NCBI GenBank assembly: GCA_005881275.1
Contig: VBEF01000083.1
Coordinates: 1-36,216 of the forward strand
Direction of reading: 5' to 3'
Source: Chloroflexota bacterium
Lineage (GTDB): Bacteria; Chloroflexota; Dormibacteria; Dormibacterales; Dormibacteraceae
DNA length: 36,216 nt
Positions 1-36,216 of the stretch are shown here, in pieces. The position numbers were made by a program, and so were the translations under genes. Under the pieces are notes generated by a model that saw nothing but the letters and a program-made list of their open reading frames with translations, was not told the DNA's origin and ran no database searches. The stretch's first letter is position 1. The number at the start of each line of letters is the position of its first letter.

Positions 1-174
1 ACCGACTATGGCGTCGCCTTCTTTCGCGACAAGTACCGTCACCGCCGGGTCGGCGACCAGACGCCGGAGACGCTCCATGTCGGGAACGGTCAGCTTGGGA
101 TTGAGTTGCGGCAGCAGCCGCGCGAGCGCGGCGTGCAAGTCGGAGGTTGGTTGCGAAACCACCTCGATCTTCAT
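1..174 (-). CDS. GNAT N-acetyltransferase, N-terminal part (cut by window edge)
   Basis: The reading frame begins at an ATG on the minus strand at 174 and runs off the window start, giving 58 residues that open MKIEVVSQPTSDLHAALARL. The pattern of an N-terminal helix rich in Leu/Ala, then a PxLTVPDMERL stretch and a strand TVLVAKEGDAIVG, is the usual start of a GNAT fold. The acetyl-CoA-binding motif lies outside the window. Its ATG overlaps the TGA of the upstream GNAT gene (ATGA), so the two are probably co-translated. The substrate cannot be told. The family call rests on fold-like pattern only. Confidence 0.6.
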   Translation of the reverse strand, partial: MKIEVVSQPTSDLHAALARLLPQLNPKLTVPDMERLRRLVADPAVTVLVAKEGDAIVG

Positions 175-668
175 GCCTTGAGCTGGAGCACCATCGTCCA
201 GGCAGAACCGATGCGCTCGACCCGCTGGAAGCCAAGGCTTTCGTAGAGGCGCGCCGCCCTTGAGTTGCCATCTTCGACGCTGAGGCTGAGCCCAGGCCTG
301 CCTTGCCCTTGCGCGAGAGTTATGAGGTCCTCCATCAGTCGGCGCCCAACCCGCCGGCCCCGGTATGACGGCATGACCGCGATACCAAGCTCAGGAATCT
401 CGTCCGACACGAAACCGTATCCATGGTCCGCCGTAGAGAACAGCCGGTACCAGGCGGCGCCCAATTTCTCGCCGGCGTCGGAGAGGGCGACCACGCCGGC
501 GTCGCCCGGCCGCCCCCAACCGAGGATGTACTTGCCGGCCTCGGGAATGGCGAGGACGTCCTCCAACGAATGTTGGGGCCCATCCCGCCAGAAGAAAGTC
601 TCGACGAACATCTCGCGCAGGAAATCGTCGTCCCCGGGCTCGAGGGGACGGACGTGGATCCGTCTCAC
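171..668 (-). CDS. GNAT family N-acetyltransferase
   Basis: This 165-residue protein has the GNAT layout: a variable N-terminal half, then strand ELGIAVMPSYRG and the acetyl-CoA pyrophosphate-binding loop RGRRVGRRLM (about residues 103-112), then SLSVEDGNSRAARLYESLGF, the typical C-terminal motif B with N and Y. It should transfer an acetyl group from acetyl-CoA to an amine, but the acceptor is unknown. The start is GTG at 668, the most upstream start after a stop in this frame. The gene overlaps the next GNAT gene by 4 bp (ATGA), forming a two-gene unit. A strong hairpin upstream at 712-740 separates it from the preceding gene. Confidence 0.85.
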   Translation of the reverse strand: MRRIHVRPLEPGDDDFLREMFVETFFWRDGPQHSLEDVLAIPEAGKYILGWGRPGDAGVVALSDAGEKLGAAWYRLFSTADHGYGFVSDEIPELGIAVMPSYRGRRVGRRLMEDLITLAQGQGRPGLSLSVEDGNSRAARLYESLGFQRVERIGSAWTMVLQLKA

Positions 669-711
669 ACGTCAGATCATGGGCGAAGAGGAAACGGCTG
701 CACACTCGAGT

Positions 712-740
712 GAGCTGGAGCCGATCGTCAGCTCCAGCTC
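712..740 (-). terminator. Hairpin terminator without U-tract
   Basis: A perfect 10-bp inverted repeat, GAGCTGGAGC (712-721) and GCTCCAGCTC (731-740), with a 9-nt loop lies 14 nt beyond the stop of the minus-strand gene 755-1084 and before the GNAT pair. No T-run follows on the minus strand. Such hairpins without a T-run are common transcription ends in GC-rich bacteria, so termination is an inference from structure and position. Confidence 0.6.
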
Positions 741-754
741 CCCTCTGCCAGCTG

Positions 755-1084
755 CTAGCGGGCTCCCGCAGGCGTCATCGAGGCGATCCTGCGCTCCGCG
801 GCCTCCATCGTCTTGATCGAAGACTGCACGCTGCCGATCGGGTGGATCTCGGCCTTGATTATTCCGCTGAACGGAAGGTTGCCCAGGACGTCCTGCAGCT
901 CATCACCAGACATGACTTCCACGATGATCACGCCGGCCCTTTCGCCGGCGAACGGATAGACCTGCTTGATCCGCGAGTCCTGGTTGGACGCAAATCCCTG
1001 AAATGTCTGCTTGGCCAACGCGATCGCGGCGGGCGGTGGAACGTTGGTCGAGTCCAGCGCGCGCAAGATCACTACAAACTCCAC
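755..1084 (-). CDS. Small muconolactone-isomerase-like (ferredoxin-like fold) protein
   Basis: I place the start at GTG 1084, giving 109 residues beginning (M)EFVVILRALDSTNVPPPAAI. An excellent Shine-Dalgarno, AAAGGAGG, lies 10 nt upstream. The frame stays open to 1129, but those extra residues (Arg/Ser/Lys-rich) lie upstream of the SD and are unlikely to be translated. The alternation of strand EFVVILRAL, helix AAIALAKQTFQGFAS, strand RAGVIIVEVMS, helix ELQDVLGNLPFSG and strand IIKAEIHPI resembles dimeric alpha/beta-barrel proteins such as muconolactone isomerase or YCII-like proteins. No catalytic motif is recognisable. Its neighbours AzlCD give no functional clue. Confidence 0.7.
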   Translation of the reverse strand: MEFVVILRALDSTNVPPPAAIALAKQTFQGFASNQDSRIKQVYPFAGERAGVIIVEVMSGDELQDVLGNLPFSGIIKAEIHPIGSVQSSIKTMEAAERRIASMTPAGAR

Positions 1085-1092
1085 GGCTTTCG

Positions 1093-1102
1093 AACCTCCT
1101 TT
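1093..1102 (-). promoter_or_regulatory. Strong Shine-Dalgarno fixing the GTG start at 1084
   Basis: On the minus strand the sequence reads AAAGGAGGTT, ten nucleotides (counted from GGAGG) before GTG at 1084. It is one of the best ribosome binding sites in the window and decides the start of the small protein 755-1084 against the longer open frame. Confidence 0.75.
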
Positions 1103-1141
1103 GGAACGTGATCGAGGGCGACTTGCCACCAGCCTAGAACG

Positions 1142-1441
1142 CTAGATGAGGCGAATCAAGGCCGCGGTGGCCGAAGCGGCGACCACCACGACCAGAAACG
1201 GAGCCCGGAGCGCGACCGCAATAATCGCGACACCGAGTGACACCACCCGGACGTCGAGGACGAGGTGCTGACCCGTGGAGAACGTCTGGATCGCGACCAG
1301 GGCGGCAAGCAACGCGACCGGGATCAGCGGCACGGTGCGCTGAAGACGCGCGTCGCGAAGCCACGACTCCGGCAGCGACAGGCCGGCCAGCTTCAGTCCG
1401 TAGCACGCAGCGGACGCAATCAGCACGCCCGCCCAGATCAT
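1142..1441 (-). CDS. azlD: AzlD-family branched-chain amino acid exporter small subunit
   Basis: This is a 99-residue hydrophobic protein with about four membrane segments (roughly residues 2-20, 38-52, 63-80, 81-98), the size and pattern of AzlD. AzlD works with AzlC to export branched-chain amino acids or related compounds across the cytoplasmic membrane. The sequence contains RTVPLIPVALLAALVAIQTF, matching the P-rich second segment typical of the family. It starts inside the stop of azlC (ATGA overlap at 1438-1441), so the two subunits are translationally coupled. It is followed after 57 bp by the small protein at 755-1084. Confidence 0.88.
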   Translation of the reverse strand: MIWAGVLIASAACYGLKLAGLSLPESWLRDARLQRTVPLIPVALLAALVAIQTFSTGQHLVLDVRVVSLGVAIIAVALRAPFLVVVVAASATAALIRLI

Positions 1442-2097
1442 CGGCGCCTCATCACGCCGTACAGCGCCACCAGCACCGCGATCACCAGCAGCGGCACTCC
1501 GGCCGGGACGAACGGGAGCAGCACGATAGCGGCCGCCGCCGAGGCGAGCGCGATCGCCAGCGGTTCGCGAGACCTCAGCCGGGGAGCGAGCAGCGCGAGG
1601 AAAGCGGCCGGCGGCGCGGCGTCCAGGCCGAAAACCTTCGGATTCGGGATCGCTTGGGTCGCCAGCGCCCCGATGAGGGTGCCCACGTTCCAGAACACGA
1701 ACAGCGCGAAGCCGGTGGCCCAGAACGCGTAGCGGCTCTGGCGCGGATCGTCGCGGGCGATCGCCATCGCGGTCGTCTCATCGATCACGAAATGCGCGGC
1801 CGCTACCCGGCGCGCACCGCGGACGCCGAGCAGCGTGGAGAGCCGGACCCCGTAGAGCGCGTTGCGCGATCCAAGCAGCGCGGCCGTCGCGGCGCCGGCC
1901 CACACGCTGCCGCCGGCTCCGATCACACCGACGAGCGCGAACTGGGAGGCGCCGGTGAACATGAGGACCGATAAGGCGCATGTCTGGAGCAGCGACACTC
2001 CGGCGGCGGTCGAGATCGCGCCGAAGGAGATCGCATAAGCGCCGCTCGCGATGGCGATGCCGAGTGCATCGCGGAGAATCGCCCTCTCGGGTGACAT
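1438..2097 (-). CDS. azlC: AzlC-family branched-chain amino acid exporter large subunit
   Basis: This 219-residue protein has a short N-terminal stretch, then ALGIAIASGAYAISFGAIST, LSVLMFTGASQFALVGVIGAGGS and ALLGSRNALYGVRLSTLLG. The last two are the diagnostic AzlC motifs (F.GASQFA and R..LYG). About seven membrane segments follow, matching family length (220-240). AzlC is the core of the AzlCD exporter. An AGGAAG ribosome binding site lies upstream of ATG 2097. The gene overlaps azlD by 4 bp. The transported substrate cannot be fixed from sequence alone. Confidence 0.92.
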   Translation of the reverse strand: MSPERAILRDALGIAIASGAYAISFGAISTAAGVSLLQTCALSVLMFTGASQFALVGVIGAGGSVWAGAATAALLGSRNALYGVRLSTLLGVRGARRVAAAHFVIDETTAMAIARDDPRQSRYAFWATGFALFVFWNVGTLIGALATQAIPNPKVFGLDAAPPAAFLALLAPRLRSREPLAIALASAAAAIVLLPFVPAGVPLLVIAVLVALYGVMRRR

Positions 2098-2125
2098 CCC
2101 CGGGATTGTGAGACTTCCTAGACGG

Positions 2126-2617
2126 TCAGCTCGCCTTGGTGGTGATGGCGGCGCCAGCCGGGCTCACGACCCACCACAGTCCGCCGAAGCCGTTGATTCC
2201 CTGCCCGGTGATATCCCCCGGTGCCTTGTCCTTGACGAAGTAGTAGAGGGGATGTCCGGCGTATGTGACCTCGACCTTGCCGTCTGTGCGCGTGGTCGTG
2301 CCGAGAAGCGAGGCGTCAACGCCGGTGCCCGCCTGGGGCGTGCCGTCGGTGAGCAGTGGCGGCCAGACGTTGGCGCAGCTCGTGTAGCAGGTGGACGCGG
2401 TGCCGGTGTCGGCGACGAAGAGATACAGGGTCATCCCCTTGTCGTCGACCAGGATCTGACCCAGCTTGGCGTTGTTGGTGGCCGCAACTTTCGATCCGGT
2501 TGCAGATGGGCTCGGCGAGTGGGTCGCCGCCCCGGAGGATGGGCTCGAACCGCCACACGCCACGGCCAGCAGCGCCGTGACACCCAGGATCCCAACAGCA
2601 TGCACCTTCCACCGCAT
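2126..2617 (-). CDS. Secreted lipoprotein with COG4315-type repeats
   Basis: This 163-residue protein has a signal peptide (MRWKVHAVGILGVTALLAVA) ending in lipobox LLAVAC, so Cys21 would be lipidated. A Ser/Thr/Pro/Ala-rich linker (about residues 22-45) follows. The mature part has two related blocks: LGQILVDDKGMTLYLFVAD with CYTSCANVWPPLL, then VEVTYAGHPLYYFVKDK with GGLWWVVSPAG. This is the 'secreted repeat of unknown function' (Lipoprotein_15, PF03640) pattern with its invariant C..C..WPP motif. It is anchored outside the cytoplasmic membrane. The biochemical role of the family is unknown. It sits alone between azlC and the SDR gene. Confidence 0.88.
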   Translation of the reverse strand: MRWKVHAVGILGVTALLAVACGGSSPSSGAATHSPSPSATGSKVAATNNAKLGQILVDDKGMTLYLFVADTGTASTCYTSCANVWPPLLTDGTPQAGTGVDASLLGTTTRTDGKVEVTYAGHPLYYFVKDKAPGDITGQGINGFGGLWWVVSPAGAAITTKAS

Positions 2618-2654
2618 GTCTTGAGATACCGACCCGGGTTACGCGGCTAGGCTG

Positions 2655-3422
2655 CTATTCCGGGGTGACGTAAGCAGCGGTGAGACCGCCGTCGACCAGG
2701 AAGGTCGCTCCATTCACATAGCTCGACTCGTCGCTGGCCAGGAAGAGCGCGGCGTTGGCGATCTCGCGCGCCTTGGCCAGGCGTCCCATGGGCAGGTGCA
2801 CGCGCCTGCGCTGGTAGGCGCCAGGGTCTTCGTTGAAGATGCGCATCAAGAGCGGGGTCTCGACCGGTCCGGGGCAAAGGGCGTTCACGCGCACACCTTG
2901 CCGGGCGAACTGGACGGCGAGCTCACGGCTCATCGACAGGACCGCGCCCTTCGAAGCCGTGTAGGCGATCTGAGAGGTGGCCGCGCCGAGGATCGCGACG
3001 AAGGACGCCACGTTGATCACCGAACCTCCACCAGCTTCGAGCAGGTGCGGGATGCCGTACTTGCAGCAGAGGAAGACTCCTTTCGCGTTGACGGCCTGGA
3101 CTCGATCCCACGCGTCGGGCTCGGTGGTGAGGATCGAGTCGTCGTCCGGCGGCATGATGCCCGCGTTGTTGTAGAGCACGTCGATCCGCTCATAGCGCCG
3201 CACGGTCTCGGCATACATCTCCTGCACGCTCTTGGCGTCGCTGACGTCGGCGGCGAAGAAGAACGCGTCGCGACATTCTGATGCCGTCTTCTCTCCGGCC
3301 TCCCGGCCCACGTCCGCCACGCAGACGCGCGCGCCCTCAGCCGAGAACAACAGCGCGGCCTCGCGGCCGATGCCGCCCGCGGCCCCGGTGATGACGGTTA
3401 CTTTGCCGTCGAGACGCCCCAT
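2655..3422 (-). CDS. SDR-family NAD(P)-dependent dehydrogenase
   Basis: This 255-residue classical short-chain dehydrogenase has the cofactor motif TGAAGGIG (residues 12-19), an acidic residue in CVADV that favours NAD, NNAG (85-88), catalytic Ser140, Tyr154 and Lys158 (YTASK) and the C-terminal VNGATFLVDGG. It would oxidise an alcohol to a carbonyl or the reverse. Its start shares one base with the stop of the glutamine-synthetase-like gene (TGATG), and the permease lies upstream. It is therefore likely to act on the transported amino-alcohol or its gamma-glutamyl derivative. That role is inferred from context. Confidence 0.9.
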   Translation of the reverse strand: MGRLDGKVTVITGAAGGIGREAALLFSAEGARVCVADVGREAGEKTASECRDAFFFAADVSDAKSVQEMYAETVRRYERIDVLYNNAGIMPPDDDSILTTEPDAWDRVQAVNAKGVFLCCKYGIPHLLEAGGGSVINVASFVAILGAATSQIAYTASKGAVLSMSRELAVQFARQGVRVNALCPGPVETPLLMRIFNEDPGAYQRRRVHLPMGRLAKAREIANAALFLASDESSYVNGATFLVDGGLTAAYVTPE

Positions 3423-4798
3423 CAGCCTCGTTCGAAGAGCCGTTCGCGCTCGTAGTTCGTGACGACCTTGTCGAACAGCGACTGCTCGGTGCGCGCGTAG
3501 TTCAGGTAGTGGTCGATGACGTCATCGCCGAACGCCTGGCGGGCCATCGTCCCACGCTCCAGCAGTCCGATGGCGTCGCGCAGCGAACCCGGAAACCGCT
3601 GGACGTCCGACTCGTAGGCGTTGCCTTTGAACTCCGGCGGAAGGTTGAGCTTCTGCTCCACGCCATGCAGCCCGGCGGCGAGCAACGCCGCAAAGCAGAG
3701 GTAAGGGTTGACGTCTGCGCCGGGGATCCGCGACTCGGTCCTCAGGTGCTGCCCGTGGCCGACGATGCGAAACCCGCACGTCCTGTTGTCATGGCCCCAC
3801 GCCAGCGTGGTGGGCGCCCAGCTCCCCGCGGCGTAGCGCTTGTAGGAATTGACGTTCGGCGCGAGGAAGATCGCCAGCTCGGACGCGTACGCGATGTGGC
3901 CCGCCAGGTACTGCTTGAACACATCCGACTCGCCGTCGAACGCGTTGCGCGAGTCCTTCCACAGGCTCGAGTGCACGTGACAGGAGCTGCCGATCCAGCG
4001 ATGGTCGGGTTTCGCCATGAAGGTCACCGAGCAGCCGGCCTGGTGCGCCATCTCCTTGATGCCGTTCTTGTAGATCACATGGTTGTCCGCCATCGTCACC
4101 GCGTCGGAGTAGCGGAAGTTGATCTCCTGCTGGCCGGGCCACGCCTCGCCCTTCGAGCTCTCGACCGGGATCCCGGCGCCCTTCATGCCCTTGCGGACGG
4201 CGCGAAGAAACGGCTCGTCGTAGGTAGTCGCCAGGATGTGGTAGTCGAGGATGTAAGGCACGGACGGCACCAGGTCGATGTAATGCTTGGCATGCGCCTC
4301 CGCATACGTCTCCTTGAGCAGGAAGAACTCGAGCTCGGAGCCGAACATGGGCTCGAACCCGAGCGCGCGCGCCCGCTCGACCTGCGCCCGCAGGACCTGG
4401 CGCGGCGACGGCCGCACCGGCTTGCCGTCGTGCCAGGCGACGTCGCACAGGACCAGCGCGGTGGACTCGAGCCAGGGAATCCGGCGGAGCGACGTGAAGT
4501 CGGGCACGAGGTCGAAGTCGCCGTACCCAGACTCCCAGTTCGCCATCTGATAGCCGGGAATGGGGTCCATCTCCATGTCGAGCGCGAGCAGGTAATTGCA
4601 GCCCTCGACGGACTCGCCGTGTCCTGCCGACTCCATGAAGTACTCCGCGTCGATTCGCTTGCCCATGAGGCGGCCCTGCATGTCCGTGAACGCGACGACG
4701 ACCGTGTCGATGAGACCGTTCTCGATGTCGGACGCAAGCTTGTCCTTGGTCAGCGCCGGCTCGCGGTCGGGCCGAGTCGCCTTGTCCTTGGTCAACAT
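3422..4798 (-). CDS. Glutamine-synthetase-like gamma-glutamylamide ligase (PuuA/IpuC type)
   Basis: This 458-residue protein is a full glutamine synthetase fold: beta-grasp N-terminus (DTVVVAFTDMQGRLMGKRID), metal/ATP glutamates in GSELEFFLL (Glu155, Glu157), PGQQEINFRY (221-230), HVH (274-276), then NSYKRYAAGSWAPTTLAWG, NRTCGFRIVG and RIPGADVNPY. The family ATP-dependently joins glutamate to ammonia or, in this subgroup, to an amine, giving a gamma-glutamylamide. An excellent AGGAGG lies 7 nt before ATG 4798. Clustering with an ethanolamine-type permease and an SDR favours an amine ligase over nitrogen assimilation. The exact amine is unknown. A second ligase at 14031-15314 belongs to the divergent operon. 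Confidence 0.88.
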   Translation of the reverse strand: MLTKDKATRPDREPALTKDKLASDIENGLIDTVVVAFTDMQGRLMGKRIDAEYFMESAGHGESVEGCNYLLALDMEMDPIPGYQMANWESGYGDFDLVPDFTSLRRIPWLESTALVLCDVAWHDGKPVRPSPRQVLRAQVERARALGFEPMFGSELEFFLLKETYAEAHAKHYIDLVPSVPYILDYHILATTYDEPFLRAVRKGMKGAGIPVESSKGEAWPGQQEINFRYSDAVTMADNHVIYKNGIKEMAHQAGCSVTFMAKPDHRWIGSSCHVHSSLWKDSRNAFDGESDVFKQYLAGHIAYASELAIFLAPNVNSYKRYAAGSWAPTTLAWGHDNRTCGFRIVGHGQHLRTESRIPGADVNPYLCFAALLAAGLHGVEQKLNLPPEFKGNAYESDVQRFPGSLRDAIGLLERGTMARQAFGDDVIDHYLNYARTEQSLFDKVVTNYERERLFERG

Positions 4799-4844
4799 CC
4801 AGACACCTCCTGGGCCGGCGGCACGCCAATCAGATTAAAGAGAG

Positions 4845-4874
4845 GCTGGTGAGCGCTCTCGCACGCTCACCAGC
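4845..4874 (-). terminator. 11-bp hairpin between permease and ligase genes
   Basis: A perfect inverted repeat, GCTGGTGAGCG (4845-4855) and CGCTCACCAGC (4864-4874), with an 8-nt loop lies 16 bases beyond the permease stop. On the minus strand CTCTCTTTAATC follows, a weak T-rich tract. It could terminate part of the transcription after the permease, or stabilise the permease mRNA 3' end, so that permease and ligase are made in different amounts. Confidence 0.6.
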
Positions 4875-4890
4875 TTGCGTAGACGAAACG

Positions 4891-6498
4891 CTAGTTGCTT
4901 CCTCCGGACGGCGCCCCAGCGGGACTGGCCGGTGCGGCTGCGCCCTCGACCGGGATGTCGGTGACCTTGGTCTTTCCGTAGCCCTCCCTCTCGGGGTCGC
5001 CGTGCTGACCCTGGGTCAGCGCGAACTCTTCTTCCGGCGACAGGACGAGCCGGTGCCGACCGACGATCGCGAAGTACGCGATGCCGATCAGGAAGTAGAC
5101 CAGGGTGCCCACGACACCCGGACGATACGTCTCGTTGAAGTAGAGCGAGATCAAAGAGATGATCGCGATCACGCCGGCGATTCCGGCACCCCAGACACCT
5201 ACCGGGCTCCTGTAAGGCCGCTCGATGTTGGGCAGGCGGCGGCGCAGGAAGATGAATGAAGCGCACTGCATCGCGTAAGACACGACGGCGCCGAACACCG
5301 CCATGTAGAGAAGTGCGCCGACCACCTGGCCTGCGACGAGGTTCTTCTGCGTGCCGAGGTATGTCAAGAGGCACGCGAGCACGAGGCCGACGACCCCACC
5401 GGCGATGAGTGCGATGTGAGGCGTCTTCAAGGTCGGATGAGTCACGGAGAGGAAGTGCGGGAAGTAGCCCGCGCGGGAGAGCGAGTACGTATTGCGGCCG
5501 TAGGCGTAGATGATCGTGAAAAAGCTGGCGATCAGGCCGACGAGTCCGATCAGGGCCAGCAACGCGGCCCCTGTGCCCGAGCCGAAGACCGCCTTGAAGC
5601 CGTCGAACAAGGGAGTGGCAGAGTTGCCCAGGTCCTTCGACCCGCCACCGATGGCGGGGTTCAAGAGAAAGATCAGCGCTCCAGTTATGACGAGGGTGGT
5701 CAGGCCCCAGACCGCCGCTCGCGGGATGTCGCGCTTTGGATCATGCGACTCCTCGGCGGCAAGTGGCAGCTCTTCGATTGCGAGGTAAAACCAGATCGCG
5801 AACGGGATGGCGGGGAAGATGCCCGCCAGGCCAAATGGCAGGAACCACGACTGACCGCTCTGCGGCGGGATGTTCGTCAGCAGGCTGAAGTTGAGCTTGC
5901 CGGAGAAGATGACTGAGAGGAAGAAGACCGCGAGGATGCCCAGGGCGATGGCGTTGATCGCAACCGTGAAGCGCATGGTGGCCACGATGCCCCGGATGTT
6001 GATGCCGACGAAGACGATGTAAGAGACGATGAACCAGACGTAGGGCGTGTTCCACCAGGGATCGCCCTGAACATTGAAAAGCGACTGGACGATGGCCTGC
6101 ATCAGAAATCCCATGGCGCCTACCACGACTGCGGGCGTGATCACGTACTCCATGTTTTCGGCCAGGCCGGTGATGAACCCGCCCCAGGGTCCGAAGGCGG
6201 ACCTCGCGAACGAATAGGCGCCCCCGGTGTGCGGCAGGGCCGGCGACATCTCCGCGATGCTGAAGACGAGGCCGTAGTACATGATCGCGATGACGACGGT
6301 CGCGATCAGAAGACCCCCAAACCCGCCCACGCCAAGACCGAGGTTCCAGCCGTAGAAGTCGCCCGAGATGACGGCCGCCACGCCCAGCGACCACAGCGAC
6401 CAGAACGCGGCGTGACGCTTGAGTGCCCGCTTGGCGAAATAGGCCGGGCTCGCCTCCCGATAAGCAACCGAACCTACCTTGCGCCGCTCCTCAGACAA
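4891..6498 (-). CDS. APC-superfamily amino acid/amine permease, ethanolamine permease-like
   Basis: The protein has 535 residues from TTG 6498 and about 12 membrane segments. The opening AAVISGDFYGWNLGLGVGGF and the stretch LPHTGGAYSFARSAFGPWGG, then GLAENMEYVITPAVVVG, are hallmarks of the ethanolamine permease branch of the APC superfamily. It should import ethanolamine or a related amine/amino-alcohol with a proton. The open frame reaches another TTG at 6546. I prefer 6498 because AGAGGGGG lies just upstream. The cytoplasmic C-tail is Gly/Ala/Pro-rich. A sigma-70-like promoter (6604-6576) and a GntR-type operator (6549-6559) lie upstream, shared with the divergent gntR gene. Confidence 0.87.
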   Translation of the reverse strand: MSEERRKVGSVAYREASPAYFAKRALKRHAAFWSLWSLGVAAVISGDFYGWNLGLGVGGFGGLLIATVVIAIMYYGLVFSIAEMSPALPHTGGAYSFARSAFGPWGGFITGLAENMEYVITPAVVVGAMGFLMQAIVQSLFNVQGDPWWNTPYVWFIVSYIVFVGINIRGIVATMRFTVAINAIALGILAVFFLSVIFSGKLNFSLLTNIPPQSGQSWFLPFGLAGIFPAIPFAIWFYLAIEELPLAAEESHDPKRDIPRAAVWGLTTLVITGALIFLLNPAIGGGSKDLGNSATPLFDGFKAVFGSGTGAALLALIGLVGLIASFFTIIYAYGRNTYSLSRAGYFPHFLSVTHPTLKTPHIALIAGGVVGLVLACLLTYLGTQKNLVAGQVVGALLYMAVFGAVVSYAMQCASFIFLRRRLPNIERPYRSPVGVWGAGIAGVIAIISLISLYFNETYRPGVVGTLVYFLIGIAYFAIVGRHRLVLSPEEEFALTQGQHGDPEREGYGKTKVTDIPVEGAAAPASPAGAPSGGSN

Positions 6499-6548
6499 GT
6501 GAACTACCCCCTCTCGCGGTGCCCTCCCCAGGCTGCCGCGAATCAAAG

Positions 6549-6559
6549 TTGTCTGACGC
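6549..6559. promoter_or_regulatory. Second GntR-type operator, imperfect
   Basis: TTGTCTGACGC fits the T-N-GT-N3-AC core seen at 6649-6659 but lacks the final A. It lies about 10-20 nt downstream of the predicted permease transcription start, where a bound repressor would block elongation or initiation. Confidence 0.45.
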
Positions 6560-6575
6560 CCTGTCGTGTGCGCGA

Positions 6576-6604
6576 ATGCTAGGGGAGCCCCAATTCCAAG
6601 TCAA
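6576..6604 (-). promoter_or_regulatory. Promoter of permease-ligase-SDR unit
   Basis: On the minus strand TTGACT (6604-6599), 17 nt and TAGCAT (6581-6576) form a good sigma-70-type promoter reading into the permease. The transcription start would be near 6569, leaving a leader of about 70 nt before TTG 6498. Confidence 0.6.
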
Positions 6605-6621
6605 GAATGACTTTTGCGACA

Positions 6622-6654
6622 GGACAACTTTTACCTTGACGCGGTAAGTTGTCC
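6622..6654. repeat. 9-bp inverted repeat in divergent promoter region
   Basis: GGACAACTT (6622-6630) and AAGTTGTCC (6646-6654) form a perfect inverted repeat with a 15-nt spacer. The right arm overlaps the palindromic operator 6649-6659. The left arm therefore carries a half-site of the same motif between the two divergent promoters, suggesting that two regulator dimers bind cooperatively. Confidence 0.6.
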
Positions 6655-6665
6655 GACAAGATACT
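6636..6665 (+). promoter_or_regulatory. Promoter of the gntR operon
   Basis: TTGACG (6636-6641), an 18-nt spacer and GATACT (6660-6665) form a sigma-70-like promoter. The palindrome 6649-6659 sits inside the spacer. The predicted start is only a few nucleotides before ATG 6675, so the message is leaderless or nearly so. Confidence 0.6.
6649..6659. promoter_or_regulatory. Perfect palindromic GntR-type operator
   Basis: TTGTCCGACAA is a perfect 11-bp palindrome around one central base. It fits the GT-N3-AC core known for FadR-type GntR operators. It lies between the -35 and -10 of the gntR promoter, which predicts autorepression. That the adjacent GntR protein binds it is inferred from position. 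Confidence 0.6.
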
Positions 6666-6674
6666 AGGTGGGCC

Positions 6675-7436
6675 ATGCCAAACCAGAACCTCGAGGAACG
6701 CGCGCGGCCGCGCAGCGTCCTAGTCCGGGAACAGCTGACCCAGAGGATTGACAGCGGGGCGCTCGCCGCCGGGTCACGGCTTCCGTCTGAGCCGGCGCTC
6801 GCCACGGAGCTGGGCGTTTCCCGCGCCACGCTCCGCGAGGCGCTGCGAGCCCTCGAAAGCGAGGGCTTGGTCCGCCGGATGTGGGGTGCGGGCACTTTCG
6901 TCGCCGACGGCCGCCGCGTGACCAACAGCCTGGACGCAAACTTCGGCGTGACTGACGCGATCCGGGCCGCCGGTATGCAGGCCGGCATAGAGCAGGCGCG
7001 CCACTCGATGGAGCCGGCGACCGACAGCGAGGCCGCTCGGCTCGAGCTCCAGCCGGGGTCTGACGTGCTGGTGGTCGAACGCGTTCGAACAGCCGACGGC
7101 AAACCGGTTGTTCTCTCTCGGGACATTTTGCCCGGCCGCCTGATCGCGAAACAGCCCGAGCTTGCCGACGAGATGCTCAAGCGGTCGATCTACGAAGTGC
7201 TGGAGCGAGACCTCGGTGTCGTGATCCACCATGGCGTGGCGAGCTTCCGCCCAGTGCGGGCCGATGTGACCGTGGCGCGCCGGCTGGGCGTGCCCCGCGG
7301 CGAGCTGTTGCTCGCCATCTGGCAGGTCGACTATTCGGACGACGGCGTGCCGGTGCTCTCGTCGTACGAGTATCACCTCGCTGATGCGTTCGAGTTCACC
7401 GTGCTGCCGCGCGGCCCAGGAAGGAGGTTGTCGTGA
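6675..7436 (+). CDS. GntR/HutC-family transcriptional regulator
   Basis: The protein has 253 residues. The N-terminal winged helix-turn-helix includes LTQRIDSGALAAGSRLPSEP, LATELGVSRATLREALRALE and the wing GLVRRMWGAGTFVA (to about residue 76). The C-terminal half (about 85-245) has the UTRA ligand-binding pattern: VLVVERVRTADGKPVVLSRD, SIYEVLERDLGV and VPVLSSYEYHLADAFEF. It is the first gene of the operon and overlaps the aldolase by 4 bp (GTGA). Palindromic sites at 6549-6559 and 6649-6659 flank its start region and that of the divergent permease. It probably represses both units until a pathway intermediate binds. The start lies 9 nt after a -10 box, so translation may be leaderless. Confidence 0.9.
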   Translation: MPNQNLEERARPRSVLVREQLTQRIDSGALAAGSRLPSEPALATELGVSRATLREALRALESEGLVRRMWGAGTFVADGRRVTNSLDANFGVTDAIRAAGMQAGIEQARHSMEPATDSEAARLELQPGSDVLVVERVRTADGKPVVLSRDILPGRLIAKQPELADEMLKRSIYEVLERDLGVVIHHGVASFRPVRADVTVARRLGVPRGELLLAIWQVDYSDDGVPVLSSYEYHLADAFEFTVLPRGPGRRLS

Positions 7437-8275
7437 TCAGAGGTGTCGGCAAATCCATGCGCCTTAAGCGCGTCATCGACCAGGCCGGCGTTTCTGTCAT
7501 CTGTGCGCTGGACCACGGAATGACCTCGCCGCAGTTTCTCGAGCCGCTGGCCGACATCGCCACGCGGACGGCGGAAGCAGTTGCGGGCGGCGCGAACGTG
7601 ATCATGATGTCGAAGGGGATGATCCGGGTCGCGGAGCCCGCGTTCGCGCCGACGACCTCCCTCGCGCTGCTGCTGTCGGCATCGGCGAATCCTGAGCAGG
7701 GAGAGCCCGAGGTGGTCCAGATCGCCGAGGTCGAAGAAGCCGCGCGCCTGGGAGCCGACGCCGTCGTCTTGTTCACCGCCCTCGGCGGACACAACGAGCC
7801 GGGCATGGTCCGCATCCTCGCCGGCGTCGGCCGCGCCTGCGAAACACAGGGCATCCCGTTCATTGCCGAAGCCGAGTTTCCCACCACCTACGCGTCCGTC
7901 GACGAGCTCAAACAGCGCTACGGATTCGAGTACCTGCGACGCAATGTGCGACTGTGTGGCGAGCTCGGCGCCGACATCATCAAGACCAACTGGCCAGGCG
8001 ACGAGGCATCCTTTCGGCGCCTCGTCGAATCAGCCAACGGCATCCCCGTGGTGCTCGCGGGCGGATCGCGTCTGGAGGATGAGGAGCTGTTGAGCCGGAT
8101 GGAGTCTGCCATGTCCGCCGGCGCAATCGGATGCTCCGTGGGCCGCAACATCTTCATGCATCGCTCCCCCGAAGCGATCACACGCGCGCTCTCCAGGGTG
8201 ATCCGTGAGCGGTGGACGGCGGGCAAGGCCATCGGCGAGCTGAAGCAGGCGGTGGGCACCGTGGCGGCGCGATGA
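7433..8275 (+). CDS. Class I aldolase, DhnA/LsrF (DeoC/LacD) family
   Basis: This 280-residue TIM-barrel protein has ALDHGM (25-30), the Schiff-base lysine in DIIKTNWPG (Lys184) and the phosphate-binding strand VVLAGGSRLEDEEL near the C-terminus, all typical of the DhnA aldolase/LsrF group. Such enzymes cleave or form C-C bonds in phosphorylated ketoses or transfer acetyl groups from them. The start is GTG 7433 inside the gntR stop. With a FGGY kinase two genes downstream, a kinase-then-aldolase sequence on a sugar- or polyol-like compound is likely. The particular substrate is not readable from the sequence. Confidence 0.85.
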   Translation: MIRGVGKSMRLKRVIDQAGVSVICALDHGMTSPQFLEPLADIATRTAEAVAGGANVIMMSKGMIRVAEPAFAPTTSLALLLSASANPEQGEPEVVQIAEVEEAARLGADAVVLFTALGGHNEPGMVRILAGVGRACETQGIPFIAEAEFPTTYASVDELKQRYGFEYLRRNVRLCGELGADIIKTNWPGDEASFRRLVESANGIPVVLAGGSRLEDEELLSRMESAMSAGAIGCSVGRNIFMHRSPEAITRALSRVIRERWTAGKAIGELKQAVGTVAAR

Positions 8276-9215
8276 AGGCCGCCTTCATGACCGGCGTCGA
8301 CATGGTCGAGATCCGCAAGGTGACCGAGCCGGGGGTCGATCCGGAGGGAGCGCTCCTTCGCGTTGAGGCGTGCGGCATCTGCGGCACTGACGCGCGCACG
8401 TTCTTCAACGGCGATCCCCGCGCCCCGGCTCCGTGGATCCTCGGTCACGAACCGGTAGGCGTCCTCGAGGAAGTCGGCCCGCGCGCCGTGCTCCCTCCGG
8501 GGATCAAGAAGGGCGACCGCGTCTTTCTCGGCTCGATCCTCACTTGCGGCCGCTGCCGCTTCTGCATGGACGGGTTGCAGAACCTCTGCGACGAGCACCT
8601 TCTCTACGGCTACGACCCTTACCCAGGGGCGTACGCGGAGTACGCCGCGGTGCCGCCCATCGCGGTCAAGAACCTGATCCCGCTACCTGCCGACCCATCG
8701 GGTGCTGGCAGGCGGTTATGGCTCGCGACCGCGGCGCGAGCAAGGTCTTCTTGACCGACGTCAACCGGCAGCGGCTGGATGTGGCGCTGAAAGCGGTGGG
8801 CGGCTTTGTCGACGACTCATGGGTGGCGGGTGACGACAACGGCGTCGCCGAAGCCATGGAGCACACCGCGGGTCGAGGGCCCGAGCGCGTCATCGTGGCA
8901 GCGCCATCCAAGCAGGCGCAGCAAGCCGCCCTGGAGATGGCCGCCAAGCGGGCTCGTGTCGTTTACTTCGCCGGCCTGCCCAAGCATGACCCGGTCGCAC
9001 ACCTCGATATGAACCAGCTCCATTACAAAGAGCTCGCCATCCTCGGCGCTTATGGGGCGACCCACCGCCAGTACCGGATCACCATGGATTACCTCGAGCG
9101 CCGTCGCGACGAGCTGGCGTCCGTGGTGACGCATCGTTTTCCGCTTGCTCAGATCGGCGAGGCGTTCAATACCATCCGTTCGGGTTCTGGATTGAAAGTC
9201 GTCATCGTTCAGTGA
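8272..9215 (+). pseudogene. Zinc-dependent alcohol dehydrogenase (MDR family), broken by internal deletion and frameshift
   Basis: The first part (8272-8693) encodes the catalytic domain: zinc ligands in GICGTD (Cys37) and GHEP (His59, Glu60), and structural zinc cysteines 92, 95, 98 and 106. At about 8691-8696 the homology jumps frame. The second part resumes at PIGCWQAVMARDRGASKVFL and runs to 9215. The block between LIPLPAD and the Rossmann GxGPxG motif, about 30-35 residues in this family, is missing, and the reading frame shifts. Translated alone, the first frame stops at 8754. Start and stop retain 4-bp overlaps with both neighbours, so the gene was once a normal operon member. Recent inactivation or an assembly error are both possible. 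Confidence 0.88.
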
Positions 9216-10705
9216 CCGGGCCGTACGTGATCGGCTGCGATATCGGGAGCCAGGGCACCAACACCGCCCTGTATTCCGACGACGGCCGGCTGGTGGCCTC
9301 TGCTTACGAGGCCTACGACGTGCTCTTTCCTCGGCCCGGGTGGGCGGAGCAGGACCCGCGCGCTTGGATCAGCGCGCTTCATTCGACGTTGCGTCGCGTG
9401 CTCGACGAGGTGACGGAGGGAGGGTCCGCCGTGAAGGCGATCTCCTTCGGATCGCAGCTCGACGGCATGGTCGTCTGCGACGCGCAGGGAAAGCCACTGC
9501 GCAACGCGATGATCTGGATGGACCGGCGCGCCGAGGCGCAGGCCGCGGCCATGGCGCAGCGTGTGACGCGCGAGGACTTCTACCACCAGGTGGGCACCAA
9601 CCTGGATTCTTCGCATGCCGTGTTCAAAGCGCTCTGGGTCAAGGACGAAGAGCCCGACGTCTTCGCCAGCGCCGCTCGGCTCATGCCGCCCGGGTCGTTC
9701 GTGGTCCAGGAAGCGGCCGGCGTATCGATGGTGGATTACTCGAACGCCTCGTCGCTCGCGTTGCTCGACCCCCGGACGCGCAGGTGGTCGGACGCGGTTC
9801 TCGACGCCGCCGGCCTGAAGGCCCGCATGTTGCCCGAGCTCGCGCCCGGGACGCTGGGCGTGGGCACCGTCACCGAGGCCTTCGCGGCCGCGACCGGACT
9901 CGCGCGTGACACAGCCGTGGTCGTTGGATGCGGCGACGAGATGGCCGCCACGCTGGGCGCGGGCGTGTTCTCGCCCGGCGAGGTTTGCGACGTCGTGGGC
10001 ACGGCGGAACCCGTGTGCGCGGTGTCGTCGGCGCCGCGGGAGGACAGCACGATGCTGGTCGAATGTCATCCTCACGGCGACCCCGACAGCTGGCTGCTCG
10101 AAAATCCCGGCTTCGTCTCGGGAGGCAACTTGCGCTGGTGGCGCGATCATTTCTTCGGCCCCGACTCCGAGTACGACGCGATCTGCCGCCCGGCCGCCGA
10201 CGTGGCGCCTGGGGCGGAAGGACTTGTCTTCCTGCCCTGCATGCAGGGCGCGATGGCGCCGGAGTGGAACGGAGCGGCGCGTGGTGTGTTTTTCGGCTTG
10301 AGCCTGGCCCACACCAGGGCGCATATGACCCGCGCCCTGCTTGAAGGCAGCGCTTTTGCGCTGCGCGACATTCTCGAAGCGATGCAGAACGCCGGGCTGG
10401 AGGTTCGGCGCCTGACCATCGTCGGCGGCGGCGCCAGGGGCGCGCTGTGGCGGCAGATCAAGGCTGACGTGACAGGGCTGCCGGTCAGGGTGCCGGTGAA
10501 CGTCGAGACGACCGCGACGGGAGCCGGGATCCTGGCCGCGGTTGGATCGGGCTTGCAGCCGAGCGTCGCGTCCGCGGTCAGCGCGTTCGTTGCCTATCAA
10601 CCGGACGAGCTTCAGCCGGACCCGGAACGCCGCCAGGTTTACGGCGACGCATATAAAAGGTATCGCGAGGTGTACTTCGCGCTGAAGCCCGTCTTCAATG
10701 CCTGA
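9212..10705 (+). CDS. FGGY-family carbohydrate kinase (xylulokinase-like)
   Basis: The protein has 497 residues. It shows VIGCDIGSQGTNTALYSDDG at the N-terminus (phosphate-1 loop), FGSQLDGMVV, GCGDEMAATLGAGV with CDVVGTAEPV, and the adenosine motif TIVGGGARGALWRQIKADVT near residue 410, followed by VETTATGAGILAAVG. These mark a complete FGGY kinase that phosphorylates a sugar or polyol with ATP in the cytoplasm. GTG 9212 overlaps the end of the broken dehydrogenase by 4 bp. Together with the DhnA-type aldolase it suggests phosphorylation followed by aldol cleavage of the carbon skeleton. Substrate specificity is unknown. Confidence 0.9.
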   Translation: MTGPYVIGCDIGSQGTNTALYSDDGRLVASAYEAYDVLFPRPGWAEQDPRAWISALHSTLRRVLDEVTEGGSAVKAISFGSQLDGMVVCDAQGKPLRNAMIWMDRRAEAQAAAMAQRVTREDFYHQVGTNLDSSHAVFKALWVKDEEPDVFASAARLMPPGSFVVQEAAGVSMVDYSNASSLALLDPRTRRWSDAVLDAAGLKARMLPELAPGTLGVGTVTEAFAAATGLARDTAVVVGCGDEMAATLGAGVFSPGEVCDVVGTAEPVCAVSSAPREDSTMLVECHPHGDPDSWLLENPGFVSGGNLRWWRDHFFGPDSEYDAICRPAADVAPGAEGLVFLPCMQGAMAPEWNGAARGVFFGLSLAHTRAHMTRALLEGSAFALRDILEAMQNAGLEVRRLTIVGGGARGALWRQIKADVTGLPVRVPVNVETTATGAGILAAVGSGLQPSVASAVSAFVAYQPDELQPDPERRQVYGDAYKRYREVYFALKPVFNA

Positions 10706-12047
10706 GTCGGTGGTCGCGAGCGACGCCACCCGAGTCTTCCCGCTCGAGCTCGAGCGCCGTTATCCGGTCGTCGTCAGCGGCGATGGAGCCTGGGTGGAGG
10801 ATTCATCCGGCAAGCGTTATCTCGACGCGATGAGCGGCGGCTCGATGGCGGCCACGCTCGGCCACGGACGTCGCGACATCATCGCGGCGACCGCCGCGCA
10901 GGCGATTCGACTCTCGTACGTGCACAACGAGCGGCTGACCAATCCGGCGCGAGAACAGCTTGCCGCCGAGCTCGTCGAGCTGGGGCCGCCCGGCATGACC
11001 CGGGTGCGCTTCACGACCGGCGGTGCGGAGTCAAACGAGATGGCGATCCAGATGGCCCGCAGCTACCACGTCGAACGGGGCGACGGCAAGCGATGGCAGG
11101 TCATCTCTCCCGCGCAGGCTTATCACGGTCCGACGATGGCCACGCTCGGGCTGACGGGACGGCCAGGTTTGCAGCGACCATTCGGGCCCTACATGCCCGC
11201 CCATGGCCATATCCCGCCGAGCACCTGGCGTTTTGATCCGACCGGAGAGGCGGCACTGGCCGCGCTGGATCAGGTGCTCGACGAGATTGGCCCGGAAAAC
11301 GTGTCTGCCTACTTCTGCGAGCCGATCACGGCCGCCGCCCTTCCTGCGTACTCGCCGCCGGAACGCTTCTGGACCGGGCTCGCCGAACGCCGCGAACGCC
11401 ATGGGTTCCTCATCTGTTACGACGAGGTGGTCACCGGCCTCGGTCGCACGGGACACTGGTTCGCGGCCGAAAAGCTGCCGCTGACGCCGGACATCATCGC
11501 GACCGCCAAAGGCCTGGGCGCGGGTTACGCGGCGATCGGGGCGGTGCTGTGCGCCGACCACGTATACCAGGCGTTCGCCGGCGGGTCGCGAAAGTTCACC
11601 GTCGGACACACGTGGGACGGCGCGCCTCTCTCCTGTGCCGTGGGGCTGAAGGTGCTCGATGTGCTGCGGACCGAGGGCCTGATCGAGCGAGTGCGCGATA
11701 AGGGTCCGCGCCTGAGGGGCGAGCTCGCTGCCGCGCTTCAGGGGATCCCCATGGTGCGGGAGGTGCGCGGCCGTGGCTTTTTGATCGGCGTCGAGTACGT
11801 CGACCCGCGTGACGGCACGTCGTTCCTACCGCCGGAGCTCGGCGTGGCGCGCCGTGTCGATCTGACCGCCATGGATCGTGGCCTGATCGTCTACTCGACG
11901 ATGCCCACCCGCGACGGATTCGCCGGCGATCAGACGCTGTTCGCTCCGCCCTTCACCACTTCCGACGCCGAGCTGAGCGAGATGGTGCTGCGATTTGCGG
12001 AGACAATTCGAATCGTGGCGCGATGGCTCGACGGACAGCTCGGATGA
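10698..12047 (+). CDS. Class III aminotransferase (first tandem copy)
   Basis: This 449-residue PLP enzyme carries GGAESNEMAIQMAR, ISPAQAYHGPTMATLGLTGR, the PLP aspartate in CYDEVVTGLGRTG (Asp242) and Lys271 in TAKGLGAGYAAIGAVL, then HTWDGAPLSCAVGL. It should transfer an amino group between an omega-amine (or amino ketone/aldehyde pair) and a keto acid. The start ATG 10698 overlaps the kinase stop by 8 bp. The gene at 12733-14034 is a clear paralogue sharing long motifs, so the pair arose by duplication and may form a heteromer or act on successive intermediates. Confidence 0.92.
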   Translation: MPESVVASDATRVFPLELERRYPVVVSGDGAWVEDSSGKRYLDAMSGGSMAATLGHGRRDIIAATAAQAIRLSYVHNERLTNPAREQLAAELVELGPPGMTRVRFTTGGAESNEMAIQMARSYHVERGDGKRWQVISPAQAYHGPTMATLGLTGRPGLQRPFGPYMPAHGHIPPSTWRFDPTGEAALAALDQVLDEIGPENVSAYFCEPITAAALPAYSPPERFWTGLAERRERHGFLICYDEVVTGLGRTGHWFAAEKLPLTPDIIATAKGLGAGYAAIGAVLCADHVYQAFAGGSRKFTVGHTWDGAPLSCAVGLKVLDVLRTEGLIERVRDKGPRLRGELAAALQGIPMVREVRGRGFLIGVEYVDPRDGTSFLPPELGVARRVDLTAMDRGLIVYSTMPTRDGFAGDQTLFAPPFTTSDAELSEMVLRFAETIRIVARWLDGQLG

Positions 12048-12736
12048 CAGCGCCATGGCAACCCCGCACACTGATCCTCCAACACGAGGCGGCGACGCCG
12101 CCCGGCCTGATGGCGACCTGGCTGCACGAGCAGTCGGCGCGAGTCGAGACGCTGCGCATCGACGAGGACCAGCGTCCCCTCGATGCCCGCGATTACGACC
12201 TGATCGTGTCGCTGGGCTCGGAGTTCGCCGCGTTTGACGACTCGGTTCCATTCGTCCCGCGCGAAGCTCGATTATTCGAACAGGCGAGCGAGTCGGACGT
12301 ACCGATCCTGGGGCTGTGCTTTGGCGGCCAGATGCTGGCCCGCGTGCTCGGGGCCGAGCTGTATCGGTCAGAGCAATCGGAGATCGGCTGGCTTCCGGTC
12401 AGGACGACCGATCCGGACCTCGTCAGCGCCGGTCCATGGTTCCAGTGGCACTTCGACACCTTCACCGCCCCGCCCGGCGCAAGAGTCGTCGCCGCAACGG
12501 ACGTGGGGCCGCAGGCATTCGTCGCGGGCCGGAGCATGGGCTTGCAGTTCCACCCTGAAGTGACGCCCCAGATCATGGAAGAGTGGGTGCGCGTGTACCC
12601 GCACGAGCTCGAGGCAGAAGGGGTCGACCCCGAGAGCCTGCTCGACGAAACGCGGCGCCGCGCCGCGGAGGCCAGGCGGGTGACGTGGCGGCTCTTCGAC
12701 CGCTTCCGCGACGCGGTGGCAAGGCGAGGCCGATGA
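12044..12736 (+). CDS. Class I glutamine amidotransferase-like hydrolase
   Basis: The protein has 230 residues from ATG 12044, which overlaps the aminotransferase stop (ATGA). A GTG-type extension to 12023 is less likely. The triad is present: nucleophile Cys92 in ILGLCFGGQ, and His170 and Glu172 in LQFHPEVT. It resembles the GMP-synthase-like glutamine amidotransferase domain but stands alone without a synthase partner. In this operon, between two aminotransferases and before a gamma-glutamyl ligase, a role as gamma-glutamyl-amide hydrolase is plausible (inference). It overlaps the next gene by 4 bp. Confidence 0.85.
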   Translation: MTAPWQPRTLILQHEAATPPGLMATWLHEQSARVETLRIDEDQRPLDARDYDLIVSLGSEFAAFDDSVPFVPREARLFEQASESDVPILGLCFGGQMLARVLGAELYRSEQSEIGWLPVRTTDPDLVSAGPWFQWHFDTFTAPPGARVVAATDVGPQAFVAGRSMGLQFHPEVTPQIMEEWVRVYPHELEAEGVDPESLLDETRRRAAEARRVTWRLFDRFRDAVARRGR

Positions 12737-14034
12737 CCACCAGCCGAGTGGCCGCGGACCAGACGAGCATCTTTCCGCGCTTTCTCGATTTGGCGTATCC
12801 AAACATCGAGCGCGGCGACGGGGTGTGGCTGTACACGACAAGCGGAGAAAGAATTCTCGACGCATGCTCAGGTGGCGCCATGGTTTCGAGCCTGGGTCAC
12901 GGAGCACGGGAGATCATCGACGCCGGCACGCGACAGGCCGAGAAGATCGCCTACTTCTATATGGACCACTTCACGAACGAGCCGCAAGAGCGGCTGGCGG
13001 AGCGTTTGGTCGCCGTGGCCGCGCCCGAGATGGCGCGCGTGCGCTTCGCCTCGAGCGGTTCGGAGGCCAACGAGACCGCGCTGCGATTGGCGCGGGCTTA
13101 CCACGTCGATCGCGGAGAGCCAGACCGCTGGAGGGTGATCTCCCCCGCGCAGGCCTACCACGGCTCGACGATGGCTACGCTTGCGCTGACCGGCCGCACG
13201 CGCACCCTGCAGGACCCGTACGCGCCTTACCTCTCGCCGCATCTTCACGTCGGCAACGGCGACTCGGCGCTGAGCGAGCTCGATCAGCGACTCGAGGAAG
13301 CGGGACCAGGCAATGTGGCGGCGTTCTTCTGCGAGCCGATCAGCGGCGCTGCCTACCCTGCCTATTCGCCGCCGGAAAAGTTCTGGCGAGGTCTCGACGC
13401 GCGCCGCAAGCAGCACGGATTTCTCATCTGCTTCGACGAGGTCGTCACCGGGATGGGACGCGCAGGGAGCTGGTTCGCCTACCAGCAGCTGCCCATCGAG
13501 CCGGACATTGTCACCACCGGCAAAGGCCTGGGCGCGGGATACGCGCCGATTAGCGCCGTCCTCTGCAAGCAACACGTCTACGACGCGATCGACAGGGGCT
13601 CGCGTTTCTTCGACCTGGGCCACACGTGGGACGGGGCGCCGATCTCATGCGCCACCGGTCTCGCGGTGCTGGACGCGCTGGCCGGCCGCGGCCTCGTGCA
13701 ACGCGTACGTGAGCGGGGACCGCGCCTCCTCGCCGACCTCCGGTCCGCTGTCGAGGACAACCGCCTCGTCGCCGAGGTCCGCGGCCGAGGCTTTCTTCTG
13801 GGGGTCAGCCTGGTCGACCTGCCGGATGAGATGCATGCCGACGAGCGGGTGGAGGATGCCGCGCTCAACCATGGCCTTCTTGTCAGCGCCACCCACTCGA
13901 CAGCCGACGGATACGCCGGTGATGAAGTCCTCCTGGCTCCCGCTTTCACGAGCACAGATGAGGAGCTCGAGATGATGGTCCTCCGCTTCGGGCAGGCGCT
14001 CGCCGATGTTGCCCGATCGTTGGCACAAGGATGA
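12733..14034 (+). CDS. Class III aminotransferase (second tandem copy)
   Basis: The protein has 433 residues from ATG 12733. The frame is open upstream, but ATG 12733 overlaps the amidotransferase stop (ATGA) and matches the N-terminus of the first copy. Motifs are SSGSEANETALRLARAYHV, ISPAQAYHGSTMATLALTGR, CFDEVVTGMGRAG (PLP Asp235) and Lys264 in TTGKGLGAGYAPISAVL, then HTWDGAPISCATGL. It is a complete PLP aminotransferase closely related to 10698-12047. It lies directly before the glutamine-synthetase-like gene. Amino donor and acceptor are unknown. Confidence 0.92.
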   Translation: MTTSRVAADQTSIFPRFLDLAYPNIERGDGVWLYTTSGERILDACSGGAMVSSLGHGAREIIDAGTRQAEKIAYFYMDHFTNEPQERLAERLVAVAAPEMARVRFASSGSEANETALRLARAYHVDRGEPDRWRVISPAQAYHGSTMATLALTGRTRTLQDPYAPYLSPHLHVGNGDSALSELDQRLEEAGPGNVAAFFCEPISGAAYPAYSPPEKFWRGLDARRKQHGFLICFDEVVTGMGRAGSWFAYQQLPIEPDIVTTGKGLGAGYAPISAVLCKQHVYDAIDRGSRFFDLGHTWDGAPISCATGLAVLDALAGRGLVQRVRERGPRLLADLRSAVEDNRLVAEVRGRGFLLGVSLVDLPDEMHADERVEDAALNHGLLVSATHSTADGYAGDEVLLAPAFTSTDEELEMMVLRFGQALADVARSLAQG

Positions 14035-15314
14035 GCAGCGTTACGCCGAGCGAGCACGTCGAGTTCGTGCTCCTTGTCATCCCCGACGTGAACGGCTCGC
14101 TTCGTGGCAAGGCCCTGCGTCCCGACGCCTTCGAAGCCGCCCTCCGGCACGGCACCGTGATGACGGACCTGCTTCTCGCGCTCGACCCGCTGGATACACC
14201 GATTCCGGACTACGAAAAGTTCGGTATCCGGTCTGGCGCTGCCGACCTTGTCGTCCAGCCGGAGCCGTCGACGCTTCACGACATGCGATGGCGGCCAGGC
14301 TGGCGCGTGTGCCTGGGCACGCCGAGCTGGCCGGACGGCAGCCGTTGCGATCTCGCCTCTCGAGAAGTGTTGCGAGGTGCGCTCGCCCAGATGCTGGAGA
14401 CGGGATATGACGCGATGGCGGCAATCGAATACGAGGTGCGCCTGAAGGATGCGGCGAACGTCCCGATGACCACGGGCATCAGCTACAGCGCCGGGGAAGT
14501 CGTTGCGCTCGACTCGTTCGTCAGCGCGCTGCGACCGGCGCTGGAAGGTCTTGGCGTCGAGCTCACCGCCGTGCACACGGAGGCGGCACCCGGGTTGGTG
14601 GAGCTGAACCTGGCGGCCCGCCCCGCGCTGCAGGCGGCCGACGATGCCGCCTATACCAAGCTCGCGGTCAAAGAGCTCGCCCGCTCCATGGATCTGCAAG
14701 CGAGCTTTCTGGCCAAGACGGCCGCCGGAGAAGAGGGATCCAGCGGGCACGTGCATTTCTCATGCTGGCGCGACGGCTCCAACGCGTTCGCGACCGGCGC
14801 CGATGTGATGAGATCCGCGATCGCCGGTGTGCTGGAGCACCTGCCCGCGGCGTCGCTGCTTCTCAACCCGACGATCAACTCTTACAAGCGGCTGGTCCCG
14901 GGCTGGTTCGCCCCGACCAACGTCAGCTGGGGCGTCGAGAATCGGTCCTGCGCGGTGCGCGCGATTACCTCCGCCAGGCCAGAGCTCTGCCGTTTCGAGT
15001 GCAGGCGACCCGGCGCGGACGCCAATCCATACCTCGCGCTGGCGGCGATCGCGGTCGCGGCCGCAGACGGCTTGCGTCGCGGCGCCAGACCGCCAGAACC
15101 GGTGGTCGGAGATGCCTACTCCCGGGCGGACCTGACAATGCTTCCGTCGTCGCTCGAAGCGTCGCTGCTCGCATTCGGGGCCGATACCGTGTTGCAGCGC
15201 GGTCTCGGCGAGACTTTCAGCGACTACTACGCCACCTCGCGCTCCTGGGAGCTGAAGGCCTGGCAGGAGACGGTGACCGAGTGGGAGAAGATCCGCTACG
15301 AGCGGAGCGTCTGA
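14031..15314 (+). CDS. Glutamine-synthetase-like gamma-glutamylamide ligase (second copy)
   Basis: The protein has 427 residues, about 30 fewer than the divergent ligase. Active-site elements are present: AAIEYEVRL (Glu133, Glu135), TEAAPGLVELNLA (Glu184, Glu191), GHVHFSCW (His240, His242), NSYKRLVPGWFAPTNVSWG and RRPGADANPYLAL. One difference is Leu in place of Gln in the PGQ.E motif seen in the other ligase. It probably ligates glutamate to an amine, with a substrate pocket unlike 3422-4798. It is the last gene of the operon (ATGA overlap with the aminotransferase) and runs 19 bp into the convergent PuuD-like gene. Confidence 0.87.
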   Translation: MSSVTPSEHVEFVLLVIPDVNGSLRGKALRPDAFEAALRHGTVMTDLLLALDPLDTPIPDYEKFGIRSGAADLVVQPEPSTLHDMRWRPGWRVCLGTPSWPDGSRCDLASREVLRGALAQMLETGYDAMAAIEYEVRLKDAANVPMTTGISYSAGEVVALDSFVSALRPALEGLGVELTAVHTEAAPGLVELNLAARPALQAADDAAYTKLAVKELARSMDLQASFLAKTAAGEEGSSGHVHFSCWRDGSNAFATGADVMRSAIAGVLEHLPAASLLLNPTINSYKRLVPGWFAPTNVSWGVENRSCAVRAITSARPELCRFECRRPGADANPYLALAAIAVAAADGLRRGARPPEPVVGDAYSRADLTMLPSSLEASLLAFGADTVLQRGLGETFSDYYATSRSWELKAWQETVTEWEKIRYERSV

Positions 15315-15982
15315 GCTCGGCGCGCCCGGTCCACGAATCGCTCGAAAAGCTTGCGCGCCCACGGAAGGTCTGAGGAGAGCTCTTCGGGATGGCACTGCAC
15401 GGCGACGATGAGACCATCCGAAGTCTCGACTCCCTCGACGGTGCCGTCTTCGCCTCGAGCCGTCTGCCTCAGCCCGGGCGCCAGCTTGCCGATCGCCTGG
15501 TGATGCAGGCTGTTGACGCGTAGCTTCTCCAGACCAGCCGCGCGGCCGAGCTCCGACCTTGGATCGACCTCGATCGTGTGGGCGAGATGGTTGCGGCCGA
15601 ATGAGCGGACCTCGTGTCCGTCCAGATGCTGCAGCAGCGATCCGCCCATGGCCACGTTGATCACCTGCTGGCCGCGGCAGATCCCCATCACCGGCAGGCC
15701 GCGGTCTCGAGCCTGCGCGAAGAGCCTCAGCTCCGTGTCATCGAGCTGCCGGTCGACCGGCCCAACCTTGGGATCGGGTTCTTCTCCATAGAGGGAGGGA
15801 TCGACGTCCCACCCGCCAGGCAGCAGGAGGCCGTCAAGCTCGGGCAGAGACCCCGTGCCGGCCGGCAGCTCCACCGCGTCGGCCCCCACCGCCTCGACCG
15901 CGCGTTGATAGGGGAGGTAGTAGCCGTCCCCACGCCGGGCGCTGGTGGTGATACCGATCCTGGGGCGGGCTTCTTTCGTCAC
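15296..15982 (-). CDS. Gamma-glutamyl-gamma-aminobutyrate hydrolase-like (PuuD, peptidase C26)
   Basis: This 228-residue class I amidotransferase-fold hydrolase shows the PuuD signature PGGWDVDPSLYGEEPDP (55-71), nucleophile Cys102 in VMGICRGQQVINVAMGG, the SLHHQAI motif (158-164) and His198/Glu200 in VAVQCHPEE. PuuD frees the end product from a gamma-glutamyl-amide, returning glutamate. The start is GTG 15982. It converges with the ligase operon and diverges from an RpiR regulator. Together with the two ligases it supports a gamma-glutamylation route. A weak promoter candidate lies upstream: TTGACA (16025-16020) and TAATCT (16000-15995), 19 nt apart. Confidence 0.88.
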   Translation of the reverse strand: MTKEARPRIGITTSARRGDGYYLPYQRAVEAVGADAVELPAGTGSLPELDGLLLPGGWDVDPSLYGEEPDPKVGPVDRQLDDTELRLFAQARDRGLPVMGICRGQQVINVAMGGSLLQHLDGHEVRSFGRNHLAHTIEVDPRSELGRAAGLEKLRVNSLHHQAIGKLAPGLRQTARGEDGTVEGVETSDGLIVAVQCHPEELSSDLPWARKLFERFVDRARRAQTLRS

Positions 15983-16062
15983 CGTAATGCGACAAGATTA
16001 CGATCGGCCGTGCGCGTTTTGTCAAGAACGTTCCTAAATAGGGTCAATTTGGACGAAATGAA
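15983..16062. promoter_or_regulatory. Divergent control region between puuD-like and rpiR genes
   Basis: This 80-bp AT-richer gap holds the starts of both genes. It contains the perfect palindrome GAACGTTC (16026-16033), a possible RpiR operator, and TTGACA on the minus strand at 16025-16020. It also carries CGACAAGAT near its left end, a string also present at the gntR operator (6655-6663), which may hint at co-regulation. No strong plus-strand promoter is evident. Confidence 0.4.
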
Positions 16063-16932
16063 ATGTCCGTAACAGGCAAAGGCGTCGCCGCGGTGGTCCG
16101 GCAGCGCCTCGACTCCCTCAGCCCGGCCGAACGCCGGCTGGCCCGCGTCCTGCTCGCCTCGTATCCGATCGCCGGCCTCGAGAGCGTCGCCAGATTCGCC
16201 GATCGCGCCGGCGTCAGCCCGCCGACGGTCACCCGGTTCATCTCCAAGCTGGGATTTCGCGGCTATCCCGAGTTTCAGGAAAGCCTGCGGCATGAGGTCC
16301 AGGCGCGCCTCAGCTCTCCCCTGGCCCGCTACCGGGACGAGCCGAAGAGTGACTCGGCGGTCAACCACGCGCTCGATGTGTCGACCCACAACCTGAAGGC
16401 CACGCTCGACCTGCTGTCGGACCGCGACGTCAAGGAGGCGGTCGATCTCCTCGCCGATGTCCGCCACCGCGTCATGGTCCTGGGCGGGCGGGTGAGCGCT
16501 CCTCTGGCCCGCTACCTGGCCGGCCAGCTGCATCTTCTACGGCCAGGCATCGGCCTGGTGGACTCTGACCGCAGCGCGCCGGCGCAGCAGCTCATCGACA
16601 TGAGGAAGACCGACGTGCTGGTCGTCTTCGACTATCGCCGCTACCAGCCGGACACCATCGATTGTGCGCGGGTGGCGGCGGGACGAGGCTGCGACGTGAT
16701 CCTCTTCACCGACCCGTGGCTGTCTCCCGCGTCCGCGTTTGCGCGGCAGGTCCTGGTCACGAGCGTGGAGACGGTCGGGCCGTTCGACTCGCTGGTCGGC
16801 GCCGTGGCGGTCGTGGAGGCGCTGGTCACGGCTGTCCTGGCCAAGCTCGGCTCGCGCGCCGAGTCGCGGATGCAGAGCCTGGAGCGCCTGCGGGCGGGCG
16901 ATGTCCTCGGCGGGAACGACTCGGGAGGCTAG
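16063..16932 (+). CDS. MurR/RpiR-family transcriptional regulator
   Basis: The protein has 289 residues. The N-terminal HTH (about 1-80) shows LSPAERRLARVLLASYP, ESVARFADRAGVSPPTVTRF and KLGFRGYPEFQESL, the standard RpiR pattern. The C-terminal SIS domain (about 125-260), with VMVLGGRVSAPLARYLAG and DVLVVFDYRRYQPDTI, would bind a phosphosugar-like effector. It is divergent from the PuuD-like hydrolase and probably regulates it and perhaps the catabolic operon. The strand TDVLVVFDYRRY has Asp-Tyr where many SIS domains have a Ser/Thr, so effector binding may differ. Its stop overlaps the convergent membrane gene by 4 bp. Confidence 0.92.
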   Translation: MSVTGKGVAAVVRQRLDSLSPAERRLARVLLASYPIAGLESVARFADRAGVSPPTVTRFISKLGFRGYPEFQESLRHEVQARLSSPLARYRDEPKSDSAVNHALDVSTHNLKATLDLLSDRDVKEAVDLLADVRHRVMVLGGRVSAPLARYLAGQLHLLRPGIGLVDSDRSAPAQQLIDMRKTDVLVVFDYRRYQPDTIDCARVAAGRGCDVILFTDPWLSPASAFARQVLVTSVETVGPFDSLVGAVAVVEALVTAVLAKLGSRAESRMQSLERLRAGDVLGGNDSGG

Positions 16933-18389
16933 CGAGCCAGCGCGAGCTCCGGTTGTGGGTTTTCCGCGATCGGCGCCATGGCCGCAGCCACGGCCGCAGC
17001 CGCGTGGGTGAGGGCCTCGATCTCGGCCGAGCTGTACGGCGGCCCTGCCGACCGTGGGCAAATTGAAATTGAGCCGAGCTCAGCACGTGGGTTTGCGATG
17101 GGGACGGTTAGCGCGACGCTGCCGATGCGTCCGTGGGTGGCGAGTGCCTTGACGCCGCCGCTGGTCTCGATACGGACCTCGGCCGCGGTGCATCCGAGGG
17201 CTTCGATCGTCTCCTTGAGGAAGCGACGTGCCAGCCCGCCCGGGTCGATGACCGAGATGCCGGCGACGAGCTCCACATGGTCAGCGAATAGGTACAGCTT
17301 CCGTTCGCGCCGGTTGAACCACCGGTCCGCAAGCTGCTCGAGGCGTTTCCGAGCCGGTAAGAAAACAGCTCCCAGGATCAGCGTGCTGATCACAAAGGCG
17401 AAGTCGGACTTGTTGCCGGTGGCAAGAACGAAGAAGTATTGGAAAAGTCGAATCGAGGCCGAATAGACACCAGCCGCAAGCGCCAAAAGCGATCCGTAGA
17501 CAAAGGTGCGATTGATGAGGACGTCGATGTCGTAAAGGCGATGCCGCAGGACTGCGATCCCGATCGCGACCGGCAACGCTCCTAAAGAAACCCAGTACGC
17601 CACCACTATCAGCTGCACGTCAGAGGACGGATCGAGCTCCGCGCGCACCGCTATCGACGCCAGAACCGCCAAGGCCGCCAAGGCCGCCGCGTACGCAAAC
17701 CACTTGAGCTGCTGGCGCTGTCGGTAGGCGCTCCTTCGATAGCGAACGAACACGGACGCGGCAGCAAGAAAAACGCCCACACCCATCAAGACAAAGCTGA
17801 TGCCGGCGAATCCTGATACGAGAGGCTTCAGGTCCGGTCGGCTGAGCGGATTGATGACACCTGGAAATAGGAAGAGCCCTCCAGGTTGGATGGCAAGGCC
17901 CACTGTACCCAGCAAAATGCCCCCGACCGAGATAGCGAGGGCCAACGCCCATCGCCGCGAAGGGAGGCGCCCGTCGGGGAAGAACAGGGGAAGCACTGCG
18001 GCGATGCCGATCTGGCCAGGCAGCCAGTTCCACGACGCGAACCACGCGGCGGCCGTCGTACCGGCGTGATGCACGACTCCCACGAGATCCGCCACGGCAT
18101 ACCAGACCGCATAGTCCTGGATCGCCCAGTCGAACCCGATCCCCGCCACCAGCCAGCCGATCGGGCCTTCAAGCCTCCGTTGAATGAGGAGGGCGCCGAT
18201 CGTGGCAAAGACCAGGGTTACGACCAGCCGCGAACCGACCACCAGGAAGCCGTGGCCGAGGCCGTACGCAGATGGAATCGGCCGGTCGCCCACGGACTGC
18301 ACAGAGAGAACCGTAAGCACCATGACGGTGAACGTGGCCACCCACACGAGCCACGCCACTGGCGTGGACAGGTTGCGAGTGCTCGGCAC
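16929..18389 (-). CDS. Membrane sensor-like protein with C-terminal GAF-like domain but no kinase core
   Basis: The protein has 486 residues from GTG 18389. The first two thirds carry about eight membrane segments, ending in AIGIAVLRHRLYDIDVLINR and VYGSLLALAAGVYSASIRLF, a module found in front of histidine kinases or GGDEF domains in Chloroflexota and Actinomycetota. After a cytosolic linker (PARKRLEQLADRWFNRRE) comes a GAF-like stretch of about 130 residues (LVAGISVIDPGGLARRFLKE to SAEIEALTHAAAAVAAAM). No HisKA, HATPase or GGDEF motif follows and the protein simply ends. It may signal through a partner protein or be a truncated sensor. Function is unknown. A -10-like TAAGAT lies 6 nt before the GTG. 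Confidence 0.7.
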   Translation of the reverse strand: MPSTRNLSTPVAWLVWVATFTVMVLTVLSVQSVGDRPIPSAYGLGHGFLVVGSRLVVTLVFATIGALLIQRRLEGPIGWLVAGIGFDWAIQDYAVWYAVADLVGVVHHAGTTAAAWFASWNWLPGQIGIAAVLPLFFPDGRLPSRRWALALAISVGGILLGTVGLAIQPGGLFLFPGVINPLSRPDLKPLVSGFAGISFVLMGVGVFLAAASVFVRYRRSAYRQRQQLKWFAYAAALAALAVLASIAVRAELDPSSDVQLIVVAYWVSLGALPVAIGIAVLRHRLYDIDVLINRTFVYGSLLALAAGVYSASIRLFQYFFVLATGNKSDFAFVISTLILGAVFLPARKRLEQLADRWFNRRERKLYLFADHVELVAGISVIDPGGLARRFLKETIEALGCTAAEVRIETSGGVKALATHGRIGSVALTVPIANPRAELGSISICPRSAGPPYSSAEIEALTHAAAAVAAAMAPIAENPQPELALAR

Positions 18390-18438
18390 GCGGCGATCTT
18401 AGTCTCCTGGTCGGAATCTGCCCGAGTACGATGCGGAG
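18390..18438. promoter_or_regulatory. Divergent leaderless promoters
   Basis: The 49-bp gap holds back-to-back -10-like boxes: TAAGAT on the minus strand (18401-18396, 6 nt before GTG 18389) and TACGAT on the plus strand (18427-18432, 6 nt before ATG 18439). No Shine-Dalgarno fits at either start and no clear -35 is visible. The spacing predicts leaderless messages in both directions. Confidence 0.45.
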
Positions 18439-19773
18439 ATGGTCATGGAGGCCGTCAAGGCCCTCAGCGCGGAAGAGATCACCGAACTCTGTCTGCGCCA
18501 CACGCTGTATGACTGGTCGGCACAGGCCGGCCTGAAACCCCTTCCGGTGGCCAGCGCGAAGGGCGTGTACTTCCACACAGCGGACGGGCGCCGCTTCATC
18601 GACTTCAACAGCCAGCTCATGTGCGTCAACGCGGGTCACGGCGACCGGCGGATCATCGACGCGATAAAGCGCCAGGCCGAGCACCTGCCCTACATCAGCC
18701 CGTTCATGGCCCACGAGGCGCGGGCGCGCCTCGGCGCCAAGCTCGCCCAGCTGCTGCCTGGCGACATCGACAAGGTCTTCTTCACTCTGGCCGGCGCCGA
18801 CGCAAACGAGAACGCGATCAAGATCGCTCGCGCTGTCACCGGACGCCACAAGGTCCTCGCCCGCTACCGCTCGTATCACGGCTCGACCGGCAGCGCCGTG
18901 CAGGCGACCGGCGACCCAAGGCGCTGGGCGAACGAGAACCCAGGGGGCGGAGTCGTGCACGTACTCGATCCGTACCACGGCATCCAGCGCGGATGGGACG
19001 CCGTCGAGGAGGCGCTCGCCGACCTCGACGAGACGATTCAGCTCGAGGGGCCGCAGACGATCGCGGCGTTCATGCTCGAGCCGATCGTCGGCACGAATGG
19101 GATCCTGATCCCCCCTGACGGTTACCTGCAGGGCGTGAGAGCTCTGTGCGATCGCTACGGCATCCTGATGATCTGCGACGAGGTCATGACCGGATTCGGA
19201 AGAACGGGCCGGTGGTTCGCGGTCGACCATTGGGCGGTGGTGCCCGACATGATCACGATGGCGAAGGGGCTGACGAGCAGCTATGTGCCGCTGGGCGCGG
19301 TCGGGATGCGCCCAAAAGTTGCCGCGTACTTCGAAGACCACGTGTTTTACGGCGGACTCACCTATAACAGCCATCCGCTGGGCTGCGCCGCCGCGCTTGG
19401 CGCGATCCAGGCTTATGAAGAAGACGATATGGTCGGCAATTCGCAGCGCATGGGCGCCGTGCTGGCGCGGCACCACAAGCAGCTGCGCGAGAGGCATCCC
19501 TGCGTCGGGGCGGCGCGATCGATCGGATTGTTTGGGTGCCTCGAGCTTGTCCGCGACAGGCAGACGCTGGAACCGCTTGCGCCATTCAACGGCACATCAC
19601 CCGAGATGAAGGCGATCTCCCAGGCGCTCCTCGAGGCGGGCATGCACACGTTCGTGCGCTGGAACACGATCATGACCAACCCACCGCTGTGCATCACCGA
19701 AGCCGAGCTCGCTGAAGGCTTCGAGATCCTTGACAGTGCGCTCGAGATTGGAGACCGAGCGATCCTGGATTAG
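18439..19773 (+). CDS. Class III aminotransferase (taurine/omega-amino acid type)
   Basis: The protein has 444 residues. It opens with LCLRHTLYDWSAQAGLKPLP, GVYFHTADGRRFIDFNSQLM and NAGHGD, as in the taurine:pyruvate/omega-amino acid aminotransferase group. Other motifs are AGADANENAIKIAR, RYRSYHGSTGSAVQATGDPR, FMLEPIVGTNG, ICDEVMTGFGRTG (Asp247) and the PLP lysine Lys276 in TMAKGLTSSYVPLGAVG. It is clearly distinct from the tandem pair in the upstream operon. It overlaps the downstream CoA-ligase-like gene by up to 44 bp, so deamination of an omega-amino compound and CoA activation of the product may be linked. Translation probably starts without a leader. Confidence 0.88.
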   Translation: MVMEAVKALSAEEITELCLRHTLYDWSAQAGLKPLPVASAKGVYFHTADGRRFIDFNSQLMCVNAGHGDRRIIDAIKRQAEHLPYISPFMAHEARARLGAKLAQLLPGDIDKVFFTLAGADANENAIKIARAVTGRHKVLARYRSYHGSTGSAVQATGDPRRWANENPGGGVVHVLDPYHGIQRGWDAVEEALADLDETIQLEGPQTIAAFMLEPIVGTNGILIPPDGYLQGVRALCDRYGILMICDEVMTGFGRTGRWFAVDHWAVVPDMITMAKGLTSSYVPLGAVGMRPKVAAYFEDHVFYGGLTYNSHPLGCAAALGAIQAYEEDDMVGNSQRMGAVLARHHKQLRERHPCVGAARSIGLFGCLELVRDRQTLEPLAPFNGTSPEMKAISQALLEAGMHTFVRWNTIMTNPPLCITEAELAEGFEILDSALEIGDRAILD

Positions 19774-20971
19774 TCACGACGAGCTGCGGGCGGCGCAGCT
19801 CGCGAAGCTGCGCACCGGGCTCCGCGACGTGCTCGCGACCAACGCGTTCTGGCGGGCGAGGCTCCACGATGTCGGCGGCTGGGACGATTTCGAACGTCTG
19901 CCGCTGACCGCGAAGTCGGATCTTGTTGCCGACCAGGCCGCGGCGCCGCCTTTCGGTACGAATCTCACCTATCCCCAGGAACGCTATGTGCGGCTCCATC
20001 AGACCTCCGGTTCGAGCGGCGGGCATCCGCTGCGCTGGCTCGATACCGCCGAATCGTGGGAGTGGTGCGCGCGGATCTGGGCCGACCACGTATACCGCGC
20101 CGCCGCCGTTACGAGGGCAGACCGTGTCTTCCTGGCTTTCTCCTTTGGTCCGTTCCTTGGCTTCTGGTCCGCCTTCAGTGGCGCCGAGCGGCTCGGCGCG
20201 TTGTGCGTCTCGGGCGGCTCCATGAGCAGCGAGCAGCGCGTGCAGGATCTGCTCGAGCTCGAAGCCACGGTGCTCATGTCGACGCCGACCTACGCGCTGC
20301 GTCTTGCCGACGTCGCCCGTGAGAGAGGATTTGACCTTGCGAGCTCGGCCGTGCGAGTCACGATTCATGCTGGTGAGCCGGGGGCGAGCATCCCCACTAC
20401 ACGTAGCGCGATCGAGGCGGCCTGGTCCGCAGTGTCGTTCGATCACACCGGGATGACCGAGCTTGGACCGACGGGCCACAGCTGCTCGGCGCGCGACGGC
20501 GTGCACCTGATCGAGTCGGAGTTCATTTTCGAAGTCACTTCTGACGGCGAGCTGGTGGCGACGAATCTTGGACGATGGGGGATGCCGCTCATCCGGTACC
20601 GGACGGGCGATCGGGTGATCGTGTCGCGTGAGCCGTGCTCGTGCGGGAGCCCGTTTCTGAAGCTGGTGGGTGGGATCCAGGGACGGGTCGACGATATGTT
20701 CACGGTGCGTGGGGTGAACCTTTATCCGTCGCAGGTGGAAGAGATCGTGCGGCGGTATCGGGAGGTCGGTGAGTTCGTGATCGAGCACCGCCGCGAGCGC
20801 CAGATGGATGAGGTGACGGTGGTGGTCGAGGCGGCGGGGAGCGATTTCCCGATCGGGCGGCTCGAGGCTGATCTCCGGCAGGCGCTGGGAGTCCGGTTGG
20901 GCTGCCGTCTCGTGCCGCTCAGAACCCTTCCGCGGTCGGAGCTCAAAGCCCGGCGCGTAATAAGGCTATGA
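19730..20971 (+). CDS. Phenylacetate-CoA ligase-like AMP-forming enzyme
   Basis: The protein has 413 residues from TTG 19730. GTG 19736 and TTG 19748 are equally possible starts. Motifs are the ATP loop HQTSGSSGGHP, the adenylation motif DHTGMTELGPTGHSC, LIRYRTGDRV, the zinc-type cysteine motif PCSCGSPF and GRVDDMFTVRGVNLYPSQVE, matching the PaaK branch of the ANL superfamily. The C-terminal domain ends ELKARRVIRL, with a lysine in the usual catalytic region. It should activate a carboxylate to its CoA thioester through an acyl-AMP. The substrate need not be phenylacetate. The gene starts inside the aminotransferase, indicating co-translation. Confidence 0.85.
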   Translation: MTVRSRLETERSWISHDELRAAQLAKLRTGLRDVLATNAFWRARLHDVGGWDDFERLPLTAKSDLVADQAAAPPFGTNLTYPQERYVRLHQTSGSSGGHPLRWLDTAESWEWCARIWADHVYRAAAVTRADRVFLAFSFGPFLGFWSAFSGAERLGALCVSGGSMSSEQRVQDLLELEATVLMSTPTYALRLADVARERGFDLASSAVRVTIHAGEPGASIPTTRSAIEAAWSAVSFDHTGMTELGPTGHSCSARDGVHLIESEFIFEVTSDGELVATNLGRWGMPLIRYRTGDRVIVSREPCSCGSPFLKLVGGIQGRVDDMFTVRGVNLYPSQVEEIVRRYREVGEFVIEHRRERQMDEVTVVVEAAGSDFPIGRLEADLRQALGVRLGCRLVPLRTLPRSELKARRVIRL

Positions 20972-21037
20972 AGAGGGTGCTTGGGGTGGGTTTGGGTGGC
21001 CGGACTGAATAGATTTGTTGGCTGTTAACACTCTGAG

Positions 21038-21322
21038 GATGCACGAACGCCCAAGCAGCGCCGCACGCGCTGGTCGAGATGGTTCACCACGCCATGGACC
21101 AGACCGCCGCGCGACCAGAACTCGATGTGATGGGGGCTGGTCCAGTTGATCGGCCGGTCGCAGCCCGGCCCTGAGCTGGTTCCTCTCTGCCACCACCACC
21201 ATCGTCTCGTGCACGAGGGCGGCTGGCAGGTGATCCGCGCGGGCGAAGGTGTGAAGTTCATTCCTCCCGAGAGAGTTGTCCTGAGAAGGGTTCGCGGGCC
21301 GGGAGTGAGCTGGGCGGCTTAG
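21038..21322 (+). pseudogene. Decayed DUF222/HNH endonuclease (13E12-type) remnant
   Basis: This 350-bp gap (20972-21318) holds no intact gene but three recognisable pieces. 21038-21064 reads DARTPKQRR, and after a small deletion 21070-21102 reads LVEMVHHAMDQ, the DUF222 signature of the type RTP.QRRADALVE. 21176-21322 reads LVPLCHHHHRLVHEGGWQVI and continues KFIPPERVV to a TAG, which is the second half of an HNH motif and the usual C-terminus. The first HNH half is present but inverted (21103-21168). Over 100 residues between DUF222 and HNH are missing. The end overlaps the MarR gene stop by 4 bp. This family is multi-copy and often decayed in Actinomycetota-like genomes. Confidence 0.75.
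21103..21168 (-). other. Inverted segment encoding the first half of the HNH motif
   Basis: Read on the minus strand this 66-bp piece gives PGCDRPINW, then TSPHHIEFWSRGG, the zinc-cysteine and H-H-I portion that should directly precede LVPLCHHHH. The flanking pieces of the same protein are on the plus strand. Turning the segment round in place would give ...FWSRGG followed by CCC and, 1 nt later, GAG CTG GTT CCT (GGP..ELVPL), close to the expected order. This indicates a local inversion with a few codons lost at the join. Confidence 0.7.
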
Positions 21323-21762
21323 CGCCGCTCGTTCGTCCCGACGACCTCGGTCAGCAAACAGAGCAGGGCAGCTCGTTGCGTCTCGTCCAGCACCGCAACG
21401 AAGCGATCCGACAGCGCGCGCGTGCGCGGAATCAGTTGCTGCACAACCTGAAGACCCTTCGGGCTCAGGGCGATTGTCTTGCGGCGCCCGTCGCGCGGGT
21501 CGCGCCCCGAGCGGATCAGGCCGCGATCGCAAAGGCGCGAGACGACCGCCGCCATGGTCGAGCGATCAAGTGAGACGCGATGGCCGAGCGTTCGCTGGTC
21601 GAGATCAGGCTCGTTGTAAAGGGCGTTCAGCGTCGCGAACTGGGGCGATGTGATCGTGCGCGAGACCTCCTCATTCCATAGCACGTTCAGCACCTGTACG
21701 GCGCGGCGCATCAGGTGACCCGGATGCTGCATGAGGTCTTCAGGCGGGGGCGTTTGCTTCAC
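21319..21762 (-). CDS. MarR-family transcriptional regulator
   Basis: The protein has 147 residues from GTG 21762. It shows TSPQFATLNALYNEPDLDQR, LGHRVSLDRSTMAAVVSRLC and DRGLIRSGRDPRDGRRKTIA, the classic MarR helix-turn-helix plus wing with the D.R.R motif, flanked by dimerisation helices. MarR proteins are usually repressors released by small aromatic or other ligands. Its start lies only 8 bp from the ATG of the divergent membrane gene, so any promoter of one must overlap the other gene's 5' end. It probably regulates that neighbour and itself. Confidence 0.9.
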   Translation of the reverse strand: MKQTPPPEDLMQHPGHLMRRAVQVLNVLWNEEVSRTITSPQFATLNALYNEPDLDQRTLGHRVSLDRSTMAAVVSRLCDRGLIRSGRDPRDGRRKTIALSPKGLQVVQQLIPRTRALSDRFVAVLDETQRAALLCLLTEVVGTNERR

Positions 21763-21770
21763 GCCAGTCC

Positions 21771-22718
21771 ATGATCGGGTTTTCCTACACTGGGCACAGA
21801 GTTGACGTGACCTTCCTCAACGTTGTGCTGCCGCTGGGGTCATCCGTCCTTAGCTTCGCCTTCGCGGCCATGGTCTTGGACCAGTGGTGGCAGCGGCGCC
21901 AGGGCTTCCAGCTTGTGTGGGGGATCGGACTCGTCTGGTACGGGATCGCCGCGGGCTCCGAATTCTGGGGCGGGGCGTTCGGGTGGAGCGAGACCGTCTA
22001 TCGCACGTGGTATCTGATCGGCGCATTCTTTGTCGCGGCCTACCTGGGCGCCGGAACGGTCCTTCTGCTCGCGAAAACGCGATTTGGATATTTCGTGGGA
22101 GGGACCGTCCTGTTCGGTGGTCTCCTCTCGCTGCTGTTCAGTCACTCCCCACGCTATCCCGGCGCTGCGACCGCCGGCAACGTCACCTTTGCCATCGCGT
22201 TGGTGGGAGGAATCGCGATCATCGCCGCGACTGCCAGCCGCCGCGAGCTGGCGGCGCGCATTGCGATGGGCGTGCTGGTCGTTGCGTCGATTGGAGTCGG
22301 GTACCTGGTGCTGACGGCGCCCCTGCAAGCTCCAGGTTGGGCACTCGACAGCAACACACACGTGCCAGTAGGAGCGGCCTTTCCCGGATACGTCCGGGTG
22401 CTGACCGGCCCATTCAACATCGCCGGCGCGCTGTGCCTCATCTTCGGTGGGATCTATTCGGCATACGTCTACATGGGCAGACTGAACTCGCGCGTGCCGG
22501 CCACGATCCTGATCGCCGTCGGAGCGTTCATCCCCGGCCTGACCAGCAGCCTGAACCGCTTCGGCGTCACCTGGTCGTTCTTTCTCGGCGAGTTCCTGGG
22601 CCTGCTCCTGATCTTCGTGGGCTTTCTCGTCAGCGTGGATGTGTTCAGGAACGTGCGAATCGGGATCACTCTATGGTCGCGACACCCGTCGGCTTCACTC
22701 GAAAGTGAGGTCGGTTGA
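21771..22718 (+). CDS. Polytopic membrane protein of unknown function
   Basis: The protein has 315 residues and about eight to nine membrane segments, for example LPLGSSVLSFAFAAMVL, LVWGIGLVWYGIAAGSEFW, TWYLIGAFFVAAYLGAGTVL and FFLGEFLGLLLIFVGFLVSV. I do not recognise a named family. Short loops and repeated Gly/Trp/Tyr in membranes suggest a sensor-like or small-solute protein. The ATG at 21771 is used here. GTG 21807 is an alternative preceded by a -10-like TACACT (21786-21791), and that would leave room for a promoter between this gene and divergent marR. The 3' end overlaps the convergent OsmC gene by 24 bp. Confidence 0.65.
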   Translation: MIGFSYTGHRVDVTFLNVVLPLGSSVLSFAFAAMVLDQWWQRRQGFQLVWGIGLVWYGIAAGSEFWGGAFGWSETVYRTWYLIGAFFVAAYLGAGTVLLLAKTRFGYFVGGTVLFGGLLSLLFSHSPRYPGAATAGNVTFAIALVGGIAIIAATASRRELAARIAMGVLVVASIGVGYLVLTAPLQAPGWALDSNTHVPVGAAFPGYVRVLTGPFNIAGALCLIFGGIYSAYVYMGRLNSRVPATILIAVGAFIPGLTSSLNRFGVTWSFFLGEFLGLLLIFVGFLVSVDVFRNVRIGITLWSRHPSASLESEVG

Positions 22719-23168
22719 GATCTCGATCGCCTTTTCGATGCTCCTGGCGACAGGGCACCTCGCGGCGTGGTGGGAATGCGCCCGCTCGGCGGCATCGCGT
22801 TTCTCCTCGTCGCAGCCCCGGAGCGTGTAGCGGACGTGGATCTTCTTGATGACCAGGATTTTCTCCTCGACGTAGATCTCGCCTTCGGCCTCTGACGTCA
22901 GCCGGCCCTCACTCGCGTCGATCCCGCGCGCTTCCAGCGCGCCCCCGAGCGTCCCGGTCAGTCAACCGGCTGCGGCGGCGACCACATAATCGAGCGTGGT
23001 TGCGTGTTCGGGGTACTGGCCCGGGGCCGTTCCGTAGTGCTCTCGGACCGGCCCGTGGGTGCCGAAGATCACCGGTTGCGGCTCGACAGGCAGGTACGCC
23101 TGACGGATCGGGCCCCGCTCCCGGACGATCCTTACCTTTGAGATGTAGACCGGCCTGGGTGTCTCCAC
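22695..23168 (-). CDS. OsmC-family protein with in-frame TGA at the catalytic cysteine: probable selenoprotein
   Basis: From GTG 23168 the frame encodes METPRPVYISKVRIVRERG to TTLDYVVAAAAG, meets TGA at 22964-22962, and continues in the same frame as LTGTLGGALEARGI to IHVRYTLRGCDEEKRDAAE, HHAARCPVARSIEKAIEI and a TGA stop at 22697-22695, 157 residues in all. In OsmC/Ohr-type peroxide reductases of this pattern the residue after AAAAG is the peroxidatic cysteine (AAAAGC.TGT.GGALEARG). Here codon 69 is TGA. The second conserved cysteine, Cys138 (RCPVA), is intact. No other frame break exists, and coding character is equally good on both sides. A hairpin suited to a bacterial SECIS starts 19 nt after the TGA. 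A nonsense mutation or read error is the alternative. Confidence 0.8.
22926..22942 (-). promoter_or_regulatory. Candidate bacterial SECIS hairpin
   Basis: In the mRNA sense the 17 nt read GCGCGCU-GGA-AGCGCGC, a perfect 7-bp stem with a three-base loop starting with G. The loop begins 26 nt after the TGA at 22962, inside the 16-37 nt range and with the loop-G feature described for bacterial SECIS elements. The same bases encode GALEARG, which tends to be self-complementary in GC-rich genomes, so the hairpin alone is not proof. Confidence 0.5.
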
Positions 23169-23176
23169 CTTCGCTC

Positions 23177-23182
23177 AGATTA
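23177..23182 (-). promoter_or_regulatory. -10 box of the OsmC gene (leaderless)
   Basis: TAATCT on the minus strand ends 8 nt before GTG 23168, the spacing expected when transcription starts at the start codon itself. A stop codon lies immediately upstream in frame, so GTG 23168 is the most upstream possible start. No convincing -35 is visible. Confidence 0.45.
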
Positions 23183-23262
23183 CGGTCTTCGCCAGACGCA
23201 CCCATTGACCGCGGTGGTCCCACGAGGTCTACTTGTGCCGCGCGATGGAAGCGGTTTCACCA

Positions 23263-24273
23263 ATGCCGGCCACTCTCGACCAGGTGGCGAGAGCGGCCGG
23301 CGTTTCCCGGGCGACCGCGGCGCGGGTTTTCAGTGGCAACCCTCGGGTGAGTGAGGAGGCGCGCCGCGCGGTCGAAAGCGCGGCGATGCAGCTCGGCTAT
23401 GTCCCCAACGGCGCGGCACGCAGTCTCGCCGGCCGGCGAAGTGACTCCGTCGGGGTCGTCGTGCCGGAGCCGGGCTCGATTCTGTTCCTCGATCAATTGA
23501 TGCCTCGCCTCCTGCGCGGCATCGGGGAGGAGCTTTCCGCCAATGGCTTGCAGATGGTGCTATTCGCGCCGCAGTCGACAGCCGACCTTCAGCGCCTCGA
23601 GCAGTACCTTGCGGGAGGCCACGTCGACGCAGTCCTGCTGCTGGCCCTGCATGAATCCGATTCCCTCCCGACTCGGCTTCAGGCACGCGGCATCCCGACA
23701 GTGTTCGGGGGCCGGCCGCGCCCAGGCCTCGACGTCAGCTTTGTGGACGTTGACAACCATGCGGGAGGCAGGACCGCGACCGAGCACCTGATCGAGCTGG
23801 GCCGCCGGCGCATCGCCCACATAGCCGGACCCGCGCATGTGCCCGGGGCACAAGAACGGCTCGACGGCTTTCGCGAAGCCATGTGGAAAGCAGCTCTCCG
23901 CGCCGATTTCGTGGAGCACGGGACGCTCGACCGAGATGGAGGCGAGCTGGCGATGGGCCGGCTGCTCGCGATGGCTGGCGAGATCGACGCGGTGTTTGCG
24001 GCGTCCGATGCGATGGCTGCCGGTGCGATGTGGGCGCTGCAAGTCCTCGGCCGGCGAGTGCCCGACGATGTTGCGGTGATCGGCTTCGACGATTCGCCGC
24101 TCGCGGCCGCGACGCAGCCGCCACTTTCGAGCGTGAGGCAGCCCATCGAGGATATGGGTCGTGAGATGGCGAGGTTGGTGCTGAGCCTGTCAGCGGTCCG
24201 CGGCCAGTCATCGCGGCAGATGGTGCTCGGTCCGGAGCTGTCAGTCCGCGAATCGACGGTAATGGTGCGCTAG
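23263..24273 (+). CDS. LacI-family transcriptional regulator
   Basis: The protein has 336 residues from ATG 23263. ATG 23245 and GTG 23233 are alternatives that add a short tail. The headpiece is ATLDQVARAAGVSRATAARV, then RVSEEARRAVESAAMQLGYV and NGAARSLAGRRS. The periplasmic-binding-protein-like effector domain follows, with VDAVLLLALHES, FVDVDNHAGGRTATEHLIEL, AVFAASDAMAAGAMWALQVL and VIGFDDSPLAAATQPPLSSV. It should bind a sugar-like ligand. The target is unknown. The divergent neighbour is the OsmC gene, and AAGCGGTT (23249-23256) has the A-A-N-CG-N-T-T core of LacI operators. The 3' end overlaps the convergent transglycosylase by 4 bp. Confidence 0.92.
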   Translation: MPATLDQVARAAGVSRATAARVFSGNPRVSEEARRAVESAAMQLGYVPNGAARSLAGRRSDSVGVVVPEPGSILFLDQLMPRLLRGIGEELSANGLQMVLFAPQSTADLQRLEQYLAGGHVDAVLLLALHESDSLPTRLQARGIPTVFGGRPRPGLDVSFVDVDNHAGGRTATEHLIELGRRRIAHIAGPAHVPGAQERLDGFREAMWKAALRADFVEHGTLDRDGGELAMGRLLAMAGEIDAVFAASDAMAAGAMWALQVLGRRVPDDVAVIGFDDSPLAAATQPPLSSVRQPIEDMGREMARLVLSLSAVRGQSSRQMVLGPELSVRESTVMVR

Positions 24274-24890
24274 GCGGGGCCTTTGCCCTCCTTGAACATC
24301 ATCGCCGCGTTGTAGACCGCCCACACGTAGTGGCGGCAGTCGGTCCTCAACCTCACCCAGTCCGTCACGGCGCCACCACCGGCGTAGTACGCGGTGAGTG
24401 CCTTCGCAAGGTCGTTGTGGTAGCTGTCGAGATTGTGTTTCAAGATCGCCACCCCGATGTCGATGTTGTCACCCGGGTCAAGCAGGTTGACCGCGCGATG
24501 CAGCAGCGCCGGCCCGTCAGCGGCCGCCGTCGACGGCATCACCTGCATGATCCCGACTGCCCCCGCAGATGACACAACAGCCGGCCGCCATCCGCTCTCG
24601 TGCCACGCGAGCCCCATCACCAGGTAAGGATTCACGCCGTGTTTGAGACCCGCTGCGTAGAGCATCGATTTGGTGATCATCATGTCGAGCGATGGGGCAG
24701 CTGGATCGCTGTTGGGATCGGTGACGGGCCACGTCGCGGCGCTGTCAGGCTCGATCGCGGGCTCCAGTCCGGTCGGTGGTTTGGCTTCAGGACCCCGCAG
24801 CGCGTTCTCGCCGCACCCCTGCAGCGCAAAGACCGCGCAAATTGCAAGCGCGAGTAGCGGCAGTCCCGCTCTCATAAAGGGATAACGCAT
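24270..24890 (-). CDS. Lytic transglycosylase lipoprotein (SLT/lysozyme-like)
   Basis: The protein has 206 residues from ATG 24890. ATG 24875 is also possible, and the frame is open further upstream without a signal peptide. The signal peptide RAGLPLLALAICAVFALQGC carries lipobox LQGC with Cys26. A linker rich in Pro/Asp/Ala follows. The transglycosylase domain shows SMLYAAGLKHGVNPYLVMGL, catalytic Glu98 in AWHESGW, GAVGIMQVMPSTAA, NIDIGVAILKHNLDSYHND and ALTAYYAGGGAV. It should cleave murein strands with 1,6-anhydro product formation while anchored to the membrane outer face. Confidence 0.88.
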   Translation of the reverse strand: MRYPFMRAGLPLLALAICAVFALQGCGENALRGPEAKPPTGLEPAIEPDSAATWPVTDPNSDPAAPSLDMMITKSMLYAAGLKHGVNPYLVMGLAWHESGWRPAVVSSAGAVGIMQVMPSTAAADGPALLHRAVNLLDPGDNIDIGVAILKHNLDSYHNDLAKALTAYYAGGGAVTDWVRLRTDCRHYVWAVYNAAMMFKEGKGPA

Positions 24891-24934
24891 ATGAACCGGC
24901 ACTTGTGCAAGCGGCCCGTAGGAGCGCAATCCCA

Positions 24935-25828
24935 TTGACTCCGCAGCAGATTCTTGAAATCGCGAGAGACGGTGACCTGGAAACGATGCGCGTGGAACGT
25001 AATGCAGTCGCTGATGCCGTACGCCGATTTGCAGCCTTGGGTGATGCGGCTTCGGCGCTTGAGCTGGTCGGGCGAACATGGCGCGCATGGCTTTCTCACG
25101 GCGAGCTCGACGAGGGGAGCGCCATCATCGCGACCGCGTTAGCCATACCGAGCGAGCGAAGTGCTGCGCTATGGCATGTTCGTGTTCTCTGCGCGGACGG
25201 CTTCTTTGCATTTCGCGCCGGCGATCAGCAACGGTCCCAAGCGTCCAACGAGAAGGCGCTCGAGATCGCTAGTCAGATCGGCGACGTCCGCGGTGAGTGC
25301 GATGCGCTGACAGGACTGGCCAGAGTCGCCCTCCGAGACGGCCGGCATGAGGGGGTCGTTGCTCTCGCGAGGCACGCAATGGATCGCGCGATGAGCGCCG
25401 GCGACCGCGAAGCAGGAGCGGCGCCACTGCATCTGCTCGCGGCCGGCACGAGGCTCCTCGGTGACTACCCCGCAGCGCGCGAGCTGTACCTGGAAAGCCT
25501 CGACCTGAACAGGGAGATCGGAAACCTGGCCCGGGTTTCGACGGAGCTGCACAACCTCGGATGGGTCGAGCTTCACCTCGGCAAGGTCGACGAGGCCAGG
25601 GAGTGGTTCCTGCAACGGGACGCGGCCGGTTCCGGGGACGCTTATGGCGATGCGTGGGCCAGCCTGAATTGGTCCGCCGTCGCAGCCGCGCAGGGCGAAA
25701 TGGCAGAGGCGCAGCGGCTGTTTGCCAGTGGCTCTCGCGCGCTGGACAAGGTTGGCGGGCATCTCGATCCCGACGATCTGGCCGAGCTCGAGTGGCTGAG
25801 AGCTCAGCTCAGCTCGTTTCTGGATTGA
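24935..25828 (+). CDS. Tetratricopeptide-repeat protein
   Basis: The protein has 297 residues from TTG 24935, chosen because TAGGAG lies 10 nt upstream. The frame extends to GTG 24905 but without a ribosome site. The sequence is almost all helical hairpins: FAALGDAASALELVGRTWRA, RAGDQQRSQASNEKALEIAS, GDYPAARELYLESLDLNREI, LHNLGWVELHLGKVDEAREW and AAQGEMAEAQRLFASGSRAL, each a TPR-like unit. It resembles the C-terminal TPR half of AfsR/MalT-type regulators or cyclase-ATPase proteins but has no DNA-binding or nucleotide domain. It is probably a protein-interaction module. It overlaps the convergent thioesterase by 20 bp. Confidence 0.75.
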   Translation: MTPQQILEIARDGDLETMRVERNAVADAVRRFAALGDAASALELVGRTWRAWLSHGELDEGSAIIATALAIPSERSAALWHVRVLCADGFFAFRAGDQQRSQASNEKALEIASQIGDVRGECDALTGLARVALRDGRHEGVVALARHAMDRAMSAGDREAGAAPLHLLAAGTRLLGDYPAARELYLESLDLNREIGNLARVSTELHNLGWVELHLGKVDEAREWFLQRDAAGSGDAYGDAWASLNWSAVAAAQGEMAEAQRLFASGSRALDKVGGHLDPDDLAELEWLRAQLSSFLD

Positions 25829-26759
25829 TTTCGTCACCCACGTGCACGGGGGTTTCCCAGTAGCGACCCGGCAGGAGCAGGAATGAAGCCGTTGCCTGGG
25901 CCGCCAGCTTCCCGTCTGGGTCGCGCACTTCGCAGTTCGCGACCGCGACGATCATCGCCGCGTCAGACAAGAACGCTATTGCTCCCCCGAAAATCAAACC
26001 AAACGCGTTGCACAACCAGGATGTTCGGTGCATCGCAAGGGTCGCCGCTCCCTCCGATGTGGCAACGCCTCTCAGCCCCATCAACACATAGCAGGGCGGT
26101 ATGAAATCGCCGGTTGCCACCTGAGTCATGACCTCGATTCCGGGCGTGGAGTCCCAGAACTCGCGTCCACGGACATCGCCTTCCACCGACCTGAGATAGG
26201 GATCTGGTGAGCTTGCGTCTGGCGCCGTCTTAGGCGGCGTTGTCGCTGCCATGAGCTCAGGGTCGAGGCGGAACAGGACACAACGCGAGGTCGCGTGGCC
26301 GAGGAGACGACCTCGGCTGTCCTCCACCGTCACCTCAGACAGTCCTAGCGATCGAGTCGCATGAATCAGGCGGCCCCGACCGATGATGGTGTGGTTTCGG
26401 ATCGTCGGGGTTCGAAGAAAGTTGACCGAGAGCTCGGAGGTCGTCATGCCCCAACCGGCTGGCGCGCTGGTCAGAACCGCACCGCCCAGCGGGAGGTCGG
26501 CTAGAAACGCGACCGTCCCGGCGAGAAATACCCCAGCGCCCGATTGCCACCAGGGGCTCGCGGGCATCGATGCACTGGCGACCCCAAGGCTGGCCTCCGA
26601 CAGGCGAAGCCCCGTCAGCTTGGTGATGGGCGGGTCTGGCAGGCGTCGTTCCAGGTAGGCCCGCAGCATTTCGAGGCCGGACATCTGCACCACATCACGA
26701 CCCCAGATTTCGCCTCGCGCGGGCTCGCGCAGCGTCAGTGGTACAGGGCGCTCAGCCAC
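25809..26759 (-). CDS. Double-hotdog thioesterase (PaaI/4HBT-like)
   Basis: The protein has 316 residues from GTG 26759, with -10-like TAGGAT 7 nt upstream. The longer open frame begins with an Arg-rich stretch unlike the family. Two hotdog domains follow each other. The first (about 60-190) shows GVFLAGTVAFLADLPLGGAV, TSELSVNFLRTP and GRGRLIHATRSLGLSEVTVE. The second (about 215-310) shows HRTSWLCNAFGLIFGGAIAF, LSDAAMIVAVA and LAAQATASFLLLPGR. This is the PaaI-type acyl-CoA thioesterase pattern in tandem, so one chain may form a complete dimer-like unit. Substrate is unknown. Confidence 0.8.
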   Translation of the reverse strand: MAERPVPLTLREPARGEIWGRDVVQMSGLEMLRAYLERRLPDPPITKLTGLRLSEASLGVASASMPASPWWQSGAGVFLAGTVAFLADLPLGGAVLTSAPAGWGMTTSELSVNFLRTPTIRNHTIIGRGRLIHATRSLGLSEVTVEDSRGRLLGHATSRCVLFRLDPELMAATTPPKTAPDASSPDPYLRSVEGDVRGREFWDSTPGIEVMTQVATGDFIPPCYVLMGLRGVATSEGAATLAMHRTSWLCNAFGLIFGGAIAFLSDAAMIVAVANCEVRDPDGKLAAQATASFLLLPGRYWETPVHVGDEINPETS

Positions 26760-26771
26760 CGCTGCAATCCT

Positions 26772-26942
26772 ATGTCGGGGCCGGCGGCGGAGGTGGCAAC
26801 AGATTCTGGAGTCGCGCCTGCGGCCCGCCGATGCCGACAAGGAGCAGGCGATGCGCGGGCAACTTACGAATACTTGGGCAAGATGTTGGTGGCATCGTTA
26901 GAGCGCCTTGAACAGCTGGTAACGCGCGAGTCGGAGTCTTAA
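26772..26942 (+). CDS. Small ORF, 56 aa, possible leader gene of the VOC gene
   Basis: In the 197-bp gap between the divergent thioesterase and VOC genes, a frame from ATG 26772 ends in TAA at 26940-26942. Its C-terminal half (ARATYEYLGKMLVASLERLE) is helix-like. The first half is low-complexity Ala/Arg. The stop overlaps the strong AAGGAG of the VOC gene, the arrangement expected for translational coupling. No homology is recognised, and the frame may be chance in GC-rich DNA. Confidence 0.25.
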   Translation: MSGPAAEVATDSGVAPAARRCRQGAGDARATYEYLGKMLVASLERLEQLVTRESES

Positions 26943-26956
26943 GGAGATGGGGTGAA

Positions 26957-27415
26957 ATGATTAATGGGGCTCATGCAGTCGTCTACAGCCATGACCCTGA
27001 GGCCGATCGAGCATTCTTCAAGGGAGTGCTTGGGCTGCATCACGTAGACGCGGGCGGTGGTTGGCTAATCTTCGCGCTTCCGCCTGCCGAAGTTGCCGTC
27101 CATCCCGCTGAGCCAGGAAAACCGGGTCACGAGCTTTTTCTCATGTGCCGTGACATCGACGCGGCAGTAAAGAAGCTCGCGGGCAAAGGAGTCACGGTCG
27201 AACCCCGGTTCTACGACGAACCCTGGGGGCGTCTGGCGTTCATCAAGTTGCCAGGCGGCGCAAAGCTCGGGGTGTACCAGCCGCGCCACCCGCGCGCTCT
27301 AAATGCGTCGGCGACCGACACTCTGAGCTCGAAGCCGGGGAAGCGCAACTCAACAAGCTCCAGGTCCAACACAAAATCCAGATCGACTTCGTCGGTAAAC
27401 CGCCGGTCTGGGTGA
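26957..27415 (+). CDS. VOC/glyoxalase-family protein with atypical C-terminal tail
   Basis: The protein has 152 residues from ATG 26957, with a strong AAGGAG 10 nt upstream. Residues 1-115 make a complete VOC domain: AHAVVYSHDPEADRAFFKGV, LGLHHVDAGGGWLIFALPPA, HELFLMCRDIDAAVKKLAGK, EPRFYDEPWGRLAFIKLPGG and LGVYQPRHP. Metal-dependent lyase, dioxygenase or resistance roles all occur in this fold. The remaining about 37 residues are Ser/Lys/Arg-rich (SSKPGKRNSTSSRSNTKSRS), unlike the family, which normally ends just after YQPRHP. A TAA lies one frame over exactly at that point (27300-27302), so a 1-nt indel may have extended the protein. Confidence 0.75.
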   Translation: MINGAHAVVYSHDPEADRAFFKGVLGLHHVDAGGGWLIFALPPAEVAVHPAEPGKPGHELFLMCRDIDAAVKKLAGKGVTVEPRFYDEPWGRLAFIKLPGGAKLGVYQPRHPRALNASATDTLSSKPGKRNSTSSRSNTKSRSTSSVNRRSG

Positions 27416-27457
27416 TCCGAGAGTCTCAGCCGAGTCGGCATTATGCAAAAGAGGGCA

Positions 27458-27474
27458 ATTGGTGGACCCGAGGG
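27458..27474. repeat. Copy of tRNA-Ala 3' end (direct repeat, possible att site)
   Basis: ATTGGTGGACCCGAGGG is identical to 27555-27571, which covers the 3' end of the tRNA gene plus 2 nt of flank. Similarity extends a further 7-8 nt (AGAGGGCA versus AGAGGACA). The copies are 97 bp apart. Between them (27475-27554) no gene is visible. The remaining 27416-27457 also shows no gene. Such repeats mark integrase attachment sites or a partial tRNA duplication. Confidence 0.6.
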
Positions 27475-27554
27475 TGTGTGAGTTCACCACTCGGCGCGTG
27501 CTGGCCTGTGCACAATATCTTGCAACAGGCGAGAACTATGTCCTGAGAGAGGAC

Positions 27555-27571
27555 ATTGGTGGACCCGAGGG
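27555..27571. repeat. Second copy of the direct repeat, within the tRNA-Ala 3' end
   Basis: This is the resident copy of the 17-bp repeat at 27458-27474. It covers the CCA end and the acceptor and T-stem 3' strand of tRNA-Ala, the region most often used by integrases as attB. Confidence 0.6.
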
Positions 27572-27632
27572 GATTCGAACCCCTGACCTACAGACTGCCA
27601 GTCTGTCGCGCTCCCAACTGCGCCACGGGCCC
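27557..27632 (-). tRNA. tRNA-Ala (anticodon GGC)
   Basis: The minus strand folds as a full cloverleaf: acceptor GGGCCCG with CGGGTCC, D-arm GCGC-AGTTGGGA-GCGC, anticodon arm ACAGA-CTGGCAG-TCTGT with anticodon GGC, T-arm AGGGG-TTCGAAT-CCCCT and an encoded CCA. The acceptor contains G3:U70, the alanine identity pair. It decodes GCC, a major codon in this genome. Open frames read across it in either direction are artefacts. Confidence 0.96.
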
Positions 27633-27705
27633 ACGCCGCGCCAGGTGTGCAGCTAAAAGGATACCGCCCGGCCCAGCTACCATCTTGCGTTGGCCCCCCT
27701 CACAG

Positions 27706-28398
27706 ATGCAAACACGCGACGTCACGATCCACGAACTGAATGGCGGCGGATACCTCGCGCTGCCTGAGGGCCCAGGGCCGTACCCGGGCGTCATCGTGAT
27801 CCACGAAGCGACCGGCCTGGACGATCACATTAGGAGAATCACCGATCGATTTGCCGGCGCGGGTTATGCGGCGCTGGCGGTCGATCTGTTCGCCGGCCGC
27901 AACCGCGCGGTGTGCATGGCCCGCTACATGGCCGGGATGCTCATCGGCTCAGTCAACCGCTACGGCGTCGACGACTTAAAGAGTGCGCTGACGTTTCTGG
28001 CCAAGCTTCCAGAAGTCGACGCCCAGCGCATGGGCGCGATTGGCTTTTGCATGGGTGGCGGTTTCGCGATCGCCTGGGCCTGCACCGATTCTCGCCTCAA
28101 GGCGATCGCGCCGTTTTACGGGGTGAATCCACGACCCCTGGAGGTTGCGAAGCGATTGTGCCCAGTGGTCGGCTCCTATCCCGAAAAGGATTTCACCGCG
28201 AGGGCTGGGCGCGCGCTAGACCAAGTCTTGACCCGCGAGAGCATCGCGCATGACATCAAGATCTACCCCAACGCACGGCATTCCTTCTTCAATGACGCCG
28301 GTCGCGCCTATGACAAGGCGGCAGCCGACGATGCGTGGACAAGGGTGATGACGTTTTTCAGTGGACAGCTGGATGTGAAGGTCGCTGCCAAGAAATGA
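27706..28398 (+). CDS. Dienelactone hydrolase family protein
   Basis: The protein has 230 residues from ATG 27706. The open frame continues upstream through the tRNA, which cannot be coding. This alpha/beta-hydrolase has the dienelactone hydrolase active site: IHEATGLDDHIR (Glu34), nucleophile Cys115 in GFCMGGGF, Asp162 in SYPEKD and His192 in ARHSFFND. Family members hydrolyse lactones or esters in the cytoplasm. It is the first gene of a three-gene unit with an NAD(P)-binding protein and a small membrane protein, each overlapping by 4 bp. The true substrate is not evident. Confidence 0.9.
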   Translation: MQTRDVTIHELNGGGYLALPEGPGPYPGVIVIHEATGLDDHIRRITDRFAGAGYAALAVDLFAGRNRAVCMARYMAGMLIGSVNRYGVDDLKSALTFLAKLPEVDAQRMGAIGFCMGGGFAIAWACTDSRLKAIAPFYGVNPRPLEVAKRLCPVVGSYPEKDFTARAGRALDQVLTRESIAHDIKIYPNARHSFFNDAGRAYDKAAADDAWTRVMTFFSGQLDVKVAAKK

Positions 28399-29168
28399 AT
28401 GTGCTGGTCACCGGCGGCACCGGGACTCTCGGTCGTGACGTCGTGATGCTGCTCCGTCACTCAGGACATCGCGCACGCATCCTGAGCCGCCAACCTCGCG
28501 GTCATGTGGACGCGGTGCAGGGTGATTTGAAAACCGGTGCCGGTCTGACCAGGGCGTTGGCAGGCATGGAAGCGATCGTCCACGCCGCCTCAGCGACACG
28601 CGGGCCGCTCGCGGGTCGGGCCACCGATGTGCGAGGTACGCGGCGGCTGTTGGAGCTCGCCCGCGAGGCGAACATCGGTCACGTTGTCTACGTCTCCATA
28701 GTCGGCATCGACGGCGTTGCGTATCCCTACTACAGGATCAAGGTCGCCGCCGAGGCCGTCATCCGGCATGACATCGTGCCCTGGTCGATCCTTCGCGCGA
28801 CCCAGTTCCACAGTTTCATGGTGTTCGCACTGCGAGCGTTCGCGCGGCTGCCCGGCATCGTCGCCATTCCCCTTGCCTGGCAGTTCCAGCCCGTGGAATC
28901 AAGGGAGGTCGCGCAGCGTCTGGTCGACGTGGTGCTCGGCAAGCCCGCGGGCATGCTGCCGGATTTCGGTGGCCCGGAGGTCCGCGACTTCAAAAGCATC
29001 GCCGAGTCCTGGCTCGCAGCTCGCCAGGACACACGTCGGCTGACGAATCTGCGGCTGCCGTTCAAGGTAAGCAAGCTGGTCGCCGAAGGACGGCTCACGT
29101 GCCCTGATCACAAAGACGGATTGATCACGTTCGATCAATATCTAGCCGAGAAGTACGCCGTTTCATGA
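28395..29168 (+). CDS. NAD(P)-binding atypical SDR / NmrA-like protein
   Basis: The protein has 257 residues. The start MNVLVTGGTGTLGRD (GxxGxxG at residues 7-13) and short AVQGDLKTGAGLTRALAGME mark an extended/atypical SDR fold. HVVYVSIVGIDGVAYPYYRI and KVAAEAVIRHDIVPWSILRA give the YxxxK motif (YYRIKVAAE) typical of NmrA/HSCARG-like or SDR_a5 proteins. It may be an oxidoreductase or a redox sensor. ATG 28395 overlaps the hydrolase stop (ATGA), and its own stop overlaps the next gene likewise. Confidence 0.85.
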   Translation: MNVLVTGGTGTLGRDVVMLLRHSGHRARILSRQPRGHVDAVQGDLKTGAGLTRALAGMEAIVHAASATRGPLAGRATDVRGTRRLLELAREANIGHVVYVSIVGIDGVAYPYYRIKVAAEAVIRHDIVPWSILRATQFHSFMVFALRAFARLPGIVAIPLAWQFQPVESREVAQRLVDVVLGKPAGMLPDFGGPEVRDFKSIAESWLAARQDTRRLTNLRLPFKVSKLVAEGRLTCPDHKDGLITFDQYLAEKYAVS

Positions 29169-29662
29169 CAAGACTGGTGGACAGGTACGGCCGGACGGGA
29201 TTCGCGGCTCTGACGAGCCTGATGTGGGCACTGCCGATGGCGGCATGGGCAGGATCCTCTGACCTCTCGCCAATCGACAAGACGGCGTATCCGTGGATCG
29301 CGCTCGGGATCGGCCTCGTGATGTTGGTGCTTTGGGTCGTCCTGCTGAACCGGCTCGGCAGGGTGAAGGTCTCCCTTCGCCAGCGCCGCTTCGACCTGCG
29401 CCAGATGTCGCCGTCCGAAAAGCGCTGGACGCTCGGGCTTGCTGCATTCGCCACCGGCAGCATCGCGTGGCTGAACGGCGCAGCTACGGTGGACTGGGCG
29501 CCGCTGGGGTCGGCGATCGCGGCCGGCAAGATCGGTCCCACGCTGTTTGCGATCGTGCTTGCGGCCTTCCTGATCGTGATGGTGGCCGGCGTCGTCCTCA
29601 GCTGGCGTCGGGCGACCGCGGCCTATCAGACCCGGCTCGCGTCCTCATCTAGTGTGAGCTAG
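29165..29662 (+). CDS. Small membrane protein of unknown function
   Basis: The protein has 165 residues with four predicted membrane segments: about 12-30 (GFAALTSLMWALPMAAWA), 42-61 (YPWIALGIGLVMLVLWVVLL), 86-105 (RWTLGLAAFATGSIAWLNGA) and 122-147 (IGPTLFAIVLAAFLIVMVAG). A basic cytosolic loop (NRLGRVKVSLRQRRFDLRQM) lies between the second and third. No family is recognised. It is the last gene of the hydrolase/SDR unit (ATGA overlap) and ends 5 bp before the convergent transporter gene. Confidence 0.65.
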   Translation: MTRLVDRYGRTGFAALTSLMWALPMAAWAGSSDLSPIDKTAYPWIALGIGLVMLVLWVVLLNRLGRVKVSLRQRRFDLRQMSPSEKRWTLGLAAFATGSIAWLNGAATVDWAPLGSAIAAGKIGPTLFAIVLAAFLIVMVAGVVLSWRRATAAYQTRLASSSSVS

Positions 29663-29667
29663 GCCGC

Positions 29668-30669
29668 TCAGCTCTCGACGAGCTTCAGCGTGCTCGTCGG
29701 CGCAACCTCAGCCGCCTTTTCCTTGGTCAGGTTGAGCAGGACGATGACGCCGATCAGGAGCGCCGTGCCGATCAGCTGTACGCCGTAGATGGGCTGGTTG
29801 AAACCCCACGGCGGAGGAGCAGACGCGATGAACGTGGCCGCCACCGGATAGGCCATCTCCGCGATCGTGGCGAGTGATGCGGGCGTCCTGGAGAGGGCAC
29901 GGTAGTAGAGGAGAAGCGCAAACAAGCCGGGGACAAGCGCGATCGCGAGCAGGTTGGGAACGAAGTCGCTGAACTGGTAATGAGAGAAAGCGCTGGTTCC
30001 GTACTGGATCAGCACGATCGTCACGAGCAACGGCAGGGCGAGGGTAAAGCGGAGCGAGGTCATGCTCCAGAAGCTGATCGAGCCGAGCGCGAACCGACCG
30101 AGCACCGTCCCGCTCGCCCAGAGCAAGGCCGCGCCAAGCGCGAGCAAACCGACCTCCACGCGTCCCTGCTGCAGCGCCGACACCGGGGCGGTTGGATCCT
30201 GGGCGAAGACGACGAGGTACACGCCGACCATGGCGACGATCAGGGCCGGCCAGAACCAGGGGCGCCTGCGCTCGCCGAGGATGATCCAGGCGAGAACGAT
30301 GGCAATCAATGGTTGCGTCTGCTGGAGGACGAACGTCTCTGCAAAGACCTTGTAGGTCGCGGCTTGCTGAAAGGAGGCGGTAAAGAGGATGGTCGCCAGC
30401 GACTGCGCTCCGGCCGCGATGATCACAACCGCCAGCCAGCCCTTCCAGCCAAGGTGCCGCAGCTCATGGGCGCTGCGGATCAATACCGGCAGCAGAAAGA
30501 GCGTGATCAATCCGTCCTCGGCGACCACGATCTGGGTCGGGGTCAGGTGTGTGATCAGCTGATTGCGGAAGTAGGCGTCCGAGGCCCACAGCGTGGCCGC
30601 GACCGCGACCAGGACGACCGAGAACCGGTCGACGCTTATGCCGCCGCTGGAACCGCTGGATCGTGCCAT
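29668..30669 (-). CDS. EamA/DMT-family transporter
   Basis: The protein has 333 residues, ten membrane segments and two EamA repeats. The first repeat contains TLWASDAYFRNQLITHLTPT and ends QPLIAIVLAWIILGERRRPW. The second contains ALGAALLWASGTVLGRFALG and PASLATIAEMAYPVAATFIA. The LGER motif and the topology are typical drug/metabolite exporters of the 10-TMS class. It probably exports an amino acid-like or other small metabolite. GGAGGG lies directly before ATG 30669. The 134 bp to the cyclase-domain gene (30670-30803) contain no clear terminator or gene. Confidence 0.9.
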   Translation of the reverse strand: MARSSGSSGGISVDRFSVVLVAVAATLWASDAYFRNQLITHLTPTQIVVAEDGLITLFLLPVLIRSAHELRHLGWKGWLAVVIIAAGAQSLATILFTASFQQAATYKVFAETFVLQQTQPLIAIVLAWIILGERRRPWFWPALIVAMVGVYLVVFAQDPTAPVSALQQGRVEVGLLALGAALLWASGTVLGRFALGSISFWSMTSLRFTLALPLLVTIVLIQYGTSAFSHYQFSDFVPNLLAIALVPGLFALLLYYRALSRTPASLATIAEMAYPVAATFIASAPPPWGFNQPIYGVQLIGTALLIGVIVLLNLTKEKAAEVAPTSTLKLVES

Positions 30670-30803
30670 CGCCCTCCATTCAACGTCATTTGGGGGCCAC
30701 GGCTTCCACGCCGCCGCGAATTGGGCAGACCTCTGAGGGGGCCCTCCCTTCGATTACCGACCCCTCCCCCGCCGGCCTTCCCGCCTCAGCGTACGAGGGG
30801 GCG

Positions 30804-32441
30804 TCAACCCTGCCTGTTAAGAAACTCCGCCGCCTCGAGGTCGCTCCCGGCCACCTCCGCCTCGAGCCTCACATCCGGGTGCTGGACGACGTAAACGTCC
30901 TCGGGCCGGTCATGCCCCTCGAGCCGGCGCTTGCCGACCGACGCGAGCTGAATGTCCGAACGGAGGATATCGGCCACGATCGAGTAGGTCGTTTCCGAGA
31001 CCAGGATCTGGTTGCCTACGGCACGGCGCCGAAGCTTCGCGCACCGGTTCACCGCGGGCGACCGGTAGTCCCGATCCATCGCGTCAGCCTCCCCCGTGAG
31101 GACCGCCATTCGGACCGATAGAGCCAGTCGGTCCGGCCAGGATTCGGCCTGAATTGCCGCCTGCGCTTCCACCGCCGCGACCACCGCGTCCGTGGCGCGC
31201 GGAAACACGGCGAAGAAGGAGTCGCCTTCGCCGCGCTCCTTCAACACGATTCCGCCGTTCGACTCGATCGCGGACGTCAACAGCTGATCGTGGCGCCGCA
31301 TCGCCTGATACATGGACGCCCGGCTGGCGATCCATAAAGGCGTCGACTCGACCACATCAGTCATCAGGAAGGTGACGATGCCGTCCGGCAGGGTCGCGCC
31401 CTCGTCCAGCTTGAAGCCGGTCCCTGGCGAGGTTGTCGTCGTGCCGTCGGCCGCTGCGCGGGGCACGAGCGAGCCCTGGACCGCAAGAAAGTCATCGATC
31501 GTATGGACGCGCCGGAAAAAGTGCACGTTGTACGAGGGCAGAAAGCTCCACGACGAATAATCGGCCGCAAACGATCCGTCCCGACAAACATCGGGCGCGG
31601 AAGCGACCAGACATCCGAGCTTGGTCAGAGCCAGTTCGTCGAGCCCGAACAGCAAAGCGGTCGCGCTGCTCGAGATCCGAAGCTCTTCCTGGTCGGAGTC
31701 GACCGCGACTTGAACGATGCGCAGGAAATTTTCCAGATCGGGCTGCGGCTCCACATACCGCTGCAGCTGCTCGATGGAAAGCCGCAGCTCGAGCTCGTCG
31801 TGACCAGACCCGTTGGCGCTGCCAGAAGCGTTCGACTCGCCACCAGGCGCGAGCAAACCCAGGACCGTCTCGAAAGAATCCGCCACCGCGAACTCACGAT
31901 TGGTCCGCCGGTACACCTCGCCGACCGTCGGCCACCTGGCGGCTGCGACGAAGTAGCTCGTGGCAGCATGCTCGAACAACCAGGTGGCATCGCCAAGCAA
32001 GAGGTCGATGTTCAGGGCCACCTGCAAGAACCCCACCGCGGTCCGGTACAGCTCGGTGACAAAGCCGAGCGGCTCGATCTCCGCCACGTGAACAGACCGG
32101 TCAAGACCGGCCGATGGGTTGGCTCGCGACGATCCTTCCGCGTAGGTGAACAGCTCGACCAGAACCTCGTCGCCGTGGTTGCGCAGACGGATGCGGGACT
32201 GCGATACCCGAGGCCCAGGCCCTCCCACCTCGTGCGAATCCACGACGTGCACGTGGCCGCCCGGGCCCCACGAACGCTGGATCGGTAAACGCAGCGACGA
32301 GATCAAGGCGTAAAAGCGCTGGATGAAAACAAGCGCCTCGCGACCGCGGCCTATGTCAAAGGAATCCTGGCGCACGGCGCGCAGTTCCTCTTCCCAGGCC
32401 GCGATGAGCGCCCCTCGCAACGCGACGATGCCTGGCTGCAT
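30804..32441 (-). CDS. Class III nucleotide cyclase-domain protein with unknown N-terminal region
   Basis: The protein has 545 residues. The C-terminal 190 residues are a class III adenylate/guanylate cyclase domain: IVTFLMTDVVESTPLW (first metal Asp), RRHDQLLTSAIESNGGIVLK, GEGDSFFAVF (second metal Asp) and SPAVNRCAKLRRRAVGNQIL. The transition-state arginine expected at N-R-x-A-R is lysine here (NRCAK), so activity may be reduced or altered. The N-terminal 350 residues match no family I know. They contain VLGLLAPG, a predicted coiled segment near LRLSIEQLQRYVEPQPDLEN and a HFFRRVHTIDDFLA stretch. The gene is divergent from acs, with a long inverted repeat between them. Confidence 0.8.
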   Translation of the reverse strand: MQPGIVALRGALIAAWEEELRAVRQDSFDIGRGREALVFIQRFYALISSLRLPIQRSWGPGGHVHVVDSHEVGGPGPRVSQSRIRLRNHGDEVLVELFTYAEGSSRANPSAGLDRSVHVAEIEPLGFVTELYRTAVGFLQVALNIDLLLGDATWLFEHAATSYFVAAARWPTVGEVYRRTNREFAVADSFETVLGLLAPGGESNASGSANGSGHDELELRLSIEQLQRYVEPQPDLENFLRIVQVAVDSDQEELRISSSATALLFGLDELALTKLGCLVASAPDVCRDGSFAADYSSWSFLPSYNVHFFRRVHTIDDFLAVQGSLVPRAAADGTTTTSPGTGFKLDEGATLPDGIVTFLMTDVVESTPLWIASRASMYQAMRRHDQLLTSAIESNGGIVLKERGEGDSFFAVFPRATDAVVAAVEAQAAIQAESWPDRLALSVRMAVLTGEADAMDRDYRSPAVNRCAKLRRRAVGNQILVSETTYSIVADILRSDIQLASVGKRRLEGHDRPEDVYVVQHPDVRLEAEVAGSDLEAAEFLNRQG

Positions 32442-32527
32442 CGCTCCTTCCCTCGGGTCGGCCCCATTTCCCCCGGTGGGCCATTCCCTGAGCGTGAAAG
32501 GGTAGAGCCTCCGGGACCCGGCAAGCC

Positions 32528-32564
32528 CCCCTTAAGCATTCGGCAAGGCATACTGCTTAAGGGG
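32528..32564. repeat. 11-bp perfect inverted repeat in the cyclase/acs divergent region
   Basis: CCCCTTAAGCA (32528-32538) and TGCTTAAGGGG (32554-32564) are exact inverse copies with a 15-nt spacer, about 40 nt before acs. No T-run follows on either strand, so it is not a standard terminator. It is followed by a second imperfect palindrome, GTTCAAGCTCGAAC (32569-32582). These are likely operator sites for acs and/or the cyclase-domain gene. Confidence 0.6.
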
Positions 32565-32606
32565 TCGAGTTCAAGCTCGAACGGGCTTTCAATTCGAGGA
32601 GGCGTG

Positions 32607-34580
32607 ATGAGTGAAGTGACGTCTGGCGGCCATGCCATCGAGACCCTGCAGGTCGAAGACCGCCGCTACCCTCCCAGCCCCGAGTTCAGCAAGCAGGCAA
32701 ACGCCAAACCCGACATCTACGGCCGAAGCTTCGACGACTTCTGGACAGAGGAGTCCAAGCGAATCACGTTCTTCGAGCCCTGGAAACAGCTCTACGAATG
32801 GAAGCCGCCTTATGCGAAGTGGTTCATCGGTGGCAAGCTCAACATTTGCTACAACTGCGTCGATCGCCACGTCGAGTCCGGCCTCCAGGACAAGGTCGCG
32901 TACTTCTGGGAAGGCGAGCCTGAGGATGAGCGCCGCGAGATCACGTTCGGCGCGTTGCAGAGGGACGTCGTTCGCTTCGCCAACGCGTTGAAGAAGCTGG
33001 GTGTCAAGAAGGGCACTCACGTAGGCATCTACATGGGCATGATTCCCGAGCTACCGGTCGCCATGCTCGCGTGCACGCGCATCGGGGCACCGTTCACAGT
33101 CGTGTTCGGCGGATTCAGCGGCGAATCGTTGTCGGGCCGTTTGAACGATATGCAGTGCGAGCTGCTCATCACGCAAGACGAGGGTTGGCGCCGTGGCAAC
33201 AAGGTGCCCCTCAAGGCCAACGCCGATGCGGCGCTCGAGCAGTCCCCCACCGTCAAACGAAGCGTCGTCGTGAAGCGCACGGGCGGCAGCGTCATCATGC
33301 AGCAGGGGCGGGATGTGTGGGCGCACGACGTCTTGAGTGCCGTCGACGACGACCCGAAGACCTGCCCTTGTGAGCCGATGGAATCAGAAGACCTGCTCTA
33401 CCTTCTGTACACCAGCGGCACTACCGCCAAGCCCAAGGGCATCATCCACACGACCGGCGGCTACCTGGTCGGTGTCGCGACAACGCATTTCTACATCTTT
33501 GACATCAAGCCCAAGTCCGTTTACTGGTGCGCCGCCGATATCGGCTGGGTCACGGGGCACAGCTACATAGTCTTCGGACCCCTTGCCAATGCGACGACTG
33601 GGATCATCTACGAGGGCACGCCTGACTATCCCGACAAAGACCGCTGGTGGAAGATCGTCGAGCGGTACCAGCCCGACATCCTCTACACGGCGCCGACCAC
33701 GATCCGCACGCACATGAAGTGGGGGCCGGAGTACGCGCAGAAACACGACCTCAGCTCGCTGCGTCTGCTGGGCACCGTCGGCGAGCCGATCAACCCTGAG
33801 GCGTGGATCTGGTATCGAGAGCACGTCGGCGGCAACAGGACGCCAGTCGTCGATACGTGGTGGCAGACCGAAACCGGAATGATCCTGATCACACCGCTGC
33901 CCGGCATCACCACGCTCAAGCCCGGCTCCGCGACCAAGCCTTTTCCCACGATCGATGCAGCCGTATTCAACAACGAGGGCCAAGAGGTTCCGCCGGGTGG
34001 TGGCGGTTATCTGGTGATTCGCAAGCCATGGCCCGCGATGCTGCGCGGCATCTATGGCGATCCCGAGCGGTACCAGGAGACCTATTGGAACCGCTGGAAA
34101 GACACCTACTTCGTGGGCGACGGCGCGCGGGTCGACGAGGACGGCGACTTCTGGCTGCTCGGCCGGGTCGACGACGTGATGAACGTGTCGGGGCACCGGA
34201 TCTCGACGATCGAGGTGGAAAGCGCGCTGGTCAGCCATCCCGCCGTCGCCGAGGCTGCGGTCGCGGGCCGCAACGACCCTCAGACGGGTCAGGCCATCGT
34301 CGCCTTCGTCACGCTCAAAGGCGGCAAGGAAGGCTCCCCCGAGATGCTCCAAGAGTTGCGCGACCACGTTGGCAAGGTAATCGGCAAGTTCGCGGCGCCG
34401 GCCAACATCGTCTTCACGCCGGAGCTGCCGAAAACCCGCTCCGGCAAGATCATGCGCCGGCTGCTGCGCGACGTGTCCGAGAACCGGCCCCTCGGCGACA
34501 CCACAACCCTCGCAGACCCGGCTGTTGTGTCCGAGCTCGCCCGGCGGGGCAGGGAAGAAGCGTCGAAAGAAGAAACGTAG
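32607..34580 (+). CDS. acs: Acetyl-CoA synthetase (AMP-forming)
   Basis: The protein has 657 residues from ATG 32607, with GAGGAGG 4 nt upstream. The adjacent GTG 32604 is too close to the SD. Motifs are YPPSPEFSKQANAKPDIYGR, NICYNCVDRHVESG, ATP loop LLYTSGTTAKPKGI, CAADIGWVTGHSYIVFGPLA, VDTWWQTETG, the hinge region FWLLGRVDDVMNVSGHRIST and acetylatable lysine motif PKTRSGKIMRR. It makes acetyl-CoA from acetate, ATP and CoA in the cytoplasm, with acetyl-AMP as intermediate. Length and all motifs fit a functional enzyme. The upstream inverted repeat and divergent cyclase-domain gene suggest regulation tied to carbon status, as an inference. Confidence 0.95.
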   Translation: MSEVTSGGHAIETLQVEDRRYPPSPEFSKQANAKPDIYGRSFDDFWTEESKRITFFEPWKQLYEWKPPYAKWFIGGKLNICYNCVDRHVESGLQDKVAYFWEGEPEDERREITFGALQRDVVRFANALKKLGVKKGTHVGIYMGMIPELPVAMLACTRIGAPFTVVFGGFSGESLSGRLNDMQCELLITQDEGWRRGNKVPLKANADAALEQSPTVKRSVVVKRTGGSVIMQQGRDVWAHDVLSAVDDDPKTCPCEPMESEDLLYLLYTSGTTAKPKGIIHTTGGYLVGVATTHFYIFDIKPKSVYWCAADIGWVTGHSYIVFGPLANATTGIIYEGTPDYPDKDRWWKIVERYQPDILYTAPTTIRTHMKWGPEYAQKHDLSSLRLLGTVGEPINPEAWIWYREHVGGNRTPVVDTWWQTETGMILITPLPGITTLKPGSATKPFPTIDAAVFNNEGQEVPPGGGGYLVIRKPWPAMLRGIYGDPERYQETYWNRWKDTYFVGDGARVDEDGDFWLLGRVDDVMNVSGHRISTIEVESALVSHPAVAEAAVAGRNDPQTGQAIVAFVTLKGGKEGSPEMLQELRDHVGKVIGKFAAPANIVFTPELPKTRSGKIMRRLLRDVSENRPLGDTTTLADPAVVSELARRGREEASKEET

Positions 34581-34596
34581 CCTCAGACTTTCCCGT

Positions 34597-36216
34597 GTGA
34601 CAGCCGAGACGGCGGTCGCCGAGCGACCGGCGCAGCAGGCCGTGGTCGCGCCTCGGCGGCGTCGAGCAAGACTGCCGATAGTGAACCTGGCTGGTGCGCT
34701 CATCCTGGCCGCGGCCGTCCTCTACGTCACCTTCTTTCCGGCAGCAGGACTGCCCGCGCTCGGCCCCGCCTTCAACCCGACCACCGGCGCCTGGACCATG
34801 GCCGCCGACGCGCAAGTCACCAACCGCATGCTTCATATCGCGGGTCTCCGGCAGCCGGTCAGCGTGGTGCTCGAGCGGGACGGCACCGCCCACATCTCGG
34901 CACAGACCGACCACGATCTGTTCCTCGCCACGGGCTACGTGCACGCGCGATTCCGTCTTTTCCAGATGGACCTCATGCGCCGGCAGGGAGCGGGCCGGTT
35001 ATCGGAGGTCGTCGGCAAGGCGGCGGTGGACAGCGACCGGTTCGAGCTTCAGCTCGGACTGCTCCGCACGGCGCAGGCGGAGTGGGCGCAGCTGCAGACG
35101 GACGACCAATCCAGGCAAGCGCTCGTCGCCTACGCACAGGGCGTGAACGACCGCATCGCCGAGGCGGAATCGATGCACCAGCTGGACGCGATGTTCACGC
35201 TGCTCGGCTACCAGCCGCAGCCGTGGTCGCCGATCGACTCGCTGCTCGTAAAGGGAGATATGACGCAGACGCTCAACTTCACCGACACGCCCCTTGTGAT
35301 GGCGCTGCTGAAGAAATCTCTTGGTGCAGACCTGTCCTCGGAGTGGTTCCCAATCCTGCCGCCGAACCAGCAGTCCCCTTATGACATCGGTCCATACGCA
35401 AAGCCGACGATCGGCCCGATCGAGACTATGAGTGAGGTCACGGATGCCGAAGCGCAATCTGCTGCCGCGCTTCACCAGCGCCTCGCCGCCCTTCCAGCAG
35501 GACTCGTGGCCAAAGGCGGTGCCAGCAATAACTGGGCCGTCGGCGGGGCCAAAAGCACCAGCGGCGGCGCGCTCCTCGCCGGCGATCCCCACCTGCACCT
35601 GACCCTGCCGGCGATCTGGTTCCAGCTCACGATGGACTCACCGGGATACCACGCGGCCGGCGTGGGCCTCCCAGGCACGCCGATCGTGCTCATCGGCCAT
35701 AACGAGCACATCGCCTGGACCCTGACCGACGCGCAAAACCAGCAGACCTTCTTCTACCAAGAGCACGAGGACGCGGCCCATCCCGGCCGGTACTTGTGGA
35801 ACGGCAGCTGGCAAAACTACAAGACAGTCAGCTACGAGATTCCGGTCCAGGGCGCGAAGACACAGCACCTCGACGTGAAGCTGAGCGTGCACGGCCCGGT
35901 GATCAGCGAGCGCGGGCAGACGACGTCGGTGTGGTGGACGGGCAACCTGCCGTCTCAGGATCTCGGCGTGCTTTTGCGGATCGGTCAGGCCGGCAACTTC
36001 GCCGAGTTCCGCAACGCTCTCCGCGGTTGGTTGGCGCCGACACACAACTTCATATACGCGGACGATCGCGGCAACATCGGCCTCATCTCCGCCGGTTACT
36101 ACCCGCTCGTCGCCAAGGGCCAGCCGTGGCTTCCGATGGCAGGCACCGGTGAGTTCGACGTGATCGGCACCATCCCGTTCGACGACATCCCGCAGGCTTA
36201 CAACCCGCCCGACAAC
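34597..36216 (+). CDS. Penicillin acylase-family Ntn-hydrolase (peptidase S45), 3' end outside window
   Basis: The frame starts at GTG 34597 and stays open for 540 codons to the window end. The N-terminus has an Arg-rich stretch (APRRRRARLP) and a membrane anchor (NLAGALILAAAVLYVTFFPA). Then PVSVVLERDGTAHISAQTDH, LFLATGYVHARFRLFQMDLM and RRQGAGRLSEVVG are typical of the alpha chain. The self-cleavage site with the Ntn nucleophile is Ser310 in GGASNNWAVGG, followed by LLAGDPHLHLTLPAIWFQ and GTPIVLIGHNEHIAWTLTDA. The precursor would be exported and self-cleave to a heterodimer that hydrolyses amides such as beta-lactams or acyl-homoserine lactones. Which one cannot be told. It starts 16 bp after acs. 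Confidence 0.9.
   Translation, partial: MTAETAVAERPAQQAVVAPRRRRARLPIVNLAGALILAAAVLYVTFFPAAGLPALGPAFNPTTGAWTMAADAQVTNRMLHIAGLRQPVSVVLERDGTAHISAQTDHDLFLATGYVHARFRLFQMDLMRRQGAGRLSEVVGKAAVDSDRFELQLGLLRTAQAEWAQLQTDDQSRQALVAYAQGVNDRIAEAESMHQLDAMFTLLGYQPQPWSPIDSLLVKGDMTQTLNFTDTPLVMALLKKSLGADLSSEWFPILPPNQQSPYDIGPYAKPTIGPIETMSEVTDAEAQSAAALHQRLAALPAGLVAKGGASNNWAVGGAKSTSGGALLAGDPHLHLTLPAIWFQLTMDSPGYHAAGVGLPGTPIVLIGHNEHIAWTLTDAQNQQTFFYQEHEDAAHPGRYLWNGSWQNYKTVSYEIPVQGAKTQHLDVKLSVHGPVISERGQTTSVWWTGNLPSQDLGVLLRIGQAGNFAEFRNALRGWLAPTHNFIYADDRGNIGLISAGYYPLVAKGQPWLPMAGTGEFDVIGTIPFDDIPQAYNPPDN

Follow-up and report, generated by a model that had tools for sequence, protein, structure and literature searches.

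The Ohr/OsmC enzymes are thiol peroxidases with two conserved cysteines and are reduced by lipoyl systems, according to the accessible part of PMC8945050, where an arginine and a glutamate near the peroxidatic cysteine are also mentioned and the YhfA-type relatives, which lack both residues, are termed uncharacterized. The accessible text of PMC1088965 gives three sequences of an OsmC-like selenoprotein from the Sargasso Sea with the motif UXXT, that of PMC2398784 gives five from GOS with UxxT, and the reviews PMC9312934 and PMC13188914 list the OsmC-like selenoprotein as UxxT in the sections available. The NCBIfam model NF041052 (OsmC-related (seleno)protein, OsmC_like_Se) appears, from its motif, to represent this same marine UxxT family.

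The window considered here, a stretch of 36,216 nucleotides from a Chloroflexota genome (2.94-Mb draft, 86% complete), carries a gene of the OsmC family with an in-frame TGA, which we take, with a probability of about 95%, to be a selenocysteine (Sec) gene with Sec at residue 69. The earlier note on this DNA had placed a frame with a single TGA at 22695-23168. The frame is real and lies on the minus strand, which was missing from that description, while the plus strand of the same interval contains several stops in the frame that had been given. Read from 23168 to 22695, the minus strand encodes 157 residues, is interrupted by just one internal TGA, at codon 69, and closes with a terminal TGA. 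The elements of the gene are the following:

22695..23168, minus strand: Sec-OsmC gene (the window gene), GTG start at 23168, 157 residues with predicted Sec at 69, terminal TGA at 22697-22695.
22964-22962, minus strand: in-frame TGA, predicted Sec codon 69, a TGA in 36 of 36 distinct core genes.
22942-22926, minus strand: putative bSECIS hairpin GCGCGCU-GGA-AGCGCGC, a stem of 7 bp capped by a 3-nt apical loop that begins with G, the loop lying 26 nt from the TGA.
22757-22755, minus strand: Cys138 (TGC), second conserved OsmC cysteine and putative resolving residue, invariant in 31 of 31 alignment rows.

The flanks of the codon, AAAAG-U-LTGTLGGALEARG, read as had been claimed (AAAAG before the TGA, LTGT.GGALEARG after it), and the motif at Sec69 is U-L-T-G, i.e., UxxG. 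The intact Cys138 and the complete OsmC-like protein that had been reported are both borne out, the read-through frame of 157 residues scoring 52.1 bits against Pfam OsmC (PF02566, gathering cut-off 27.5). An AlphaFold2 model of the protein, calculated from 31 sequences with Cys in place of Sec, has a mean pLDDT of 96.9, and its best Foldseek matches in the PDB are OsmC/Ohr proteins (2onf, TM 0.75 by query length). A phmmer search with the window protein gave no match among the PDB sequences at E 0.1, and a profile of A1 gave eight weak matches (E up to 1), six of them OsmC-type or hypothetical proteins and two plainly unrelated chains.

The window gene and the NF041052/marine UxxT genes have in common the OsmC family, the alignment column of the Sec residue, and a predicted hairpin after the TGA, but they differ in the motif (UxxG versus UxxT) and in the hairpin sequence. 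Membership of the window gene in NF041052 is ruled out by its score of 14.4 bits, against a cut-off of 95, and by the UxxG motif, and none of the three NCBIfam models found at E up to 0.1 reached its own cut-off on the window protein. Of 400 genomes examined in the phylum, 26 have loci scoring above the NF041052 cut-off, and the best 20 of these loci comprise 19 Sec genes, with ULLT, ULAT or UMLT in 18 and UTLS in one (L118), and one Cys gene (L108). The latter (G357 C8:95038-95463) lies among Sec-type genes in the tree, and its genome also has a clade-B gene (L080; see below).

A tree built from 48 rows separates the NF041052 rows from the UxxG rows by a branch supported at 100/97; long branches meet at this point, as the tool warns, so that the branching order at depth is unsure. 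The three Cys paralogues of the window's own genome, which are long rows, group with NF041052. The UxxG side is made up of the window subfamily, the Cys gene L075, and a distant clade B with UMYGT (L077-L081, same phylum), whose Sec-OsmC genes are 35-42% identical, have other hairpin sequences, and in three of five cases lack the seven-pair stem in register. Three genomes (G020, G027 and G030) carry both UxxG and NF041052 (UxxT) Sec-OsmC genes. By sequence, the window gene groups with UxxG genes that make up a second predicted Sec-OsmC subfamily, distinct from that already described with UxxT. The earlier statement that OsmC-like selenoproteins are an established class is correct for UxxT, but the window gene falls in a different subfamily.

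The UxxG subfamily was found neither in NCBIfam nor in the literature searched, and it may be described in Haft and colleagues (2023, 2025; cited in PMC13188914). The deep-Sep paper (PMC12013277) has no occurrence of OsmC, Chloroflex-, Dormi- or soil, and the literature searched contained nothing joining Dormibacter- with selenocysteine, or selenoproteome with Myxococc-; the papers on Dormibacterota with selen- deal with other subjects by their listings.

With the Ohr/OsmC/YhfA thiol peroxidases (PF02566, TIGR03562, TIGR03563) the window protein shares the fold and the two catalytic cysteine columns (Sec69 and Cys138), both kept in 31 of 31 alignment rows, and it differs from them by Sec in place of the first Cys and by Leu in place of the canonical Glu. 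Its scores against the two TIGR models are 21.9 bits for TIGR03562 (cut-off 85.8) and 24.7 bits for TIGR03563 (cut-off 166.15). The glutamate of the canonical Ohr/OsmC enzymes, which we take to lie ten residues before the catalytic Cys, corresponds to Leu59 here; the next residue, Asp60, is invariant in 31 of 31 rows, and the substrate may therefore differ. Arg22, kept in at least 90% of the 31 rows, is by alignment a candidate active-site arginine. The TGA had been assigned to the peroxidatic-cysteine position, and the homologues do have a Cys column there, the word peroxidatic being carried over from the family.

On this basis, the following course of events can be proposed. The UGA would be decoded by SelB with Sec-tRNA(Sec), owing to the mRNA hairpin (bacterial SECIS) that starts 19 nt behind it, and would place Sec69 in the first (peroxidatic) cysteine column, with Cys138 in the second. 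The selenolate of Sec69 would reduce a peroxide or another oxidant, and a Sec69-Cys138 selenenylsulfide would then form, to be reopened by a cellular reductant. On the comparative evidence given below, SelB and tRNA-Sec almost certainly read the UGA as Sec, while the peroxide-reducing step is, with some reserve, the reaction that we favor.

A reading that differs from the above in the reaction only is that the UGA encodes Sec in a thiol/selenol enzyme of the OsmC fold acting on a non-peroxide substrate. The Leu at the canonical Glu position, followed by an Asp that never varies, speaks in its favor, as do the failure to find an operon partner and the existence of YhfA-type relatives that lack Arg and Glu and are called uncharacterized in the accessible text of PMC8945050. 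The retention of both catalytic cysteine columns in every row and the OsmC/Ohr fold argue against it, and we hold it to be a real but lesser possibility. It is unlikely, in our judgment, that several further features apply together, namely that the OsmC subfamily is old and mainly Sec-only across Dormibacteria, other Chloroflexota and Myxococcota, that its active site was remodelled around selenium (with loss of the Glu and an invariant Asp at the following position) for some reaction different from the usual reduction of organic hydroperoxides, and that its Sec originated, or was retained, independently of the co-resident UxxT family.

The assignment of residue 69 as Sec, which the peroxide and non-peroxide readings share, draws first on the conservation of the TGA. 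In the relatives sample of 101 genomes (the own genome and 100 relatives), 32 have a match, and 33 of the 35 matching places contain exactly one in-frame TGA. The two exceptions are L045, which has TGG at the codon, and a 61-residue fragment with TAG in G050. The phylum sample (400 genomes, overlapping with the relatives sample) has matches in 37 genomes and one TGA in 37 of 42 places, the other five being L045, the Cys gene L075, and three G050 fragments. L066 lies in genome G446, labelled Myxococcota in the tree; of 195 genomes from that phylum, 17 have a match, with one TGA in 16 of 17 places and a fragment without the TGA column in the remaining one. Altogether there are 57 distinct TGA genes in the fetched loci, counting near-copies (e.g., L028 and L029) and the truncated L076, and they come from Dormibacteria, other Chloroflexota, and the group placed in Myxococcota. 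Relatives of the window gene occur in 16 named records, all with the same TGA: ten are labelled Chloroflexi, three Candidatus Dormibacteraeota or Dormiibacterota, and the remaining three Bacillota, unidentified bacterium and Deltaproteobacteria, respectively. A tblastn search of plasmids at E 1e-5 gave no match. Judged by these sequences, conservation of the TGA reaches well beyond the genus.

For a core set of 36 distinct genes, from which L045, L075, L076, clade B (L077-L081) and the Myxococcota-sample loci were left out, the TGA is in the column in all 36, and dN/dS has a median of 0.204 upstream and 0.245 downstream of the TGA (median dS 1.23 and 1.00, with 502 and 562 of 630 pairs usable, respectively). 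The part after the TGA is, by this measure, under purifying selection. The argument that a nonsense mutation would rarely hit this one codon by chance is thus strengthened, with 33 of 35 places and the entire core set having the TGA, and a search for close relatives with Cys plus decay found none, since the close relatives keep the TGA.

The homologous column has also been examined in Cys-containing OsmC genes. L075 (G429, same phylum), which is 45-46% identical to the window gene and similar to it in length and in the motif region, differs by a TGC at the Sec column and by a stem that is not kept. The three other OsmC genes found in the window's own genome have Cys both at the Sec column and at the second site. 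The question raised in the earlier note, of whether the column is Cys or Sec in OsmC homologues, is answered by these four Cys genes on the one hand and by the Sec TGA of the UxxG relatives on the other.

The predicted hairpin starts 19 nt after the TGA and consists of seven base pairs closed by the loop GGA, 26 nt from UGA to loop. It lies within the bSECIS constraints set out in the accessible part of PMC13188914, i.e., an apical loop of 3-9 nt, an upper stem of 4-16 bp, a G in the first two loop positions, and 16-37 nt from the UGA to the loop. Taken alone, the fold of the window gene is unremarkable, 7.3% of its synonymous recodings being equally good. Across the 36 core genes the codons of G76, A77, L78, A80 and R81 show homozygosities of 0.94-1.00 versus 0.31-0.39 expected, where the expectation comes from the genes' own codon usage; the 1000 simulations ignore sequence relatedness, the real control being the rest of the same genes. 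There, the other four- and six-fold codons tested reach at most 0.62 (G68, R124 and S143 lie at 0.58-0.62, with none of the 1000 simulations as high), and the two- or three-fold codons of F156 and I107 are invariant. The codon of G82, just behind the stem, has a homozygosity of 0.76, and that of E79, with its third base closing the loop, varies.

All seven pairs are in register in 53 of the 57 distinct TGA genes, and the triloop begins with G in all 57, while synonymous recoding gives all seven pairs in about 7%. The four genes without the seven-pair hairpin in register are L077, L078, L079 and L102, for which RNAfold gives weaker or shifted hairpins. In the clade-B genes L080 and L081 the register of the stem is maintained although one pair has changed from G-C to C-G, which represents one event at most.

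L045 (G035 C49:15837-16220), which combines TGG at the Sec codon with a stem mismatch and a different N-terminus, is an apparent case of Sec loss, with the mismatch as expected afterwards. In the Cys gene L075 RNAfold predicts another stem, of six pairs, in place of that of the Sec genes. L075 requires no SECIS and yet has a predicted stem, and a stem as such is therefore no proof; the L045 and L075 comparisons are, moreover, two cases only. We consider the hairpin to be a putative SECIS for SelB.

The own genome contains all four components of the Sec machinery whose presence had been proposed as a check, so that the objection of missing machinery falls away. The tRNA-Sec (selC) scores 69.3 bits, against a gathering score of 47, and is called by ARAGORN as tRNA-SeC with anticodon tca. 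SelA (504.7 bits) is directly followed by selB (341.3 bits, with both SelB-wing_2 and SelB-wing_3), and the selD gene (287.7 bits) likewise contains a Sec TGA, at the U of HGAGUACK. This selD is L018 (G000 C118:19484-20254), apparently cut by the contig end.

In the relatives sample selA is found in 27 of the 30 genomes with a TGA copy, in 52 of the 71 others, and hence in 79 of 101 overall. Since it is common in relatives anyway, selA co-occurrence alone is weak evidence, though compatible with the assignment. Of the more distant genomes, 36 have a match, including one with the Cys gene and one with a fragment, and selA is present in 35 of them. A TGA copy with no selA match occurs in G007 (95% complete), G466, G015 (70% complete) and G028 (59% complete). 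The tRNA-Sec search covered the own genome and G446, the latter having selA and no tRNA-Sec above the Rfam cut-off, with a tRNA-Ser as its best match.

The data above also bear on two readings in which the codon is not Sec. Decoding of the UGA as Trp, Gly or Cys, by another genetic code or a suppressor tRNA, would account for a frame that is open through the UGA, and L045 has indeed Trp (TGG) at this codon, but UGA terminates the window gene and 37 of the 46 loci read, selA, selB, selD and tRNA-Sec are present, the aligned homologues have Cys, and another code would need no conserved hairpin, which makes this reading very improbable. That a Cys-type osmC gene is in decay here, its TGA being a nonsense mutation or a sequencing error, can be dismissed almost entirely, for although decay exists in the family (L045, with its TGG, broken stem pair and different N-terminus, and G050, with fragments only), the TGA of all 36 core genes and 16 named records, a dN/dS of about 0.25 after it, and the frozen hairpin codons speak against it, and for the family as a whole conservation already refutes a nonsense mutation. 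The conserved TGA, the hairpin, the Sec machinery and the Cys at the homologous column together point to a selenocysteine gene, in agreement with the probable selenocysteine protein of the earlier note, whose case is borne out by the machinery and by the close relatives that keep the TGA.

In the neighborhoods of 46 loci the sole recurring neighbor of the window gene is the ORF 21771-22718, found at 11 of them (the window and ten close relatives). This ORF (plus strand, 315 aa) is without a Pfam match, appears hydrophobic by eye, and has a convergent overlap with the 3' end of the Sec-OsmC gene. The coordinates of three other groups of 11 loci show this same stretch read out of frame or in antisense, a group of 21 loci corresponds mostly to the beginning of osmC, and the window is absent from the groups of 43, 14, 9 and at most 8 loci. 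No functional partner of the window gene is shown among the 46 loci, and one is possible in other lineages. Elsewhere in the window, 3422-4798 (minus strand), 14031-15314 (plus), 10698-12047 (plus) and 18439-19773 (plus) are two glutamine synthetase-type genes and two class-III aminotransferases, perhaps of amine or polyamine metabolism.

Gene callers that halt at TGA would split the window gene in two. Since, in addition, no scanned NCBIfam model reaches its cut-off, the UxxG subfamily is likely to have been annotated wrongly in the genomes where it occurs. The compact, strongly conserved candidate SECIS, together with the apparent natural loss in L045 and the Cys counterpart L075, offers material for a study of Cys/Sec exchange. 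The use of selenium in redox proteins is better described from marine and anaerobic bacteria. The expectation that this organism would use selenium agrees with the tRNA-Sec, selA, selB and selD of its own genome, and the present results suggest the presence of a selenium-containing redox protein in uncultured lineages from soil.
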